Shown here: positions 1 through 64,000 of the stretch, piece by piece
Layout of the letters: each line of letters opens with the position of its first letter
Numbering within the stretch: position 1 is the first letter of the stretch
Assembly: GCA_025360645.1 (NCBI GenBank)
Contig: JANYBT010000101.1
Location: 1 to 64,000 of the forward strand
From: Acidobacteriaceae bacterium
Lineage (GTDB): Bacteria; Acidobacteriota; Terriglobia; Terriglobales; Acidobacteriaceae
Direction of reading: 5' to 3'
DNA: 64,000 nucleotides
Position numbers and translations under genes: made by a program
The notes under the pieces: generated by a model
The model's input: only the letters and a program-made list of their open reading frames with translations
Databases searched by the model: none
Told to the model about the DNA's origin: nothing

Positions 1-1
1 G

Positions 2-1465
2 CTAGAACTCCAAATGCACCCGCGTCCCCGGCACCCATACTGGCCCGCGGTCGCGGTTGTATCCCGGATTGTTAATGTGCTGCAGGTTCGCGCCCAGAAA
101 CAGCCCTCGCCAGACGTGCGCGTTGTAGTAAGTCTCAAAAATATTCTCGCGTCCGTAGTTCAGAACTCCGTCACCCAGCAGAAAGCCGCGTCCACCCAGT
201 GCCAGGTAACGCTGATGGTCGGCCTTGATGGCGTTCGACACCACGACCGCCCCAATCTTGTCCAACTTGCGCTTCCACCTCTCGCCCCCAAGGTCCGTTC
301 CCACCGCGAATGTCTGGTCCACTTCGGTATACGCATAAGACTCGTGCTTGCCTTCGTTCCATCCGAATCGCGCAAACCCCCGCGCGTTGTGCGTAATTTG
401 CTGCTCCAGATTCACCCCAAACCCGTACTTGATGGTGGTTCGCAACGGGTGAGCCGTGATCTCGGGTTGCAGCGTGCGCCCGGCCAGAAAATTCGCGTTC
501 GCCTCGCGATACACCCCCATGTTCGCGTGGTTGATGTAAGACAACAGCCGAATCGTGGTGTTGCGCTTGCCGCCAATCGACGGGTGCAGCTCGAATTCAA
601 AATTATCCGCGTGCGCTTTCTTCAGGTTGAACTCGAGATCAATTCCATTGGCGACCTTCGGCATCAGCGCTTCGCCAAAGCGGAACGCCCAGTTGCGGTC
701 GTAGTATTCCACCACCACCGCCAGCGTGTACCCCCGCGTGTCAGCGGCGTAGTCAAAGGCGCCGTTGTTGTCCACCGTCCAGTTCAAAAACTGAGAATGG
801 CTGTCGGTGCCCACCCCGTTGAGGTCAAAGTAGTCGTTGATCCCAAACTTGCCGGCATGCAACTCGATCCGTCGCGCCGGCAGACGAGTCGCCAGGCTAA
901 ACACTCCCCGCTCGGCCTCCACGGTTTCTTGGCTGAGCGGGATGATCTGGCGAAAGATGCCGCGCGCAATGTATGGCGTCGGCCCCAGCGTCGGATTGCG
1001 CACCACATCAAGATCCGTGAACCCCGCCAGGCCCAGCGCATCGCTCAGTCCACCCCCCGCCGCGCCTTCGAGATCGAAAAAGATTTCGGTGTTGCGAAAC
1101 AGCGAATATCCCAGAAAGAGGGTCGCGATGTTTGACGTCGCATTTTCGGACTGTGCCCGAAAGCTGTTCACGCCGCTGTATTTGGCGTCAAATGCGGGAT
1201 GGTACTGGAAAATGACGTTGTCCTGTCCTGAGATCCACCAGCGCGACGTCTCGGAGTGCGGAAAGAACGTAACCGGCGAATCACTGGGCGCTGCCTCTGC
1301 GGGCGGAGTGGTAGCGGGGGTCTGTGCATATCCCCCCAGGCACGCGAACAGCAGCCACAATATCGCCGTTGCACCACGGGCAGCGTGCCGCCATCGCACG
1401 AATTCGCTGATTGTTTTCAATCTCAACCTGCCTGTCCCGATCCACCCGAAATTCTTCCGATACAT
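2..1465 (-). CDS. OprB-type carbohydrate-selective outer-membrane porin
   Basis: A 487-residue protein with a hydrophobic signal segment (about residues 30-48, ending GGYAQ), a low-complexity Pro/Ala linker, then alternating amphipathic strands and a C-terminal phenylalanine (VHLEF), the usual end of an outer-membrane beta-barrel. Phrases such as LHAGKFGINDYFD and GREN..ETYYN fit the OprB family, which forms sugar-permeable pores. The longest frame starts at 1465, but that codon lies inside the operator-like dyad shared with the divergent regulator. A TTG about 15 codons in may be the true start. The gene is complete, with its TAG at 2-4. Substrate unknown. Confidence 0.75.
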   Translation of the reverse strand: MYRKNFGWIGTGRLRLKTISEFVRWRHAARGATAILWLLFACLGGYAQTPATTPPAEAAPSDSPVTFFPHSETSRWWISGQDNVIFQYHPAFDAKYSGVNSFRAQSENATSNIATLFLGYSLFRNTEIFFDLEGAAGGGLSDALGLAGFTDLDVVRNPTLGPTPYIARGIFRQIIPLSQETVEAERGVFSLATRLPARRIELHAGKFGINDYFDLNGVGTDSHSQFLNWTVDNNGAFDYAADTRGYTLAVVVEYYDRNWAFRFGEALMPKVANGIDLEFNLKKAHADNFEFELHPSIGGKRNTTIRLLSYINHANMGVYREANANFLAGRTLQPEITAHPLRTTIKYGFGVNLEQQITHNARGFARFGWNEGKHESYAYTEVDQTFAVGTDLGGERWKRKLDKIGAVVVSNAIKADHQRYLALGGRGFLLGDGVLNYGRENIFETYYNAHVWRGLFLGANLQHINNPGYNRDRGPVWVPGTRVHLEF

Positions 1466-1480
1466 ACCCTAGAGGAGTAT
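1464..1480. promoter_or_regulatory. Candidate FrmR/CsoR-type operator between porin and regulator
   Basis: The 27-nt gap between the two divergent genes holds ATACCCTAGAGGAGTAT, with ATAC (1464-1467) opposing GTAT (1477-1480), followed by ACTATA. This C/G-tract flanked by ATAC/GTAT resembles operators of the FrmR/RcnR/CsoR family as I remember them. Its position suits autoregulation of the gene at 1493. Assigned by eye. Confidence 0.4.
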
Positions 1481-1492
1481 ACTATACACACC

Positions 1493-1768
1493 ATGCATAC
1501 TGTCGAAGGCAAGCCCAAACTGATTCTGCGCATCCGCCGCATCAAAGGCCAGATCGCCGCCGTCGAACGCGCCCTCGAACAGGATGCGGACTGTTCTGAC
1601 CTCTTGCAGCTCATCACCGGCGCGCGCGGCGCCATGAATGGCCTCATGGCGGCCTTGCTCGAACAGCACATCCGCTACCATGTGTTGGACTCGGAGCAGA
1701 AATCCTCTCCTGAGCAATCCCTCGCGGCCGAGGAACTTATCGAAATCGTCCGCTCCTACCTCAAATGA
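1493..1768 (+). CDS. Metal/formaldehyde-sensing repressor, FrmR/CsoR family
   Basis: A 91-residue all-helical protein with the family hallmark near the N-terminus (LRIRRIKGQIAAVERALE). A Cys in DADCSDLLQ (about residue 34) and a His in HIRYHVL (about 57-61) sit at the sensing positions of this family (DUF156). Such proteins repress DNA until Cu, Ni/Co or formaldehyde binds. A longer frame opens upstream at 1256 but runs through the porin gene. ATG 1493 gives the family's normal length, with GAGGAG about 15 nt upstream. The ligand cannot be decided from sequence alone. Confidence 0.85.
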   Translation: MHTVEGKPKLILRIRRIKGQIAAVERALEQDADCSDLLQLITGARGAMNGLMAALLEQHIRYHVLDSEQKSSPEQSLAAEELIEIVRSYLK

Positions 1769-1824
1769 CAGGCCCGGAACGCGAGTCGCCGCAGCTTGGC
1801 TCAACCCTCGCAGCTAGTTCGCCG

Positions 1825-1865
1825 CAAAAGAAAAATGGACAGCCCGGAGCCCCCCGGAGCTGTCC
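1825..1865 (-). terminator. Orphan intrinsic terminator on the minus strand
   Basis: GGACAGC (1837-1843) pairs with GCTGTCC (1859-1865), with further CCGG/CCGG pairing inside. On the minus strand the stem is followed by ATTTTTCTTTT (complement of 1825-1836). No minus-strand gene lies upstream, since hemL runs the other way. It may end an antisense or small RNA. The rest of 1769-2131 shows no gene. Confidence 0.5.
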
Positions 1866-2054
1866 TGAAACCCTCCCGGTTAGAAGGGTGAACTGGCCTT
1901 ACCCTATGCCGCTCAAGTTTCAGTCACGTTTCAAAATCATGAATTTCGCGTGAATTCCCCCGCCCACGCTCATGCTCCGATGTCCCTCCCCGCTGTGCGC
2001 TGGGTCACATCTGGCGGTGACTGGCTGCGCAGCGGACCCTCCCCTGCGCGCTGC

Positions 2055-2060
2055 TATAGT
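2055..2060 (+). promoter_or_regulatory. Possible -10 box for hemL
   Basis: TATAGT lies 72 nt before the hemL start, in an otherwise GC-rich leader. No good -35 hexamer is visible at 16-18 nt, so this is weak. Confidence 0.25.
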
Positions 2061-2131
2061 GAGGAATTGAAGCCCTTCCGCCCGTGCAGGTGCCACTCCA
2101 CCAAGCTCGGCGGGGGCTTTGGAGGCAAGCC

Positions 2132-3430
2132 ATGGGTCGAGTCGTAGAGCAATCGCGCAAGCTGCAAAAACGTGCCGAGCAGATGATACCCGGAGGCGTG
2201 AACTCGCCGGTTCGAGCCTTTCGCGCGGTCGGCGGCGATCCCCCATTCATCGTTCGCGGCCAGGGCTCGCACATCTGGGACGCCGACGGCAACGACTACG
2301 TGGACTACATCGGCTCCTGGGGCCCCATGATTCTTGGCCACGCCGCGCCCACCGTCGTCGAAGCCGTAATTTCTGCGGCTCGCAATGGCACCAGCTTCGG
2401 CGCATCCACTCCCGCCGAGGCCGACTTGGCCGAAATCGTGATTTCCGCCTTCCCCCAGATGCAGAAGATCCGCTTCGTTAGTTCCGGCACCGAAGCCACC
2501 ATGTCGGCCATCCGTCTGGCGCGCGCCTACACCAAGCGCAAATACATTGTGAAGTTCGAAGGTTGCTATCACGGCCATGCCGACGCTCTGTTGGTCAAGG
2601 CCGGCTCGGGCGTAGCCACTCTGGGCATCCCCGGATCGGCCGGCGTCCCCGAGGAATTCACCCAATTCACTCTCGCCCTGCCCTTCAATGACACGGACGC
2701 GCTGGAGAAGGCCTTCAAGAAGTTTCGCCACCAGATCGCCTGCGTGATCGTGGAGCCGGTGGTGGGTAACATGGGATGCGTTCCTCCCGCCCGCGGATAC
2801 CTCGAAGCTCTCCGCGCCATCACCGAGCACGACAAAGCCCTCCTGATTTTTGACGAGGTCATGACCGGATTCCGCCTCGCCTTCGGTGGGGCCCAGGAGT
2901 TGTACGCCATTCGTCCCGACCTGACCACGCTGGGAAAAATCATCGGTGGCGGATTGCCGGTGGGCGCTTACGGTGGCCCCAACGAAATCATGGATCTGGT
3001 GGCGCCCCTCGGCCCCATGTACCAGGCCGGCACACTCTCTGGAAACCCGCTGGCCATGGCCGCCGGACACGCCACTCTCCGCTACTTAAAAGAGCACAAA
3101 GACATTTACAACAAGCTGGATAAAATTGCCGCCGAAGTGGTGAGCGGAGTCGCCGCTGTCGCCAAGGAAGCTGGTGTGACCTTGTGCTGCAATCGCGTGG
3201 GCTCCATGTTTACCTGGTTCTTCACGCCCGGCCCGGTCACCGGATGGGATTCCGCTTCCAAGAGCGATACCGAAGCTTTCGGACGCTTTTTCCGCGTCAT
3301 GCTCGACAACGGAATCTACCTCCCTCCGTCGCAATATGAAGCCGCCTTCCTCGGAGCCACCCACACCGAGCAAGACGTCCAGCAAACCATCGCCGCCGCC
3401 AAGCAAGCCTTCGCCCTGGCGCCGGTGTAA
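2132..3430 (+). CDS. hemL: Glutamate-1-semialdehyde 2,1-aminomutase
   Basis: A 432-residue PLP enzyme of class III aminotransferase fold. It converts glutamate-1-semialdehyde to 5-aminolevulinate in the C5 route to haem and other tetrapyrroles. Family signatures: [11 protein letters not shown] at the N-terminus, [10 protein letters not shown] for phosphate binding, [16 protein letters not shown] for the PLP ring aspartate, and TLGKIIGGG with the Schiff-base lysine at about residue 269. ATG 2132 is preceded by GGAGG at 2121-2125, so it is preferred over an upstream in-frame ATG at 2084. Length is normal. No other haem gene is adjacent. Confidence 0.97.
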
Positions 3431-3501
3431 ACGGAACCGCAGACACGGCTCGGCGGAAGGTTGGGCACGGCTGAGTGCTAAGCCATAGGCGGGGCGAGCC
3501 G

Positions 3502-3569
3502 CAAACCCTGAGCGCAGCCGAGCGGAGCCCTGGGCGCGGCCGAGCGCAAACCCTCAGCGCGGCCGACGG
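3502..3569. repeat. Three tandem ~23-nt GC-rich units
   Basis: Three imperfect copies (3502-3524, 3525-3546, 3547-3569) of a unit resembling CAAACCCTSAGCGCRGCCG downstream of hemL. Low-complexity intergenic repeat; no coding sense seen. Confidence 0.6.
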
Positions 3570-3612
3570 GCTGGACTCAAACGGCTTTTGGGTAAGGCGG
3601 TTTTCGTGTAGG

Positions 3613-3665
3613 GCATGGCTTCAGCCATGCTGCCGGCGACCCAGAATCGCGCGGGCTTTAGCCCG
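3613..3665. repeat. REP-like palindrome pair
   Basis: GCATGGCT-TC-AGCCATGC (3613-3630) and CGGGC-TTTA-GCCCG (3652-3665) are short perfect hairpins of the 'xGGCTnnAGCCx' kind. Related short palindromes recur in this window at 15972, 40701 and 43653. Confidence 0.6.
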
Positions 3666-3666
3666 T

Positions 3667-4014
3667 GTGAGTCCCAATATCGACACGTATCTCCAGAACC
3701 AGGTGCTGCTTTCGCCCACTTCGCTTAACTTCGGGAACCAGAAGGTCGGCACGACCTCGTCCTCCCCGAACTTCACCGTCTACAACGTCGGCAAAAAGAA
3801 GATCAACATCAGCGACGTGAACATTTCCGGCTCTTCCGCTTCGGAGTTCGTCGTGGGCACCCACTGCGCTTCGATTCCCGCCGGCAAGAGCTGTGTCATC
3901 GCAGTCTCGTTCGCGCCAACCATCACCGGGTCCGCTGCCGCCACGGTGGATGTGGTGACCGACAGCCCGGTCGGGACCCTCATGCTCGCGCTCTCCGGCA
4001 ACGGCACAAACTAG
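3667..4014 (+). pseudogene. ASH/HYDIN-like (choice-of-anchor D) domain remnant
   Basis: The frame encodes one roughly 100-residue immunoglobulin-like domain: LSPTSLNFGNQKVGT at the start, then CASIPAGKSCVIAVSFAPT and LALSGNGT at the end. This is the pattern of the ASH/HYDIN-type repeats common in secreted acidobacterial proteins. The frame stays open upstream to 3475 but only across the tandem repeats and REP palindromes. There is no ribosome site at GTG 3667 and no signal peptide. It is most simply the 3' end of a longer, lost gene, although a short expressed protein cannot be excluded. Confidence 0.55.
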
Positions 4015-4029
4015 CGCCCCTGCCAGCGG

Positions 4030-4072
4030 AACCCAGGGCTGCCCTTCGCGCGACAGCCTTGGGTTTGTTTTC
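4030..4072 (+). terminator. Intrinsic terminator after the ASH-domain frame
   Basis: AACCCAGGGCTG (4030-4041) pairs with CAGCCTTGGGTT (4054-4065), 12 bp with one G-U, followed by TTTGTTTTCG on the plus strand. Confidence 0.75.
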
Positions 4073-4099
4073 GTTCAGAAAGATTGGTGACACTCGCCG

Positions 4100-4259
4100 G
4101 GTGGCCCATCCTTAGCGTCTTCCTGTCCAACACAAATAAATGTGGGTGCCCCGTCCTTGCGTTCTTTGCAAGGGCAGCGATGCCGTCGCGCCCCGCTCCG
4201 CTGTGTGCGCGTTCCCACTCCCGCCCTTCGAAAACTGTTCGAAGGTCGGGGCACCCCGC
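4100..4259. repeat. Dispersed GTGGGTGCCCC repeat, copy 1
   Basis: About 160 nt that re-appears in the same orientation at 6251-6398. A near-identical core runs from AAATGTGGGTGCCCCG to GCGTTCTTTGCAAGGGC, and both copies end in a CCCGCCCTTCG-type element. The two copies bracket the minus-strand genes at 4459-6200. A short relative sits at 12366-12396. Confidence 0.8.
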
Positions 4260-4261
4260 AA

Positions 4262-4450
4262 ATGACCAGCTTGCAACAGCGGCTGGTGAAGATCGGATGG
4301 CGGTTGGTCAAGCACGCCAGTATTACTTGCTTCTGCTGGCCGAGAGCCATCTGACGAGGGGGACGCTTTGGGAGTATGGTGCAGCGAAGCGATTGAGTTG
4401 CTCGCAGAGCGCCGCCTTGGCAGTGACGACACTAAGCGGCGACAACTAGA
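4262..4450 (+). pseudogene. Transposase C-terminal remnant (IS1380/DDE_Tnp_1-like), frameshifted
   Basis: From 4262 the frame reads TSLQQRLVKIGWRLVKHA. After losing one base near 4319 it continues in the next frame as YYLLLLAESHLTRGTL. Joined, these match the C-terminal helix pattern I recall for IS1380-type transposases (...KIGARLVKHARYY..LAESHLTRRLF). No catalytic part is present. The fragment lies directly against repeat copy 1 and the 3' end of the following foreign-looking gene. The family name is from memory. Confidence 0.55.
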
Positions 4451-4458
4451 GAAGAGAT

Positions 4459-5577
4459 CTACTTGATCAAGGCTTGGATAAGAGGAACTAGGAGGGTAGT
4501 GATAATAGTGGCAATTGAGAAGACTACGTTCCAATTAGATACTGCACCGAGTCCACGAATTAAGGTGATTCTAGCGTCGAAGCCGTCTGCTGGAGGATGC
4601 GGCTGATTGATGAGATCTGTAATTATTCTTAATTTGTGTCGTCGCCATGTGTTCCACGTCACGCCCAGCGTCGTCGCCGTGAGGACAATTGTTATCACCC
4701 ATATTCCGTGGGCGGCTATCGCTTCATACCAAAAGCGTTTGTCGCCATTTCTAACAATCTGAGTCCAGAACACTCCGGTATAGGTTGCGAATCCAACTGA
4801 TATCGCCAAAAACGTGACCTGCCATCTGAAGAATTGACGAGACAGTTCACTCAGGAGCCGGAAATCCGCGGCGGGGGCTTCTTCACTTGCCTGTAACAAC
4901 GCGACCCGCTGTTCCGAAGCAAACTCGGACCATTCAGTCCAGATGACAGCAAGAAGCAAGCACATGAGAACAAAGTTAAGTAGCTGAATCAGAAAAGAAA
5001 CGAGCGAGATGTCAGGATTGCAATAGGCATAAACGGTTCTTCCTTGCGCAAAGGAAGGTGCTGCAAATACCCGAAAGACGAAGGGAACGACAAACCCTAC
5101 GAAAATGCCCAAGGCGAGCAATAAAGTTGGCGCGCGCAGCGTGGATCTGAGGGAACGCTGTGCACCGGATGGCCGAAGGATGAAAATGACAGTCGACAGC
5201 CCACAGTACATGACTGGCCAGAAGTACATGAGTACGTGCAGGTAAAAAGGCTGGATGCTGATTGCAAGCTTCTTTTCAAGTTGTAATCGGTCTGCTTGTC
5301 GAAGACTGATCAGCGCCGGGACGGCATTGTCGCCGGGGCCGGCGGCGGCAATCTTTCCATCGAGTACAGAGATCTCTAGGTTTATGCGCGCCGTCTGCTT
5401 ATCGAATGCTTCCAGGACCTTATCCGCGTCGGCCCTACGCGACCGCACACGCTGTTCGGTTTGATCGCGGAAGAATACCCCTTCATGAAAAGCGACAAGT
5501 CCTGGGAGGACTGCTCCGACGAGAACCGAGAGCAATGCGATCCATCCAAACTTTCTGAGCACCTTCAGTGGGTTCAT
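4459..5577 (-). CDS. Unrecognised multi-pass membrane protein
   Basis: About 372 residues. An N-terminal transmembrane helix (WIALLSVLVGAVLPGLVAF) is followed by a charged, coiled-coil-like stretch (about residues 35-95, rich in R, D, E, K). Then come about seven more hydrophobic segments, an internal charged stretch (EWSEFASEQRVALLQASEE), and a last helix at the extreme C-terminus. I recognise no family. The frame is open to 5643 and would overlap the upstream DUF1643 gene. The start MNPLKVL at 5577 removes an unlikely Gly-rich leader but has no clear ribosome site. Base composition is more AT-rich than the flanking genes, consistent with acquired DNA. Confidence 0.7.
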   Translation of the reverse strand: MNPLKVLRKFGWIALLSVLVGAVLPGLVAFHEGVFFRDQTEQRVRSRRADADKVLEAFDKQTARINLEISVLDGKIAAAGPGDNAVPALISLRQADRLQLEKKLAISIQPFYLHVLMYFWPVMYCGLSTVIFILRPSGAQRSLRSTLRAPTLLLALGIFVGFVVPFVFRVFAAPSFAQGRTVYAYCNPDISLVSFLIQLLNFVLMCLLLAVIWTEWSEFASEQRVALLQASEEAPAADFRLLSELSRQFFRWQVTFLAISVGFATYTGVFWTQIVRNGDKRFWYEAIAAHGIWVITIVLTATTLGVTWNTWRRHKLRIITDLINQPHPPADGFDARITLIRGLGAVSNWNVVFSIATIITTLLVPLIQALIK

Positions 5578-5630
5578 TGTCGCGTACACAAGATGAGTGT
5601 TTCGCCGTGAGTCATAAACCGGGCCGCCCC

Positions 5631-6200
5631 CTACAGACTCCATACAACCGGCTTCAAAGTCTCTTTGAGGTAAAGAGGGTGTTTCGGGGTGCCTTTCTTT
5701 CCTAGACTTAGGATGTGCGGCCTGACGTGTGCTTTCTCAATCAGGAACTTGGCGAGGGCAGGTCCACGAGAGCGCAGGCTCTTGTGCGGCTCTCCATAAG
5801 CGAATATAACGATGGCCGCCTTCTTCGCCATTTTAAGTATGTGACGGTCGTTGTCCGGCCCGATAGGGTCGGCGACCTCAAGCAGACGCTTCTGGTTTGT
5901 GCAGCGATAGGCAAACGTGTTGGCTACGAAAATGCCTCCGTATCCCCAAGCCTGAGCAAACCTGCAACACTTGGCGACCGTCGAGTCATCAAAATCCGGA
6001 TCTGCGGTGCTCGGATTCATCAAAACGAACATCGCCGCGGGCTTGGCCGAATCCCACGACCTATTGAGCCGATACCTATACTCATTCGCTTTTCCACCGA
6101 AAACAGCAGAGCCTATTACACCAAGCTTCAGAGGAATACGGACTTTGCCGCCGGGATCGTGCGCTAGTTTTGGTTTTGCCATATCAGGAAATAGCATCAT
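5631..6200 (-). CDS. DUF1643 family protein
   Basis: 189 residues. The middle contains FVLMNPSTADPDFDDSTVAKC followed by WGYGGIFVANTFAYRCTN, the conserved core of DUF1643, a small family of unknown function often found in accessory DNA. The C-terminal part (HILSLGKKGTPKHPLYL) also fits the family. It is transcribed just ahead of the membrane-protein gene and the two are probably one unit. Start taken at 6200; MAKPKL at 6182 is an alternative. Confidence 0.75.
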   Translation of the reverse strand: MMLFPDMAKPKLAHDPGGKVRIPLKLGVIGSAVFGGKANEYRYRLNRSWDSAKPAAMFVLMNPSTADPDFDDSTVAKCCRFAQAWGYGGIFVANTFAYRCTNQKRLLEVADPIGPDNDRHILKMAKKAAIVIFAYGEPHKSLRSRGPALAKFLIEKAHVRPHILSLGKKGTPKHPLYLKETLKPVVWSL

Positions 6201-6250
6201 ACTCTCGCTTCCGCGAACATATCGTCTTGTCGCTCACGGGATGGGAGACG

Positions 6251-6398
6251 GGCTGGCCCACCCCTAACGTCTTCTCTGTCTAACATATAAATGTGGGTGC
6301 CCCGTCCTTGCGTTCTTTGCAAGGGCGGGCAGCGACGCCGCCGCCCCGCTCCATTATCTGCGCGTCCTGACTGCCCGCCCTTCGCAAACTGCGAGAAG
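6251..6398. repeat. Dispersed GTGGGTGCCCC repeat, copy 2
   Basis: Second copy of the element at 4100-4259 in the same orientation, with the same order of blocks: GCCCAYCCYTARCGTCTTC, the GTGGGTGCCCCG core, and a CCCGCCCTTCG tail. It lies just upstream of the DUF1643 gene and just downstream of the 6406-7005 gene. Confidence 0.8.
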
Positions 6399-6405
6399 CA
6401 GCGCG

Positions 6406-7005
6406 TCACTCTGCCATTCCATCCCCTGCGATTGGCACCTGCTTTTCAGACGACGAAGCGATGAATATCGCGCACACGGTAGCCAGGTAAATAGCAGAGA
6501 CCGTGTAGGGCATCACGGTGAAACGTGATGCGGGCCACCAGTTCCAAAGCGTGAAGCACGCAGCCGCGCGGACGACCGCATGCGTGGTGTAGATCGCGGT
6601 GCGTCCATACATCCAACCAATCACCGGCCAATGTAACGACATACCAATTCCAAGGACGAGCGGAACCAGTTGAGGGTAGCTCCACCATGCCGAGATCGCT
6701 ATCGGCCAGAACAGCAGCATGGAAGCAAATGCCGGGAAAAGGACGTCCGTGACTGCTGTCTTGTCACGCATGAAGCCGTTCTTGAACAGTCGGGCGAACA
6801 GCAAAGCAAGAGGAAAAATCGCGCCGCTGGTCACAAAGGCCACGAATATCCATAGGTTACGGGAACGCAAGAAGTAACCCATCGTACCCAGCACGGCCCA
6901 CCATGCTGCACCAGCAAGGGGAATTGGGTAGCCGCCTCTCAGGCGGAAAAACGATGCCTCCCGCTCAGCGAAGAGCGCCTGCTTCAAGTCCCCAGAATCT
7001 CTCAT
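6406..7005 (-). CDS. Small multi-pass membrane protein, function unknown
   Basis: 199 residues with about six hydrophobic segments (for example PLAGAAWWAVLGTMGYFL, LWIFVAFVTSGAIFPLALLF, VLFPAFASMLLFWPIAI). The topology is like the roughly 190-residue 'DUF7010-like' membrane proteins, but I cannot confirm membership. It stands alone: repeat copy 2 lies downstream and about 180 nt without a gene lies upstream. Confidence 0.65.
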   Translation of the reverse strand: MRDSGDLKQALFAEREASFFRLRGGYPIPLAGAAWWAVLGTMGYFLRSRNLWIFVAFVTSGAIFPLALLFARLFKNGFMRDKTAVTDVLFPAFASMLLFWPIAISAWWSYPQLVPLVLGIGMSLHWPVIGWMYGRTAIYTTHAVVRAAACFTLWNWWPASRFTVMPYTVSAIYLATVCAIFIASSSEKQVPIAGDGMAE

Positions 7006-7185
7006 CCATCAATGCTTGCAAAAGAAGTTCTTGCCGACAAGTGACAAATGTCATGCGGCGTGGCCGCTTGTCAGCGAAACGTCTATGTCTCACTTTTAGC
7101 ACCGCGGCCAGAGGCTAGCTGACCGGCACCGGCCAACGCTCTCCGCAGGCATACGATCGATAGCTGCGCTGGTTTCCGGCTCTTC

Positions 7186-7629
7186 TCACTCCTTTACTTC
7201 CGACAGCTTCGTCTCCTCCGGGGTGTCGGTCGGACTTTGGAATTCGATGGGGTAGCCGTCTGGATCGGAGAGTGACGTCACCCACATGGCGTTGCCGACT
7301 TCCGGTTCCGACGCCTCGATCCCGCGCGACCGGACATCATGATAGATCGCCACCGCGTCTTCGCATTGAAAGCAGAGCGACACACCTTCGCCCACCTTCC
7401 CGCCGGGCGTCCACGAATTGCTACCCTGCTTGCGAAACTCTTGCAGCATCAGTGCGGCGCCACCCAATTGCAGCCAGCACCAGTGCAGCTTTCCCTCCAC
7501 CACCCATTGGTGCTGCATGCTGAAACCGAGGCCGTCCACGTAGTAGCGCTCCGAGCGCTCCATGTCAGTCACCCGAAAGAATGGGACGACTTGCTTGACG
7601 TTGGCCGCAGCTTTCGCACTGTTATCCAT
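7186..7629 (-). CDS. VOC superfamily (glyoxalase/bleomycin-resistance-like) protein
   Basis: 147 residues forming one vicinal-oxygen-chelate unit of two beta-alpha-beta-beta-beta modules. VVPFFRVTDMERSERYYVDGLGF opens the first module and the second ends SLSDPDGYPIEFQSPT. Members bind a metal with two residues from each half and range from isomerases to drug-binding proteins. The substrate cannot be inferred. Single gene with no evident operon partner. Confidence 0.85.
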   Translation of the reverse strand: MDNSAKAAANVKQVVPFFRVTDMERSERYYVDGLGFSMQHQWVVEGKLHWCWLQLGGAALMLQEFRKQGSNSWTPGGKVGEGVSLCFQCEDAVAIYHDVRSRGIEASEPEVGNAMWVTSLSDPDGYPIEFQSPTDTPEETKLSEVKE

Positions 7630-7754
7630 TGGCCTGCCTTAGGACGCCATCGACTTTTTATCACTGATCGAGTTTTTACAATTGGCGAAGGAGTAACGCA
7701 ACGTCTCTGCCGCAACTGTATCGTCTTAGGAATATTCCCAGGACACGCGCGCCC

Positions 7755-8696
7755 TTACGGATTGGTCTTGGCAATCTCCGGGCTGGCTTCCGCGTCGGTT
7801 TTCGGTTGCGGCGTCAGGTGGTATTTGATGATGCTGTCGCGCAAGTACTCGAAGCCTTCTTCGGGGGTGTCGGCGAACTTGAACAACTCCAGGTCGGCCG
7901 CCGCCACCGTACCCGCTTCGACGAAGGCATCGAAGTTGATCACTCGCTTCCAATACTCGCTGCCGTAAATCACCACCGGGATTTTCTTCGCCAGCTTCTG
8001 GGTCTGCGCCAGGGTCAGGATTTCAAACAGCTCGTCCATGGTGCCGAAGCCGCCGGGAAACGCCACCAACGCCTTGGCCAGATACGCGAACCAAAACTTG
8101 CGCATGAAGAAGTAGTGAAATTCAAAATTGAGCGCGGGCGTGATGTATTGGTTGGGCGCCTGCTCAAAGGGCAGGTTGATATTCAGCCCAATCGTCTTGC
8201 CTTTGGCTTCGTAGGCGCCGCGATTGGCCGCTTCCATAATGCCCGGGCCTCCGCCGGTGGTCACCACGAAGCGCTGGTTCTTGCCGCCCAGGGTCTTGGT
8301 CCACTCGGTCCAGAGATAGGCCAGGCGGCGCGCGTCTTCGTAGTAGCGGGCCATGTCCACCGCGGACTGGGCGCGTTTCAGTTCGGCCTGCTGCTGCGCC
8401 GGCACTTCGCCCTTGGCTTTCTGCTCGGCCGCGACCCAACCGTGGTTGGCTTCGTCGCTGCTGCGCAAACGCGCCGAGCCAAAGAACACCACTGTATCGC
8501 GAATCTTCTCGCGGCGAAAGCGCGCCAGCGGCTCACTGTATTCCGCGAGCAGGCGCAGGATGCGGCCGTCTGGACTGGTAAGGAACGGTTCGTTCTCATA
8601 GGCCAGCGGCGCGGACTTGATTTTCGAATCAGGTGTCGCATCGCGCGTCGCATCAGGCGTCGAATTAATCGGCGAATTAATTTTGGGATCGGTCAT
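7755..8696 (-). CDS. LOG family (TIGR00730-like) nucleotide hydrolase
   Basis: 313 residues. The Rossmann-fold core carries both LOG motifs: GGGPGIMEAANRGA and PGGFGTMDELFE. Plant LOG enzymes and bacterial relatives release free cytokinin or ribose-5-phosphate from nucleoside monophosphates. The motif is complete, so activity is plausible, but the physiological role in bacteria of this kind is unclear. An unusual Ser/Thr/Asp-rich N-terminal tail of about 30 residues with internal repeats precedes the domain. It is the last gene of a minus-strand run (TPR protein, 129-residue membrane protein, LOG), 40 nt after the preceding gene. Confidence 0.88.
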   Translation of the reverse strand: MTDPKINSPINSTPDATRDATPDSKIKSAPLAYENEPFLTSPDGRILRLLAEYSEPLARFRREKIRDTVVFFGSARLRSSDEANHGWVAAEQKAKGEVPAQQQAELKRAQSAVDMARYYEDARRLAYLWTEWTKTLGGKNQRFVVTTGGGPGIMEAANRGAYEAKGKTIGLNINLPFEQAPNQYITPALNFEFHYFFMRKFWFAYLAKALVAFPGGFGTMDELFEILTLAQTQKLAKKIPVVIYGSEYWKRVINFDAFVEAGTVAAADLELFKFADTPEEGFEYLRDSIIKYHLTPQPKTDAEASPEIAKTNP

Positions 8697-8736
8697 AGGT
8701 TCAGATTCCTGGGCGGAAGTTGATGCGGGGAAAATC

Positions 8737-9126
8737 TCAGAACAGATCCTCGTGGTAGTGCAGCGCTTCCCAAAATCCTATCCAGATATCGAGCACGCCC
8801 AGGCCGCTCGCCACCCCGCGCACAAACCCGCTCGAGATCAACGCCCGCATCTCGGGATAGCGCAATAGCAAAGGGTTGTCGGTCCACTCTGGGCGCCAGG
8901 GCAGCACCACCAGCAACACTCCAGTGACGGCGCAGAGAAATACGAACATCAAAGCCCCAACGCGGTGCAGCCAGATCTCCAACGCGGATGCGTGATGCAC
9001 CGGCTCGCCCTTCTGCAATTCTTCCAGAAAGGCTGCGCTGGTGGGCGGCCCGGTGGAGGAAGGCGCCGGGTCGGAAACGGAATTGGGATCCGGAAACTCA
9101 CCACGCCCGGCTTGCGATTCAGACAT
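8737..9126 (-). CDS. Small single-pass membrane protein, unknown
   Basis: 129 residues: a polar Pro/Ser-rich N-terminus, an amphipathic stretch, one clear transmembrane segment (GALMFVFLCAVTGVLLVVLPW), then a soluble tail ending WEALHYHEDLF. I do not recognise a named family. It starts 11 nt after the TPR gene stop and is followed 40 nt later by the LOG gene, so all three are probably co-transcribed. Confidence 0.7.
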   Translation of the reverse strand: MSESQAGRGEFPDPNSVSDPAPSSTGPPTSAAFLEELQKGEPVHHASALEIWLHRVGALMFVFLCAVTGVLLVVLPWRPEWTDNPLLLRYPEMRALISSGFVRGVASGLGVLDIWIGFWEALHYHEDLF

Positions 9127-9137
9127 ACATTGGCATT

Positions 9138-10796
9138 TTACGACTTCAAGGCCCGAACGCGCTCAGCCACATCACGATAATCAATATTGCCGGCGTAGGC
9201 CTCCAGAAAATGAGCGCGTGCGGCGGTGCGATCCTGGTTCGCCTCGCAAGCCAGCGCCGCCTCATAGTGCAGCGCAATCTGGGTGTCGCAATCGAGTCCC
9301 GGCGCGGCCAGCGCTTTCTCAAACCAGCGCGCCGCCAATCCAGGAATGCCCTTTAGCAGGAAGCACTGCGCCAGCGCGGCCAGACTCTCTGTGCGATGGG
9401 GGACGGGACGCAGCGCGTCGGCCGCCCGCATCACCAGTTGGAATTCTGCGATCGCCTCATCCAGCAGGCCGGCGCCGCGATACGCGATGGCGCGGGTGTA
9501 ATGCAGTTCGGGACCGTCTTGTTCGGGAGGAGGCGCCACCAGAGCCGAGTCGCGAAACCACTCCGTCAACCGCGGCGGATGAAATTCAAGAGGCGGCAGA
9601 GAGCGTGGTTGTGCCGGCGAAGCAGCCAGAGAGAGCGGGGGTACCGGCACGTCCAGCTTGACCTCTTCGAGCGGCGCAGGATACCTGGCGATATGCAGCT
9701 CGCTGTCGGCAGAAGAGAAAATGTCCCACGGAACATCGGGCGTCTCTTCGATGAATGGGCGCACCTCATTCGCAGGCTGGTCGCCGTCGGTGCGCTTCAG
9801 CAACGCATGCAGGGAAAGCAAAGCGATGGGGTCATCGTGCAGACGCTCAGCCAATTTCTTCAGGCAAGCACAATATTCGTCGGCACCCTGCGCCCGGAAC
9901 TCATCCGCGTGCTGTTCATACAGGGCGAGCGCCAATGCATTGCGTCCAGCGAGCACATGATCTTCAGCCAGTGCAGCGAAACCTGTCACGTCGTCGTGCA
10001 GTTGCAGCAATTTGGCGGCGGCCTCGCCCGCCTCCTCGATGTCGTTCAGGTGCAAGCAGGCCCGAAGAAGATGGCGCAGACCGTCGGCATGGGAGTCGAG
10101 CTGCGGAATTTTATGCAGGAACTGGATGGCCGCTGGCGCGTCGTCGTTGTCGAGGGCAAGGCTGGCGCGAAACAGCAGAGCGTCGAGGTTGCTGGGGTCG
10201 TCGTCAAGAATCTTCTGCAGAATGTCTTCGGCCTCGGCCGGCAGTCCGCGGCCCTTCAGCTTTTCGACAGCGGGCAGGAGCGCTTGCCATGCGTCTGTCT
10301 GGTTTCCCATCTGCAAGTAGGCGCCGGCCAGCTTAACCCGGGTGGCGGTATTCTCCGGGTCGGCCTGCAGCAGGCTCTGGAAAATGGCGACGGCCCGCGC
10401 CGGGTTGTGCCCTTGTTGAGCCGCTTCTGCCGCCTGCAGGTACTGCACCCGCGCCTCGCCGAGTTGGCCCTGCGTGGTATATAACTCGGCCAGTTTCAGG
10501 ATGCCGTCCAGTCCGGGATCGAGCTTGGCGACTTTTTTGTAGATGGCGATGGCTTTGCCGGTGAAGCCCGCGGTGGCGTAGGCGTCCCCTACGCGCTTGA
10601 AATATTCGACGGCCTTTTCGCTATCGCCGGAGCGAGAGTAGAGATCGCCCACGGTGTTGGTGACCATCAGGTCGGAGGGATCGTTGGCAAGAACCTTTTG
10701 GTATTCGGCGATGGCGGGTTGCAGTTCGCCGCGCTGCACGAATCGTTCCGCGGCGTCGAGCGAGCGTTGCTTGTTGAAGCCAAATCCAAAGTCCAT
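9138..10796 (-). CDS. Tetratricopeptide-repeat protein
   Basis: 552 residues built almost wholly from TPR-like helix pairs (A..Y..V.A.DP, for example LQPAIAEYQKVLANDPSDL and KAVEYFKRVGDAYATAG). The start MDFGFGFNKQRSLDAAERF is typical of acidobacterial TPR proteins. ATG 10796 is preferred over the longer frame to 11003 because the extension is non-TPR and the repeats begin immediately after it. TPR arrays are protein-interaction scaffolds; no partner is evident apart from the two downstream genes. No signal peptide is seen. Confidence 0.82.
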   Translation of the reverse strand: MDFGFGFNKQRSLDAAERFVQRGELQPAIAEYQKVLANDPSDLMVTNTVGDLYSRSGDSEKAVEYFKRVGDAYATAGFTGKAIAIYKKVAKLDPGLDGILKLAELYTTQGQLGEARVQYLQAAEAAQQGHNPARAVAIFQSLLQADPENTATRVKLAGAYLQMGNQTDAWQALLPAVEKLKGRGLPAEAEDILQKILDDDPSNLDALLFRASLALDNDDAPAAIQFLHKIPQLDSHADGLRHLLRACLHLNDIEEAGEAAAKLLQLHDDVTGFAALAEDHVLAGRNALALALYEQHADEFRAQGADEYCACLKKLAERLHDDPIALLSLHALLKRTDGDQPANEVRPFIEETPDVPWDIFSSADSELHIARYPAPLEEVKLDVPVPPLSLAASPAQPRSLPPLEFHPPRLTEWFRDSALVAPPPEQDGPELHYTRAIAYRGAGLLDEAIAEFQLVMRAADALRPVPHRTESLAALAQCFLLKGIPGLAARWFEKALAAPGLDCDTQIALHYEAALACEANQDRTAARAHFLEAYAGNIDYRDVAERVRALKS

Positions 10797-11029
10797 CACG
10801 ATGCCAACTCCGGCGCCGCGCTTCCGTACGGACGCTTTGCCTGGACCAGATCCCGACCGGTCCCGTAATTGCTCGGCTAAGAAAATTCTAATGACAAGAG
10901 GCAGAGGTGGAAAGATTACGGTGGTTACCTTGGCCGTGGCCGACAAGCGAGGGTACGCGTTGTGCGCGGGGCGGTGGGCGGCGATGAGGTAAACTGCGAG
11001 CACTTGATCACCGGAGGTAGGAGAAATTT

Positions 11030-11596
11030 ATGGCATGGATTCGCACCGTTGCAGCGTCGGAAGCCGACGAGACTCTTCGCCAGGCGATGGAGATGCAGAA
11101 GCCAATGTATCCCATGGAATATGCCACGCCGGTGCATCCGGCCGAAGGAGGCGGGTCGGAGATTGTGGCGTCGCACTCGCTGATTCCGCAGGCGTTGTTT
11201 CACGCGTTCGCCACGTTTGGCGCGCTGATGGCGCCCGACCTGCCGCTGCAACGTCGCCAGCACGAAATGATTGCGACGGTGGTGTCGGTGACCAACCGCT
11301 GCGTGTATTGAATCGAGGCACACGCAGAGTTTCTGCGTCGGGTGACGTTGGATCAGGGGATGGTGGAGGCGCTGGAGAAGGACTACACCACCGCGCCCAT
11401 TACAGCGGCCGAGCGGGTGATGCTGGACTACGTGGTGACGCTGACCAAAGACGCGACTAAGATTCGGCGCGAGGACCATGACCGGTTGCGCGAGGCGGGA
11501 TTCAACGACCAGGCAATTCTGCAGATCACGCTGATCGCGTCGTGGTTCAACTACATCAATCGGGTGGCGGACGCGCTGGGAGTGGGGAGAGAGTAG
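11030..11596 (+). CDS. AhpD-like peroxidase-related selenoprotein (in-frame TGA = Sec)
   Basis: A 188-residue alkylhydroperoxidase-D/carboxymuconolactone-decarboxylase-fold protein ('peroxidase-related enzyme' type), provided the TGA at 11309-11311 is read through. The frame runs unbroken on both sides of that codon. The motif becomes NRCVY-U-IEAHAEF, where the family has a CxxC redox pair followed by a histidine, so selenocysteine replaces the second cysteine (residue 94). A hairpin that meets bacterial SECIS rules follows at once. ATG 11030 has GGAGGTAGGAG just upstream. Residues after the TGA ([27 protein letters not shown]) are typical of the family's C-terminal half. The likely role is thiol/selenol-dependent peroxide reduction. 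No Sec-machinery genes lie in the window; they must be elsewhere for this to work. Confidence 0.85.
11322..11338 (+). promoter_or_regulatory. Bacterial SECIS-like hairpin
   Basis: ACGCAG (11322-11327) pairs perfectly with CTGCGT (11333-11338) around the loop AGTTT. The loop starts 16 nt after the TGA and has G as its second base. This fits the known bSECIS rules: short stem, small loop, early G, about 16-37 nt from UGA. Confidence 0.75.
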
Positions 11597-11604
11597 AGCG
11601 CGAA

Positions 11605-11620
11605 TGTTCCACGTGGAACG
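11605..11620. promoter_or_regulatory. parS-like centromere site
   Basis: TGTTCCACGTGGAACG contains a perfect 14-bp palindrome GTTCCAC/GTGGAAC (11606-11619). This is the core of ParB-binding parS sites in many bacteria, whose consensus is close to TGTTYCACGTGRAACA. It lies in non-coding DNA 9 nt after the selenoprotein stop. No parA or parB is in the window. Confidence 0.65.
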
Positions 11621-11984
11621 TTATGAGTGGGGGCGTGCGGACACACGTGGGGTAGGTGAGTCTGGAGTGCGCAGTGCGGGTTGGAAGTTGTTAGTTGGTG
11701 CTCTGTAAGTCTCCTGTGAGGGCGCGAGGCCCGGGTTACTTTCGTGCTTTCTGCGCGATGGTCGCGTTATTTCGCGTTGGTTTGCATTTGCTCGAGTGCT
11801 CTGGCGCTTTTTGGGGCGCGAGAGGGTGCGAGGCTCGCGGTCGCCTGATTTAATGCGGCTCTGCGAGCGGTTGTTGCTGATCACGTTGCTGGTTACTATG
11901 TTGTAGCGGTTGTGCTGCTGGTTGATGTTGGCTGGAAAGCGAGAGGCGAGAGCCATTCGCAACGGAACCCGATGGAGGCTCTCG

Positions 11985-12171
11985 CGCCCTTAACTTCCTG
12001 CTCCCTGGTGCCGAGCAATCTTGGAGTGAACACTCCTGCGCTGCGGGTGAATGCTGTTCGAAAACAGCAAAGGATTGCCGCAAAGAAGTAGGTTCAGTCT
12101 CCCGCAGGTCTGGTGTCCTCAGTCGCCGCCTGGTTCTGCCTAGGACGGACGGCGGATCCTTCTCGATCCTT
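11985..12171 (-). ncRNA. Candidate structured RNA, 6S-like shape
   Basis: Reading the minus strand from about 12171, the region folds as one long irregular hairpin. Apical stem GCTGTT/AACAGC (12068-12063 with 12058-12053); next CTGCGGG with CCCGCAG (12107-12101 with 12047-12041); next GGACAC with GTGTTC (12118-12113 with 12033-12028). Large internal loops separate them. A consensus TATAAT lies 7 nt upstream of the expected 5' end. A further strong hairpin (GCGAGAGCC/GGCTCTCGC, 11977-11985 with 11946-11954) follows the 3' end. The size (about 185 nt) and shape suit 6S RNA, but the identity is inferred. SRP, tmRNA and RNase P hallmarks are absent. Confidence 0.45.
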
Positions 12172-12177
12172 AATGCT

Positions 12178-12183
12178 ATTATA
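12178..12183 (-). promoter_or_regulatory. Consensus -10 box for the candidate ncRNA
   Basis: TATAAT on the minus strand, with a plausible but weak -35 (AGGACA) 19 nt upstream. It points into the structured region and not into any gene. Confidence 0.5.
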
Positions 12184-12365
12184 TCACTTTAGGGCGGGGT
12201 TTTGTCCTATAGGTTGGAACTATATGTTGCGATTGTTTTGTTAGAGATACGGGGAAAACGGGAGCGAAGGGGGCTTGACAAGAATTTGCTGAGGCCGGAA
12301 AGATTGTCTTGAGAGTACGAGTGGATTTGAATGTGGGGATAAATCGCGGAAAGCTCGGGGATCGA

Positions 12366-12396
12366 CCCACTTCTCGCAAAGAACGCGAGAAGTGGG
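12366..12396. repeat. Perfect 12-bp hairpin, relative of the GTGGGTGCCCC repeat
   Basis: CCCACTTCTCGC (12366-12377) and GCGAGAAGTGGG (12385-12396) with a 7-nt loop, followed by CCACCC. It sits just after the 3' end of the PQQ-like gene on the minus strand and could also act as a transcription stop, though there is no T-run. Confidence 0.6.
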
Positions 12397-12427
12397 CCAC
12401 CCGCCACAGAAGCGAAGAAACCCGACG

Positions 12428-14491
12428 CTAATTGTGAGAGATCACTATCGCTCCGCACTGAGATGGGCTGCTCTTGCTGCGTTTGGTTGTTGTGCCGACG
12501 GTGGTGCCTGGGGAGTAATAAGGATTGTTGTTACCGCCGCCAACTATTACCATCCCATCTACTACCGTGGGCACGGCAAATTTCACGGCGCCGGGCCCGG
12601 GGGGTGTGAGGCCTGTGCTATCCCACAGTTTCGTCATACAAGGGGCTGTTGTGCTGCACCCTGTAGATGTTGTGTCCGGCACGGCTTTGTAAGCGTAAAG
12701 AGCCGCATAGCTTGATTGTACGGAGGTCGCGTTGTGGTGAGTATCATAGGTGATCTTCCCGTAGTGGCTAGCTGGATCTAAAACCCAAACAATGGCGTCG
12801 CTGACGGACCCGGTCCTGTTCCACGACACCACAGGCGAAGCTCCCGGATATCCAAACTGATGGACGGACACGGCAGGAGCGGTAGCCGAGCACGAGTTGA
12901 CACCGCTAACCGGGAAGTTGAAGAGCCCATTTGAACACATACTGTATCCCCGTAGATTGTCACCGATCCCCGCGACGTAGAGATAGTTGTCACTCGCGTC
13001 CGTTCCAAGGAACGCCGGAGTTGCACGGTTTCCCGTATCCGGCTGAGACCCAGTGTAGTTCCCGTTCATCACTGGGAAGCACTGAGCAACCGCACCCGAT
13101 GTCGAACTCGGCGTGGTGGTGGTCGTGCAGGCCGCATTTGTCACATTGCTGCCGTCGAGGTGCCCCATGTATGAGGTCGTGGGACTGTAAAAACCTAAGT
13201 AACCAATACCTTCTTTTCCCGAAGCAATGTACTCAGAAGCGCTGCTACCATAAATGTGGACGCCAACGGGGTTTAAGAGGACAACTCCGCCAGCTCCGAG
13301 GTCCCAGTCCCCTGAGTTGAGTTGAGCCTGCGTTCCAAGACCGCCAAGACACGAGGGCGACCCGATGCAGCCTGTCTGGCCGACACCTGTGCCCGTATTC
13401 AATATGCTCCGGAGGCTTGGTGTATACCAGTCCGATACGCTCGGGGAAGATCCCATTTAAAGTCTCAGCACGCTTTCTCCCCACTCATCCACCCCGTCGT
13501 AAAACCCATTGCCCACGGTGACATAAAGGTTTCCGCTAGTGTCAACGGCTGGGGCTCCCCCGGCCATCCAAATACCACCCTTATTCGAGTCGTTAGCCGT
13601 CGTTTCCGCTTTGAAGGTCGAAACCGTCGGCGCAGAATTCCCAAAGTAAGTGTACTGAAATTCAACCGTTAGGCCATTGTAAACAGTCGATTGCAGTCCT
13701 GAGCCAGAGATATAGTTCGAATCACAGTCTGATCCAAACGTTACATAGACACTGGCTGTGCTGCCCGACACAGTGAGAGCCAGCCCTGCTCGTTGGTTCT
13801 GCAGAATAGAGTTGAACGCGCTGCTTCCAAGGGCCGTCGTCACATCGACAGGGGAATGTGGCAACTCTGCGTGAGTGTCCGTTCTGAGGGCATGGAGTTT
13901 ATGAGCATATCCACCGCCATTTGCAAGCGCGACTTTGGTTACGACATACAAAATCGGTGGCGTAATGCTTGTGTCGATCACAGGAGTGCCGGTGATCCCA
14001 GCTTGAGCAACTATATTGTTGCAGAAATTCCCACTGTTGTTATCGGAGTCCAGGGGGAGCGAATCGTAAGGAACTGCCGAGCCAATAGACGCGTCAAGAG
14101 TAACTTGCCAGCAAATATTGCCGGCAGGGTTGATGGCGTAGACAGTGTTGTTTTCTGTCGCAGCAAAGATGACATTGTCCAGTGTATGGTTGCATCCGCT
14201 GCCGGCAGTGATCCCCTTCAGTCCGCGGATGTAAAGAGGCTGGGCATAGACGAGGCCGTCCAACGCCACTGTCGTCAAACCGCTAAAGCCCGTGAAAGAG
14301 GAAGCCTTCAGGGTTGTTTCGTTTCCGTAAACCCCGTCCCGCGCCAAGTCGTTGTGGAAAGTGGTGACGCATCCGGCCCCAGCCTGACAATATGAAGATC
14401 CAAGCGAATCCTGAGCGCTCACCATCGCCACGGTCAAGGCTACGAAAAAAGAAGCCTGCACGAAATAACGGGCAGAAGCTCGAAGCATCAT
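12428..14491 (-). pseudogene. Secreted PQQ-like beta-propeller protein with in-frame TAA
   Basis: Two halves of one propeller protein in the same frame, separated only by TAA at 13459-13457: a 344-residue N-terminal half with signal peptide (ASFFVALTVAMVSAQ), then a 342-residue C-terminal half. Repeats carry the PQQ-like pattern, for example FAATENNTVYAINPAGNICW, NLYVTVGNGFYDG and PTVVDGMVIVGGG. The residues next to the stop (GESVLRL / MGSSPSVSDWYTP) are continuous with the family, so a single base change in a sense codon explains the stop. An ATG follows the stop directly, but the second half has no signal peptide. It is either a recent nonsense allele or a sequence error. Confidence 0.7.
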
Positions 14492-14674
14492 TAGCTCTCA
14501 TTCTCCCAGAAACTATCGGGTTAGCGAGGAACTTACTCTTTGAAAGTGGTCTTGTCAGGTAAATAGTGCATAAAATTTCGTTGCAGTCAGTTTGTGCTTG
14601 ACAGCACCACTCTGCGTGGAGTCAAATGCAGTTATTCGGGGCCGATTTGTGGTCGAACCGTCTTAGGGGGAGCT

Positions 14675-15868
14675 GTGAGAAAACGAAATCAGTTCGTTCA
14701 GCGTCTTGTTTTGTGTGCGTTAGCCCATCTTCTCTTGCTGGCGGCCTCGTTTGGGCAGTCGGTTCAGTTTGCCCCCCAAATCACCATCCAGACTCCGGCG
14801 GTGCATTTGACCGGGTTGGCGGTGGGCGACTTCAATAACGATGGCATCCCCGATGTGTTTGTTCCGCTGGACGAATTTCCCAACACCGCCATTGCGCTGG
14901 GCAAAGGCGATGGGCGGTTTGGGCCGTGGCGCTATCTCGCCGCATCTGCCTTGCCGAATCTGGTGGCGGTCGGCGATTTCAACGGTGACGGGAACTTGGA
15001 CACTGTATCCACCGACTCCCAAAGCAACGCCGTGACCACCAGCCTGGGACTTGGGGACGGGTCGTTTTGCTGCTATCATTTTTTCAATACCGCTATTCCA
15101 CCGGTGAGTTCCAGTTCGGTTCCGGTCGGTATCAAAGTGGTAGACGTCAATGGCGATGGGATTCCCGATCTCATCATTTTTAACTACGGCCGTGACAACA
15201 AGGAAAACGGCATTGATGTATCGCTGGGAAACGGAGACGGGACGTTTCAGGCGTACAAGCATTTCTCCACGCGGGGTACGGGCGCTGCGCAGTTCGTGAT
15301 GGGTGATTTTAATGGGGACGGAATTCTGGACTTTGCTGCTACAGACTGCGGAGCATTCACCAAGGGTACGGACAATCTCGCGGTTTTGCTGGGGAATGGC
15401 GACGGGACGTTCAAGAAGGCCATGATCTCGCACCCGATGCGCGAGCCAAACCCGATTGCAGTCGGAGACTTCAACGGGGACGGCATCCTCGACCTAGCTG
15501 TAGCGAGTATCATCTATGGCCGATTGGAAATCCTGCTGGGACGGGGCGATGGGACATTCTACAATCGTCTTGGTCTTATTAACCAGCACGGTCTTGGGAT
15601 TGGCGACGTCAAGGCGGCCGACTTCAACGGCGACGGCAAGCTTGACTTGGCCGTCCTCGGTGCAAAATGCACCGGTTGCTATGCCGACTCCGTTTCGATC
15701 CTGCTGGGCAACGGTGACGGCACGTTCCAGGCGCCGGTGAGATTTGATATCCCCTTCGGAGCATTTCGGATGGAAATTGCAGATTTGAATAGCGACGGCA
15801 AGCCAGATATTTTAGTGGTCAACTCCTACAGCAACACCCTCAACGTACTGTTGAACACGACTCCGTAG
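14675..15868 (+). CDS. Secreted FG-GAP/VCBS repeat protein
   Basis: 397 residues with a signal peptide (LVLCALAHLLLLAASFGQ) and about seven FG-GAP units. The Ca-binding motif DFNGDGxxD recurs (VGDFNNDGIPD, VGDFNGDGNLD, DVNGDGIPD, GDFNGDGILD twice, DFNGDGKLD, DLNSDGKPD), spaced by GNGDGTFQ elements. These units fold as an integrin-alpha-like seven-bladed propeller, so one complete propeller is likely. GTG 14675 is chosen because AGGGGGAG lies just ahead and the signal peptide follows directly. Extracellular or cell-surface; ligand unknown. Confidence 0.85.
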   Translation: MRKRNQFVQRLVLCALAHLLLLAASFGQSVQFAPQITIQTPAVHLTGLAVGDFNNDGIPDVFVPLDEFPNTAIALGKGDGRFGPWRYLAASALPNLVAVGDFNGDGNLDTVSTDSQSNAVTTSLGLGDGSFCCYHFFNTAIPPVSSSSVPVGIKVVDVNGDGIPDLIIFNYGRDNKENGIDVSLGNGDGTFQAYKHFSTRGTGAAQFVMGDFNGDGILDFAATDCGAFTKGTDNLAVLLGNGDGTFKKAMISHPMREPNPIAVGDFNGDGILDLAVASIIYGRLEILLGRGDGTFYNRLGLINQHGLGIGDVKAADFNGDGKLDLAVLGAKCTGCYADSVSILLGNGDGTFQAPVRFDIPFGAFRMEIADLNSDGKPDILVVNSYSNTLNVLLNTTP

Positions 15869-15971
15869 CCCCCCGCGGTTTTGAAACTCGAAACTTGAAG
15901 GTGTCTCCGTCATCGCGGCGCAACGAGACTGCGAAATCTCCCCGCAGGCTGCAGGCGGCGGAGTTCTCTAC

Positions 15972-15993
15972 CGGGGCAAAGCCCCGCTCTTCC
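15972..15993. repeat. REP-like palindrome with CGCTCTTCCAC tail
   Basis: GGGGC-AAA-GCCCC followed by CGCTCTTCCAC. The same tail follows palindromes at 43653 and 43774. The surrounding 245 nt (15869-16113) contains no gene. Confidence 0.5.
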
Positions 15994-16113
15994 ACCGATG
16001 GCAACGGCGGCGGACGGCAATCCCGCGGCCGACCGCGACGGCGGCGGGCGGGGGCGCCCACCCCACACGGGGGCTGGTGCCCGCGCTCCAAGCCTGTAAA
16101 CAATCACCGGCCT

Positions 16114-17448
16114 CTATACCGCCACTGGCCGTTTCAACTTGCCTACGAACTCCGCTAGTATCGCGCTAATCCCCGGCTGCTCGCGGTCTTCTACTTCGTA
16201 TGCGACCCGGACCGAGGGTTTGTCTATCTTCACCGTCTTGGCGAGATCCACTGGAGTGGCAATCACCACCACGTCACAGGGCGTGCGGGCGATGGTTTCT
16301 TGGAGTTCCTTGCGCTGGGCCGGGCCGTAGCCCATGGCGGGAAGAATGCTGCCCATGTGGGGATACTTTTCATAGGTGGCGCGAATGGTGCCCACCGCAT
16401 ACGGACGCGGATCAATCATCTCGGCGACACCGCATTGGCGCGCCGCTACCACGCCTGCGCCGTAAGGCATTTCGCCATGAGTGAGGGTGGGTCCGTCCTC
16501 GACCACCAGCACGCGCTTCCCTTTCAACAGCTCGGGTTGGGCCACGGTCACACGGCAGTTCATTTCGACGACTCTGGCCTTGGGATTCGCCGCCTTGATG
16601 TTGGCGCGGACGGTTGCCACGTTGGCGGCTTCGGCGGTGTCCACCTTGTTGATGACGACGACGCTGGCTCGACGCAGATTGACCTCGCCGGGATAGTAGG
16701 CGAGTTCGTGTCCAGGGCGATGCGGGTCGACGACGACAATCTCCAGGTCGGACTTGTAGAACGGGGTGTCGTTGTTGCCGCCGTCCCACAGGATGACGTC
16801 GGCTTCCTTCTCGGCCTGGCGGAGGATGGCCTCATAGTCCACGCCTGCATAGACGACGGTTCCCTTCTCCAGATGGGGCTCGTACTCCTCGCGCTCTTCG
16901 ATGGTGCACTCGTGCTTTTCGAGGTCGGCGAAGGTGGCAAAGCGCTGCACCGCCTGCTTGGCCAGATCGCCGTAGGGCATGGGATGGCGGATGACGACAG
17001 GAGTGCATCCTAAAGCGCGAAGCTCGGCTGCGACTCGGCGCGACAAGGGACTCTTGCCGCAACCAGTGCGCACGGCGCAGACCGAGACTACGGGTGCGGA
17101 GGAGGCGATCATGGTGCGCTCGGCGGCGGCGAGCCAGAAATCGGCGCCGGCAGCAACCGAGCGCGAGGCCAGGTGCATCAGGTTCTGGTAGGAGATGTCG
17201 CTATAAGAAAAGAGAACCACATCCACATGGTGATCGCGAATGAGCTTCTCGAAGTCTTGCTCTTCGACGATGGGGATGCCGGCGGGATACTGCGGGCCGG
17301 CTAATTCGCGGGGATAGCGGCGTCCGGCAATGTCTGGAATTTGGGTCGCGGTGAAAGCAACGACGTTGTACTGCGGGTCGTGGCGGAACAGGACGTTGAA
17401 ATTATGGAAGTCACGCCCGGCGGCGCCGAGCAGAAGCACGTTCTTCAT
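16114..17448 (-). CDS. COG2403-type GTPase / cyclic 2,3-diphosphoglycerate synthetase-like protein
   Basis: 444 residues. An N-terminal Rossmann part (KNVLLLGAAGRDFHNFNVLFR) is followed by a P-loop GTPase domain. VSVCAVRTGCGKSPLSRRV is the Walker A, VILWDGGNNDTPF the switch-like region and VVVINKVDTA the NKxD specificity motif. The order matches predicted GTPases related to archaeal cyclic 2,3-diphosphoglycerate synthetase; in bacteria the role is unproven. ATG 17448 (MKNVLLLG) is preceded by GGAG seven bases away. Stands alone. Confidence 0.8.
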   Translation of the reverse strand: MKNVLLLGAAGRDFHNFNVLFRHDPQYNVVAFTATQIPDIAGRRYPRELAGPQYPAGIPIVEEQDFEKLIRDHHVDVVLFSYSDISYQNLMHLASRSVAAGADFWLAAAERTMIASSAPVVSVCAVRTGCGKSPLSRRVAAELRALGCTPVVIRHPMPYGDLAKQAVQRFATFADLEKHECTIEEREEYEPHLEKGTVVYAGVDYEAILRQAEKEADVILWDGGNNDTPFYKSDLEIVVVDPHRPGHELAYYPGEVNLRRASVVVINKVDTAEAANVATVRANIKAANPKARVVEMNCRVTVAQPELLKGKRVLVVEDGPTLTHGEMPYGAGVVAARQCGVAEMIDPRPYAVGTIRATYEKYPHMGSILPAMGYGPAQRKELQETIARTPCDVVVIATPVDLAKTVKIDKPSVRVAYEVEDREQPGISAILAEFVGKLKRPVAV

Positions 17449-17861
17449 AAGATGTCTCCAAACCAAATCTGAGCAACCCTAATGCTCTCCCACAGGGGGC
17501 TGGGGAAGCAGTGAGGGCGGTCACACATAGGTGTGCAGAAATCACCGGGGCTTGCAATAAGTTGGCGGGCAGCTTGCGGCACCGGGGATGCAGGAATTGT
17601 GTCGTCGCTACGGACTCAGGTCATCTTTCCACCTTTCCCCAGCGCTGAAGTCTATCGGACGTCTATCGGGCGTTTATCGGACTCGTGAACTCGTGCTGAA
17701 ATTGCGCGGGAGCCGGATTCCGTCAGTGGTGACGAAACTTCGGCGAGAGCCTGCGTTCAGAAACTCAGCGTACTCCTTCCTCAGGCGTGGGTTCAAGTGC
17801 TTGCGGTACGCCGGGAGAGGCGCACAACGGCCACTGGCGTGCAGTTCTGATTTTGTGACCC
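17449..17861. other. 413-nt intergenic stretch with an 11-nt tandem repeat
   Basis: No convincing gene. A 93-codon plus-strand frame at 17588-17869 has no family features or ribosome site. The notable content is the 3 x 11-nt repeat at 17651-17683. Confidence 0.5.
17651..17683. repeat. Three 11-nt tandem units
   Basis: TCTATCGGACG, TCTATCGGGCG, TTTATCGGACT: three near-identical units at an 11-bp period, about one DNA turn, ahead of the small zinc-protein genes. Confidence 0.65.
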
Positions 17862-18122
17862 ATGCTTAGCAAATGCGCGAATCCAATCTGCAGCGCTAGC
17901 TTCCGGCGCATCTCCGAAGGCAAGTTGTTCTACCTGGAGGCGACGCGTCGCCCCGCGCCGGCAAAGTTGGCGGAGGGCGGCAAGCGTCCGGTAAAGAGAG
18001 TGGAGCATTTTTGGTTGTGCGGGCCGTGCAGCACTCAGGTCACGTTGTCGTTCGACTCAGACCGTGGCATGTTGACGGTGCCGCGGCAGGAACGCCCCCA
18101 AATCCAACGTACCGGCAGTTGA
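17862..18122 (+). CDS. Small cysteine-rich (zinc-ribbon-like) protein
   Basis: 86 residues. An N-terminal CANPIC pair and a later CGPC pair (C-x4-C ... C-x2-C) suggest one zinc site. EGKLFYLEA follows the first pair. I recognise this as a recurring small acidobacterial type with no assigned function. The second cysteine gene starts 11 nt downstream, so the two are likely co-transcribed. Confidence 0.65.
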   Translation: MLSKCANPICSASFRRISEGKLFYLEATRRPAPAKLAEGGKRPVKRVEHFWLCGPCSTQVTLSFDSDRGMLTVPRQERPQIQRTGS

Positions 18123-18132
18123 GGGTTCCGGC

Positions 18133-18654
18133 ATGCCTATCCCGATAAAAACGGCGCCGGAGAAGTTCACTTGCAGCATCTGCGGCCGCTCGGCGAGGCA
18201 GCCAGTGGATTGGTATCTGCTGGCGGAGAATACATTGCTGGATCGAATTAAAATCCTGCACTGGGAGCGCGGCTTGGCGAGGGCGGACGGAATGCACTCG
18301 GTGTGCAGCGTCGCCCACGTACGGGAACTGGTCGTTCACTGGATGGCAACGAGCAGCCTGAGCTATCCCTTTGTGCGGATGGCCGGCAAAGACTTCCGCA
18401 AGGGGATTGTAGTCAGCCCTCCCCCAGTTTCCCCTTGCGAAGTGAGTACCGGGACTGCGTGCTTGATTGCGGAGTTCGCAGTCCATCGGGAAAGCCTGAA
18501 CCGGGCGCTGGTGGAAAACCCGAAGGCGCTGGCGCCGATTCTGGAAGCGCTTATGGAGGCCCTCCCGCAAACCGAGAGGCAGACTACCGAGCCGGGCAGG
18601 AAGCCATCGCACACTTTGGCCGAGCCACTGCACAAAGTTGAGTTATGTCGCTGA
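18133..18654 (+). CDS. Unknown protein with N-terminal cysteine cluster
   Basis: 173 residues. CSICG near residues 14-18 and a later CSVAHVRELVVHW could form a treble-clef-like zinc site (C-x2-C ... C-x3-H). The middle is amphipathic and the C-terminus is polar. No family recognised. Start ATG 18133 lies 11 nt after the preceding small zinc-protein gene, and the pair probably form a transcription unit. The 3' end is convergent with the DUF2252 gene. Confidence 0.6.
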   Translation: MPIPIKTAPEKFTCSICGRSARQPVDWYLLAENTLLDRIKILHWERGLARADGMHSVCSVAHVRELVVHWMATSSLSYPFVRMAGKDFRKGIVVSPPPVSPCEVSTGTACLIAEFAVHRESLNRALVENPKALAPILEALMEALPQTERQTTEPGRKPSHTLAEPLHKVELCR

Positions 18655-18676
18655 CGGCGGAGACCGGGGCTGGCTG

Positions 18677-19765
18677 TTACTTTCCGGCTCCGGATTTTTT
18701 CCAGTCCTTCCAGTCGCGGATTGTGGCTTGCTCCATGGCTTCGGCGGCTTTCTGCAGCCAATTGGCACGGCTTTTCTTCAAATAGGCGGAGATCGCGGCG
18801 GCGGCTCGAGGGTTGCCCAGGTGAATGTTGGCGGTCTCCCATCCCATGGAGTAAAGCAGCTTGAGTTGTTGGCGGCTGGCCGACATGGCGTCCAAGCGAA
18901 CTTTCGAGCATTGGGAGGACAGCCGGCGTACGATCCACTGGCCGCGCAGTCTCAGGAATGGATCGGGACAGCGTACCGCCTGGTTGAGGAGTACCTGGTA
19001 AAAGATTTCCATCAGGCCGGTTTTCCCTGCCACCCAATAAGCTGATGAGGGAACCAGCGCCTTGCACTCGCGCGCCGCCCAGCCCCCCTGCCACTGGAGT
19101 AATCCGACGAAGCGCTCGTGGCCGAGGCTGCCGAGTCCAGCCCTACGCGCCAGGATCCGGAACTTCAGGTTCGGTGCCGGCATGGAACTGTTAAGTGCGT
19201 CCCATGCGCTGAGGGGCAGGTCATCGCCGACCGCGGGCAGCACCCGCAACTGTTGCCAGAAGTTGACCGGATCGCGGAACTTGCTTTGCGCGATATCGCG
19301 CAGCCAGGCGTGTTCTTCAGCAAGCAAAAAGGGACGTCCACCCTCTTTCAAAGCATTCGTGTAGCCTTCCAAGACGGCAGGCGCCACCTGCTTGGGATTG
19401 AGCGACAGATCTTTCTCGCGGATGGCCAGGAGCGCGCTGACCACCACTCGCACCAGGTCCACGCTGAAGGGCAGCCAATAAGCCTCGTCGAAGTCATTGA
19501 CGCCCCAGACCAGGCGGCCTTCGGCATCGCGCCAGGTGCCGAAATTCTCGACGTGCAAATCTCCCACCGCGAGAATCTTTGGACACTTCTTCAAGTCCTG
19601 GCAAACCTCAGGCCAGACTTGCAACCAGCGGTAAAAGGTGGACCGCAAGAAAGGAAACGCACTAGCGGCCATTTGCTGGTGCTTGAACTTGAGATCGGCT
19701 TTGACGATGGAGGTGCGCTGACCCAGCCAGCTTTCGAACGAACTGGTGGACTTCACGATGTTCAT
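18677..19765 (-). CDS. DUF2252 family protein (kinase-like fold)
   Basis: 362 residues. Signature motifs: FLRSTFYRWL near the N-terminus, then AVGDLHVENFGTWRD and WGVNDFDEAYWLPF. The GDxHxxNFG and DFDE motifs resemble the catalytic and metal-binding loops of aminoglycoside-phosphotransferase-like kinases. Function of the family is unknown. The neighbouring ferredoxin gene is upstream on the same strand, 36 nt away. Confidence 0.85.
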   Translation of the reverse strand: MNIVKSTSSFESWLGQRTSIVKADLKFKHQQMAASAFPFLRSTFYRWLQVWPEVCQDLKKCPKILAVGDLHVENFGTWRDAEGRLVWGVNDFDEAYWLPFSVDLVRVVVSALLAIREKDLSLNPKQVAPAVLEGYTNALKEGGRPFLLAEEHAWLRDIAQSKFRDPVNFWQQLRVLPAVGDDLPLSAWDALNSSMPAPNLKFRILARRAGLGSLGHERFVGLLQWQGGWAARECKALVPSSAYWVAGKTGLMEIFYQVLLNQAVRCPDPFLRLRGQWIVRRLSSQCSKVRLDAMSASRQQLKLLYSMGWETANIHLGNPRAAAAISAYLKKSRANWLQKAAEAMEQATIRDWKDWKKSGAGK

Positions 19766-19801
19766 TGGCTGCTCCGGAACGGCGCAGCCATTTTACCCTG
19801 T

Positions 19802-20056
19802 CTAGTGGATGTAGTAGGCGGCGTTGCTTTCCAGGAAGTGTTTCTCGTTCCCTTCCAGTTCGTCGCCGGCCTTCACCGAGTCAGAGGTGCACACCGGAAC
19901 GCAAGCTCCGCAGTCAATGCAGCCCTCGGGATCGACGTAGAGTTGGGTCGCCGCATCGAAGCCGGGTTCCTCTGCCTTGGGATGGATACAATCGGTGGGG
20001 CAAACCTCGACACAGAGAAAGTCCTTAATGCAGGTATCGGTGATGACGTACGCCAT
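19802..20056 (-). CDS. 7Fe/8Fe-type bacterial ferredoxin
   Basis: 84 residues with two iron-sulfur clusters' worth of cysteines: CIKDFLCVEVCPTDCIHP and CIDCGACVPVCTSD. The first motif, with five residues between the first two cysteines, is like the [3Fe-4S]/[4Fe-4S] ferredoxins of actinobacteria and acidobacteria; the second is a regular 4Fe site. A soluble electron carrier with unknown partner. A Rieske oxygenase gene lies 1.7 kb away on the same strand but is not in the same operon. A ribosome site (AAGGAGC) lies before ATG 20056. Confidence 0.9.
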   Translation of the reverse strand: MAYVITDTCIKDFLCVEVCPTDCIHPKAEEPGFDAATQLYVDPEGCIDCGACVPVCTSDSVKAGDELEGNEKHFLESNAAYYIH

Positions 20057-20252
20057 GAAGCTCCTTGGGAACGAAAGATGGATGAATGCTCAGTTCCACC
20101 CTACGGCGTGGGAGCGGGAGGCACCGTGACCAGCATCACACAGCGTGGTGCAAGGGTCAGAGCGCACAATGATCGGTGACGGCCGTCACAGCCAAGCAGT
20201 CCCGAGGGAGCTTATAAACAACACATACTAGAGAAGGCAATTAAACGACCCT

Positions 20253-20310
20253 AAGCCTGGCCTCCTCCTACATACCCCACACAGCCGCTCCCCAGCGGCG
20301 GGCCAGGCTT
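20253..20310. other. Nested inverted repeat, structured element
   Basis: AAGCCTGGCC (20253-20262) pairs perfectly with GGCCAGGCTT (20301-20310). A second perfect hairpin GCCGCT-CCCC-AGCGGC (20284-20299) is nested inside. It sits in the 346-nt gap 20057-20402, past the 3' end of the amidohydrolase gene. No T-run follows on either strand, so it is not a plain terminator. Confidence 0.5.
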
Positions 20311-20402
20311 GAGACTCCTCCATCACCACCGTTAGGATCGCAACCAGCCCATCGTCTGCGGCAAGCCGCCTGCACGCCGACCCTTCGGCGGCGAGTGCGT
20401 CT

Positions 20403-21695
20403 TTAGTGCGAGCAACCAGCGATTCCCTGCTGCTTGTACACTTCACCGTCTTTCATCACGAAGTCAACTTTTTCCAAGACGCTCACATCGGCCAGCGGAT
20501 CGCCCGCGACCGCGATGATATCCGCGTACTTCCCGGGCTTGATGGACCCCAATTCGTTGGACTTGCCCAACAAGTCGGCTGCCGAACTGGTGGCCGCCTG
20601 AATGGCCTGCATGGGCGTCATGCCGTACTTGACCATGAACGCAAACTGCTTCCCGCTGGTGCCATAGGGGCACACGCCGGCGTCCGTACCGAAGGCCATT
20701 TTTACGCCGGCCTTCACCGCCTTGCGAAAATTGTCGCGCTGCTGCTGGCCCAGGGCTGCATCGTGCTGCAGAAAGTCCGCGGGCATGCTGCCCTTCTTGC
20801 CGTCTTCCTGGATGCACTCTTCGTCATAGATATCCATGTCGAGGTAGGTGCCGTGCTGCTTGGCCAGCGCGATGCCCTCGTCGTCAATCAGGGTGGCGTG
20901 TTCGACGGAAGCGACGCCGGCGCGAATGGCATTCTTAATGCCCTCCGCAGCATGGGCGTGGGAGGCGACTCGCAAACCAAAGGCCCGCGCCTCTTCCACC
21001 GCGGCCTGCAACTCTTCGGGAGTGAACTCCACCGAGCTGGGATTGCTTCCGTGGGTCAAGACCGCTCCGGTGGACAATACTTTGATGACATCGACTCCAT
21101 CGTGAGCCAGCAGGCGAACTTTTTGCCGCACTTCCCACGGACTGTTGGCCTCTCCATAGTGCAGGTCCCAAGGCAACTGAATGTCAGGCGCCATCCCGGT
21201 CATCGCGCCCGCTCCGCCGGTGATGGTGATGTAGGCGCCGGCGACGAACATGCGGGGTCCGACAATCTGGCCTTGAGCAATGGCATCACGCAGGGCGATG
21301 TCGTTGAGGGCGCGGTAAGTGCCAACGTCGCGCACGGTCGTGAATCCCGATTCCAGCATCTTGCGCGCGTTCGCCACCGACTCCAGAGCGATTTGCGATG
21401 CTGTCTTTCTTAATACGTTGATGGGGTCGCCGCCGACTTGCCCATCCGCCACATGGGTGTGGCAGTCAATCAGACCTGGCAGAACCGTCTTGTCAGAGAG
21501 ATCGATCACTCGGGCATCCGTCGGAATGGTCAGGCTCGGACCGACGGCTTCGATTTTGTGGTCGCGAACCAGGATGATCTGGCGGGTCAGGACGGAGCCG
21601 CTATCGGGATCCACCAATCGCCCGGCTTTGATGGCGGTGACCTGGGCCGAGGCGGCCGTGCACAGCAGCAGAGCGCCCGCAATAATGTGGTTCAT
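20403..21695 (-). CDS. Secreted metal-dependent amidohydrolase (imidazolonepropionase/prolidase-like)
   Basis: 430 residues with a signal peptide (IIAGALLLCTAASA). Amidohydrolase-superfamily metal ligands are in place: GLIDCHTH at the end of strand 1, DVIKVLSTGA where the bridging lysine is expected, SHAHAAEG, SVEHATLID, and FGTDAGV near the C-terminus. This set fits the binuclear-zinc group that hydrolyses peptides or carboxylated substrates. Exact substrate unknown. ATG 21695 has GGGAG five bases upstream. The long in-frame extension to 21881 is unsupported. Confidence 0.88.
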   Translation of the reverse strand: MNHIIAGALLLCTAASAQVTAIKAGRLVDPDSGSVLTRQIILVRDHKIEAVGPSLTIPTDARVIDLSDKTVLPGLIDCHTHVADGQVGGDPINVLRKTASQIALESVANARKMLESGFTTVRDVGTYRALNDIALRDAIAQGQIVGPRMFVAGAYITITGGAGAMTGMAPDIQLPWDLHYGEANSPWEVRQKVRLLAHDGVDVIKVLSTGAVLTHGSNPSSVEFTPEELQAAVEEARAFGLRVASHAHAAEGIKNAIRAGVASVEHATLIDDEGIALAKQHGTYLDMDIYDEECIQEDGKKGSMPADFLQHDAALGQQQRDNFRKAVKAGVKMAFGTDAGVCPYGTSGKQFAFMVKYGMTPMQAIQAATSSAADLLGKSNELGSIKPGKYADIIAVAGDPLADVSVLEKVDFVMKDGEVYKQQGIAGCSH

Positions 21696-21748
21696 GAGTT
21701 CTCCCGTCTTGAGGTTGAGGTTTCGCCGGCTTGGAAGCGACGGCAGGA

Positions 21749-22867
21749 TCAACGGGCGACGCCGCGCTTCAAGTCCTGGGCCAACAAGCGATGAAACAAC
21801 TGCTCGCCCGCCTCGCGCCGCACAGACAAACGACCCGCGCCATAGGCTCGCGACTTCAGGCCGCGTTGCACGTCCTCGCAAATCCCCAAGTCTTCGCCCT
21901 GGACCCGATCGCCGACTGCGATCGACTGTTCGTTATACTCGCGCGCCGCTTCGCTTACATCGCTGAAATAAAAATCAAAGATCACGCGGCAGTGGTCCAC
22001 ATCGACGGGCAAGGCCAGGTTGGTGTCCATGTAACCGGCGTAGTGGTTGATCATGAGATTGGGGTATTGATAGAAATACCAGGCCCGGTCGCCGCGGCGA
22101 GTGGCCCCGGTAGCCGCGTCTTCGCTGGATGCCACCATGGGACTGGACTGCAGGCAATAGCGGTCTTCGTTCTCGATCGTGTAGTCCTTATATTCGAGCA
22201 CCGAACTCAGCGCCTTATGCAAGTGGGGGACGTGATATCCGCCGTCGAGATAGTTATCGATGAACACTTTCCAGTTGCAGTGCAGCTCGTAAACTTTGCG
22301 GGCGAAGAAATGGAGCTTGCCCAGAGCCAGGGGCGCGGCTCGCGATACCAGTCCACCCAAAAAACTGTGCAAAGGGCCAGCTTCGGGATCGAGGTTGACG
22401 AAAACGAAGTTCTCCCAGGTCGCTACTTCGACCGGCACCAGCCCGTTTGCCGCACGATCGAAGTTCTTTACTCCCTCGAATTCGGGCATGCCCTTAAGCG
22501 AGCCGTCCAGTCCATATTTCCATCCATGATAAGGACATTGCAGGATAGCGGCGTGCCCGCACGGTTCAGTGACGACGGCAGCGGCATGATGGCGGCAGAC
22601 ATTGTAGAACGCACGCAGCAACCCGTCATTGCCTCGCACCACAACCAAGGGTTCTCCCGCTACTTCCGCGCGCACGAACTGGCCTGCCGTTTCGACCTGA
22701 TCCACGCGAGCCACCAGTTGCCAGGTCTTGCTGAATACGGTGTGGCGCTCCAATTCTGCGATGCGGTCATCCATATACCAGGGACCCGGAATGGTGAAGG
22801 CTTCGTCCAATCCCGCTTGATCGTTGTAGCTGTGCAGAATCTGCTGTACCGACTGCTGCGTGATCAT
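21749..22867 (-). CDS. Rieske non-haem iron oxygenase, alpha subunit
   Basis: 372 residues. The N-terminal Rieske [2Fe-2S] domain has CRHH and CPYHGWKY (C-x-H ... C-x2-H). The C-terminal catalytic domain has the mononuclear-iron motif NYLDGGYHVPHLH (Asp/His/His). The overall type is ring-hydroxylating dioxygenase or choline-monooxygenase-like. The substrate is not predictable. Its ATG overlaps the stop of the TetR gene by four bases (ATGA), so the two are translationally coupled. No reductase is adjacent, although a ferredoxin gene lies 1.7 kb downstream. Confidence 0.9.
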   Translation of the reverse strand: MITQQSVQQILHSYNDQAGLDEAFTIPGPWYMDDRIAELERHTVFSKTWQLVARVDQVETAGQFVRAEVAGEPLVVVRGNDGLLRAFYNVCRHHAAAVVTEPCGHAAILQCPYHGWKYGLDGSLKGMPEFEGVKNFDRAANGLVPVEVATWENFVFVNLDPEAGPLHSFLGGLVSRAAPLALGKLHFFARKVYELHCNWKVFIDNYLDGGYHVPHLHKALSSVLEYKDYTIENEDRYCLQSSPMVASSEDAATGATRRGDRAWYFYQYPNLMINHYAGYMDTNLALPVDVDHCRVIFDFYFSDVSEAAREYNEQSIAVGDRVQGEDLGICEDVQRGLKSRAYGAGRLSVRREAGEQLFHRLLAQDLKRGVAR

Positions 22868-23610
22868 CGCTGCTTCCTCTTCGCTTCCCGCGGCTTCGGA
22901 TTTGTACTGGGCCGCTTGGTCTCGGCGGTTGCGGTGCCAATCGCCCGTTGTAGCACATCCAAGAACTGCTGAATACGAGCTTCTTTCTTTTCCAGCACTT
23001 GCCCGTGCCGGCGGAACAGGCCGGGGTCGAGGGCCTCGGTGAGCAAGGCGTCCTGAAAGCGATCCATGGTCCATTCCAGAATAGAAACGATCATCTCTAT
23101 ATCGAGGTCGCTGCGCAGGTCGCCGCGGCTCACGCCATAGTGCACGAAGGCGGCCCACCCATAGGGGTCTTCGGCGACCAGGAAGCGATTGATCTCGCGT
23201 CGCAGCACCAAGTCGGTCCCGTAATTGCCGATGAGGTAGATACGGTAGGGCACCCAGTTTTCCTGCAACATCTGGTTGGTGCGCGCCAGCCAGTACCGCA
23301 GAATTTCAAAAAAACCTTTCTGCAGAACGGCGGCGGGGGCATCCAGGTAGGGCGGGAACGAGCGTACTGCTTTTTTGTAAACTTCAAAGAAGAGGCCGTC
23401 TTTGCTTTTGAAGTGCTGGAAAATCGAGCCCTTGGCGATTTCGAGTCCGCTGGCGATGTCACTCATGCGGGCGGCGTGATAGCCATGCTCGGCAAAGTGT
23501 CGCATCGCGGTCTCCACGATGAGCAACCGCTTCCCTTCCGAACGCGGCCGTTGCACCGGGTGCCGCCGGTATTGCGGAGGAGTGAGCGCGCTGGTCGAGA
23601 CCCCTGCCAT
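22864..23610 (-). CDS. TetR/AcrR family transcriptional regulator
   Basis: 248 residues from MAGVSTS. The helix-turn-helix is clear: RLLIVETAMRHFAEHGYHAARMSDIASGLEIAKGSIFQHFKSKDGLF. The ligand-binding domain follows, and the tail is Lys/Arg-rich. First gene of a two-gene operon with the Rieske oxygenase, so it probably represses the pair and responds to the substrate. An upstream in-frame ATG at 23664 is possible. Confidence 0.9.
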   Translation of the reverse strand: MAGVSTSALTPPQYRRHPVQRPRSEGKRLLIVETAMRHFAEHGYHAARMSDIASGLEIAKGSIFQHFKSKDGLFFEVYKKAVRSFPPYLDAPAAVLQKGFFEILRYWLARTNQMLQENWVPYRIYLIGNYGTDLVLRREINRFLVAEDPYGWAAFVHYGVSRGDLRSDLDIEMIVSILEWTMDRFQDALLTEALDPGLFRRHGQVLEKKEARIQQFLDVLQRAIGTATAETKRPSTNPKPREAKRKQR

Positions 23611-23899
23611 AAAATGATCTGGAGTCAGCACAATAACCCACATGCTGGCAGATGGCAATAGCACCTTCAGTTAGTTTGTCCGCAGCATGGAGGAGTTATA
23701 CTCCCGCTTCCATGACTTCGGGTCATAGCCTCCTCGTCGCGATTGGCTGCGACTGAAAACCGCAGATGCGGATAGGTTGAGCACACCAGCACTCGTACGG
23801 GATTGATCATGCACCAGTGCAGAAAGTTCAGCGGCGCTGATGATGTCTTCTTTCGATAGAACGGGAATGCACAGTCGGGTTTCCGCTATCATCTGCGTC

Positions 23900-25408
23900 A
23901 TGCACAAATCCGCGACCGGTAGTGTCCCAGAGGCTGCTGGCGATCTTCGACTGCTGATGGGGATCGCTTTGGGTGTGGTTTTTCTGCACGTAATGACCGG
24001 CGGCAAGTACGGCTTCCAGCGCGATGAATTGGCGACGCTGGACGATGCCCGCCGCCTGGCCTGGGGCTACGTCGCCTATCCGCCGATGACGCCATTCTTC
24101 GGCCGCCTCTCGCTAAAGTTTTTCGGTACCAGCCTGCGCGGCTTTCGTTTTTTTGCGGGCGTGGCAACCGCCGTTACACTGGTGCTCACTGGGCTGATGG
24201 CACGCGACCTGGGCGGACGGCGCGGCGCTCAACTGGTGGCCGTGGCCGCAGCCGCCTCGTTTGCCATTGCTGGCGGCGTGATGATGCAATATGTCGCCTT
24301 CGACTACCTCGCCTGGGTTCTGACTGCTTACTGCGTCGTCCGTCTGCTCAAAACTGAAGATGCGAGCTGGTGGCTGGGGATCGGCGCGGCCATTGGCCTG
24401 GGTGCAATGGCCAAGTACAACATCGCGTTCTGCGTGGCTGGAGTGGTCGCCGCAGTGGCGCTCACACCGGTTCGCAAGTATCTGTTAAGTAAATGGCTCT
24501 GGTTCGGAGTGGTACTTTCACTGCTCATCTGGTTTCCCAACTTGCTCTGGCAGATACAGCACCATTTCATTTCGCTCGACTTCCTGCGACACATTCACGC
24601 CCGCGACATCCGGATTGGCCGCACCCAGAACTTTCTGCCCGACCAACTTAAAATTTCCGCGGCCATCATCTGGATCCCTGGCCTCTACTACTGCCTGGTC
24701 GCCAAAGACGGCAAGCGCTACCGCATGCTGGCTTGGATGTACCTCGTCCCCCTGGCACTCTATTGCGTGATCCAGGCCCGCGCCTATTACCTGGCCGGGG
24801 CCTACCCGATGTTGTATGCCGCGGGCGCGGTGTGGGGAGAGCAGAAACTGGCGCAAATGGGCCGTGCCTCGGCCAACGTGATTCGGGTCGCGGTCTGGAC
24901 CCTATTGCTGCTGACCATCGGCTTTACTTCCGCAGTCACGTTGCCGATTGCGCCGATTAACTCCGCCTGGTTCAAGTTCGCATCCAAGATCAACGCAGAC
25001 TATAAGGAGGAAGTTGGCTGGCCAGAACTCGCTCGCACAGTTGCCCAGATTCGCGATTCCCTGCCCCCAGATGACCGCGAGCATCTGGGCATTCTCGGCA
25101 CCAATTACGGTGAAGCTGGCGCCATTGCGCTTTACGGCCCACAATATGGATTGCCCACTCCGATCAGCGGAGTCAATTCGTTTTGGGAGCGCGAATATGG
25201 CAATCCTCCGCCCCAGACGCTGATCGTTATCGGACTGGACAAGGGCGACCGCGACGAAATTTTCTCTTCCTGCGAATTGGCCGGGCACACTGGCAACCCG
25301 TATGGCATCGAGAACGAAGAGACCCAGGACCATCCAGATATTTTCGTCTGCCGCGTTATGCGCAAGAGCTGGCCCGAGTTCTGGAAGAGCTTCCGCTACT
25401 ACGGGTAA
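23900..25408 (+). CDS. GT39-type membrane glycosyltransferase (ArnT/PMT-like)
   Basis: About 502 residues with roughly 11 transmembrane helices. The first periplasmic loop has the family motif GFQRDELATLDDARRLAWGYVAYPP, in which the acidic residues after the first helix are catalytic in PMT/ArnT enzymes. These use polyprenyl-phosphate sugars to glycosylate proteins or lipids in the periplasm. ATG 23900 is chosen to put a short cytoplasmic tail before helix 1. ATGs at 23867 and 23840 are also in frame and none has a strong ribosome site. Convergent with the MbfA-like gene. Confidence 0.85.
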   Translation: MHKSATGSVPEAAGDLRLLMGIALGVVFLHVMTGGKYGFQRDELATLDDARRLAWGYVAYPPMTPFFGRLSLKFFGTSLRGFRFFAGVATAVTLVLTGLMARDLGGRRGAQLVAVAAAASFAIAGGVMMQYVAFDYLAWVLTAYCVVRLLKTEDASWWLGIGAAIGLGAMAKYNIAFCVAGVVAAVALTPVRKYLLSKWLWFGVVLSLLIWFPNLLWQIQHHFISLDFLRHIHARDIRIGRTQNFLPDQLKISAAIIWIPGLYYCLVAKDGKRYRMLAWMYLVPLALYCVIQARAYYLAGAYPMLYAAGAVWGEQKLAQMGRASANVIRVAVWTLLLLTIGFTSAVTLPIAPINSAWFKFASKINADYKEEVGWPELARTVAQIRDSLPPDDREHLGILGTNYGEAGAIALYGPQYGLPTPISGVNSFWEREYGNPPPQTLIVIGLDKGDRDEIFSSCELAGHTGNPYGIENEETQDHPDIFVCRVMRKSWPEFWKSFRYYG

Positions 25409-25428
25409 ACTCTCCCTTTGCAGCCGCC

Positions 25429-26385
25429 CTACGAACTGCCAATCAAGATGCCGGTCGCAAACACCAGCAGTCCCCCGACCATGACTTGAAACGCGGCGGA
25501 GAGAAATGGTGTGTCCATATAGCGATGGCGGATATAGCTGATCAGGGCCAACTCCACGATCACGACCGCCATCGCAACCCCCATCGCATAGCGGAAGTCG
25601 TGGATCAGAAAGGGCAAGGTGTGTCCAATGCCGCCGGCCGCGGTCATCAGGCCACTCACCGTGCCGCGTAGCCAGGGATGGCCGCGCCCAGTCAGAGAGC
25701 CATCATCGGAGAGCGCTTCGGCAAAGCCCATCGAGATGCCAGCGCCGATGGAGGCCGCCAAGCCCACCAGAAATGCATCCCAACTGCTCCGGGTGGCGAG
25801 GGCCGCCGCGAATACTGGCGCCAAAGTGGAAACCGAGCCGTCCATCAGGCCGGCCAGACCGGGCTGAACAATCTGCAGCAGAAACAAGCGCCGCTCCGCC
25901 GCTTCTTCCTTTTGCGCGATATCCGGAGTAATGGTGGCTTCCAGGGATTCCGCGGCGTTTTGGTGTTGCCGCTCCGCCTCGGCCAAGTTGCCCAGCAACT
26001 TGCGGATGCCCGCGTCGGTCACCTGTTCGATGGCGCGCTCGTAGAACCGCCGGGTTTCCAACTCCATCGTTTCGGCCTGCTTCCGCACCGCCGCAATGGG
26101 GAGCGGGCGCACCAGCCACAGCGGCTTGCGCTGAATAAAACCTTTGACGTCCTGCCGCCGGATCAGTGGGATGTGTTCGCCGAAGCGCTCGCGGTACGTG
26201 TCAATCAACTGGGTGCGGTGGTGCGACTCCTCCTCGCGCATTTCCTCAAACAACTTGGCCGTGCCGGGATAGGTCTCGCGCAATCCGTCGGCGAAGTCGC
26301 CATATACTCGGCCATCCTCTTCTTCCGAAGTGATCGCCAGCGCCAGAATCTCGCGCTCTGACAAGTCCTTAAACTTTCGTGCCAT
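25429..26385 (-). CDS. MbfA-like iron exporter (ferritin-like + VIT1 domain)
   Basis: 318 residues in two parts. An N-terminal erythrin/ferritin-like four-helix bundle has EEEDGRVY, EMREEESHH, ELETRRFYERAI and AEAERQHQ as the di-iron ExxH-type ligands. A C-terminal VIT1/CCC1 membrane domain carries GLMDGSVSTLAPVFAAAL and AASIGAGISMGFAEALSDDG. This fusion is the layout of MbfA, which exports iron and protects against peroxide stress. ATG 26385 has AGGAGG four bases upstream. Confidence 0.88.
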   Translation of the reverse strand: MARKFKDLSEREILALAITSEEEDGRVYGDFADGLRETYPGTAKLFEEMREEESHHRTQLIDTYRERFGEHIPLIRRQDVKGFIQRKPLWLVRPLPIAAVRKQAETMELETRRFYERAIEQVTDAGIRKLLGNLAEAERQHQNAAESLEATITPDIAQKEEAAERRLFLLQIVQPGLAGLMDGSVSTLAPVFAAALATRSSWDAFLVGLAASIGAGISMGFAEALSDDGSLTGRGHPWLRGTVSGLMTAAGGIGHTLPFLIHDFRYAMGVAMAVVIVELALISYIRHRYMDTPFLSAAFQVMVGGLLVFATGILIGSS

Positions 26386-26707
26386 CCCGCCTCCTGAATA
26401 CGACTCCCGATTGTAGCTGAGTTTGAGAAGGGAAGAAACGCAGGCAGGGTGAATTCGACCAGAGCGCGGAAACCGCCATGCCGACTGGGGAAGAGCGTTG
26501 GAGGCCTCCAATCCCAATTTGGGATGCTGTCACGGGTGCGAGTGACCTCTATCACCGCAGGTTGGGTCACCTGTCCGCACAATGGATGTACGGGATCCGC
26601 AAGAGATTTGGTGTTCAATTCAAACTTGGATTCCGGGCTTTCGTCCGCAAGAACGAGGGGCGGAGCGCACGGCTCGTCCCATTCATTTTGCAACAAGGAG
26701 AACACAC
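26386..26707. other. 322-nt divergent intergenic region
   Basis: Holds the promoters of the divergent MbfA-like gene and of the secreted protein at 26708. No Fur box or other operator could be recognised by eye, and I see no further gene. Confidence 0.4.
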
Positions 26708-28240
26708 ATGAGAACCAGGGGTTTCGTGGTAGCCATCATTCTGTGCGTCGTAGCCTCGGCGGGTGCATTTGCCCAGGAGTTGACGCGTGCTTCCGCTTCT
26801 GACAGTTGCGCCGGGTTTACTCTCCGGGTTCTAGGTGAAGGTCTGACCAAGCGCGCGAACGTACAGTTCACCATTACGATCGTGCCGGCGAAGGGATCCA
26901 ACATTACCATCACTGGAACGGCGCCGGTCAAGCCTACCGAAAAAGGGGAATTCGGCGGCACCTTCACCCGCAACTGGTCCGACTATAAAATCACCCTGAA
27001 AGACTCCTACACCCTCAGAGGCAAGGCGCGGTTGGCGACGGGTACCGAGAAAGTGGTTCCCATCAACTTTGCTCTCAAGACCCTGAGCTGCAAATTGACT
27101 TCGAATGCGTGCCTGTCCACCAGCTCGCTGGCAGTCTTGACGCAAGGCACCGCGGTGACGGCCTATGTGCCGAATGGCGCGTGGTCCACCCTCACCACCG
27201 GTCTGCAAGTAGTTCCCCTCGAAGGTGGCGGCACGGTGGCCTCGGTACCGACCACGAACGTGGTCAATTCCTGCTCCTCCAATTCGGCCACTGGAGTCAC
27301 GGTATGCACCGCGAACAACACCGACGTCTACCTATTGAAAGGCAGCGCCCTCACCAACACTTTGACCAGCGGCGCTGATGCTTTCGCAAGTTTCTCGGGC
27401 GGCAGCTGCATGAACTGCGGCGTCGCTATCAACAACCTCACCAATACAGCAGTCCTGGCCATTGGGATCAGCACTTCCCCGTCCCAGAGCGGCCTACAGT
27501 TCCTGGATCTGGCGACCAATACCTTCCAGACTCCAGTAGCGTCCAACTACATCATCTCGGAAGACGTGGTCTGGGACCAGAACCGCAACTTGATTCTGTC
27601 GCCCGGCGAAAGTGGATCCTATGACATCTTCCAGACCTCGCCGAGCCTGGTGGAATACAGCAACGTAGTCGGAGGAATACTGGATTCCGGCGGCGAAGAC
27701 TGCACCACAGGGATCGCGTTGGCGGCGGATGAATTCACCGGCAGCCTCTACATCACCGACCTGACTCAGGCCAAATTCTCCGTCGGCACCTGGAGCGGGG
27801 CGGGACAGTTCCAGTCGTTCTCGGAGTTCATTCCGTTTGCTGCGGGGACATCGGGAATCGCAGTCTCTCCGGGTTCGCAGCTGGCGGTCGTAGCCGGCGA
27901 ATTCGGCGGCAACCAGTTCGGAGTGGTGCAACTGCCATCCGCTTCCGGAGCAGGCATTCCTGCGGTCGTCGACTATGTCGCTGCCGCTTTGCCAAACACG
28001 CCAGACGGTCAAGTCTGGCAGCAGGGCCTGGATCCGCATACCGTTACTGCGTATGTCGGCCCGACCAGCAAAATCGCTTATGCCCTGCTCGCCAATGGCG
28101 CCGGTATTCCACCGACGTATTTGGCGATCGTGGATATGCAAGCCCTGATGAATGCACCGAGAGTAGCTGGGTCTCACAATATTGACCCCACCTACGACCT
28201 GCTGGTGACTGGCGTGGTGAAGTACATCGCGACCTTCTAA
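26708..28240 (+). CDS. Secreted protein, propeller-like C-terminal region, unknown
   Basis: 510 residues with a signal peptide (GFVVAIILCVVASAGAFAQ). About 110 residues of beta-rich, Ig-like sequence follow, then a Ser/Thr/Gly-rich part with surface-repeat phrases such as DFMTDLTQ-type strands (LYITDLTQAKFSVGTW) and GIAVSPGSQLAVVAGEFGG. These suggest a YVTN-like propeller. Several cysteines occur in pairs (CMNC, SC...C) and may form disulfides. AAGGAG lies seven bases before the ATG, and a strong terminator follows the stop. No named family. Confidence 0.7.
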   Translation: MRTRGFVVAIILCVVASAGAFAQELTRASASDSCAGFTLRVLGEGLTKRANVQFTITIVPAKGSNITITGTAPVKPTEKGEFGGTFTRNWSDYKITLKDSYTLRGKARLATGTEKVVPINFALKTLSCKLTSNACLSTSSLAVLTQGTAVTAYVPNGAWSTLTTGLQVVPLEGGGTVASVPTTNVVNSCSSNSATGVTVCTANNTDVYLLKGSALTNTLTSGADAFASFSGGSCMNCGVAINNLTNTAVLAIGISTSPSQSGLQFLDLATNTFQTPVASNYIISEDVVWDQNRNLILSPGESGSYDIFQTSPSLVEYSNVVGGILDSGGEDCTTGIALAADEFTGSLYITDLTQAKFSVGTWSGAGQFQSFSEFIPFAAGTSGIAVSPGSQLAVVAGEFGGNQFGVVQLPSASGAGIPAVVDYVAAALPNTPDGQVWQQGLDPHTVTAYVGPTSKIAYALLANGAGIPPTYLAIVDMQALMNAPRVAGSHNIDPTYDLLVTGVVKYIATF

Positions 28241-28266
28241 AGCGGCGCAACCGCAGCAAAGATCCG

Positions 28267-28296
28267 ACCGCCCGGACCCATCCGGGCGGTTTGGTC
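28267..28296 (+). terminator. Intrinsic terminator after the secreted-protein gene
   Basis: ACCGCCCGGA (28267-28276), loop CCCA, TCCGGGCGGT (28281-28290): a perfect 10-bp GC-rich stem with a short TTTGGT tail. Confidence 0.7.
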
Positions 28297-28369
28297 ATTC
28301 CGAGAGCGTTTGCACTCCCGAATGGAGCGCCCAGAGTAAGGTTTAGCCCTGCACCCTACCCTCTGCTTC

Positions 28370-28445
28370 AGGGTTTACCCCGTGATCCCCTGTGTACCCT
28401 GTGGTCGAGGGTTTACCCTGTGATCCCCTGTGTACCCTGTGGTAA
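28370..28445. repeat. Two 38-nt tandem units of an ACCCTGTG repeat
   Basis: Units 28370-28407 and 28408-28445 differ at only a few bases and contain GATCCCCTGTGTACCCTGTG. The related motifs CCCTGTGCTCCCCTGTG (near 32550) and, inverted, near 53081-53119 show a dispersed family. The units are contiguous without spacers, so this is not a CRISPR array. Confidence 0.75.
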
Positions 28446-28532
28446 AAGGTTCTTACGAATGCGCGGAGAGAGCGCCACGCGGGATTTCCATGCATCAGGT
28501 CGCTGGCCTGGAAAGCGCTTGGAACAAAGAAA

Positions 28533-28559
28533 GGCGATCCGAAATGGTTCCGGATCGCC
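28533..28559 (-). terminator. Intrinsic terminator of the IPT/TIG gene
   Basis: GGCGATCCG (28533-28541) and CGGATCGCC (28551-28559). On the minus strand it is followed by TTTCTTTGTT. It lies 24 nt beyond the minus-strand stop. Confidence 0.65.
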
Positions 28560-28582
28560 GAGAGTGAGCTTATCTTCTGACG

Positions 28583-30670
28583 TCAGTTGACGGTGAAGTT
28601 GGTGGCGCTGGTGGCGGTGCCGCCAGACGTGGTGATTACGATCTTGCCAGTCACCGCACCCGTAGGAACGGTCACCGTCACCTGACTATCAGAGTTGATT
28701 GTGAACACCGTCGCCGTCACTCCGCCGAACGTCACCTTGGTGGTTTGGGTCAGTCCGGTACCGGTGATCACCACGCTAATTCCCACATGGCCGCTCGTGG
28801 GCGTGAAGCTGACGATGGTCGGCGTCACGCTGAAGTTGGTGGCGCTGGTGGCCGTGCCGCCGGTCGTGGTGATCGCAATCTTGCCGGTCAACACGCCCGT
28901 CGGCGCAGTAGCCGTCACCTGCGAATCGGAGTTCACGACGAAGCTGGTCGCGGCCGCCCCATCAAATGTCACCGCCGTGGTTTGGGTGAGGCCGGTGCCG
29001 GTGATGACCACCGACGTTCCAGCTTTACCACTGCTGGGCGTGAAGCTGGTGATGGTCGGCGTTACGTTGAACGTTCCTGAGCTAGTCGCCACTCCACCCG
29101 TGGTGGTGATTGCAATCTTGCCCGTCTTCGCTCCGCTGGGAACGGTAACGGTGACTTGAGAGTCGGAGTTTACGGTGAAAGTCGTCGCCGTGACTCCGCC
29201 GATGGTCACCTTGGTCGCCTGCGTGAGCCCCGTGCCGGTAACCGTTACCGTCGATCCGACGATGCCGCTGGACGGAGTGAAGCTGGCGATCGAAGGCAGG
29301 ATCTTGAAGTTCTGCGTGCTGGTCAATGTCGTAGTGCCCGTGGTCACAGTCACTGTTCCGGTCAGCGCCCCTGCCGGAACCGTGGCGCTGATGTAAGTGC
29401 TTCCGCTGACCGTGATGGTGGTCGCCTGCACCCCGCCGAACTTCACGACGGACGAGCCGCTGAACCCCTGCCCGAGAATTCCCACCTTGCTTCCCACGGC
29501 GCCTGAAGTTGCCGAGATCGAGATAAACGGCGCGAGCCCCACGTTCAAGCTGTAAAAAGAACCGTTACCGTGCGCGCCGCCGCCGTTCACCAGCCCATAC
29601 AGCAGGCCGTTGGTATCTTGCATCACCGTTTCCTCGGGGTTGCATCCATGAGTGTTGTCGAAGTTATATACGACCGAGAAAGCACCAGCCGGCGTCACCT
29701 TGTAGATCGTGCCGCAGCCCGAGCTGCCTCCGCTATTGGTGTCCCCGTAAAGATTCCCATCGCTGGCCAATATCAGCTGACCGAAAGGCTCGAAGCCGTC
29801 GGTAGTGCCATTCAAGTTGTGCAACACCGTGAACGTTCCTGATTGGGTCAACGAGTAGATTACGCCGGCATTGCTGGTGCCGCCCAGCGAAGCTGCCCCG
29901 TAAAACTTGCCATTTCCCGCCTGCACCATGCCGCCGGCCGCGTCGGCTCCATCGCTTGAGGTGAAGTTGTGTAGAACTGTGAATACGCCTAAAGGAGTGA
30001 CCTTGTAGGCCGTGCCAAACCCATTGCCGCCACCCAGATTGAATGCGCCATAAAGATTGCCGTCGCTGCCCAGGGTCAACTGGCCCCCTTGGTAGCCCTC
30101 GCTCATGCTGAGGGTGTGCAATGTCGTAAACACTCCGGACGACGTCACTTTGTAGATGCTTGCGGGATTGGAATTGGTCGTTCCGTAAAAGCTCCCGTTG
30201 GTCCCCATCACCATTGCGTTGTAAGGGTTGTACTCATCGCCGGTATTTGCAAAGTTGTGCAATACCGTCAGAGTGCCCGCTGGCGTTACCTTGAAGAGAG
30301 TACCCAGGCCACTGGCGCCGCCACTGACCGCATCTCCGTACAGGTTGCCGTCCGAGCCCAGCGTGGTGCCGCCAGCCGGCGAGATGCCGGTAGTATTGCT
30401 AAGGCTGGTGACGATGGTCACGGTGCCGGTCAGATTCATCTTGAAGACGGTCCCCTGAGCCGAGGTGCCTCCCTGTCCAGATTCGGCGTAAAGACTGCCG
30501 TCGCGGCCTTGGGCGACCTTCCCGCTGTTGAAATTGAAAGGGTCTCCTGCGGCGGAGTTAAAGTCGTGAAGGTCGGTAAAGGTTTGGGCGGATGCCAGCA
30601 TTGGCCCCGCGAGGCCCAGCATCAGCATGCACAGGACCGAGCGGAAAGCGGTATTCAAATTGAGTGTCAA
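28583..30670 (-). CDS. Secreted propeller (GloVer-type repeats) + four IPT/TIG domains
   Basis: About 695 residues. After the signal peptide (CMLMLGLAGPMLASAQ) come seven repeats of the pattern NLYGxxxxGGxxxxGTxFKxTPxGxxTxLHNF, as in acidobacterial 'choice-of-anchor tandem repeat' proteins that form a propeller. Four consecutive IPT/TIG Ig-like domains follow (SFTPSSGxxGTxVxITGTGL ... GKIAITTTGG). The last three are nearly identical in DNA too, suggesting recent duplication. A TTG start at 30670 has CAGGAG just upstream and puts the signal peptide at the N-terminus. ATG 30736 is the alternative. Likely cell-surface adhesion or polysaccharide binding. Confidence 0.8.
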   Translation of the reverse strand: MTLNLNTAFRSVLCMLMLGLAGPMLASAQTFTDLHDFNSAAGDPFNFNSGKVAQGRDGSLYAESGQGGTSAQGTVFKMNLTGTVTIVTSLSNTTGISPAGGTTLGSDGNLYGDAVSGGASGLGTLFKVTPAGTLTVLHNFANTGDEYNPYNAMVMGTNGSFYGTTNSNPASIYKVTSSGVFTTLHTLSMSEGYQGGQLTLGSDGNLYGAFNLGGGNGFGTAYKVTPLGVFTVLHNFTSSDGADAAGGMVQAGNGKFYGAASLGGTSNAGVIYSLTQSGTFTVLHNLNGTTDGFEPFGQLILASDGNLYGDTNSGGSSGCGTIYKVTPAGAFSVVYNFDNTHGCNPEETVMQDTNGLLYGLVNGGGAHGNGSFYSLNVGLAPFISISATSGAVGSKVGILGQGFSGSSVVKFGGVQATTITVSGSTYISATVPAGALTGTVTVTTGTTTLTSTQNFKILPSIASFTPSSGIVGSTVTVTGTGLTQATKVTIGGVTATTFTVNSDSQVTVTVPSGAKTGKIAITTTGGVATSSGTFNVTPTITSFTPSSGKAGTSVVITGTGLTQTTAVTFDGAAATSFVVNSDSQVTATAPTGVLTGKIAITTTGGTATSATNFSVTPTIVSFTPTSGHVGISVVITGTGLTQTTKVTFGGVTATVFTINSDSQVTVTVPTGAVTGKIVITTSGGTATSATNFTVN

Positions 30671-30910
30671 TTGGACTCCTGAATTGTGCGAGGAATTGCA
30701 ATTCCTCGCTGATTGGTTGGTAGGGTGCAGTCTCATGGCATTCCCACCCGGTGTCAACCTACCTGGGTACCACCAGTGGTTCACGCGCTAAACATAACGA
30801 TTCAGAAGAGTTAATGGCTTGGGTCACGCGAATCGAGTGGCTCGAGCCATGGGGATTGCGGCCTTCACTAGTGGTACACTTGAAAGCACCCCCCGAGAGC
30901 GTCCGTTCCC

Positions 30911-32482
30911 ATGGATCAGGCCCTTCATCAGTCCGAAGTGGTGCGCTTCGGCGTCTTTGAGGCGGACTTGCTGTCTGGCGAGTTGCGCCGCAGCGGAGCC
31001 CGAGTGCGGGTTCAGGAACTGCCGTTCCGCGCCCTCCGTCTGCTGGTGCGGCGTCCCGGAGAAGTCGTCAACCGCGAAGAGTTGCGCCGCGAACTCTGGC
31101 CTCACGACGTCCATGTGGATTTTGAACGAGGGATTTCCAGCACCATGAATCGCCTGCGGGCAACCCTGGGAGACACCGCCGCCAAGCCGTTGTTCATCGA
31201 GACCGTGGAGCGCAAAGGCTACCGCTGGATTGCGCCGCTGCATGTCGTGAAACCCAACCAGGCAGCGGATGCGGTGGCCGCCGTGCCGAGGCCATTTATC
31301 GTGCCGCCGTTGGCTGCCGATTCCGAAGTGAGCGACGTCCCCAGTGCTGAGGAGAATCGCACCGGGCCCGCTCTTGGCCGTCGGCAACTACGCGTCGCCG
31401 CGGCACTGGTGGTCTTGCTGGTGCTCGCCGCCATCGCCGTGGTCCGATGGCGTCCTAAACTGGACCCGGCCTCAACGCTCTCTGCGGTTTCCACTCCGCG
31501 CAAACCAGCCAAGAACGCAGCAGCGGAAGATTTCTACCTGAAGGGCCGCTACCACTGGAACAAGCGCACCCCCTCGGACTTGAATGAGGCGGTGGATTTC
31601 TTTATGCAAGCCATCGTGCATGATCCGGGGTACGCCCCCGCCTACGTAGGTCTGGCCGATTCCTACAATCTGTTGCGCGAGTTCAGCGTGATGCCGGCCA
31701 CTGAAGCTTACCCCCGCGCATTGGCTGCAGCCCAGCAGGCTGTGATTCTCGATCCCCGTTCGGCAGACGCGCATAGCTCTTTGGCGTTTGCCAGTTTTTG
31801 GGGCTTCAGCCGCGTCGTCGATGCGGACCGCGAATTTCGCCGCGCCCTCGAACTCGATCCCACTAATGCGCGGGCCCATCACTGGTACGCCACCTTCCTG
31901 GGAGAAATTCGGCGTTTCCCGGAAGCGCTGACTGAGATTGAACGGGCCCGGCAGTTGGATCCCTCGTCGCCGGCCATCCTGGCTGATAAAGGTCTTTTGC
32001 TGATCCTCGCCGACCAAACCACGCAGGCCTTCGACCTGCTCCGGCAAATGGAGGCCAGCGACCCCTCGTTTGTTTCCACCCACCAATATCTGGCGCCAAT
32101 CTACCGCATGCGCGGCGAATACCGTTCCTACTTTGACCAAATCGAAACCGTGGCCCGGCTGCAGCACGACAGCCAAGCCCTACGCATTCTGGCTGAAGAG
32201 GAAGTGATTTTTGCGCACGGCGGATATCCCGCGTTGCTGCGGGCCCGCTTGCAGCGCGACTCCGTGCGCTATGCCCAGGGGGTGGCAACCGACTTTACTC
32301 TCGCCGCCGACTATGCCTGGTTGGGTAAAAAACAAGACGCACTTCACTACCTGGAGAACGCGTACCAGAAGCATGATCCCGCGATGTGCACCCTGCTGGT
32401 GAATGTAGACTTGCTGAATCTGCACGACGAACCCAGATTCAAGGAACTGCTAAAAGAACTAGGCCTCACACCGGCGCATTGA
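30911..32482 (+). CDS. CadC-like winged-helix regulator with membrane anchor and TPR domain
   Basis: 523 residues. An OmpR-type winged helix (about residues 10-105: FGVFEADLLSGELRRSG, LPFRALRLLVRRPGEVV, LWPHDVHVDFERGISS, IETVERKGYRWIA) has no receiver domain. Next is a Pro/Ala linker, one transmembrane helix (VAAALVVLLVLAAIAVV, about 160-176), and a C-terminal TPR domain (YAPAYVGLADSYNLL, DPTNARAHHWYATFLGE). This DNA-binding, helix, sensor layout is that of the CadC/ToxR type, widespread in Acidobacteriota. Target genes unknown; the IPT/TIG gene is divergent from it. Confidence 0.88.
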   Translation: MDQALHQSEVVRFGVFEADLLSGELRRSGARVRVQELPFRALRLLVRRPGEVVNREELRRELWPHDVHVDFERGISSTMNRLRATLGDTAAKPLFIETVERKGYRWIAPLHVVKPNQAADAVAAVPRPFIVPPLAADSEVSDVPSAEENRTGPALGRRQLRVAAALVVLLVLAAIAVVRWRPKLDPASTLSAVSTPRKPAKNAAAEDFYLKGRYHWNKRTPSDLNEAVDFFMQAIVHDPGYAPAYVGLADSYNLLREFSVMPATEAYPRALAAAQQAVILDPRSADAHSSLAFASFWGFSRVVDADREFRRALELDPTNARAHHWYATFLGEIRRFPEALTEIERARQLDPSSPAILADKGLLLILADQTTQAFDLLRQMEASDPSFVSTHQYLAPIYRMRGEYRSYFDQIETVARLQHDSQALRILAEEEVIFAHGGYPALLRARLQRDSVRYAQGVATDFTLAADYAWLGKKQDALHYLENAYQKHDPAMCTLLVNVDLLNLHDEPRFKELLKELGLTPAH

Positions 32483-32591
32483 CCCGCATCCCCCCCCGCG
32501 ACCTGACAACGAGTTTTCTGAAGCGTCCTCGGTAGTTTGTCTTTTATTACCCTGTGCTCCCCTGTGCCCCCTGAGGTTCTCGCCCTTTACG

Positions 32592-32627
32592 CCAAAAAAG
32601 AAAACACCGGCAGAATATCGCCGGTGT
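32592..32627 (-). terminator. Intrinsic terminator of the M48 peptidase gene
   Basis: ACACCGGC (32604-32611) pairs with GCCGGTGT (32620-32627), and on the minus strand TTTTCTTTTTTGG follows. Lies between two convergent genes. Confidence 0.8.
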
Positions 32628-32660
32628 CTCCATTTCCACTTCGCCCTGCTGGAGCTAAAT

Positions 32661-33806
32661 CTAGTTCTGGTTCGAATCGTCGCGGCGCTTGAGCGTCGGA
32701 TGATTGTCGTCGGTGGTGCTTCCGCTGTCTCCAGGTTTTTCTGTCGAGGACGTACGCCGCAGCGTCGGACGATTCGCATCTTTCTGGTCCGTGACTTTGT
32801 GCCGGTTTTCTAACGAGGCCAGTCGCGCCTTCACATCGTCAAACTCGGATGTCGAAACCACATACTGCACCCGGGCGGGTAGAATTCGCGCAATCTCTTC
32901 CTGCGACTTCTCAATCCGGTCGGGGGTTTGCGGGTGAGTGGAGAACGCCTTGGCCAGCGTCCCTGGCTTCTTCTTTTCCCGCGCCTGAACTTTTTCGAAG
33001 AAACTCACAAAAGCTTGCGGGTCGTAGCCTGACTTGTACATGTATTGCAGGCCCAGATAGTCGGCTTCCTGCTCGAAGCTGCGCGAGAAACTCAGAAAGG
33101 TCAAGGGCAGGCCTAATCCCACCGCGGCCTGCACCGCGTATCCAATGCCGCCGCCGATGAAGATGAGTGGGATGGTGCCAATATTCGCCCACTGCGACCG
33201 CGTCATCTGCCGCGTGGCATGGCGGGCCGCTACGTGCGCAATCTCATGCGCCATCACGCCGGCCAGTTCCGACTCTTCGTCCGCCGCCAGAATCAAACCC
33301 GAGTTCACGTAGAAGAATCCGCCGGGCAACGCAAACGCATTCACTTCGTCTGAGTCGATCACTTTGATGGTGAACGGCACTTGCGCGTCCGAGTTGCGCA
33401 CTAGGTTCTGACCGATGCGGTTCACGTACTCGGTCACCACCGGGTCCTGCACCAGTTTCACGCTGGATTCCACCTGCTGGGCGTATCCCCGGCCCATGCG
33501 GATCTCGCTTTCCAGCGAGTACCAGTTCCCCATGCCCCGGCCGCCGACCTTGCGGTTGCCAATGGCATCGACATCGTTCCGGCTGCCGTCATGCTTGACC
33601 TTGCTGTCGTCCGGTTCCTGCACCGGTTGGCTCTGGTTCTTGTCAACATTTGGTTTCACCGTATCCGGCGCTGCCGCCGGAGGAACCTGGGAACTATCCT
33701 GGGAACTATCCTGGGTTGGCGCATTCGTAGGCTGTTGCCCCAGCGCCAATGGAGAAAAGCTCATCACCAGGATGAGCAAACCGGCGAAAAACCGATGCAA
33801 CTTCAT
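32661..33806 (-). CDS. M48 family zinc metalloprotease (BepA/Oma1-like), secreted
   Basis: 381 residues with a signal peptide (FFAGLLILVMSFSPLALG). The linker carries a DSSQDSSQ duplication encoded by a 12-nt tandem repeat. The peptidase domain has the zinc motif GVMAHEIAHVAARH and the third ligand in FEQEADYLGLQYM. M48 enzymes of this type act on envelope proteins in outer-membrane quality control. A polar C-terminal tail has two ATLRR/PTLKRR-like repeats. ATG 33806 has GGGAG five bases upstream. Confidence 0.92.
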   Translation of the reverse strand: MKLHRFFAGLLILVMSFSPLALGQQPTNAPTQDSSQDSSQVPPAAAPDTVKPNVDKNQSQPVQEPDDSKVKHDGSRNDVDAIGNRKVGGRGMGNWYSLESEIRMGRGYAQQVESSVKLVQDPVVTEYVNRIGQNLVRNSDAQVPFTIKVIDSDEVNAFALPGGFFYVNSGLILAADEESELAGVMAHEIAHVAARHATRQMTRSQWANIGTIPLIFIGGGIGYAVQAAVGLGLPLTFLSFSRSFEQEADYLGLQYMYKSGYDPQAFVSFFEKVQAREKKKPGTLAKAFSTHPQTPDRIEKSQEEIARILPARVQYVVSTSEFDDVKARLASLENRHKVTDQKDANRPTLRRTSSTEKPGDSGSTTDDNHPTLKRRDDSNQN

Positions 33807-33999
33807 TTGAACTCCCATCTGATCCCACCACTTCCTGCCCAAAGTATACTCCGGACGGACCACACCCCTCCGCCATTGTTCCTATGCTTATTGGACGCCG
33901 GTCTCTCGCCTTTGGTTACTTGCGGAGGCGCGATTTCCAGGAATAAACAAAGCTTTGCGCCACGGCCCATGCCGGGTAGCCGCCGAGGCCCCAGTTGCC

Positions 34000-34644
34000 C
34001 TAGCGCCCGGCACCCTCCCCCGCGCCCACAATGTCAAACTCAATTCGCACTTCGTCTTTTACCTTGATGCTTCCCCCTGCCGCGCTCACCGGAGTGATGC
34101 CGAAGTCAGTCTGCTTGATCGCGACCGAGCCCCGATAGTGCCTTGACTCCTCTGTGGCCTGCACCTTCACCGGCTTGGTCTGGCCGTGCAAGGTCAGGCT
34201 GCCTGAAATCAACCACCCCTTCGCAGTTTTCTCCACACGAGTGGAACGAAACTCAATTTCCGGGTATTTCTGGATATCGAGCACTGAGCTTCCCAGCATG
34301 GTCTTTTGTATTTCTGCTCTGTCGGTTTCGGAGATATGCTCATCCACTACTTTAAGTGTTGCGGAGCTGACCCGCAGGTCCCCTGCGCCGTCCGCCTCAC
34401 TGAAACTTCCCCCAGCTACCGGCGCTTCGATGGTGTGATCGTGGCCCAGCGCAGAAAGCAAACCGGTCTTGTACACCCGCACCTGCATGCGGGACTTAGC
34501 CGCGTCGATCTGCTGCCGCCCTGCCGCTTGCATCGGAACCGCCCAGACTACCGCCAGGCAGAACCCGATCCCAATCTTTGCCGCGATCGTTGCGATGTTC
34601 GTTGCCACTGCGGTGTTCGTTGCGGTGTTCGTTGCGATGCTCAT
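34000..34644 (-). CDS. YceI-like periplasmic lipid-binding protein
   Basis: 214 residues. The signal region contains a repeated ATN-T/I-A pattern encoded by tandem 12-nt units (about 34590-34640), followed by a hydrophobic core. The mature part has the lipocalin-like YceI pattern: AAKSRMQVRVYKTGLLSALGHDHTIEAP, MLGSSVLDIQKYPEIEFRST and TLHGQTKPVKV, ending in GSIKVKDEVRIEFDI. These proteins bind isoprenoid-type lipids in the periplasm. ATG 34644 has GGAG four bases upstream. Confidence 0.88.
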   Translation of the reverse strand: MSIATNTATNTAVATNIATIAAKIGIGFCLAVVWAVPMQAAGRQQIDAAKSRMQVRVYKTGLLSALGHDHTIEAPVAGGSFSEADGAGDLRVSSATLKVVDEHISETDRAEIQKTMLGSSVLDIQKYPEIEFRSTRVEKTAKGWLISGSLTLHGQTKPVKVQATEESRHYRGSVAIKQTDFGITPVSAAGGSIKVKDEVRIEFDIVGAGEGAGR

Positions 34645-34705
34645 TTCTCTCCTTCGGCTGCGGCGGTGTAACATGGCGCGTCGCTCAACTTCAGGAGGTC
34701 ACGCC

Positions 34706-35989
34706 ATGCTCGATCGCCGCCGGTTCCTGTCTTCCACGCTGGGTCTCACTGCTGGGCTGGCCGTGTCCAAAGATTTGTTTGCTCAACTCGAGCACGCGCC
34801 CACTTCCCTGCCCAACCCAGCCACCTTCAGCGCCAACGAAGACGCCTACTGGGCCGAACTGCGAAAACAATTTCTCATCCCCGCAGATGAAGTCTATCTC
34901 AACAACGGTACCGTGGGTTCCAGTCCGGCGCCCGTCCTGCGCGCCATTTTCGACGGCTACAACACCACCGAGCGCATGGACCAGGTCGAGCCCGAGGACT
35001 ATCCCATCTGGGGCTACGCAGCGTGGAACGAATTCCGCGACCCGCTGGCGCAGTTTGTTGGATGCAATCGCGACGAGCTCGCACTTCTGCGCAATGCCAC
35101 CGAAGCCAACAGCTATGTGGCCAACGGTTTGGACCTGAAGGCGGGCGATGAAGTCCTGATGACCGACCAGGAGCATCCGGGCGGAGAAATGCCGTGGCAA
35201 CTCCGCGCCAAACGATATGGCATTGTAGTCAAGAAGGTCACCCTGCCCAAGCCGGTCAAGGATGGCGCGCAGGTCCTGAATTTATTTAACGACGCCATCA
35301 CCCCGCGCACCCGCGTGATGTTCTTCAGCCACATTTCCACCAACACCGGCACGGTGCTGCCCGCCAAAGAGCTGTGCGCGCTGGCCCGCAGCAAGGGAAT
35401 TCTATCGGCGGTGGATGGCGCCCACACGCCCGGCATGATGCGCTTCAACCTGCATGACATCGGCTGCGACACCTATTCCTCCAGCCCGCACAAGTGGCTG
35501 CAGGCACCCAAAGGTTCCGGTTTCCTGTTCGTCCGCGACGAAGTGATTGACCGCATCTGGAGCACCATTGCCACCGAAGGTTGGGATGAACCCAAGATCC
35601 GCGCCGAGCGCTTTCAGCGCATTGGCAGCTCCAACGTGCCTGCGCTCATGGGACTGCGCGCCTCCATTCAGCTCGCCAACGACATTGGCATGGAGCGCAT
35701 CGAACGCCGCCATCGTCAGCTCGCCGACTACATCCTGGCCGAAATGCTAAAGCGCGGCGCGGAATCCTGGACCTCGCCGGATCCAACCGTTCGTTGCGCC
35801 ATCGTGACCGTGAACGTACCCGGACTGAAGCGCATGGAGTTGGAAAACTGGCTGTGGAAGACGAAGAAAATCCGCATCCGCGGCGGCGAGCCCTCGAAGC
35901 TGCGGCTCTCGACCCCCTACTATCTCAGCAAGGCAGACATCAACCGATACCTCGCCGCGTTTGACGAGTTCAGAAAGGCGAATGCATAG
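34706..35989 (+). CDS. Tat-exported class V aminotransferase
   Basis: 427 residues. The N-terminus DRRRFLSSTLGLTAGLAV is a twin-arginine signal, unusual but known for this group. The PLP domain follows: LNNGTVGSSP, a VDGAHTPGM aspartate region, and the Schiff-base lysine in YSSSPHKWLQAPKGSGFLFV. The nearest types are cysteine-desulfurase- or isopenicillin-N-epimerase-like enzymes. The real substrate is unknown. ATG 34706 has AGGAGG seven bases upstream; the longer frame back to 34469 is not supported. Confidence 0.88.
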   Translation: MLDRRRFLSSTLGLTAGLAVSKDLFAQLEHAPTSLPNPATFSANEDAYWAELRKQFLIPADEVYLNNGTVGSSPAPVLRAIFDGYNTTERMDQVEPEDYPIWGYAAWNEFRDPLAQFVGCNRDELALLRNATEANSYVANGLDLKAGDEVLMTDQEHPGGEMPWQLRAKRYGIVVKKVTLPKPVKDGAQVLNLFNDAITPRTRVMFFSHISTNTGTVLPAKELCALARSKGILSAVDGAHTPGMMRFNLHDIGCDTYSSSPHKWLQAPKGSGFLFVRDEVIDRIWSTIATEGWDEPKIRAERFQRIGSSNVPALMGLRASIQLANDIGMERIERRHRQLADYILAEMLKRGAESWTSPDPTVRCAIVTVNVPGLKRMELENWLWKTKKIRIRGGEPSKLRLSTPYYLSKADINRYLAAFDEFRKANA

Positions 35990-36056
35990 CTGTACAGTCA
36001 GACATCTTTCTCCAGACACCCCCTCCTATTATTTTATTGAGGAGCGCCAAATCCGC

Positions 36057-37265
36057 ATGTCCAGTTATAATCAGCGCTTAGCAAAAGGTGCAAACGGAAA
36101 GATGCAACGTCCTACGGGCAGAGCGCTAAGGTTTACCAGCATTCAAGTCGAGAATTGGCGCAATTTCGGTAAGATCGAAGTTCCGTTACAGCGCCGTACA
36201 TTCATTGTTGGCCCGAATGCCTCAGGCAAATCGAACTTTTTGGATATTCTCAGATTCCTGCATGACATCGTTTCAGTCGGCCGGGGATTCGAGTTGGCGG
36301 TTCAGTCGAGAGGCGGAGTGTCAGGTCTCAGGTCTCTATTTGCACGCAGGTATTCGGATATTCATATCAGCGTAGCTATCGGAGTTGATGAGCATCCAGG
36401 CATTTGGCAGTACGAGCTTCGCTTCAACCAAGACAACCTCCAAAGGCCGGTGATTCGAGGTGAAAAAGTAACATTCGACGGCGCAACGGTTTTCGAGCGT
36501 CCCAACGACTCGGACAACTCCGACCCGGAACAATTGACGCAGACTTAATTGCAGCAGGTGAACGTGAACAAGGCATACCGGGAAGTGGCCGAGTTTTTTT
36601 ACTCTATACGCTACCTCCATATCGTTCCACAGCTTGTACGAGAACCAGATCGTTCGGTAGGCCGGAAGGATGATCCATACGGTGGCGACTTTCTGGAGCA
36701 GATTGCCCGAACGCAGGAGAAGACACAGACTTCGCGGCTTAAGAGAATCGAGGAGGCGCTTCGGGTTGCGGTACCACAACTAGAAGCGTTGGAACTCCAA
36801 CGCGATCCGGTCAAAGGAACGCCTCACCTCCGAGGCAAGTATCAGCATTGGCGCCCGCAAGGGTCATGGCAGACCGAAGAACAATTCTCCGATGGCACGT
36901 TGCGTTTGCTAGGTTTACTTTGGGCGGCCTTAGACGGGAGCGGGCCCTTGCTGCTGGAAGAGCCAGAATTGTCGCTCCATCCAGAGGTGATTCGCTACTT
37001 GCCGCAGATGTTTGCCCGAATCCAACGGAGATCAGGGCGACAGATAATTGCAACCACCCATTCGACTGAGCTTCTCCGAGAAGGAGCTGGTATGAACGAG
37101 GTGGTTCTCTTGGAGCCTGGGCAGGAAGGTACTGCAGCAAGACCCGCCGGAGCCCTCGCCGAAATCCGGGAACTCCTGGAGGGGGGCATCAACATCGCGG
37201 ACATCGTGATGCCTCGGACCAGGCCGGCGCATGCTGAGCAACTCGGCCTATTCGCCGACGAATAA
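36057..37265 (+). pseudogene. OLD/AAA15-type ABC ATPase with in-frame TAA
   Basis: One ATPase of about 402 codons interrupted by TAA at 36546-36548, with the same frame on both sides. The first part has an SMC/RecF-like start (FTSIQVENWRNFG) and Walker A GPNASGKSN. The second has the signature FSDGTLRLLGLL, Walker B PLLLEEPELSLHPEV and the His switch IIATTHS. The stop falls in LTQT*LQQVNVNK, which I would expect to be continuous, so a one-base change is likely. A TTG directly after the stop could allow a restart, giving split halves. The TOPRIM-like gene follows two bases after the stop codon. Such ATPase-nuclease pairs (OLD, PARIS, Gabija type) act in phage defence. Base composition is lower in GC than the neighbours. 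Confidence 0.7.
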
Positions 37266-37267
37266 CC

Positions 37268-37888
37268 ATGCCAGTTCCAGTCGTGGTAACCGCAGCCGTA
37301 GAGGGTTTGGCGGACGAAGTTTTGATCAAACGAGTCTGCTTGCACCTTGGTGTAACCGTCGGGCAGGTTTACGGACGATACGGCAAGTCCTATATCCTCA
37401 CACGGCTCAACGGATACAATCACTCCGCGCAGTTTCGCCATTGGGTCGTCCTGCTCGATCTTGACCATGATGCAAGCTGTGTTCCCGAGGTACTGACTCG
37501 ATGGCTCCCCATCCCCTCCCCCTTGATGCGCCTTCGTGTCGTCGTGCGAAAACTGGAGCCGTGGCTGCTCGCGGATGCTGAACGAATCGCTGCATTCTTG
37601 GGTGTGGCAGTTGCAAAGATTCCCGCCGACCCGGATAGCATTGCCGACCCCAAGCAGTTTATGGTGCAACTTGCGCGAGGCTCGAGACGCCGGGCGATCC
37701 GCGAGGACATGGTCCCAAACATTGGGAGCGGGCAACAGGTGGGCCCCGCGTATACATCGCGCATGATTGAGTTCATCAGTATCAAGTCGGGTTGGAGACC
37801 CGAGGTGGCGGCCAGCAATTCAGACAGCCTTCGGCGTTGCATGTCCGCAATTTCTAACTTGTCGGAGCAAGAATTCGACCCGCGATAA
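37268..37888 (+). CDS. DUF4276-like TOPRIM-type partner protein
   Basis: 206 residues. The N-terminus VVVTAAVEGLADEVLIKRVCLHLG has the glutamate of a TOPRIM fold, and WVVLLDLDHDASC the DxD pair, as in OLD-family nucleases and DUF4276/DUF4435 proteins. The last third is Arg-rich. It starts two bases after the ATPase stop, so the two are one operon and probably one complex. The family name is by pattern only. A nuclease role is inferred from the motif and context. Confidence 0.65.
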   Translation: MPVPVVVTAAVEGLADEVLIKRVCLHLGVTVGQVYGRYGKSYILTRLNGYNHSAQFRHWVVLLDLDHDASCVPEVLTRWLPIPSPLMRLRVVVRKLEPWLLADAERIAAFLGVAVAKIPADPDSIADPKQFMVQLARGSRRRAIREDMVPNIGSGQQVGPAYTSRMIEFISIKSGWRPEVAASNSDSLRRCMSAISNLSEQEFDPR

Positions 37889-37890
37889 CC

Positions 37891-37971
37891 GCTACGTCAA
37901 AGCGGGACCTTGAGCTGATCCACAAGCGACTGGCTGAGGCCGAACGACTCCACCGAAAGGGGATGAATTGA
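37891..37971 (+). pseudogene. HigB/Gp49-type toxin 3' remnant
   Basis: In the frame ending at TGA 37969-37971, the last codons read ATSKRDLELIHKRLAEAERLHR. This is the usual C-terminal helix of Gp49-like HigB toxins (KTPxxDIELAxxRL...). The stop lies one base before the antitoxin ATG, the normal toxin-first spacing. The rest of the toxin is missing; the TOPRIM gene ends immediately upstream. Confidence 0.55.
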
Positions 37972-37972
37972 A

Positions 37973-38305
37973 ATGTCTACGAAAAAGAAAACACGCGTCC
38001 GTGCGGCAAACAGTAACGATAACGTTTTTGCGGACCTCGGCTTGCCGCATCCCGAACAGGAGCTCTTGAAGGCGAAGCTCACTCTCCAGATCTACCGCTT
38101 GGTCAAGAGGCGCGACCTGACGCAAGCCGAGGCTGGCACCATCCTCGGCATCGAACAGCCGCACGTCTCGTTGCTCATGCGCAACCGTTCAGGTAATTTC
38201 TCAGTCGAGCGCCTGATGGATTTTCTTACCGCTCTGGGCCAAGACGTGAAAATTTCTGTGCGGCCGTCCTGCAAGGACCACGGACAGGTGTCCGTTGTCG
38301 CTTAA
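37973..38305 (+). CDS. XRE-family antitoxin (HigA-like)
   Basis: 110 residues with a central helix-turn-helix (LTLQIYRLVKRRDLTQAEAGTILGIEQPHVSLLMRNRSGNFSVERL) and the C-terminal FLTALGQDVKISVR typical of HigA-type antitoxins (COG5606). A ribosome site (AAAGGGG) overlaps the toxin remnant. With no intact toxin it is now an orphan. It might still act as a repressor of the ATPase operon or as an anti-addiction gene. Confidence 0.8.
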   Translation: MSTKKKTRVRAANSNDNVFADLGLPHPEQELLKAKLTLQIYRLVKRRDLTQAEAGTILGIEQPHVSLLMRNRSGNFSVERLMDFLTALGQDVKISVRPSCKDHGQVSVVA

Positions 38306-38329
38306 GCGCGAGCGATACGACGGGGTCCC

Positions 38330-39448
38330 TTATGTCCAGCGGAACCACTTCAGCGCCAGTGCGAATGAGATTCCGCCCCACAGCGCGAGGATCAGCAGAC
38401 GTCCGAATTGCGCCGACGACAACAGTGGCGCACCTTCCAGAATGGTCGCCCGCAACGCGTCATTGAGCGCGGTCAGCGGCAACAACTTGATGAATGGCTG
38501 CGCCACCGCCGGGAAACGCTCGTAGGAGAAAAACACTCCCGAGAAAATCCACATCGGCATCATCACCATGTTGATCAGCCCGCTGACGCTCTCAATTTTC
38601 TGGGCGCGGCTGGCCGTCAGCAGGCCAATGCCTCCGAACGCCACCGCTCCCAGCGATGCCAGCAGCGCGATCGCCCAGAACGAGCCCAGCACCCGCATGT
38701 GGAAGAACAGAACGCCGAAGCTCATCAGCAACCCTACTTCGATGATCATCAGCACCAGGCGGCTGCTGGTGATGGCCAGCAGGAAATCGCTGCGCCGCAT
38801 GGGTGTGCCGACAAAGCGCTTCAGCAACTTACGCTGTCGCATGTCCACCAACGCGAAGCCGACGCCCCACATGCCGGAGTTCATCAAGTTCATGCCCAAC
38901 AGGCCGGGGATCAGAAAATCAATGTAGCGCGAGCCCACCTCGCTGGATGCCGCGCTTTGGGTGAAGACCGCGTCTTTGCGTCCCGCGCCGGCTTGCAGCG
39001 CATCGTCCACTTGAGCCCGCGCCAAAACGCTTTCCGGACGCGCCGGGTCGTAAAAATACTTGTATCCACCGTCGCCCTGCGACTCGACCACCAGATCGAA
39101 CTTGCCCAGGCGAAACGCGTTGAGCGCAGCCTCCCGCTCCAACACTTGCACGTGAAATGCGCCCTGCTGACTCGGTTGCAGCAAGGCTGACACCGGGCGC
39201 TCGCCATTCGCAGAATTCACCACCGCAATGGACGCCGCCGCCGCGGGCTTGCTGCGAAACGCGATGCCCAGCCCCAATGCTAGCAACAGCGGGAACACAA
39301 AGACCCAGAACACAACCTCGGGCTCGCGCTTCAGTTCGCGCATGCGTGCCATTAGCAAATGCCAGTAGCCGGACCAGCGGCCATTCCGCCGCGCGCTCAC
39401 GGGTTGACGGGTTTGCATTTCTCTTACTGGCGGTTCCGAAATAGCCAC
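38330..39448 (-). CDS. ABC-2 type permease
   Basis: 372 residues. A first transmembrane helix (VFWVFVFPLLLALGLGIAF), a periplasmic domain of about 150 residues, then five helices near the C-terminus, with VDMRQRKLLKRFVGTPMRRSDFLLA as the coupling region of the ABC-2 family. GTG 39448 follows the ATPase TAG with one base between and has GGAGG six bases ahead, so the ATPase and permease are a tight pair. Likely an exporter of drugs or lipids. Confidence 0.9.
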   Translation of the reverse strand: MAISEPPVREMQTRQPVSARRNGRWSGYWHLLMARMRELKREPEVVFWVFVFPLLLALGLGIAFRSKPAAAASIAVVNSANGERPVSALLQPSQQGAFHVQVLEREAALNAFRLGKFDLVVESQGDGGYKYFYDPARPESVLARAQVDDALQAGAGRKDAVFTQSAASSEVGSRYIDFLIPGLLGMNLMNSGMWGVGFALVDMRQRKLLKRFVGTPMRRSDFLLAITSSRLVLMIIEVGLLMSFGVLFFHMRVLGSFWAIALLASLGAVAFGGIGLLTASRAQKIESVSGLINMVMMPMWIFSGVFFSYERFPAVAQPFIKLLPLTALNDALRATILEGAPLLSSAQFGRLLILALWGGISFALALKWFRWT

Positions 39449-39449
39449 T

Positions 39450-40382
39450 CTAGTCCTCCCGCAAATGGCGTCCGGTGAGACGCACGAACACATCTTCCAG
39501 ACTGGCTTGCCGCGTGGTCAGGTGAAGAATCTGCGCGTGCTGCCGCTCCACTGCGTCCAGCAGCGCGGGGATGGTTATGTGCGGCGCATCCACGTGGAGC
39601 GAAATCACTCCGGCGTCATCGCGCACCGATTCCACGCCAGGCAAACTGCGCCAGGTTTCGAGGGCGCTGCCATCTGAATTCCCGCTGGCGCTGAACTCCA
39701 CCACGTGATGGCCGCCCAATTTTGCGATGAGTTCGGCGGGCGAGCCCTCTGCGATGACCTGCCCGTGGTCGACGATGGCCAGCCGGTCGCAAAGTTTTTC
39801 GGCCTCGTCCATGTAGTGGGTGGTGAGCATCACGGTGCCGCCGCGCGACTGAAATTCGCGAATGATGTCCCAGAGTTGACGACGGCTCTGCGGATCAAGC
39901 CCAGTGGTGGGTTCGTCGAGAAACAGGATCTTGGGATTCCCCACCAGCGCGGTGGCCACGGCCAGCCGTTGCTTCTGCCCCCCGGAAAGCTTGCCCACCC
40001 ATGCGTCCGCCTTCTCGGTCAGTTGCAACTCTTCGAGTACATCTTGCGCCGGGCGCGGCTGGCGATAGAAGCTACCAAACAGTTCGATGGTTTCCCTCAC
40101 CGAGAGCTTCTCCGAGAGCCGCGTCTCCTGCAGCGAGATGCCGATTTGCTCGCGCAGGTCACGCGAGTTCCTGGACCAGGCGTGGCCAAGAATCTCGACT
40201 TCGCCCGAGGTCGGCTCCAGCAGGCCTTCCAGAATTTCGATGGTCGTGGTCTTGCCTGCTCCGTTGGGCCCGAGCAAGCCAAAGCACTCGCCCGCGGCAA
40301 TGGAGAGGCTGACTCCGCGCACGGCTTCGACCTTGCCGTCATAGGTCTTGCGCAGATCGCGACACCGAATGGCAAATCCCAC
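39450..40382 (-). CDS. ABC transporter ATP-binding protein
   Basis: 310 residues: Walker A GPNGAGKTTT, Q-loop SLQETRLSE, signature LSGGQKQRLAVA, Walker B ILFLDEPTTGLDP and H-loop TTHYMDEAEKL. The C-terminal domain after about residue 220 is of the DrrA/CcmA type with LEDVFVRLTGR. The ATPase for the ABC-2 permease immediately downstream. First gene of the pair. Confidence 0.95.
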   Translation of the reverse strand: MGFAIRCRDLRKTYDGKVEAVRGVSLSIAAGECFGLLGPNGAGKTTTIEILEGLLEPTSGEVEILGHAWSRNSRDLREQIGISLQETRLSEKLSVRETIELFGSFYRQPRPAQDVLEELQLTEKADAWVGKLSGGQKQRLAVATALVGNPKILFLDEPTTGLDPQSRRQLWDIIREFQSRGGTVMLTTHYMDEAEKLCDRLAIVDHGQVIAEGSPAELIAKLGGHHVVEFSASGNSDGSALETWRSLPGVESVRDDAGVISLHVDAPHITIPALLDAVERQHAQILHLTTRQASLEDVFVRLTGRHLRED

Positions 40383-40779
40383 TCCGAGATTCTATCGCAG
40401 ATTTTGAAAGGCCGGGGCGTGAGCGGCTAGGGTCAGACCGCAGCAACCTAAGCCATATTTGCACAGAAAATGGGGCACACAGGTGAACTTAATGCGGAAC
40501 GACCTTTAGATTCATAGAGTTAACTGCCAATATGACGATGGGAGCGAAAACTTGAGGGGTGCGGTGAAGAGGCAGTCGAGAGTTCCGGATGGCAAAACCA
40601 ATCTTGGCCCTTGCCTGGGATGCCCCGTGCGGGCCTTGTAGGGTACCGCCAGCGACGTTCGGGGGAGCGGGGAGGGGTTTAGGTCATCCGGGAGGATTGC
40701 GGGGCTTACAGCCCCTTCCAGGACCTAAGGCCGACCATTTTGGTCGCATATTACTGTTTAGTCAATAGCCGATTGATAT
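40383..40779. other. 397-nt intergenic stretch with a REP-like palindrome
   Basis: No gene visible. It contains GGGGC-TTACA-GCCCC at 40701-40715, the short palindrome type seen elsewhere in the window, and the 3' end of the propeller/phosphoesterase gene follows. Confidence 0.5.
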
Positions 40780-43536
40780 TTATGGGTGCACCGGCGATGG
40801 CATGGCCGTCGCTCCTTTCGCGTCCCGCCACAGAATCGCGTTCAGTCGTTTGTGGTTGGCGGCATCGGGCCGGGAGAAGTCCATCTGGGAAGACTCTTTT
40901 GCGCCCGGCGCTTTCCTGGAATTGACGGTGTAAAGCAGTCCGTTGTCGCGATTGCTGAAATCCGCAGAGTAGGCCGGTTGCTCGCCCTTTCCGGAAAACA
41001 GTTGCGTCATCCCCGGCGCGTAGGCGTCGTTCAAGTTCATGGGCGGCAACCCAAGCAATAATTCGATGGTGTGGATCATGTTGACGGTAGTGAAGAAATG
41101 GCTCTCGACAAAGGGACGAGCCGCGCTCCCCGGCGAATACTTGCTGATGACAAATGCGATGGAGCGATGGGCATCCACGTGGTCCGCGCCGTCCTGGGCA
41201 TCGTCCTCCAAAACCATGATGGCGGTATCGTTCCAGTACGAGCTGTGGGAGACGGCATCGACCACGCGTCCGAGAGCCAGGTCGTTGTCGGCCACCGAGG
41301 CCATGGGAGTGGGCTTGCCGGCGCGCGTGCCCGCGGTGTGGTCGTTGGGCAGATAGAGCAACACAAACGCGGGCAGTTCGGTTCCCTTGCCGTCCGCACG
41401 GGCGCGCACGAAGCCATTGAATTCGTTGAGAAATTCGTCGGCGCGCAGTTGATCGGGATAGTCAGTTTCGAATTCAGGATAAAGCGGGTCGAAGTGATCG
41501 CGCAGAGCCGCTTTGGTGGGACGCACCTGCTTCAGTCCGGGCACCGCCCAGGGCCATGGACTTGGCCCCCCGTGCGGGTCGCCCAAGTTTTCCGGCAGCG
41601 GCTCGCCCTTCACAATCTGCTGGCGCGGGCAGGACCCGCTTTGGGCGGAAGGCGTTCCCTCTTTCGGAGAACTCACCTGCGTGCTCCTGCACCACACGGA
41701 CGAAACAAACTCCCCATAGTCGCGATAGCTGACGCCATGGCGGGCCACGTTGTCCCACAGGAAGCCGGTGGAGGGATCATCCACATCCGGCTGGTTGTGC
41801 TCGAGCGGCATTTCCTCGGCTACCAGGCCCTGGAAGTCATAGGTGTGCTCGCTGCTGCGATATCCGATGGTCCAGGTTTTTTCGTTGTAGTCCGAAGTGA
41901 TTGCGGCCGTGGACCAAACATGCCCATCGCCGGAGACTTCGCCGCTATCGTAGAAATTGTCGAGAACGCCAAATTGCAGAGCCAGTTTGTGTTCGTTCGG
42001 CGTTATGTCGGCACCGTACATGGTGAGGGAGGGGTCGCCATTACCAATCTTCAGATCGCCCAGCACCTGATCGTAGGTGCGATTTTCTTTCATGACGTAG
42101 ATGACATGCTTGATGGGATTGAGACCGGAAGCGAATGACATTTTTCCGCTGTCGGCGCGGAACAGGTTGTCGTCCCTGACTTGTGCAGTGAAGGCGTCCA
42201 AGCTTTTCTCGATTTCGCCGAGTGAGAGCCGCGCCACGGATCCGCCGATCAGAGTTGGGATGTAGGGATGGGCGTGGCGGCGCTGTTCGTTCTCCAAAGC
42301 GCTGGTGCCGCTATTCGGGCCAGCGCCTTTTCCCTTGGCGGTGGCAATCAATAGATCATTGCCGGTAAATGCCAGAGCCGAGGGATACCATTCGGTCGGG
42401 ATGAAGCCTAGCGGCGTCTTGCGCAAACCGGCAGCGTTTTCTTCACTGACATCGAACATTGCGATAGCATTCATGCCGCCATCGGCAGCGAATAGCCGTT
42501 TGCCGTCCGGCGACAGGGCCAATGCCTGCGGAGTGGAGCCACCCAGGTCTTGCCCGGGAAAGCGCGTGTCCAGTGTAGCCACCAGTTGCGCTTGTTCGGT
42601 ATCGACGACCGCAACCGCATCCGCGTTGGCGAGAGCGACGTACAAGCGCTTGCCATCACCGCTGAGGAGCAACGCAGTCGGATGAGAGCCGGGCGCCAGG
42701 GGATCTTCGGGACGGTGCAAACTGACTCGTCGACCCACTGTGCCCTTCGCCAAATCGAGCTCGACCACTTGCGAAGCGTTCCACAAGCTGCACCACGCTT
42801 TGGTTCCATCTTTGGAAGCGACCACGGTGTAAGGGAAAGAAGAGGGAACGAAACGGTCGCTACTCAGGTCAAAATGCTGTTCGACATGTCCGGTGGCGAC
42901 GTCAAGCAGGACTGCATTGTCGGAGAGATTGTTGGCGACGAGCAGCTTGTCGCCCTTTTCACCGGCGACTATGGTCAAGCCCGCGGGATAGGGGATGGCG
43001 GTCCCCGGCGCCGTCTTGCGCACGCCGAGCAGGACCTGTTTTTCCTGGGCCAGGGGCTGGGGTGCAATCTTGATGAAACGGTCGCCGCTGAGCGCACCGT
43101 CGGCGAAGTTGTACACCACGATGCCGTTACCGGTGTCACCCGGCTTTGCGCCCTCTGGATCGGTGAGGGATGCCATGGAGGCGAACAGATGTTTGCCGTC
43201 GGTGGAGAAGGCCATGCCGAGAAAATAACTCTGCTGCGCCTCTTCCTTAAGCCGGTCATCGGGGAAATCCACCAGCTTATTTTTCTTGAGGTCGAGGATG
43301 GCGATGGATTGCCGCGCGCCTGACTCCTGGGTGCCGTAGCCGCCATTCAACAACGCGGCGTAGCGGCCATCCGGGCTGATGGCGATGTTGGCGGGAAAAC
43401 TATTGGTGCGCGCCAGGAATCCCGGAACCGGGAGGGTGAGGGACTTGCTGCTGGGCAGCGGGATGGTACTGCGATGTTGTTTTGCCCAGCCCCACACCAA
43501 AGACAGAGTCACTACGATGACCAGGAAACGTCGCAC
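40780..43536 (-). CDS. Secreted YncE-like propeller fused to alkaline-phosphatase-superfamily phosphoesterase
   Basis: 918 residues. A short signal (VRRFLVIVVTLSLVWGW) is followed by YVTN/YncE-like propeller repeats (about residues 40-470: ANIAISPDGRYAALLNGG, GKRLYVALANADAVAVVD, PQALALSPDGKRLFAADGG). Then comes a phosphoesterase domain beginning IKHVIYVMKENRTYDQVLGD, with TAAITSDYNEKTW and IMVLEDDAQDGADHVDAHRS as metal-binding parts. Related fusions belong to the phospholipase-C/AP superfamily. GTG 43536 has GAGGAG six bases ahead; the frame to 43617 adds a non-secretory leader. Confidence 0.85.
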   Translation of the reverse strand: MRRFLVIVVTLSLVWGWAKQHRSTIPLPSSKSLTLPVPGFLARTNSFPANIAISPDGRYAALLNGGYGTQESGARQSIAILDLKKNKLVDFPDDRLKEEAQQSYFLGMAFSTDGKHLFASMASLTDPEGAKPGDTGNGIVVYNFADGALSGDRFIKIAPQPLAQEKQVLLGVRKTAPGTAIPYPAGLTIVAGEKGDKLLVANNLSDNAVLLDVATGHVEQHFDLSSDRFVPSSFPYTVVASKDGTKAWCSLWNASQVVELDLAKGTVGRRVSLHRPEDPLAPGSHPTALLLSGDGKRLYVALANADAVAVVDTEQAQLVATLDTRFPGQDLGGSTPQALALSPDGKRLFAADGGMNAIAMFDVSEENAAGLRKTPLGFIPTEWYPSALAFTGNDLLIATAKGKGAGPNSGTSALENEQRRHAHPYIPTLIGGSVARLSLGEIEKSLDAFTAQVRDDNLFRADSGKMSFASGLNPIKHVIYVMKENRTYDQVLGDLKIGNGDPSLTMYGADITPNEHKLALQFGVLDNFYDSGEVSGDGHVWSTAAITSDYNEKTWTIGYRSSEHTYDFQGLVAEEMPLEHNQPDVDDPSTGFLWDNVARHGVSYRDYGEFVSSVWCRSTQVSSPKEGTPSAQSGSCPRQQIVKGEPLPENLGDPHGGPSPWPWAVPGLKQVRPTKAALRDHFDPLYPEFETDYPDQLRADEFLNEFNGFVRARADGKGTELPAFVLLYLPNDHTAGTRAGKPTPMASVADNDLALGRVVDAVSHSSYWNDTAIMVLEDDAQDGADHVDAHRSIAFVISKYSPGSAARPFVESHFFTTVNMIHTIELLLGLPPMNLNDAYAPGMTQLFSGKGEQPAYSADFSNRDNGLLYTVNSRKAPGAKESSQMDFSRPDAANHKRLNAILWRDAKGATAMPSPVHP

Positions 43537-43652
43537 AGGGATCTCCTCGGGTAAACACCAAAATACACTGATTGCTGAGGAAGTGCGCGGGGAGCGCATT
43601 TGGCATACGTTAGGCACAGACAGGGCCTGAAGGCCCCAAGATTTTGGGCGAC

Positions 43653-43696
43653 GTTACGCGGCGCTAAAGCGCCGCTCTTCCACAGGACCAAGACCT
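43653..43696. repeat. GTTACGCGGCGCTAA repeat, copy A
   Basis: GTTACGCGGCGCTAAAGCGC, CGCTCTTCCAC and AGGACCAAGACCT in order. Copy B (43774-43816) keeps the same order with one missing block of palindrome. The AGGACCAAGACCT tail occurs a third time at 43703-43715. Confidence 0.7.
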
Positions 43697-43773
43697 CTCC
43701 TTCAGGACCAAGACCTCACCTTAGTGGGAGAAACAATAGTCTGGTTGCAGATAAGGACCCCACGCGGCTCAAG

Positions 43774-43816
43774 GTTACGCGGCGCTAACGGCGCTCTTCC
43801 ACCAGGACCAAGACCT
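43774..43816. repeat. GTTACGCGGCGCTAA repeat, copy B
   Basis: As copy A but reading GCTAACGGCGCTCTTCCACC, so the palindrome lost a few bases. Both are oriented the same way. Confidence 0.7.
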
Positions 43817-44158
43817 CACCCCCTCTTGGGGGAGGAACAAAAATAAGGGAGAGACAAAAATCTGGTTGGAGTTCAGGGGTAACATTATTTTGGAGTATCT
43901 GCACGACGAGTGGGTAGTGTCCTAATTTGAACGCGTGAGCGGTCTTGTTGCATATATGAGGAGAGCAAAGGAGAGCTCTGTGGGCGCACAAGAGAAAATG
44001 ACTTCGATTGGCCAGCCAGTGCCGGAGTTGCCGGTCGCTGATGTCGAACGCGCACAACAGCGCGGGCGCGACTCCGCCAGTGCCCTGAAAACCCAATTGG
44101 GACACCACGCGGCTTCAGGCAACCTTGACAGTTTCCGCATTTCCGCTATGCTGAAAGT

Positions 44159-44443
44159 ATGAATAACAAATCTACAACCGAAGCGGCAGCGATCAGCCGC
44201 ATTGGCCAGCGCCGTCAAGTCGTGATTCCCAAGCGGGTGTTTGACGCCTTGCAGCTCCAGGAAGGCGACTACATGGAAGTGACAGCCGAACGCGGACGCC
44301 TCGCGATGCGTCCCAAACGCTTGGTGGATGTGGGTGAGGTGCTCACCTCAGGTGAAGCTGCAAAGGTGCGCCGAGGAGAAGCTGAGCTCAAAGCAGGCCG
44401 TTCTGAATCATGGTCTGCGGTGAAAGATGGCTTGGCGCGTTAA
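44159..44443 (+). CDS. AbrB/MazE-type antitoxin
   Basis: 94 residues. A SpoVT/AbrB DNA-binding domain: SRIGQRRQVVIPKRVFDALQ followed by LQEGDYMEVTAERGRLAMRPK. The C-terminal tail is the disordered, toxin-binding part. Its last 17 bases overlap the RelE-like gene in another frame, as in many co-translated antitoxin-toxin pairs. Such antitoxins repress their own promoter, which should lie in the repeat-bearing DNA upstream. Confidence 0.85.
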   Translation: MNNKSTTEAAAISRIGQRRQVVIPKRVFDALQLQEGDYMEVTAERGRLAMRPKRLVDVGEVLTSGEAAKVRRGEAELKAGRSESWSAVKDGLAR

Positions 44444-44693
44444 ACTCTCGGCGTCTGCCGAGAAAGAGCTGAGGCGCGTTCCTCGCGACCGCCAAGCGAG
44501 AGTGATTCGCGCGTTCGACGAGATGGAAATTGATCAATTTTCTGGGGACGTGAAGCCGCTCAAAGGACCGGAGTGGAAGGGACGATACCGCAAACGGGTT
44601 GGCCCTTATCGCATCATCTTCACGGTCGGCGCTGCGGACAAGACCGTCGGCGTTTCCGCCATTCTGATCAGGTCTGAGAAAACCTACCGCTAA
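44427..44693 (+). CDS. RelE/ParE-superfamily toxin
   Basis: 88 residues of the RelE fold: SASAEKELRRVPRDRQARVIRAFDEM, KGPEWKGRYRKRVGPYRIIFTV and a C-terminal ILIRSEKTYR. The KxLKGPEWKGRYRxRVGxYRIIF core is classical. RelE toxins cut mRNA on the ribosome. It overlaps the antitoxin gene by 17 bases, antitoxin first. Confidence 0.9.
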   Translation: MAWRVKLSASAEKELRRVPRDRQARVIRAFDEMEIDQFSGDVKPLKGPEWKGRYRKRVGPYRIIFTVGAADKTVGVSAILIRSEKTYR

Positions 44694-44903
44694 ATGCTGC
44701 TGCCGTGAGGTCTCAAAAGGTTTCTCTTTAAATCATCGCGCCAGCGCCTTCGCAGAACCGACAAGTCTGCGTTGTTTCGCTCAATCTCGGCGGCTTGCGC
44801 AAACACCGGAAACCAATCAAGGGAGTCCTGTCGATTGCCTGATCCGTCGTAGGCGCGTGCGCCTCTGTTTTGTGTAACTCTGTCTTGCCCAATCGTGCTT
44901 CGT

Positions 44904-46961
44904 CTAGCGGGTCAGCGTTGCCGGCTCCGCTTTCTCTTCTTCGGCGCGAGATTTCTTCAGTCCCATCAGTTCCACTGCCTGGTTGGCGATGTGCTCGGCT
45001 GAAACTTCGAACTCCTTGATCAACTCCCATGGCGCGCCCGAATCGCCGTAGCGGTCCTTCACGCCAATGGCGCCGGTGATGACGGGCACGCCATAAAGCG
45101 ATGGCGCTTCCGTGATCAGGCCACTGACTCTCCACGCCAGCGCGCCGATCTGATGTTCTTCCGCGGTGATGATGACGCCGGTGTCTTTGGCAGCCTGCAG
45201 AATCGGAGTGGCGTCCATGGGTTTCAGAGTATGGAGGTTGAGAATACGAGTCTCGTATCCGAAGTCCGTCTTGAGAATCCAGGCGGCACGCATGGCCTCG
45301 GGCACCATCGGACCACAGGCCACGATGGTCAGGTCTTCTTTTTCGTTGTGATAGTCCGAAGCCAGCACGGTCTCGAAGGCGTCGGCAAAGTTCGCTGTCT
45401 CTTTACGCAGGCGGATAAGGTTGGCCTTGCCGAACACAAACGGAGTGTTGGCATTGGTGACGACCGGGGTCGCCTCGCGGGCAAAGCGAATGTACTTGGG
45501 ACCCTGGTGGTGCAACAGCAGATACTCGGTCGCCTTGCGGGTTTCTTCGCTGTCGCAGGGGACGACCACAGACATATTGGGGAGACCGCACATGGCGAAT
45601 AAATCTTCGAGCGCCTGGTGGGTTGCGCCATCGGGGCCGACGCTGACTCCGCCGTGCGCGCCCGCGATCATCACGTTGAAGTTGGCGTAGCAGATGGAGG
45701 TGCGGATCTGGTCGAGATTGCGTGCCGCGGCGAAAGTGGCATAGGTCCCAAAGACGGGCAGCTTCCCTTCCCGCGCCAGTCCGGCGGCAACCGAAGTGGC
45801 TGACTGTTCGGCGATTCCCATGCTCAACCAGCGAGGCTTGCGTTCGGGATGTTTGGCGTAAAACTCGCTGATGGTGATGGACCCCGAGATGTCGAGGCCG
45901 AGACAGACCACGCGCTCGTCATCGCCATTCTCGGCGAGGGCCTGTCCGAAGCCCATGCGAGTCGGCTTCATGGCGGCCTTCATCTGCGGCGCTGAATTCC
46001 ACCAGTAGTTCTTGCTGAAGCGGGGCAGTTTAGCATCAAGCTTCTTGTCCACGTCAGCCTGATAGGCCCTCGCCTTGTCGAGAAGTTGCGCGACCGGGAT
46101 GCGACCGGTGAGGCCGAGTTCCGCCAAGCCTTTTTCCAACTCCTCGGGATTCGGGGTCCTGCCATGCCAGCCAGCCTGGTCCTGCATGAAGCTGACGCCT
46201 TTGCCCTTCACAGTGTCGGCGATGAGGACGACGGGTTTGCCGGTCACGCGGCGAGCCTGCTCCAGAGCGTCCACCACTTCCTGCATGTCATGGCCGTCCA
46301 CGGTCAACACTTCCCACCCGAAGCTCTGGTACTTTTTTTCAAGCGGCTCAACATTCATCACATCTTTGACCCAGCCATCGATCTGCAGGCGGTTGCGGTC
46401 AATGATGCCGATGAGGTTGTTGAGCTTGTAGTGACCCGCAGCCATGGCGGCTTCCCAGATCTGGCCTTCTTGCTGCTCGCCATCGCCCATGATGCAGAAA
46501 GTCTTGTAATCCTTGTCGTTGAGCCGACCCGCCAGCGCGATGCCGATGGCCAGACTGAGCCCCTGTCCCAAAGAACCGGTCGAGACTTCCACGCCGGGCA
46601 GCTTGAGCCAATGCGGATGACCCTGGAACGGCGAATACAGTTTGCGGAGCAACATCACATCTTCGACCGGGTAGAAGCCGGCGAACGCGAGGCCGAGATA
46701 GAGGCTGGGCGCTTTGTGACCGGTGGACCAGACGATGCGGTCGCGATCGGGCCAGTTGGGATTGTTGGGATCGTGCTCGGCAACGCGCAGATAGAGCGCG
46801 GCGGTGATGTCCATGATGGAGAGGGTTCCACCTGCGTGCCCGGAGCCGGCGGCATTGAGGGCTACCAGGTCATAGCCGCGCATCAGGTTGGCTTGCTCTT
46901 TCAGTGCGGGAATATCAAAAAAGCGGCTGATTTCGCCGGTGCGGGAATCTCGAATGGGCAT
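44904..46961 (-). CDS. tkt: Transketolase
   Basis: 685 residues with thiamine diphosphate. N-terminal half: GSGHAGGTLSIMDI, STGSLGQGLSLAIG and the ThDP-binding GDGEQQEGQIWEAAM ending with DRNRLQ. Pyrimidine domain: DISGSITISEF, SMGIAEQSATSVAAGLA and GAHGGVSVGPDGATHQALED. The C-terminal domain has ITAEEHQIGALAW. It transfers two-carbon units in the pentose phosphate pathway. ATG 46961 has AGGAG six bases upstream. The C-terminal tail is a Lys/Glu-rich extension of unclear role. Confidence 0.95.
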   Translation of the reverse strand: MPIRDSRTGEISRFFDIPALKEQANLMRGYDLVALNAAGSGHAGGTLSIMDITAALYLRVAEHDPNNPNWPDRDRIVWSTGHKAPSLYLGLAFAGFYPVEDVMLLRKLYSPFQGHPHWLKLPGVEVSTGSLGQGLSLAIGIALAGRLNDKDYKTFCIMGDGEQQEGQIWEAAMAAGHYKLNNLIGIIDRNRLQIDGWVKDVMNVEPLEKKYQSFGWEVLTVDGHDMQEVVDALEQARRVTGKPVVLIADTVKGKGVSFMQDQAGWHGRTPNPEELEKGLAELGLTGRIPVAQLLDKARAYQADVDKKLDAKLPRFSKNYWWNSAPQMKAAMKPTRMGFGQALAENGDDERVVCLGLDISGSITISEFYAKHPERKPRWLSMGIAEQSATSVAAGLAREGKLPVFGTYATFAAARNLDQIRTSICYANFNVMIAGAHGGVSVGPDGATHQALEDLFAMCGLPNMSVVVPCDSEETRKATEYLLLHHQGPKYIRFAREATPVVTNANTPFVFGKANLIRLRKETANFADAFETVLASDYHNEKEDLTIVACGPMVPEAMRAAWILKTDFGYETRILNLHTLKPMDATPILQAAKDTGVIITAEEHQIGALAWRVSGLITEAPSLYGVPVITGAIGVKDRYGDSGAPWELIKEFEVSAEHIANQAVELMGLKKSRAEEEKAEPATLTR

Positions 46962-47126
46962 GATGAGCTCCTGGGCCTGAGCTGGGCGCGAGGGCCGATT
47001 CGGCGCACAGGCTGGTATCGAGCGTAGCGGGTGCATGTCTCAGGGGTCAGTGAGGCCGGTCACAAAGGGCTGTGACGCAGGTGCCCCGGGAGGGCGGGAA
47101 AAGTTCACCGAGGCGCGGTTCGGGGA

Positions 47127-48317
47127 TTACAGATTCTTGCCGACCCACGCTTCAATCTGGGCGAGAGCTTTGCGCAAGTTCTCCTCCGAATTGGCCACGC
47201 TGAAACGCAGGTAGCCTTCGCCGAACGCGCCGAAAGCGGTGCCCGAGAGGCAGGCCACTCCCGCCTCCTCGAGCAGAGCATCGGCCAACTTCTTTGAGGC
47301 CCACCCAGTCTTGCTGGTGTTGGGGAAAACGTAGAACGCGCCCTTGGGCAGCCGGCAGGAGAAGCCCTTGATTTTGTTGAGGCCGGCGACAAAAATATCG
47401 CGGCGGCTCTGGAACTCCTGGCGCATGTGCTCGACGGAAGACTGATCTCCGCGAATCGCTTCGATACCCGCCATTTGGGTGAAGCTGGCAGTGCAAGAAT
47501 TCGAATTGGTCATCAGGCGAGTGATCGCGGTGGCCAGATCAGGCCGCATGACACCATAGCCCATCCGCCAGCCGGTCATGGCGTAGGTCTTGGAGAACCC
47601 GTCCAGCAGGATGGTGCGCTCCTTGAATCCGGGGACCGACATGATGGAAAAGTGCTCGCCCTCGAAAATCAGGCGGCTGTAGATTTCGTCCGACAGAATC
47701 AGGATGTTGCGATCGCCAATGGCATCGGCAATGCTGAGAATGTCTTTCTTGTCGAGCACACCGCCGGTAGGATTCTGCGGCGAGTTCAGGATGATCAGTT
47801 TGGTCTTGTCATTGATGAGCGCGGCCAACTCTTTGACGTCGAGGGTGAAGTCGCGATCTTCATGCAATTGAATGGGAACAGCCTTGCCGCCCATGTACTC
47901 GATCATGGATTCGTAAATGGGGAAGCCAGGATTGGGATAGATGACTTCATCGCCAGGATCCATGACCGCCAGGATGGTGAAGAAGATGATGGGCTTGCCG
48001 CCGGGGACGACCACAACCTGGTCGCTGCTGACGGGCACATGGCGGGTCTGGCTAACGTAATCCGCGATGGTCTGGCGCAGTTCGGGCAGGCCAGCCGAAG
48101 GCCCGTAGTGGGTCCAGCCTTTGTGCAGCGCGTCCACTGCGGCCTCAATGATGTTGGAGGGCGTGTCAAAATCAGGCTCGCCAATTTCAAGGTGGACGAT
48201 CTGCTTGCCCTTGCGTTCCAAGGCACGAGCCCGGTTCAGAACTTCGAAAGCGGTTTCGGTGCCGAGCCGCGACATCCGGCTGGCGAGGCGGAGTTCATGT
48301 AGCGTTGCTTTTTCCAT
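47127..48317 (-). CDS. Class I/II PLP-dependent aminotransferase (aspartate type)
   Basis: 396 residues: LEIGEPDFDTPSNI, THYGPSAGLPELRQ, LNSPQNPTGGVLDK, ILSDEIYSRLIF and the Schiff-base lysine in LLDGFSKTYAMTGWRMGY. This set is typical of the AspB/PatA-like group that transaminates aspartate or other amino acids. ATG 48317 is chosen because a TATAAT overlaps the next ATG upstream (48335), giving a plausible 10-nt leader. It is followed by a convergent-free gap before transketolase. Confidence 0.93.
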   Translation of the reverse strand: MEKATLHELRLASRMSRLGTETAFEVLNRARALERKGKQIVHLEIGEPDFDTPSNIIEAAVDALHKGWTHYGPSAGLPELRQTIADYVSQTRHVPVSSDQVVVVPGGKPIIFFTILAVMDPGDEVIYPNPGFPIYESMIEYMGGKAVPIQLHEDRDFTLDVKELAALINDKTKLIILNSPQNPTGGVLDKKDILSIADAIGDRNILILSDEIYSRLIFEGEHFSIMSVPGFKERTILLDGFSKTYAMTGWRMGYGVMRPDLATAITRLMTNSNSCTASFTQMAGIEAIRGDQSSVEHMRQEFQSRRDIFVAGLNKIKGFSCRLPKGAFYVFPNTSKTGWASKKLADALLEEAGVACLSGTAFGAFGEGYLRFSVANSEENLRKALAQIEAWVGKNL

Positions 48318-48333
48318 GGTGGCAAACCTGAGC

Positions 48334-48339
48334 ATTATA
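48334..48339 (-). promoter_or_regulatory. -10 box of the aminotransferase gene
   Basis: TATAAT on the minus strand, 16 nt before the chosen start. It contains the alternative ATG, so it helps to fix the start downstream. No clear -35. Confidence 0.45.
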
Positions 48340-48455
48340 ACCCGTGGACAGGCCGGTAAGCCTGCCACAGTGATTATGAAATGCGGAAGGAGCAGGCGTC
48401 GTTGACGAAGGTCACACACGAGTGTGACGAGCGTCAGGGTCAGGGTCTGTCGCGA

Positions 48456-49433
48456 CTAGTCGGTAATGGTGCTCTCTTCGCTCTGGGCTCGCAGCACCCG
48501 GTCCACCGAATAGGGCGCGCGCCGCGAAGGCTCGTGGTAGTGCCGCACCTGCATTTCGCCGAGCAACCCGACCGCCAGCATGTTGAGACCAGCCAACAAG
48601 AGCACAGTGGCGAAGATCAAGAGCGGGCCGTGCTTGGTCATGACGTCGGCCTGGTGCAGCAATTTTTCCAGACCCAGCCATGCGGCGACGCCCAACCCAC
48701 CGGTGATGCTCAGCATGCCGAGGGTGCCGAAAAAATGCAACGGACGGGACAAGTACTTGAGCAGGAAGCGGATGGTGAGCAGATCAAAGAACACGCGGAA
48801 GGTGCGCGAGATGCCATAGTGCGAAACCCCGTGCTCGCGGTTGATATTGCGAATCGGCACTTCGACGATGGACGCTCCATGCCACGAAGCGAGAGCCGGG
48901 ATAAAGCGGTGGAGTTCGCCATAAAGAGGAACCTGCTCCAGGATTTCGCGACGATACGCCTTGAAGGTGGTTCCGAAATCGTGAATGTCCACGCCGCTGA
49001 GCTTGGCCATCAACCAGTTGGCGATGCGCGAGGGAAACCGCCGCAGCCAGAAATTGTCAATGCGCACTTTGCGCCAGCCGCTGACGATGTCGTAGCCCTC
49101 AGCGATCTTCTCCAGGAAAATAGGGATGTCGGCGGGGTCGTGCTGCAGGTCGCCGTCCATAGCGATAATGTATTCGCCGCGGGCGTGGTCGAAACCGGCA
49201 GCCAGACCGGCCGTTTGGCCGAAGTTGCGGCGCAGCTTTACTACCGTGACCCGGCTGTCCACGGCCGCGATCTCACGCAGCAAATGGAAAGTGCCATCGC
49301 TGGAGCCGTCATCGACGAGGACGATTTCAAAGGTCTCGCCGTTGATCTCCATGACCTGCTTGAGGCGGGCGTAAAGGTCGGTAACGTTCTCTGCTTCGTT
49401 GTGCAGGGGTACGACGATCGAGTATTTGAGCAC
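48456..49433 (-). CDS. GT2 family glycosyltransferase (dolichol/undecaprenyl-phosphate sugar transferase-like)
   Basis: 325 residues. A GT-A catalytic domain: YSIVVPLHNEAENV, VLVDDGSSDGT, LRRNFGQTAGLAAGFDHA and DGDLQHDPADIP with the metal-binding DxD-like site. Two transmembrane helices at the C-terminus (FFGTLGMLSITGGLGVAAWL and LLIFATVLLLAGLNMLAVGLL). This is the ArnC/GtrB layout, which loads a sugar on a polyprenyl carrier for periplasmic transfer, possibly serving a GT39-type enzyme like the one at 23900. Confidence 0.92.
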   Translation of the reverse strand: MLKYSIVVPLHNEAENVTDLYARLKQVMEINGETFEIVLVDDGSSDGTFHLLREIAAVDSRVTVVKLRRNFGQTAGLAAGFDHARGEYIIAMDGDLQHDPADIPIFLEKIAEGYDIVSGWRKVRIDNFWLRRFPSRIANWLMAKLSGVDIHDFGTTFKAYRREILEQVPLYGELHRFIPALASWHGASIVEVPIRNINREHGVSHYGISRTFRVFFDLLTIRFLLKYLSRPLHFFGTLGMLSITGGLGVAAWLGLEKLLHQADVMTKHGPLLIFATVLLLAGLNMLAVGLLGEMQVRHYHEPSRRAPYSVDRVLRAQSEESTITD

Positions 49434-49499
49434 GGTGTCTAGATTATACGGGAAAGCCCGTCACAAGTGGCTGTGACGGGCGCCCTCGGACCAGTCTAG

Positions 49500-52400
49500 C
49501 TACAGCCCCGGCCCATCCGGGTAGGCGGGCAAATCCGGAGGCCGTGGCGCCAGCTTCTTGGGATTGGCCCGCATTTCTTTCAGCACTTCCTGGATGGCGC
49601 GTTCCAATTGCGGATCCTGACCCTTGATGACGAGATCCGGTCGCTGATCCACTTCGATGTCTGGCTGTACGCCCTTGTTTTCTACGACCCACTTGCTGTT
49701 GAGGTCATAGCGGGCAAATTCCGGGCGAGTGATGTAACCGCCATCCATGAGCGGGATTTCGCCGCGAATGCCGCGCACGCCGCCCCAAGTGCGTTCCCCG
49801 ATGAGCGGTCCCAGCTTATAGACCTTGAAGAAATAGCTGAAAATATCGCCGTCGGATGCAGCCATGTGGTTGGTGATGGCGACCATGGCTCCGTGGAAGA
49901 CGTTGGGCGGGACGGTGCCTCCACTCCAGTTGCGGGCGGAATCCATACCGACCAGCATACGGCGCAAGCGTGCAAAGATGAGTTGATCGACGAAGCCGCC
50001 GCCGTTGTAGCGAACGTCGATGATCATGCCCTGCTTGCGGATTTGCGGGAAGAATTGCTTGACGAACTCGTTCAAGCCGGGGCCGCCCATGTCGGGGATA
50101 TAGACATAGCCGACGCGTCCACCGGTGGCATCCGACACTTTTTTGCGATTGCTTTCTATCCAGGCCAGTTCATGGAGCGCCAACTCATCGTCGATGGTCT
50201 TGACCACAACGGTGCGAGCGCCATCCTCGGTGGGCTTGGAGTTCACCAGCAAGGCGACATTCTCGCCGGCCGTATTGGCAAACAACGCGTAGGGATTTTG
50301 CGGCAGGCGCAGCGATTGGCCATTGACCGCCAGCAAGTACTCCCCTTCCTTCACATTGACCCCAGGCTCAGTCAAGGGCGAGCGCAAATCCGCTTGCCAA
50401 TTTTCACCGCGATAGATCTTCTTGATGCGGTAAGCGCCGCTGGCCTTGTCGGCCTCAAAGTCCGCGCCGAGCAATCCAACCTTGACCGGATGCAGGTCGG
50501 GGTAATCGCCGCCGCCGACGTAGGTGTGGGAGTTGGACAACTCGCCAATCATTTCTCCCAGAATGTAAGTGAGGTCATAGCGGCTGGAGACGGAGGGCAG
50601 CAGAGCAGCATATTTGTCGCGCATCTTGGGCCAATCTACGCCGTTCATGGAGGCCTCAAAGAAGTAATCGCGCTCCTGGCGATAGACTTCGTTAAGCATC
50701 TGCTTCCACTCCAGGGGGGGATCAATCTCGGCGCGAAGACCGTCGAGTTTGAGCGACCCGTCGCCGGGCTTCTTGGGAGCATCGGCCTTGACCTCGACGA
50801 TGCCGTAGGATGGGCCACCCGGGCCAGCCGGTCCCTCATAGAGCAGTTTCGAGCCGTCGGCAGACAGGGCAAACCGCTGCGCGCCCTCCAGAAGGACTTT
50901 GTCTTTGCGTTCCTTCAAATCGTAAAGATGGATGGTCGGCTCTTCTCCGGCAAGCGGGCCAGAGAGGCCGGTGATCGGGTTGGTGGAGTATAGGATTTCT
51001 CCCTTGGCGGCGAGCAGGGTGGCGATGTTGGCGGCGGGCGGCATGGGAAGCGCGACGACCCGGTCCTGGATGCCGTCCAAATCAATTCGCAGCGGCTTCG
51101 GTGGTTCTTTGGAGTCTTTTGGCTTGTCCTCTTCCTTCTTCGCGTCTTTGTCCTTCTTCACCGCGGCCGCCGGAGGCTTGGCCTTCGAGCCTTTGCCTTT
51201 GGGCGCATCCACGTCGGGGAGCACATCCGGCTCAGGCTTTTTGACAGTGGTCTCGTCACTGACTGCGGGGAACGGCGAGGGCTCGTCCGCCTGCAAGGTG
51301 ACGATGTACACTCGCGAAGTTTTGGGATTGGCGAATTCGAAGTCGTAGTTGCCGAGCACTTCGTTGTAGTCGCGGTCTGAGACGAAGTAGAGGTACTTCT
51401 CTTCCGGATCGAACGCGGGCGCGTAGCTATTAAAGAAATCGGTGGTGACGGGAGTGATCCTGGCATCGCCAAGGGAATAGAGTTGCAACACGCCCGCGCC
51501 GTTCTCGGCAAGCTTGGAGTAGCTGATCCACTTGCTATCGGAAGACCAGGCGTAGTCGGTGATTTCGCCATATGCGCCGTGGTCCACCGCAATGGGCTTC
51601 TTATCGTGGATGTCGATGTACCAGAGCTTCAGGTCTTTGTCAGCCCAGGCGATCTTCTTGCTGTCTGGCGACCACTGCGGCCCAAACTTGAAACCCTTGT
51701 AGCCGCTGGTGATCTGTTGTTCTTTGCCGGTACCGTCCTGCGGCAGGACGTAGATTTCGTCCTCGCCGGTACGGTCCGAAACATAGGCAATGGACGCACC
51801 ATCGGGCGACCAAGCGACCTTTTGTTCGCGGATGCCCGGGGTGCGAGTGAGACTGCGCGTGCTGCCATCTTTGGCAGGAACGGTGAACACATCGCCACGC
51901 GCTGCGAACACCGCACGCTTGCCATCCGGAGAAATATCGAAATCCGTGACGTTCTTGGCGACGCTGGCCCAGTGCTTCATGGCCTGCCCACGGTCTCCGG
52001 GCAAGAAGACGGTCAGCTTTTTGGATTTCTTAGTGGCCGGATCGAAGGTGTACAGGTAACCAGCGTTCTCGAACACAATGGCGTCCGGCCCCAGGCTGGG
52101 CCACATCACGTCAAAATCGTTGAAAGTGGTGAGTTGTTCAATTTGCTTGGAGGCTGTGTCGTAGCTGTAGAGGTTCAAGCGGTGCTCAGGCCCGCGATCG
52201 GAACTGAAGTAGATGGTGTTGCCATGCCACATGGGGAAGGTGTCAGTCCACTCAGTGTGCGGCACCTGCTCCATGGTGTTGTTCTTGAGGTCGAGGATGG
52301 TAATGTCCTGGGCCATGCCTCCGGTGTAGCGCTTCCATTGGCGGAAGTTGCGGAAGATGCGGTTGTAGGCGATCTTGGTCGCGTCGGGCGAGAACGAAGT

Positions 52401-52913
52401 CAGGCCCCCCTCCATCATCGGCATGGGCTCAGGCAGGCCGCCTTCCAGCGGTACGCTGTAGAGACGCCGGGTCCATCCGTTGAAGGAATCGCGGCGCGAC
52501 AGAAAGTAAACGCGATTGGAGTCGGCGGACCAGGTGACCACTTCGTTGTGGATGCCCATGCGATCGCTGAAGGGATGACCGCCCTGCAGAAAGGTCAACT
52601 GCTTGGGCTGTCCGCCCTCTGCCGGCATCACGTACACATTGAAGTTGCCGTCATACTGGCCGGTGAAGGCGATCCATTTGCCGTCGGGCGAAAACTTGGG
52701 GAACAACTCGCGGCCGGGCTGGGTGGTGATGCGATGGGCTTCGCCGCCCTGCGAGGAGACGAGCCACAAATCGCCGGCGTAAACAAAAACCAGCTTGTCG
52801 CCGTGAATGTCGGGAAAGCGCATCAGGCGGCCTTCGGCGGGCGTCTGCGCCACTGCCATCAGGCTCATCAATGCAAACACGAAAAGAAAAAAACAATTGC
52901 GGGTGGAAGTCAT
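49500..52913 (-). CDS. Tricorn protease homologue (secreted)
   Basis: 1137 residues. A signal peptide (FFLFVFALMSLMAVAQ) is followed by two propeller regions rich in WSPDGASIAYVSDR-type and DGKWIAFTG repeats (about 30-600), and a Lys/Asp-rich linker near 560. Then come a core with a PDZ-like part (VNVKEGEYLLAVNGQSL) and a serine-protease S41 domain with DVRYNGGGFVDQLI and NHMAASDGDIFSYFFK around the catalytic serine. The tricorn family trims peptides made by other proteases. ATG 52913 has AGGAG six bases upstream. Full length is close to the usual 1,050-1,100. Confidence 0.93.
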   Translation of the reverse strand: MTSTRNCFFLFVFALMSLMAVAQTPAEGRLMRFPDIHGDKLVFVYAGDLWLVSSQGGEAHRITTQPGRELFPKFSPDGKWIAFTGQYDGNFNVYVMPAEGGQPKQLTFLQGGHPFSDRMGIHNEVVTWSADSNRVYFLSRRDSFNGWTRRLYSVPLEGGLPEPMPMMEGGLTSFSPDATKIAYNRIFRNFRQWKRYTGGMAQDITILDLKNNTMEQVPHTEWTDTFPMWHGNTIYFSSDRGPEHRLNLYSYDTASKQIEQLTTFNDFDVMWPSLGPDAIVFENAGYLYTFDPATKKSKKLTVFLPGDRGQAMKHWASVAKNVTDFDISPDGKRAVFAARGDVFTVPAKDGSTRSLTRTPGIREQKVAWSPDGASIAYVSDRTGEDEIYVLPQDGTGKEQQITSGYKGFKFGPQWSPDSKKIAWADKDLKLWYIDIHDKKPIAVDHGAYGEITDYAWSSDSKWISYSKLAENGAGVLQLYSLGDARITPVTTDFFNSYAPAFDPEEKYLYFVSDRDYNEVLGNYDFEFANPKTSRVYIVTLQADEPSPFPAVSDETTVKKPEPDVLPDVDAPKGKGSKAKPPAAAVKKDKDAKKEEDKPKDSKEPPKPLRIDLDGIQDRVVALPMPPAANIATLLAAKGEILYSTNPITGLSGPLAGEEPTIHLYDLKERKDKVLLEGAQRFALSADGSKLLYEGPAGPGGPSYGIVEVKADAPKKPGDGSLKLDGLRAEIDPPLEWKQMLNEVYRQERDYFFEASMNGVDWPKMRDKYAALLPSVSSRYDLTYILGEMIGELSNSHTYVGGGDYPDLHPVKVGLLGADFEADKASGAYRIKKIYRGENWQADLRSPLTEPGVNVKEGEYLLAVNGQSLRLPQNPYALFANTAGENVALLVNSKPTEDGARTVVVKTIDDELALHELAWIESNRKKVSDATGGRVGYVYIPDMGGPGLNEFVKQFFPQIRKQGMIIDVRYNGGGFVDQLIFARLRRMLVGMDSARNWSGGTVPPNVFHGAMVAITNHMAASDGDIFSYFFKVYKLGPLIGERTWGGVRGIRGEIPLMDGGYITRPEFARYDLNSKWVVENKGVQPDIEVDQRPDLVIKGQDPQLERAIQEVLKEMRANPKKLAPRPPDLPAYPDGPGL

Positions 52914-53080
52914 GCAACGCTCCTATGAGAACTTCGGCTAGTGCGCTGGAGAGAACTTTGAATTGTACCAAGCGGGCCGGAGCGCTGCTTCCGGGCTGGG
53001 TACGGGCGCACTTCGTCAGTGCGTTGGACGCTTAGCTTGGGATTCGGTGAGCGAGGGATTGCGGGCTGCCACAAAACGCT

Positions 53081-53119
53081 TTACCACAGGTTACACAGGA
53101 GTGTCAGGGTAAACCTCTT
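53081..53119. repeat. ACCCTGTG-type repeat, inverted copy
   Basis: TTACCACAGGTTACACAGGAG followed by a GTCAGGGTAAACC segment is the reverse complement of the ...CCTGTGTACCCTGTGGTAAA pattern at 28370. A third relative lies near 32550. Confidence 0.55.
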
Positions 53120-53157
53120 ACCTACAGCGGATGCAGGTGAAGCCTAGGCGCCTCGCG

Positions 53158-54399
53158 TCACTCATACCGCAGGGCCTCAATCGGATCCAGATTGGCTGCA
53201 CGCATGGCTGGGAACATGCCGCTGACTACGCCGACCACTGCGAGGATTGAGGTCGCAATCAGCAGAGTCTTGGGCGCGACCAGCAGGCGGATGTCTCCGG
53301 CCTCGGCGTGGCTTGCCATCGCGCTGTACAGGGTCAGCGAACCAACCGAGAATGACACCAGGTAGGAGAGCAGGACGCCGAGAATTCCGCCCACTGCGGT
53401 GATCACCAGCGCTTCGGCGAGGAACTGGAACATGATGTCTTTCTTCCGCGCCCCCAGGGCCTTCTCGACGCCAATTTCGCGGGTGCGCTGGGTTACCGAC
53501 ACCAGCATGATATTCATTAAACCCACGCCACCGATGCCCAACGTCACGGTACCAATGAACGCGAGAAGGACCTTCAGACCCAGGGAAATGATATTGAACT
53601 GATCGAGTTGCTTCTCCGCGTCGAACACAAAAATTGCTCTCAGATCGTCGGGCTTGAAGTTGTGGGCGGTTCCCAAAGCCTGGCGCACGGTTTGGGTCAG
53701 CTTGTTGTGGTCCATGCCTTCAAAATTGAGCCAGATCCCGCCCAGGTAGTGATTGTCTTGCAATGAGTCCATGGTGTTGTAGGGGATGTAAATCTGGCGG
53801 TTGATGTTGTTGTCGCCTTCCTGCATGCGTGGCGCAGCGACTCCGACTACTTGAAAATTAACTCCATTCAGGCGCACGGTCTCGCCCACCGCGTTGGCGC
53901 CGGAAAACAATTTCTCCTTGGCTTCCGACGCCAGCACGGCAGAGCGACTGTGAGTGAGATTGTCTTCGTCGTTGATGAAGCGCCCCTCCGCGAGGGTGAG
54001 GTTCCAGATATCCAGCACCGGAGGGTCAACGGCGGTGACGTCCAAATCAAAAGTGCGAGATCCACTCTGGGCGATGACGTTTTTTTCGCCCTGGCGGGAA
54101 ATGTGCTTGATCAGAGGCACTACATTGCGCAGTAGGTCGATGTCGTCATTGGTGAAGCGCACGGCGGTGCCGGCACGATTTCCGCCGGCCTGCTGCGAGG
54201 TGCGGCCGGGAAAAATGCCGACTGCCTTGGCGCCGAAGCTCTCAAAAATATTGTTGATGGCGCGGCCGAAACCGTCGCCGTAAGCCAGCAAAAGCACGAC
54301 GGTAGCGATCCCCCAGGCCATTCCCAACATGGTGAGGATGGTCTTGCGGAGGTCATGGCGCATGGCGCTAATAGCTTGTGCGAGCAGATCGCGATTCAT
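53158..54399 (-). CDS. MacB/FtsX-like ABC permease
   Basis: 413 residues. First helix preceded by MRHDLRKTILTMLGMAWGIATVVLLLA; a large periplasmic MacB domain (about 50-270); then three C-terminal helices with RTREIGVEKALGARKKDIMFQFL in the loop and LDPIEALRYE at the end. These proteins couple ATP use to mechanical work in the periplasm (efflux, lipoprotein or peptide release). It follows a related permease gene; the gap contains a duplicated 12-base block. No ATPase partner lies in the window. Confidence 0.92.
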   Translation of the reverse strand: MNRDLLAQAISAMRHDLRKTILTMLGMAWGIATVVLLLAYGDGFGRAINNIFESFGAKAVGIFPGRTSQQAGGNRAGTAVRFTNDDIDLLRNVVPLIKHISRQGEKNVIAQSGSRTFDLDVTAVDPPVLDIWNLTLAEGRFINDEDNLTHSRSAVLASEAKEKLFSGANAVGETVRLNGVNFQVVGVAAPRMQEGDNNINRQIYIPYNTMDSLQDNHYLGGIWLNFEGMDHNKLTQTVRQALGTAHNFKPDDLRAIFVFDAEKQLDQFNIISLGLKVLLAFIGTVTLGIGGVGLMNIMLVSVTQRTREIGVEKALGARKKDIMFQFLAEALVITAVGGILGVLLSYLVSFSVGSLTLYSAMASHAEAGDIRLLVAPKTLLIATSILAVVGVVSGMFPAMRAANLDPIEALRYE

Positions 54400-54402
54400 T
54401 CG

Positions 54403-54428
54403 TTATTCCTTGCGAATTATTCCTTGCG
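54403..54428. repeat. 12-nt duplication at the junction of the permease genes
   Basis: TTATTCCTTGCG occurs at 54403-54414 and 54417-54428. On the minus strand this is CGCAAGGAATAA, the last codons and stop of the upstream gene, duplicated. The second copy supplies the AAGGAAT ribosome site of the downstream gene. Confidence 0.75.
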
Positions 54429-55661
54429 CAGCGCGTCCACGGGCTGCAATCGTGCGGCCCGCCGCGCTGGATACAATCCCGCCGCCACTCCCGCAATGGT
54501 GAGAGAAATCAGGGCCAAGACCGCAGTGGAAGCCACCAGCTTGGGCGGATCAAATCCGGGCGGTGAGGGCAAACTGGAAAGCGCCGCCATCAGCCCCGCC
54601 GCTCCAGCAATGCCGATGCCACCGCTGATGAGTGTCAGGAAGGCGCCTTCCACAAAAAACTGGAACATGATGCTGGAGTTGGTCGCGCCCACCGCCTTCC
54701 GCAACCCAATCTCGCGAGTGCGGTCGGCCACTGCCACCAGCATGATGTTGATAATCCCAATGGCTCCGAGCGCCAGCGTCACCAGCCCCACGCTGCCAAG
54801 AAACATGTTCATGGCGTCAAAGATCTTGCCCACAGTTTCCGCCGTTTTAATGGTGTCCCACTCGTCGAAGGCATCCGGCGCGCGGTAATCAAAGCCGTGA
54901 TTGCGAGCAATAATCTTGTGAACTTCGAGCTTGGCGATGTCATGGCCGTCTCGGGTGAGGGGTTGATAATTGATGAACGAGATGGCATCCGTGACATCCA
55001 CCGTCAAGGGGAAATTCTGACGCATTTTCTGGTAGGGAACGAAGATGCGCAGATTCATGGTGTTGTTGTCGCCGTGACCAATGCGCTTGAGCGTCCCAGC
55101 TACTTCGTAGCGGATGCCATTGAGGAGGATGGTGCTGCCTACGGAAGGGCGCCCGGGAAACAACAGGCGCCGCGCCTCATCGCCCAGAACGATCACCGCC
55201 CGCTTCTGGTCGTCGTCTTCCTGATTGAGCCAGCGTCCTTGACTGATGGGCAAATAACGGAGCTGGTTGAAATATGCGGGCACGCCCATCAATTGCCCGC
55301 TGGAGGTGAAGTAGTCGCTGACGGCGCGCACGTCAGACCGCATGATGACGGGGGCTGCTTCCTTCACGCTCTTGCACTCCGCTTTGACGTCGGCGAAGTC
55401 TTTTTCGGTCAGATAATACTGGCGACGACTGTTGAAGCTGCCAGCGACGGCCGGAGCGCTTCCGGACCAAATAAACATCACGTTCTCGCCGAGGTCGTCG
55501 AATTGCTTGCGGTTGCCGGAACGAAAGCCCTCGCCGAGGCCGACCAGCAGCAACAGCGAGCCGACGCCCCAGGCAATTCCGAACATGGTCAGGAAGGAAC
55601 GCAACTTGTGGGCCCACAAGTTGCTCAGGGTCTGACCGAAGATTTCGAGAAGGACTCGCAC
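54417..55661 (-). CDS. MacB/FtsX-like ABC permease (paralogue)
   Basis: About 414 residues with the same plan as the next gene: RSFLTMFGIAWGVGSLLLLVGLGEGF, a large periplasmic domain, NIMLVAVADRTREIGLRKAVGATNSSIMFQFFVEGAFL and a C-terminal LQPVDALRKE. The two are clear tandem paralogues. GTG 55661 (VRVLLEIFG) is used as the start, with no clear ribosome site. The frame is open to 55817 but that part is Pro-rich and unsupported. Confidence 0.88.
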   Translation of the reverse strand: MRVLLEIFGQTLSNLWAHKLRSFLTMFGIAWGVGSLLLLVGLGEGFRSGNRKQFDDLGENVMFIWSGSAPAVAGSFNSRRQYYLTEKDFADVKAECKSVKEAAPVIMRSDVRAVSDYFTSSGQLMGVPAYFNQLRYLPISQGRWLNQEDDDQKRAVIVLGDEARRLLFPGRPSVGSTILLNGIRYEVAGTLKRIGHGDNNTMNLRIFVPYQKMRQNFPLTVDVTDAISFINYQPLTRDGHDIAKLEVHKIIARNHGFDYRAPDAFDEWDTIKTAETVGKIFDAMNMFLGSVGLVTLALGAIGIINIMLVAVADRTREIGLRKAVGATNSSIMFQFFVEGAFLTLISGGIGIAGAAGLMAALSSLPSPPGFDPPKLVASTAVLALISLTIAGVAAGLYPARRAARLQPVDALRKE

Positions 55662-55974
55662 TGGGTTAAGGATATAACGTCGGCCGGATTCGTAGGGGGC
55701 GATGCGGAAGAGGGAAGGTGCCGGGGAGGATGGGTTAACGTCGGCCCGGTTCCGAGGCGCAGGGAACGTGGGGCAGGGGGAGAACGCTCCCGCCCAAGCG
55801 AAACTTGAACGGGGCACCCTCGATGGTGAAGGTGCTCTTGAGTTAATTCCGCCGCGGGATTAAAGTCTGTGCTGGCATCAGCGCGCCTGGTTTGCAAGTC
55901 TCCAGGTGTGGGGCTGGGCCCAAACACGCCGCGAGCTTGCAAACAAATTCGCGCGTACATTTCGGGAGGCAGTG
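55662..55974. other. 313-nt divergent intergenic region
   Basis: Lies between the permease pair and the aldehyde dehydrogenase. No gene or recognised RNA seen; open frames here are antisense or Pro-rich extensions of the two genes. Confidence 0.4.
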
Positions 55975-57480
55975 ATGGCGACAACCATGTCCGGTATTCA
56001 GCTCGAAAGCAGCGTCACCAGTTTTGTAGCCAAGACCCGCAAAATGCTCATCAACGGCAAGTGGAGCGATGCGGCGTCCGGCAAAACCTTCGACACCTTC
56101 AACCCCGCCACGGGCGAGGTCCTGGCGCGGGTGGCCGAAGGCGACCGCGAAGACATTGACCGCGCGGTGAAAGCGGCGCGCGCCGCTTTCGATAGCGGTC
56201 CCTGGTCGCGCCTCACCAGTTCGGAACGCGGCCGCATGATCTGGAAACTTGCCGACTTGCTGGAGAAACACACAGAAGAGTTCGCTCAACTGGAAAGCCT
56301 GGACAACGGCAAGCCTCTGACGGTGGCGCGCGCGGCGGACGTCCCGCTCGCCGTGGATCTGTTCCGCTATATGGCGGGGTGGGCCACCAAGATCGAGGGC
56401 ACCACCATCCCGATCTCGGTTGCCTACACACCGGGCGCAAAGTATCTGGCTTACACTTTGCGTGAACCGGTCGGTGTGGTCGGTCAGATCATTCCGTGGA
56501 ACTTCCCTCTGCTGATGGCGGCCTGGAAACTGGGTCCGGCATTGGCTGCGGGTTGCACGGTGGTGATGAAGCCCGCCGAACAGACGCCGCTATCGTGCCT
56601 GCGCCTGGGCGAATTGTTTCAGGAAGCGGGATTCCCAGACGGCGTGGTGAACATCGTCCCGGGATTTGGCGAGACAGCGGGGGCTGCGCTGGCCGGCCAC
56701 CCGGATGTGGACAAGATCGCGTTCACCGGTTCGACCGAGGTGGGCAGGCTGATTCTGCAGGCCGCGGCTGGCAACTTGAAGAAGGTGTCGCTCGAACTGG
56801 GCGGCAAATCACCCAACGTCGTGCTCGGCGACGTGGATGTGGACGCGGCCATCGCAGGCGCTGCCAGCGCTATTTTCTTCAATCATGGGCAATGCTGTTG
56901 CGCCGGTTCGCGTCTCTACGTGGACAGCAAGATTTTCGATCAAGTGGTCGCGGGGGTTTCGGACCACGCCTCCAAGATCAAAATCGGCTCCGGCCTGGAG
57001 CCATCTACCGACATGGGCCCGCTGGTCTCAGCCGAGCAGATGAATCGGGTCTGCAGCTATCTGGAATCCGGATTCGCCGAAGGCGCCAAGGCCACGGTTG
57101 GCGGCTCTCGCCATGGCGACAAGGGCTACTTCGTGAAGCCCACGGTTCTGGTCAACACCCACGATAAGATGAAGGTGGTGCAGGAGGAAATCTTTGGGCC
57201 GGTGGTAACCGCGATTCCGTTCTCCGATACCGACGAACTTATCGCCAAGGCCAACGACTCCGCTTACGGCCTGGCTGCCGGCATCTGGACGCGCGACATC
57301 AAGAAAGGCCACCGCATCGCTTCGCAACTGCGAGCCGGTACGGTCTGGATCAATTGCTACAACATCTTTGACGCGGCGCTTCCCTTCGGCGGATACAAGC
57401 AGTCCGGGTGGGGCCGCGAAATGGGTCACGATGCGCTGGAGCTGTACACCGAAGTGAAGGCAGTCTGCAGCGCTCTGTAA
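55975..57480 (+). CDS. NAD(P)-dependent aldehyde dehydrogenase (ALDH1/2-like)
   Basis: 501 residues. Family motifs: INGKWSDAASGKTFDTFNPATGEVLARV, PWNFPLLMAAWKLGPALAAG, GSTEVGRLI, the catalytic glutamate in LELGGKSPNVV and the catalytic cysteine in FFNHGQCCCAGSRLYV, then EEIFGPVV and WINCYNIFDAALPFGGYKQSG. It oxidises aldehydes to carboxylates using NAD(P)+. GGGAGG lies a few bases before ATG 55975. Confidence 0.95.
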   Translation: MATTMSGIQLESSVTSFVAKTRKMLINGKWSDAASGKTFDTFNPATGEVLARVAEGDREDIDRAVKAARAAFDSGPWSRLTSSERGRMIWKLADLLEKHTEEFAQLESLDNGKPLTVARAADVPLAVDLFRYMAGWATKIEGTTIPISVAYTPGAKYLAYTLREPVGVVGQIIPWNFPLLMAAWKLGPALAAGCTVVMKPAEQTPLSCLRLGELFQEAGFPDGVVNIVPGFGETAGAALAGHPDVDKIAFTGSTEVGRLILQAAAGNLKKVSLELGGKSPNVVLGDVDVDAAIAGAASAIFFNHGQCCCAGSRLYVDSKIFDQVVAGVSDHASKIKIGSGLEPSTDMGPLVSAEQMNRVCSYLESGFAEGAKATVGGSRHGDKGYFVKPTVLVNTHDKMKVVQEEIFGPVVTAIPFSDTDELIAKANDSAYGLAAGIWTRDIKKGHRIASQLRAGTVWINCYNIFDAALPFGGYKQSGWGREMGHDALELYTEVKAVCSAL

Positions 57481-57569
57481 ACTTTCTAGCCGAAGCCGGC
57501 GGGTACGGGGCCGAGCCGTAGCCGTCGGCAAAATCTGCTCTCTCTCTCTCTCTGCGAATGAGGAGGTTG

Positions 57570-58184
57570 ATGATGAGGAAGCAATTCCAACTGGTTGCAG
57601 TCTTGATCGCCGCGCTTTTGACTTTAGCTTCGCCCGCACAGAGCCAGAACCATTGGCAATTAATTCGGGCTGAATATGGAGCGGGGAACCAGTACCGCGA
57701 TGTAACGGCCCGCGTTCAGTCGCTGGTTCGGGGTGACTCGCTGGATGTCCGCGTCAACAATGACACGATGGGCGTCGATCCCGCTCCCGGCCAGCATAAG
57801 ACGCTCCGCTTGCAGGTGCGTGGCCTGGACGGTGACATCCGGCAGCTCAATTTTTCCGAAGGCGAGACGGCGCGGGTGCAGGTGATGAGAGGCGGGGGAT
57901 ACGGCGCAGGCCTCCAGATCACCCATGCGGAGTATGGCGCCGGGTCCAAGACCCGCGATGTCACTTCAGTCCTGGCCGCCATGATTCAAGGCAACAGTTT
58001 GAGGGTTCGCGTCACCAACGATGCCATGGGCGGAGATCCAGCCGATGAGCACCACAAAGTGCTTAACGTTTCTTACGTTTATAACGGTAGGCCGGGGCAA
58101 GTTTCGGTCAACGAAGGTGATTCCCTGAATCTGCCGGTCAACCCGCAGGGAGAGCGCCGAACTCCAGGACACTTAGCATTCTAA
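57570..58184 (+). CDS. Secreted two-repeat DUF3395-like protein (3' end altered)
   Basis: 204 residues with a signal peptide (LVAVLIAALLTLASPAQS). Two copies of a roughly 70-residue unit follow: IRAEYGAGNQYRDVTARVQSL ... RVNNDTMGVDPAP and ITHAEYGAGSKTRDVTSVLAAM ... RVTNDAMGGDPAD. This resembles the DUF3395-type domain. After the second unit the frame ends at TAA 58182-58184, while the start of a third unit continues in another frame. An AGGAGG site lies just before ATG 57570/57573. A (CT)n run precedes it at about 57538-57553. Confidence 0.75.
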   Translation: MMRKQFQLVAVLIAALLTLASPAQSQNHWQLIRAEYGAGNQYRDVTARVQSLVRGDSLDVRVNNDTMGVDPAPGQHKTLRLQVRGLDGDIRQLNFSEGETARVQVMRGGGYGAGLQITHAEYGAGSKTRDVTSVLAAMIQGNSLRVRVTNDAMGGDPADEHHKVLNVSYVYNGRPGQVSVNEGDSLNLPVNPQGERRTPGHLAF

Positions 58185-58260
58185 GCGCAGAATACGGTGC
58201 CGGGTCTGGAGTGTGGACTGTCACCTCTCGCTTGAACTCCCAGACGACGAGTACTGACGA
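58160..58260 (+). pseudogene. Truncated third repeat of the DUF3395-like gene
   Basis: In a frame shifted from the preceding gene, ILSAEYGAGSGVWTVTSRLN matches the first 20 residues of the repeat. It then stops matching and runs straight into the 3' end of the tRNA gene. A frameshift near 58150-58180 and loss of the rest of the unit explain this. Confidence 0.6.
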
Positions 58261-58337
58261 TGGAGGCCCCGGGCGGAGTCGAACCGCCGACCTACGGTTT
58301 AGGAAACCGACGCTCTATCCATCTGAGCTACGGGGCC
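58261..58337 (-). tRNA. tRNA-Arg(CCT)
   Basis: Reading the minus strand from 58337: acceptor GGCCCCG pairs with CGGGGCC, D-arm GCTCAGATGGATAGAGC, anticodon loop TTCCTAA with anticodon CCT in a TCGGT/ACCGT stem, T-arm GGCGGTTCGACTCCGCC, and encoded CCA. It decodes AGG. Discriminator base is T. Confidence 0.93.
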
Positions 58338-58885
58338 TCTGCTCATAATTTAGCAGACCAGAGGACCCTCCAAACTGTCTGGTGGGTCGGCGACGAGGCG
58401 GTTTTTTCACATTGCGCATGCTGGGCTCACTCCTGCCAGCTCACTCCTACCCGTTTGAGCCCCTCGATGGCACCATCGGGCCATTTCGAGTCCGTACCCT
58501 TCCGGCTAGTATTGCGTTGAACAGTTTCTCGGGGGAGGGCTGTTCGACAAGCGTCCCAGGACTTACCGGTCCGGGACGCTTTTGTTTTGCCCTGTAAGAT
58601 TGGGCGCCGGGCTGGTGGCTGGGCCCCAATGCCGAAACGATTTCTTCGAATTTTTATTTTCTAATGAGTGGGACGCCATGGAGGCGCTCCGTAACTCTGG
58701 CAACGCTTAGCTCCGCTCGTTGCCCCGCTGGCTGGATTCCTCGCGTCACCTCACAGGCACGTTTTCTTGAACTGAAAATCATCCATCGTCCCGCGGCGCG
58801 CATCTACCTCGGTAACACGACAGTAGATCGACAATTTTAGGCGGGACTTCTGCTAGAATGAGGCTACCTACAAAGAGGGGGTCTA
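58338..58885. other. 548-nt gap with an orphan terminator
   Basis: No protein gene recognised. The only clear element is the terminator at 58549-58588, and an RNA ending there is possible. The rest shows no pattern. Confidence 0.4.
58549..58588 (+). terminator. Intrinsic terminator without an obvious gene
   Basis: AAGCGTCCC (58549-58557) pairs with GGGACGCTT (58573-58581), followed by TTTGTTTTGC on the plus strand. No plus-strand gene ends nearby. Confidence 0.7.
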
Positions 58886-59143
58886 ATGACCAACGTTACC
58901 GATCTAATCAGTGAGTTAGAAAGACAACGCGTCGCCAGTTTGCAGGTGGTCAAACATCTGGAAGCTGCGATCGAGGCGTTGCGCGGTCTCAACAGCACAG
59001 AGAGCAAGAGTATCAAAACGCCATCTCCGAGTGCCGGAGCCAAACCAAAACGGCATATGTCGGTGGCGGCGCGCAAGCGGATCGCGGCAGCCCAGAGAAT
59101 GCGTTGGGCGAAGTGGAAAGCTGAGCACAAGAAAACCGCTTAG
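58886..59143 (+). CDS. Small basic protein, unknown (acidobacterial type)
   Basis: 85 residues. The N-terminal half is a coiled-coil-like helix (TDLISELERQRVASLQVVKHLEAAIEAL). After a Ser/Thr linker comes a basic C-terminal motif RHMSVAARKRIAAAQRMRWAK. This ending, MSxAARxRIxxAQxxRWAK, recurs in small acidobacterial proteins of unknown role and may bind nucleic acid. AGAGGGGG precedes the ATG and a terminator follows. Confidence 0.75.
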   Translation: MTNVTDLISELERQRVASLQVVKHLEAAIEALRGLNSTESKSIKTPSPSAGAKPKRHMSVAARKRIAAAQRMRWAKWKAEHKKTA

Positions 59144-59165
59144 CTCTTCGGTCTGTACTACAACC

Positions 59166-59226
59166 AACCGCCCTCCACAGGTTGTTTCCCTTGTAACTCA
59201 CCTCCTGTGCGGGCGGTTTTCTATTT
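59166..59226 (+). terminator. Intrinsic terminator after the small basic protein gene
   Basis: AACCGCCC (59166-59173) pairs with GGGCGGTT (59211-59218), with an inner CACAGG/CCTGTG stem, then TTCTATTT. Confidence 0.75.
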
Positions 59227-59332
59227 CCAGTGGCGACTCCGCCGTTCCGCCAGCAAGAAACTGCCGCCTGTAATCGTGGTCGATGGAATTGCCGCTATCG
59301 CCACGAAGAATCCTCTCCCCGGTCTGATAAAC

Positions 59333-60511
59333 CTAGGTCAACCGTTCAAAAATTCCCGCCGCTCCCATCCCGCCGCCCACGCACATTGTCACCAGGCCAT
59401 ACCGCGCCTTGCGCCGCTGCAACTCGCGAATCACCGTCGCGGTCAGCTTCGCGCCGGTGCATCCCAGCGGGTGTCCCAAGGCGATCGCCCCGCCATTGGG
59501 GTTCACTTTCGCCGGGTCGATGCCCAACTCGCGAATCACCGCCAGAGACTGCGACGCGAAAGCTTCGTTGAGTTCGACGACATCGATATCCGATAGATTC
59601 AGGCCCGCCAGCTTTAGTGCTTTCGGAATCGCAAACACCGGCCCCAATCCCATTTCTTCCGGACTGCAACCGGCGGTCGCGAATGCCACATACCTGGCTA
59701 ACGGTTGCAGGCCCAGGCTTTTGGCGCGCTCGGCTGACATCACAACCGCCGCCGCGGCGCCGTCCGACATCTGTGACGAGTTGCCTGCGGTGGTCACGCC
59801 TTTCACATGAAACGCCGGCTTCAACGACGCCAGAGCCTCCAGCGACGTGTCCGCCCGAGGCCCTTCATCAACCCTAAACACGATCTCCATCCGCTTGGGC
59901 TTGGAACCGTTAGGTGTAGTGAAGCTGACCGGTACTGGCACAGTCTCGTCTTCAAACCTGCCTGCCTGAATCGCCGCCAGTGCCTTTTGATGGCTGTGCA
60001 AAGAGAAGGCATCGCACTCGGCCCGCGTGATTCCATACTTGGCAGCCACGCGCTCCGCCGTCAGACCCATGGTCAGATACGAGCCGGGAGAATTTTCCAC
60101 CAGCCAGGGATTGGGGGAGATCTTGTGGCCGCCCATGGGGATCATCGACATCGATTCCGTTCCACCCGCGACAATCACTTCGGCGCCGCCGGATGCAATG
60201 CGCTCGGCGGCCATGGCGATCGCCTGCAAGCCAGACGAACAAAAGCGGTTGATGGTAATGGCGGAAACCTGCACCGGCAGACCCGCCCGCAGCGAGGCAA
60301 TTCGCGCCACGTTCATGCCTTGCTCGGCTTCAGGCATGGCGCAGCCCAAGATGACGTCGTCGATCTCGAGCGGATCGAGCTGAGGCACGCGCTCCAGCGC
60401 CCCGCGGATAGCGACCGCCGCCAGCCCATCCGGACGAGTGCTAGCCAATGTCCCTTTGAAGGCCCGCCCGACCGCGGTCCGGACCGAAGAAACCACTACC
60501 ACTTCGCGCAT
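59333..60511 (-). CDS. Thiolase / acetyl-CoA acetyltransferase
   Basis: 392 residues: catalytic cysteine C91 in [44 protein letters not shown] with the active-site His, and the second cysteine in [15 protein letters not shown]. Acts in fatty-acid beta-oxidation or acetoacetyl-CoA formation. No fad or pha genes are adjacent. Length and motifs are normal. Confidence 0.95.
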
Positions 60512-60686
60512 AGTATGACTCCTGTGCTCTTAAAAAGGCGTTGCCAGCATTGCCAGCGGCTCTCGCGAGCTTCTATCCCTACTGTTATTGTTTAACGTTC
60601 GCGGGCCGAATGTCCACCGCCTGTTTTACTTGCTCATGACAAATCTTTACCCCTGCCCGCCCACCTGCGTGTCAAACTAGAGAGCA

Positions 60687-61391
60687 ATGGATCGCATTCT
60701 GGTGGTAGACGACGACGTCGAACTGTGCAACCTGGTCACCGAATACTTGGCGGGCGAAGGCTTTCAGGTGGAATGTGTGCACGACGGCGAGGCCGGCTTC
60801 AAGCGGGCCACCCAGAACGAGCACATTATGGTGGTGCTCGACGTCATGCTTCCGCGCATGAACGGCTTTGACGTGCTGCGCCGGATCCGCAGCGTGTCCA
60901 AGATTCCGGTGTTGTTGTTAACCGCGCGCGGCGAAGACGTGGATCGCATTGTTGGACTGGAGATCGGCGCGGATGATTATCTGGCCAAGCCCTTCAATCC
61001 CCGCGAGTTGGTGGCCCGGATCCGCGCCGTTCTGCGGCGAACTCAGGGCGAAGCCACCCCCGCGGTCGCCGAGGCCCTGCACGTGGGCGACGTCGAGCTC
61101 GACCCTGCGACGCGCAACGTGCGCTGCGCCGGCAAACCAGTGGACCTGACCTCGGTAGAGTTCAATCTGCTGGAAGTCTTGCTCCGCGAAGCCGGACGCG
61201 TAGTCCCGCGCGAGCGTTTGGTCAACGCCGTATTGAGCCGCAAATTTATGCCCTTTGATCGCAGCATTGATATGCACGTCAGCAAGGTGCGCAAAAAGCT
61301 CGGCGACAGCGAAGAGGGCGGCGAACATATCAAGACCATTCGCGGGGTGGGCTACCTGTTCTCCCGTCCCCAGGAAAAGGGCGTGAAGTGA
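60687..61391 (+). CDS. OmpR-family response regulator
   Basis: 234 residues: a receiver domain with VVDDDVE, phospho-acceptor D52 in VVLDVMLPRMNGF, LLTARGEDVDRIVGLEIGADDYLAKPFNP, then a winged helix with FNLLEVLLREAGRVVPRERLVNAVLSR and HIKTIRGVGYLF. The layout is like CpxR. The stop overlaps the sensor-kinase start (GTGA), so the two are coupled. Confidence 0.95.
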   Translation: MDRILVVDDDVELCNLVTEYLAGEGFQVECVHDGEAGFKRATQNEHIMVVLDVMLPRMNGFDVLRRIRSVSKIPVLLLTARGEDVDRIVGLEIGADDYLAKPFNPRELVARIRAVLRRTQGEATPAVAEALHVGDVELDPATRNVRCAGKPVDLTSVEFNLLEVLLREAGRVVPRERLVNAVLSRKFMPFDRSIDMHVSKVRKKLGDSEEGGEHIKTIRGVGYLFSRPQEKGVK

Positions 61392-62764
61392 AGAGCCTTT
61401 TCCTCAGGATCTTCGTTTCGTTCGGGCTTGCCCACGCGCTTTTTCTGGTGTTGGCCATACTTGTCACCTATGCCGGGCGACCTGCGCGCGACAGTTCGGC
61501 AAGCCCTGAATTTTTACGCTCCACCGTTTTGCCGGAAGCCATCGAGGTTTTCAAGACTCGCGGACCGAAGGACGCGGCCGAGTATCTGGATAACGTAGCG
61601 ACGCCACGCCACCTGCGTATTTTCCTATTCGATGCTGACGGAAACGAAGTTACCGGACGGCCGGTGCCGCCTTGGGCCGCGCAGATGTTTCGCACCGGCG
61701 CTCCCCACATCCACAATTGGATGGATCGCTTCATGCCCCCGCGCTCGATCAAGATTGCCGACCAGGCGAGTGGCGGCGGGATGGGACTGTTAGTGCAATA
61801 TCCCGGAGAGAACCGCGTGCTGGGAGGACCTCACGGCCCTCCTGGGCTCGGGCTCGCCATCGCTGTTCTATCCTCCGGCTTGGTGTCGTTTCTGCTGGCC
61901 TACTATCTGACCAAACCGATCGTGCGCCTGCGTTCCGCGACCCATCGCCTGTCGGCGGGCGATTTGACCGCCCGCGCCGGCATCGGCTCAAACCGCGGTG
62001 GCGATGAGATCGCCGAACTGGTGCGCGACTTCGACACCATGGCCGGACGTCTGGAGAGTCTGGTCAACGCCCAATCCCGCTTACTCAAAGACATTTCCCA
62101 CGAGTTGCGCTCTCCTCTGGCGCGCCTTAGTGTGGCCCTGGGATTGATTCGGCAGCGCACCGGCCCCGAGGTACAGACGTCCCTCGACCGCATTGAACTG
62201 GAGAGCACTCGCCTCAACGATCTCATCGGACGGCTGTTGACCTTGTCGCGCTTGGAAGGCAGTGCGGACGCTCCCGCTCGAGTGACCGTGAAGCTGGGGG
62301 ATCTGGTGTGCGAAGTTGCCCGCGATGCCGAATTCGAAGCCCAGTCCCGAGGCTGCGAGGTACGCTGCGAGGTGGCGGAAGATTCCACGGTACAGGGCGA
62401 TCCGGCGCTTCTTCGCAGCGCTGTGGAGAACGTAGTGCGCAATGCCATCCGCTACACCGGAGATGGTAGCGTGGTGCGAGTTACGGTAGCGCGCGGCGCT
62501 GGAGACCAAGCCGTGATTCGCGTGCTCGACAGCGGACCCGGTGTTCCAGCCAGCGAATTGGAAAATATCTTTCGCCCCTTCCACCGCCTGGATGACGCCC
62601 GCAACCGCGAAACCGGAGGCGTAGGTCTGGGACTCTCCATTACGGATCGCGCTATCCGGCTGCACGGCGGCACGGTGACTGCATCCAATCTTACTGATGG
62701 TGGACTTGCAGTCGAAATCCGGCTCCCACAGGCCTCGGGGTTTGCTCTTCCCGTGCATTCCTGA
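61388..62764 (+). CDS. Sensor histidine kinase (CpxA-like)
   Basis: 458 residues. Two transmembrane helices (IFVSFGLAHALFLVLAILVTY and GLAIAVLSSGLVSFLLAYYLT) flank a periplasmic sensor of about 130 residues. A HAMP domain is followed by the H-box KDISHELRSPLARL (His at about 238), N-box NVVRNAIRYTG, G1 DSGPGVP and G2 GGVGLGLSI. Starts at GTG 61388, overlapping the regulator stop. The signal is unknown. Confidence 0.93.
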   Translation: MKSLFLRIFVSFGLAHALFLVLAILVTYAGRPARDSSASPEFLRSTVLPEAIEVFKTRGPKDAAEYLDNVATPRHLRIFLFDADGNEVTGRPVPPWAAQMFRTGAPHIHNWMDRFMPPRSIKIADQASGGGMGLLVQYPGENRVLGGPHGPPGLGLAIAVLSSGLVSFLLAYYLTKPIVRLRSATHRLSAGDLTARAGIGSNRGGDEIAELVRDFDTMAGRLESLVNAQSRLLKDISHELRSPLARLSVALGLIRQRTGPEVQTSLDRIELESTRLNDLIGRLLTLSRLEGSADAPARVTVKLGDLVCEVARDAEFEAQSRGCEVRCEVAEDSTVQGDPALLRSAVENVVRNAIRYTGDGSVVRVTVARGAGDQAVIRVLDSGPGVPASELENIFRPFHRLDDARNRETGGVGLGLSITDRAIRLHGGTVTASNLTDGGLAVEIRLPQASGFALPVHS

Positions 62765-62850
62765 TACACAAATAGATTCAGCCTTAACCTCTATGCGGCC
62801 CCCGTAGAACCTCGGACGGCACGCGTTGACACAAATCCGGAGAGAGAATT

Positions 62851-63957
62851 TTGAGAAAAGTTGCCGCCGTCCTTTCGTTCTTCGCACTGGCTATTCTGCT
62901 GCTCAACTGCGGCGGGTCTTCACGTCCTGCCGGCGTCTTGCTGGCCACCACTCAGGGCTCAGTCGGAATCGATTCGTTCGGCATTGATCTGAGCTCGGGC
63001 AACTTGACTCAAATCAAGACTCTGGCCGCCACCCAGACCACCCCCTCGGCGATCGTCATCGACCCCTCCGGCGCCAACGCCTTTGTCGCCGACAGCGGAA
63101 CCAACTCCATCAGCGCCTACACCGTCAATTCCGATGGCACGCTCACCGCAGGCAGCACCTTCGCGGTGAAAGGAAGCACTCCCACTGCATTGGCGATTGA
63201 CCACGCGGGAAAATTCTTGTTTGTCGCAAACCAGGCATCGAACAACGTCTCGGTGTTTTCGGTCCAGGGGAGCACTCTGTCGGAACTGGCCAATTCGCCG
63301 TATTTGTCAGGACTATTGCCTTCTTCGGTGACGGTCTCACCGGCAAATAATTACCTGTACGTCACCAACCAGACTGACAACACCATCACCGTTTACAACA
63401 TCGCCAGCACCGGAGACCTGAGCCCGATTCCAGGTTCGCCATTCCCCACCGGCACCGCACCCTCAGGGTCCGCCATCGTGCCGCCCCAGAGCCTAACGAC
63501 CGCCACCCAGACTTATTTGTACGTTGCGAATTCCGGGTCGAACAACGTCACCGCATTTCTGGTTTGCCTGACCAACATTACGCCGTGCACGGCAGCCGAC
63601 GGCAGCCTGCAGACGCTTGCGCCAACTTCCATCTTTGCCGCCGGAATCGGCCCGGCAGCGATCGTGGTGGACCCCACCAGCAATTTTCTGTATATCGCCA
63701 ACAAGACTTCCAACCAGATCTCCGGCTATCGCATCAACCAGGCCACTGGCGGTCTGACCAACCTGATCCCATTCACAGTCTCCAGCGGCATGAACCCGGT
63801 GGCGCTGGTGATCCATCCCGACGGCCTCTATATGTATGCCGCCAATATCAGCTCCGCCAATATCTCGGCTTACAAGATTCAAACTCAGAACGGCGCGCTG
63901 ACCGCATTGACGCCTATATCGAGCGACCCTCAGCCTGCTGGCCTAGCCGTGAAGTAG
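62851..63957 (+). CDS. Lipoprotein of the lactonase/YVTN-propeller family
   Basis: 368 residues. The N-terminus FFALAILLLNC is a lipoprotein signal with cysteine at about 20. Seven blade-like repeats of the lactonase (Pgl)/YVTN kind follow: PSAIVIDPSGANAFVADSGTNSISAY, PTALAIDHAGKFLFVANQASNNVSVF, PSSVTVSPANNYLYVTNQTDNTITVY, PAAIVVDPTSNFLYIANKTSNQISGY and PVALVIHPDGLYMYAANISSANISAY. The start is TTG with GGAGAGAG just ahead. An outer-membrane or periplasmic lipoprotein; enzymatic activity is uncertain. Confidence 0.85.
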   Translation: MRKVAAVLSFFALAILLLNCGGSSRPAGVLLATTQGSVGIDSFGIDLSSGNLTQIKTLAATQTTPSAIVIDPSGANAFVADSGTNSISAYTVNSDGTLTAGSTFAVKGSTPTALAIDHAGKFLFVANQASNNVSVFSVQGSTLSELANSPYLSGLLPSSVTVSPANNYLYVTNQTDNTITVYNIASTGDLSPIPGSPFPTGTAPSGSAIVPPQSLTTATQTYLYVANSGSNNVTAFLVCLTNITPCTAADGSLQTLAPTSIFAAGIGPAAIVVDPTSNFLYIANKTSNQISGYRINQATGGLTNLIPFTVSSGMNPVALVIHPDGLYMYAANISSANISAYKIQTQNGALTALTPISSDPQPAGLAVK

Positions 63958-64000
63958 CACCGGCACAATGCTGAGATGAAGGCGTGAACGCGATGAGGGC

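Follow-up and report, generated by a model that had tools for sequence, protein, structure and literature searches.

We present here a gene for an AhpD-like selenoprotein of the peroxidase-related family in an acidobacterial genome, in which an in-frame UGA is predicted to be decoded as selenocysteine (Sec) by way of a stem-loop, a reading that we hold as a whole with very high confidence. The gene occupies positions 11030-11596 on the forward strand of the window (the whole stretch of 64,000 nucleotides analysed) and runs from ATG 11030 to TAG 11594-11596, encoding 188 residues when UGA is read as Sec. A strong Shine-Dalgarno-like sequence, GGAGGTAGGAG, lies upstream of the ATG (11012-11022, forward strand). 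The sole in-frame stop is TGA 11309-11311, at residue 94 and the second position of a CxxU motif, in the context RCVY-TGA-IEAH; the first-pass annotation of this DNA had described a frame uninterrupted save for this triplet at the second Cys of a CxxC motif, and the translation agrees. Conserved sequence runs on past the TGA to residue 186. Two overlapping or split genes, that is residues 1-93 and a separate product starting at GTG 11342, might be imagined here, since a mechanical open reading frame does exist at 11342-11596. However, such a division would sever His98 and the remaining catalytic helix from either piece, and the full 188-residue frame aligns as a single protein with its relatives in the PDB, so that we consider this arrangement exceedingly improbable. 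Automatic annotation will usually end the gene at residue 93 or label it a pseudogene, so that annotations of this conserved redox enzyme in soil Acidobacteriota and Gemmatimonadota are likely to be wrong.

The codon itself is conserved. We searched 84,980 species genomes for relatives using peptide patterns that read Cys at the Sec site, and which could not therefore favour TGA, and kept the 80 best loci (71-83% identical). These come mostly from Acidobacteriota, with some Gemmatimonadota, Latescibacterota and KSB1 contigs, and all 80 have TGA at the exact Sec codon; in 14 of them the automatic motif pattern failed at the residue between Cys and Tyr, and the printed frames show U in place. 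When these 80 were combined with the loci of a phylum survey, TGA was found in 109 and TGC in one of the 110 aligned homologous loci. A true stop, whether in a recent pseudogene or through a sequencing or assembly error at a TGC or TGT codon, has in its favour that TGA is one base away from either codon, and nothing else. Against it stand the same TGA in all 80 relatives, whose genomes were assembled separately, on which ground we rejected it, the conservation of the protein 3' of the TGA, and both the synonymous invariance confined to the hairpin and the Sec machinery described below; its probability is negligible. In every homologue inspected, the site is occupied by either Sec (TGA) or Cys, and the Cys-containing homologues (the PDB relatives and the TGC-bearing loci L117 and L002) align their Cys with the UGA. 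Thus, neither of two weaknesses that the first-pass annotation had foreseen in its own prediction, a sequencing error or homologues with other residues, was borne out.

The TGA form also tends to occur together with SelA. In the phylum survey (149 genomes), the relatives at 62% identity or above numbered 11, the host included; all carry TGA and lie in SelA-positive genomes. The next relative, at 60% identity, has TGC at the Sec site and belongs to a genome (G014) which is 99% complete and is without SelA. This locus (L117, G014:C125:5461-6015) is the only close relative without TGA; its first Cys is replaced by Thr (NRTRYC), and two further AhpD-like genes adjoin it on the contig. SelA was present in 33 of the 37 genomes with a TGA-bearing relative versus 70 of the 112 without (Fisher p = 0.002), and in 25 of 29 TGA genomes when the comparison was restricted to eye-checked sites (p = 0.03), p-values that serve as a guide only because the genomes share kinship. 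The four of these 29 genomes with a verified TGA in which no SelA was detected are all fragmented or incomplete assemblies (72-91%). A search of plasmids returned distant relatives alone, at less than 60% identity.

Directly 3' of the TGA lies a bacterial SECIS-like stem-loop (11322-11338, forward strand), composed of a 5' arm ACGCAG (11322-11327), a loop AGUUU (11328-11332) and a 3' arm CUGCGU (11333-11338), to which folding, near-invariant synonymous choice, one compensatory stem position and the published rules for bacterial SECIS elements all point. The distance from the TGA is 10 nt to the start of the arm and 16 nt to that of the loop, whose second position is G, exactly as the first-pass annotation had described this 6-bp hairpin with its 5-nt loop. 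Free-energy folding adds a seventh pair, A-U, leaving a three-nucleotide loop, GUU, that begins with G, and gives energies of -8.2 kcal/mol for the 17-mer alone and -14.5 kcal/mol for 11312-11351. Both forms of the hairpin satisfy the bSECIS rules, which ask for a loop of 3-9 nt, a stem of 4-16 bp, G in the first two loop positions, a spacing of 16-37 nt and an MFE of no more than -7.5 (PMC13188914). The two strands of the window together carry 1,799 TGA triplets; 37 of these (2%) are followed in the allowed range by a strict 6-bp SECIS-like hairpin, and the exact geometry seen here occurs after one alone, namely TGA 11309-11311. That the TGA replaces the second Cys of the motif is a separate matter from the chance of a hairpin, and this placement recurs in all 80 related loci.

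Codon choice, too, bears the mark expected of an RNA signal. We ranked 134 codons with conserved residues for synonymous invariance across the 91 TGA sequences that share 60% identity or more, and codons 98-103 (CAC GCA GAG TTT CTG CGT) took ranks 1-5 and 7, with a mean codon homozygosity of 0.97 versus 0.48 outside; synonymous choice in the flanking codons 95-97 and 104-106 varies like that in the rest of the gene. Such frozen sites are expected of an overlapping RNA signal, and protein constraint alone would not predict them. In distant relatives the hairpin is kept with other letters, for example ACGGAG/CUCCGU, and stem position 17-27 shows a C-G to G-C exchange, the sole clear two-sided change. 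Fixed-register pairing in 18 distant sequences (0.84) did not exceed that with shuffled partners (0.83), because some of these sequences use a shifted stem and there is little variation in most stem columns; it is thus synonymous conservation, more than covariation, that carries the case for the RNA structure. All 109 TGA forms conform to the stem-loop model, the MFE of their 24-nt core never rising above -7.2 kcal/mol. In contrast, the Cys form in G014 forms no stable hairpin, with a register energy of -3.5 versus a median of -9.0 kcal/mol.

In the host genome (3.82 Mb in 158 contigs, 99.9% complete) we found genes for SelA (438.6 bits), SelB (366.8 bits, above cut-off), SelD (361.5 bits) and a tRNA-Sec (71.2 bits) whose anticodon is TCA; with selA, selB, selC and selD all in place, the worry that Sec machinery might be missing falls away. 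The SelD gene (locus L022, G000:C103:10512-11441, reverse strand) itself contains an in-frame TGA at KAAG-U-ASKL followed by a long hairpin and appears to be a selenoprotein form of SelD, so that UGA recoding in this organism seems to extend beyond the gene described here. The same genome holds a second candidate selenoprotein of the AhpD/CMD type (locus L003, G000:C152:2637-3161, reverse strand), of 174 residues, with the motif RCEYU-LASH, TGA at 2922-2924 and a following hairpin CCGTCTT-GGC-AAGACGG; it scores 82.3 bits against TIGR01926, barely above cut-off. A Cys-type AhpD-like gene (NGCHYC) is convergent to selB at a distance of about 300 bp (loci L002 and L005, G000:C107:22072-24490).

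Reading of the UGA as another amino acid, such as Trp or Cys, by a suppressor or a reassigned code has nothing specific in its favour. It sits poorly with the dedicated UCA-anticodon tRNA-Sec and its accompanying SelA, SelB and SelD, with Cys at the site in the SelA-less relative, with the SECIS-like constraint on the RNA and with the many genes of the window that end normally in TGA, and we consider it very improbable. Decoding of UGA 94 as selenocysteine is instead strongly supported by these genomic comparisons, and the original placement of Sec at residue 94 is backed by the Sec machinery, the TGA of the relatives and the codon constraint of the stem-loop. In the proposed mechanism, SelB with Sec-tRNA(UCA) would decode UGA 11309-11311, steered by the adjoining stem-loop, to yield a member of the TIGR01926/COG2128 'peroxidase-related' family with an all-helical AhpD fold.

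Both the family and the AhpD fold are shown by the sequence, which scores above the cut-offs of both the TIGR01926 'peroxidase-related enzyme' model (115.3 bits versus 81.8) and PF02627 (38.3 bits versus 23), and are moderately supported by the predicted structure. The relatives found by sequence in the PDB (2pfx, 3c1l, 2prr, 6k40 and 2oyo) also topped the structure search, for which the model was of moderate quality (mean pLDDT 73.7, pTM 0.70), with a large rmsd to the full-length top matches. The proton relay comprises Glu118, Cys130, His132, Cys133 and His137 in Mycobacterium tuberculosis AhpD, and Glu36, Cys48, Tyr50, Cys51 and His55 in PA0269 of Pseudomonas aeruginosa. The corresponding positions are all filled here by Glu79, Cys91, Tyr93, Sec94 and His98, in agreement with the five-residue Glu-Cys-His/Tyr-Cys-His motif of AhpD; in alignment A1, Glu79, Tyr93, Sec94 and His98 are fully invariant and Cys91 nearly so. 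The expected relay glutamate, Glu79 (GAA, 11264-11266), lies 12 residues before Cys91, a distance shared with Glu118/Cys130 and Glu36/Cys48, and the expected catalytic histidine, His98 (CAC, 11321-11323), lies at Sec +4, as do His137 from Cys133 and His55 from Cys51; both residues are invariant in alignment A2 as well. By analogy with AhpD homologues, from which we infer the peroxidase chemistry, substrate and reductant, Sec94 would be the reactive nucleophile and Cys91 (TGC, 11300-11302), the counterpart of Cys130 of M. tuberculosis AhpD, its resolving partner. Sec94 would most likely react with peroxide, a likely substrate, or with another oxidised substrate; a selenenylsulfide would then form between Sec94 and Cys91, a cellular dithiol reductant would regenerate the enzyme, and Glu79, Tyr93 and His98 would serve as the proton relay.

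The Sec might nevertheless serve an enzyme that is no peroxidase but carries out another redox step on the CMD/AhpD fold, for example general disulfide exchange or a thiol/selenol-dependent reductive dehalogenation as in the debrominase Bmp8. Bmp8 (6ohj, 6ohi) is a distant structural neighbour (E ~1e-3) and proof that the AhpD fold can host other thiol chemistry, several of the PDB relatives are uncharacterised 'peroxidase-related' proteins, and the related PA0269 is no more than a weak peroxidase. However, it is the peroxidase-related group rather than Bmp8 that stands nearest in sequence and fold, and the positions of the proton relay are all retained; we give this alternative perhaps one chance in a few. 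On present analogy, the protein is most likely a peroxide reductase or a disulfide-exchange enzyme.

The neighbours of the selenoprotein gene encode a TPR protein, a LOG-family protein and a glyoxalase-family protein, and no peroxiredoxin or reductase partner was found adjoining it. Neither does AhpC lie beside the gene, which sets it apart from AhpD of the M. tuberculosis type, and no shared AhpC cluster was seen near the relatives. The large TPR-repeat protein (9138-10796, reverse strand) is divergent from the selenoprotein gene, an arrangement that the window shares with 22 of the 80 relatives, and an AMP-ligase-like neighbour occurs in 37 of the 80. We looked for a conserved operon and found none; the recurrent TPR and AMP-ligase-like neighbours name no pathway.

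We tentatively suggest, as a less probable extension of these findings, that the terrestrial clade sharing ~60% identity or more (Acidobacteriota, Gemmatimonadota and other groups) may be a subfamily in its own right within TIGR01926, almost exclusively Sec-containing, whose SECIS is all but frozen and whose specific function is something other than general peroxide removal, and that it may lose Sec only together with the Sec machinery. The 110 loci, with their near-frozen SECIS and a single exchange of Sec for Cys where SelA is missing, make a good natural data set that could inform Sec retention and loss, and SelB recognition, in these phyla.

AhpD-like CxxU selenoproteins were first found in data from the Sargasso Sea (PMC1088965), have been counted by the hundreds in GOS data (PMC2398784) and are listed under TIGR01926/COG2128 in reviews of 2022 and 2026 (PMC9312934, PMC13188914), with MCB9421940.1 as the listed representative; selenoproteins in Acidobacteria were reported in 2006. 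That the present gene is a further member of this already catalogued group is well supported, since it shares with the group the same family model above cut-off, the same Sec position in CxxU and the same type of SECIS. Related AhpD-type (seleno)proteins with CxxU are also described by NCBIfam models NF041238 (AhpD_rel_CFYUT) and NF053654 (GroundWater_YciW), and membership of both was rejected, at 61.9 versus a cut-off of 175 bits and 38.8 versus a cut-off of 310 bits, respectively. M. tuberculosis AhpD is a distant relative of duplicated topology (Foldseek E ~0.04) which works with AhpC, whereas AhpC was not found here; both it and PA0269 share the Glu-(12)-Cys-x-x-Cys/Sec-(4)-His relay with the present protein, and PA0269 also has Tyr before the second motif position. 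The Cys-type TIGR01926 structures in the PDB are similar over residues 57-185, with CxxC in the same place and His at +4, although they are only 22-30% identical and have Cys where the present protein has Sec. Finally, whereas the AhpD-like selenoproteins of the Sargasso Sea are from marine data, the present copy resides in a terrestrial acidobacterial genome.

Follow-up and report, generated by a model that had tools for sequence, protein, structure and literature searches.

A HEC-01-type gene pair with a nonsense codon in its ATPase gene in an Acidobacteriaceae genome

In the two-gene system PARIS, the effector AriB is held by a hexamer of the ATPase AriA until a phage trigger sets it free to cleave tRNA (PMC12409363); the trigger is Ocr (PMC12839542). 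The published definition of PARIS pairs an ATPase scoring at least 32 bits for AAA_15 or at least 27 bits for AAA_21 with a partner scoring at least 27 bits for DUF4435 (PF14491) (PMC9122126). HEC-01 is a catalogued candidate anti-phage system and, as such, a prediction. As described in PMC12988326, HEC stands for Hma-embedded candidate and derives from a “guilt-by-embedding” approach; the source preprint cited there is bioRxiv 10.1101/2024.01.29.577857. Outside that preprint, our literature search found no experimental test of HEC-01, which appeared only within a list of systems detected in Desulfovibrio piger, and it found no mention of DUF4276.

Here we describe a gene pair in a 64,000-nucleotide stretch of an Acidobacteriaceae genome (the window). 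A preliminary description had read the pair as an OLD-type ATPase plus TOPRIM-like module, PARIS-related in kind and possibly a little-described variant. The first part of this reading is borne out. The second needs qualification, as the family is already catalogued as HEC-01 in PADLOC-DB, although it is little described in the sense that our search returned no experimental paper on it. With a probability of about 0.82, we consider the pair to be a degenerate copy of HEC-01 whose intact relatives probably act in a PARIS-like way, the ATPase serving as a sensor that keeps hold of a TOPRIM nuclease as the effector. By itself, the window pair reveals no new kind of system.

Family assignment and the TOPRIM-like partner

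Gene A (36057-37265, forward strand) encodes an OLD/AAA_21-type ABC ATPase, and the Walker A (GPNASGKS), signature (FSDGTLR), Walker B (LLLEEPE), and His-switch (TTHS) motifs noted in the preliminary description are all present in its translation. The HEC-01A profile of PADLOC (PDLC04180) matches the N-terminal half of gene A at 9.3e-51 (profile positions 1-142 of 382) and the C-terminal half at 1.4e-94 (positions 144-380 of 382), with the AriA, AbiLi, GajA, and Old models of PADLOC-DB scoring far lower. Gene B (37268-37888, forward strand, 206 residues) begins two bases past the final stop of gene A and is matched in PADLOC-DB solely by HEC-01B models (PDLC04194, 6.7e-57, residues 5-200 to positions 4-199 of 204), which also match all 28 of its 28 aligned relatives. 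PADLOC, proposed earlier as a check, thus names both genes, HEC-01A and HEC-01B. By descent, the locus has the makeup of HEC-01, with A and B both present, adjacent, and on the same strand and with A first; a working system would have two uninterrupted genes, and here A carries an in-frame TAA.

Gene B is intact in the window. The TOPRIM-like glutamate and DxD motif reported for it correspond to E12 and D64-L-D66; in the alignment of 28 relatives, D64 is invariant, E12 and D66 are each present in at least 90%, and G39, E97, W99, D103, and K129 are further conserved positions. Within the conserved E97-x-W99 motif, the window protein has P98, compared with A, S, or T in the other 27 aligned sequences. 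The view that this partner resembles DUF4276 (PF14103) and not DUF4435 also holds: DUF4276 matches gene B at 13.5 bits, which is under the Pfam gathering cutoff of 30.2, and 23 of the 28 relatives match it at an E value of 0.01 or lower, whereas DUF4435 gives no match.

Since hhalign E values come from single comparisons, we judged these alignments by shuffled and reversed controls. Against DUF4276, the gene B profile aligned with a probability of 97 to 98% over 170 to 178 columns and a score of 73 to 95, compared with 17.3 or less in controls. Against the OLD TOPRIM domain the score was 40.7, and the EG and D-x-D motifs of the two profiles lined up; 30 shuffles of the columns gave at most 14.5, and reversing the alignment gave 12.7. 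An AlphaFold model of gene B built from four sequences (pTM of 0.76, mean pLDDT of 74, with residues 31-90, which include D64 and D66, mostly at 50 to 66) places strands at residues 5-10 and 58-62; E12 comes after the first strand and D64-D66 after the third, the positions that a TOPRIM fold requires.

In VIA-align comparisons with this model, the OLD C-terminal (TOPRIM) domain 6nk8 aligned over 162 residues with a Z score of 8.0, a value in the range that the tool terms common. Further OLD C-terminal domains gave Z scores of 7.0 to 7.2, and the OLD alignments span 159 to 162 of the 206 residues of gene B. The top match was the uncharacterized PH0156 (2p62; Z score of 8.9), and the others were ordinary Rossmann-like folds, mostly aligned over about 80 to 130 residues. 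AriB was not among the best 50 matches listed, which proves nothing about its likeness to gene B. Foldseek searches of PDB and BFVD with the model gave no match under an E value of 0.001; the top viral match, a RloB-like protein (probability of 0.87, E value of 0.1), is suggestive at most. Sequence searches of solved structures with gene B or its profile found nothing meaningful. Gene B is likely a TOPRIM protein, as had been suspected, on the basis of the hhalign controls, the model, and the OLD domain match, with moderate confidence in the fold.

Pairing, distribution, and proposed function

If the two genes form a module, their homologs should co-occur, which had been named as a check. In a survey of 396 genomes of the phylum, gene B matches were found in 23 genomes, and in 22 of the 23 loci a homolog of A lies directly upstream in the same order; the lone exception is a weak B match (E value of 5e-4). 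Among 23 intact pairs, A and B overlap by four bases in 13 and are 0 to 33 bases apart in the remainder. The pairwise distances of A and B in these pairs are correlated (r = 0.849, part of which is explained by shared descent), compared with a maximum of 0.319 over 2,000 label permutations. There is thus good support for A and B acting together.

The pairs occur in diverse contexts. In genome G083, a close relative of the window pair lies between HmaA and HmaB homologs, in a dense defence island (L014:2950-15795, reverse strand) that comprises HmaB, HEC-05, HEC-01B, HEC-01A, and HmaA, with a CBASS-type cyclase encoded farther along. Another pair, located through an ATPase search, lies in a prophage fragment beside a CI-type repressor gene (L047), and a phage contig of 27 kb has a distant HEC-01-type ATPase and TOPRIM-like pair close to a DNA polymerase-like gene (L048:5989-7757). 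On a 78.5-kb viral contig (L046:6028-10162), a HEC-01A ATPase is followed by a distinct HEC-01A-like ATPase (PDLC04184) along with an N6 DNA methylase; this arrangement without HEC-01B is possibly a B-less variant. By eye, the pair comes after a gene reading as gatB in two genomes that share a class but not a genus (L013:4173-8590 and L015:1949-5974) and is convergent with a gyrA-like gene in two other loci (L017 and L020), and such neighborhoods may be preferred insertion places. Searches with gene B found no relatives among the plasmids of PLSDB or the phages of INPHARED, and among viral contigs they found no match except the prophage contig retrieving itself.

By analogy with AriA/AriB in PARIS, we propose as the most likely mechanism that in intact relatives HEC-01A, an OLD-family ABC ATPase, would assemble, bind ATP, and hold HEC-01B inactive. 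On sensing an infection cue, HEC-01A would free or activate HEC-01B, a putative TOPRIM metal-dependent nuclease, which may then cut a vital nucleic acid and abort the infection. The location of one copy inside Hma is consistent with a further, doubtful reading, in which HEC-01 would serve as a backup for Hma and other restriction-type systems, its ATPase sensing anti-restriction proteins of phages, in the way that AriA senses Ocr, and its DUF4276-like TOPRIM protein cutting a target other than the tRNA of AriB.

Improbable, in our view, is that the genes form a housekeeping or DNA repair ATPase/nuclease pair with no part in defence. In most genomes the pair does stand alone beside housekeeping genes, outside defence islands, but its presence is patchy (11 of 100 relatives and 23 of the 396 genomes of the phylum), one copy lies inside Hma beside CBASS, phage-associated copies exist next to CI and on a phage contig, and in the window nothing visible has replaced the apparently inactivated pair.

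Interruption of the ATPase gene and proposed history of the locus

The preliminary description treated the ATPase as one intact gene and did not mention a stop. However, its reading frame is broken by a TAA at 36546-36548, which leaves an N-terminal part of 163 residues (36057-36545, forward strand), which carries Walker A, and a C-terminal part of 238 residues in the same frame (36549-37265, forward strand), which carries the signature, Walker B, and His switch. All eight of the nearest relatives with a readable A have a sense codon at this position and align across it without interruption, and both genes are free of stops in all 23 intact pairs, which come from other genomes and contigs. Because the nonsense codon parts Walker A from the other three motifs, no working ATP site is predicted to form, and gene A is very probably inactivated and this HEC-01 copy dead.

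The ATPase could in principle still be made as two chains, through reinitiation at a TTG or read-through of the stop, and the split protein could work with B in defence. Both halves retain full family homology and all motifs, and TTG, a possible start, is the codon right after the TAA. Against this, a split A is absent from all relatives examined, no clear ribosome site is visible by eye ahead of the TTG, and the split falls within the ATPase core, so we regard a working split system as quite unlikely.

The halves also bear on whether the pair is a true PARIS system of AriA and AriB. They score 57.7 (N-terminal) and 78.7 (C-terminal) bits for AAA_21, above the PARIS threshold for the ATPase, and the C-terminal half has AriA as its closest solved-structure sequence (E value of 1e-5). 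However, the HEC-01A model scores 171 and 315 bits on the two halves, compared with 53 and 77 bits for AriA models, and no DUF4435 match was found in gene B or in any of its 28 relatives. Since the published definition requires DUF4435 in the partner, PARIS membership is rejected, and we consider it very unlikely.

The stop was found in a second assembly. A search of genome contigs recovered a sole relative, a 3,437-base contig of another Acidobacteriaceae MAG (L012), which is 99.6% identical, with 15 differences, and carries the identical in-frame TAA; the two assemblies may share a source environment. Therefore, the stop is not an assembly error, and although the rest of the gene A frame is well conserved, the idea that the system is intact and the stop an artifact of sequencing or assembly is hardly credible when it recurs in an assembly with differences at 15 other positions. 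Between the two, gene A has three nonsynonymous and two synonymous codon changes and gene B two and none, which are too few for a verdict on selection. In our reading, the probable inactivation of this HEC-01 copy is recent.

Five bases past the stop of HEC-01B begins the remnant of a HigB/Gp49-like toxin gene (37894-37968, forward strand), so that the apparently inserted pair has its right edge here. It consists of the last 25 codons, with the 5' part missing, and shares 68% identity across 25 residues with positions 96-120 of an intact relative (L070; tblastn E value of 1.3e-5); no other significant piece of the toxin gene was found within the window. The HTH_37 antitoxin of the broken pair follows (37973-38305, forward strand; HTH_37, 88.1 bits). 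Its relatives in other genomes are 72 to 75% identical, and one has an intact toxin gene upstream. It appears that the HEC-01 pair inserted into a HigB-type toxin gene and replaced most of it, and that the nonsense codon was fixed in the ATPase gene afterwards. No syntenic empty site was recognized, as the antitoxin and the ABC-2 permease were both missing from the surroundings of the aminotransferase gene (the one upstream of the pair) in its close relatives. Because the surrounding genes are ordinary ones (a class V aminotransferase, YceI, an M48 peptidase, an ABC-2 exporter, and a phosphoesterase), the window locus is not a defence island.

The window therefore extends a catalogued candidate defence family, for which intact, testable relatives are identified, by a copy from an acidobacterium that was probably inactivated recently. 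It also illustrates how a two-gene module standing alone can be gained and then lost, through an apparent insertion in a toxin gene and then a nonsense codon.

Comparison with known systems

Two other systems share parts of this architecture. AbiLi models match gene A weakly, at 44 to 48 bits and far under HEC-01A, and AbiLii gives no match to gene B up to an E value of 1, so AbiL is rejected. Class 1 OLD nucleases and GajA of Gabija resemble the pair in joining an OLD-family ABC ATPase to a TOPRIM or, in the pair, TOPRIM-like part, and few whole-domain structure matches to gene B are better than the OLD C-terminal domain. However, those are single chains, whereas the ATPase and the TOPRIM-like partner are two proteins in the window pair and its 23 relatives, and the separate genes lead us to reject a class 1 OLD nuclease; in addition, the window pair lacks a GajB helicase. 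Gene B is like DUF4276 by hhalign, although the window protein itself stays under the Pfam cutoff for that family.

PARIS is similar in having separate genes for an AAA_21/AAA_15 OLD-type ATPase and an effector that is TOPRIM or, in HEC-01, likely so, but the HEC-01 partner is not DUF4435, and the tRNA target and the trigger given above are those of PARIS. HEC-01 itself has its gene content, order, and spacing in common with the window pair. Compared with HEC-01 inside Hma, the window copy differs in carrying a nonsense codon in A and in standing alone beside a truncated toxin-antitoxin pair.
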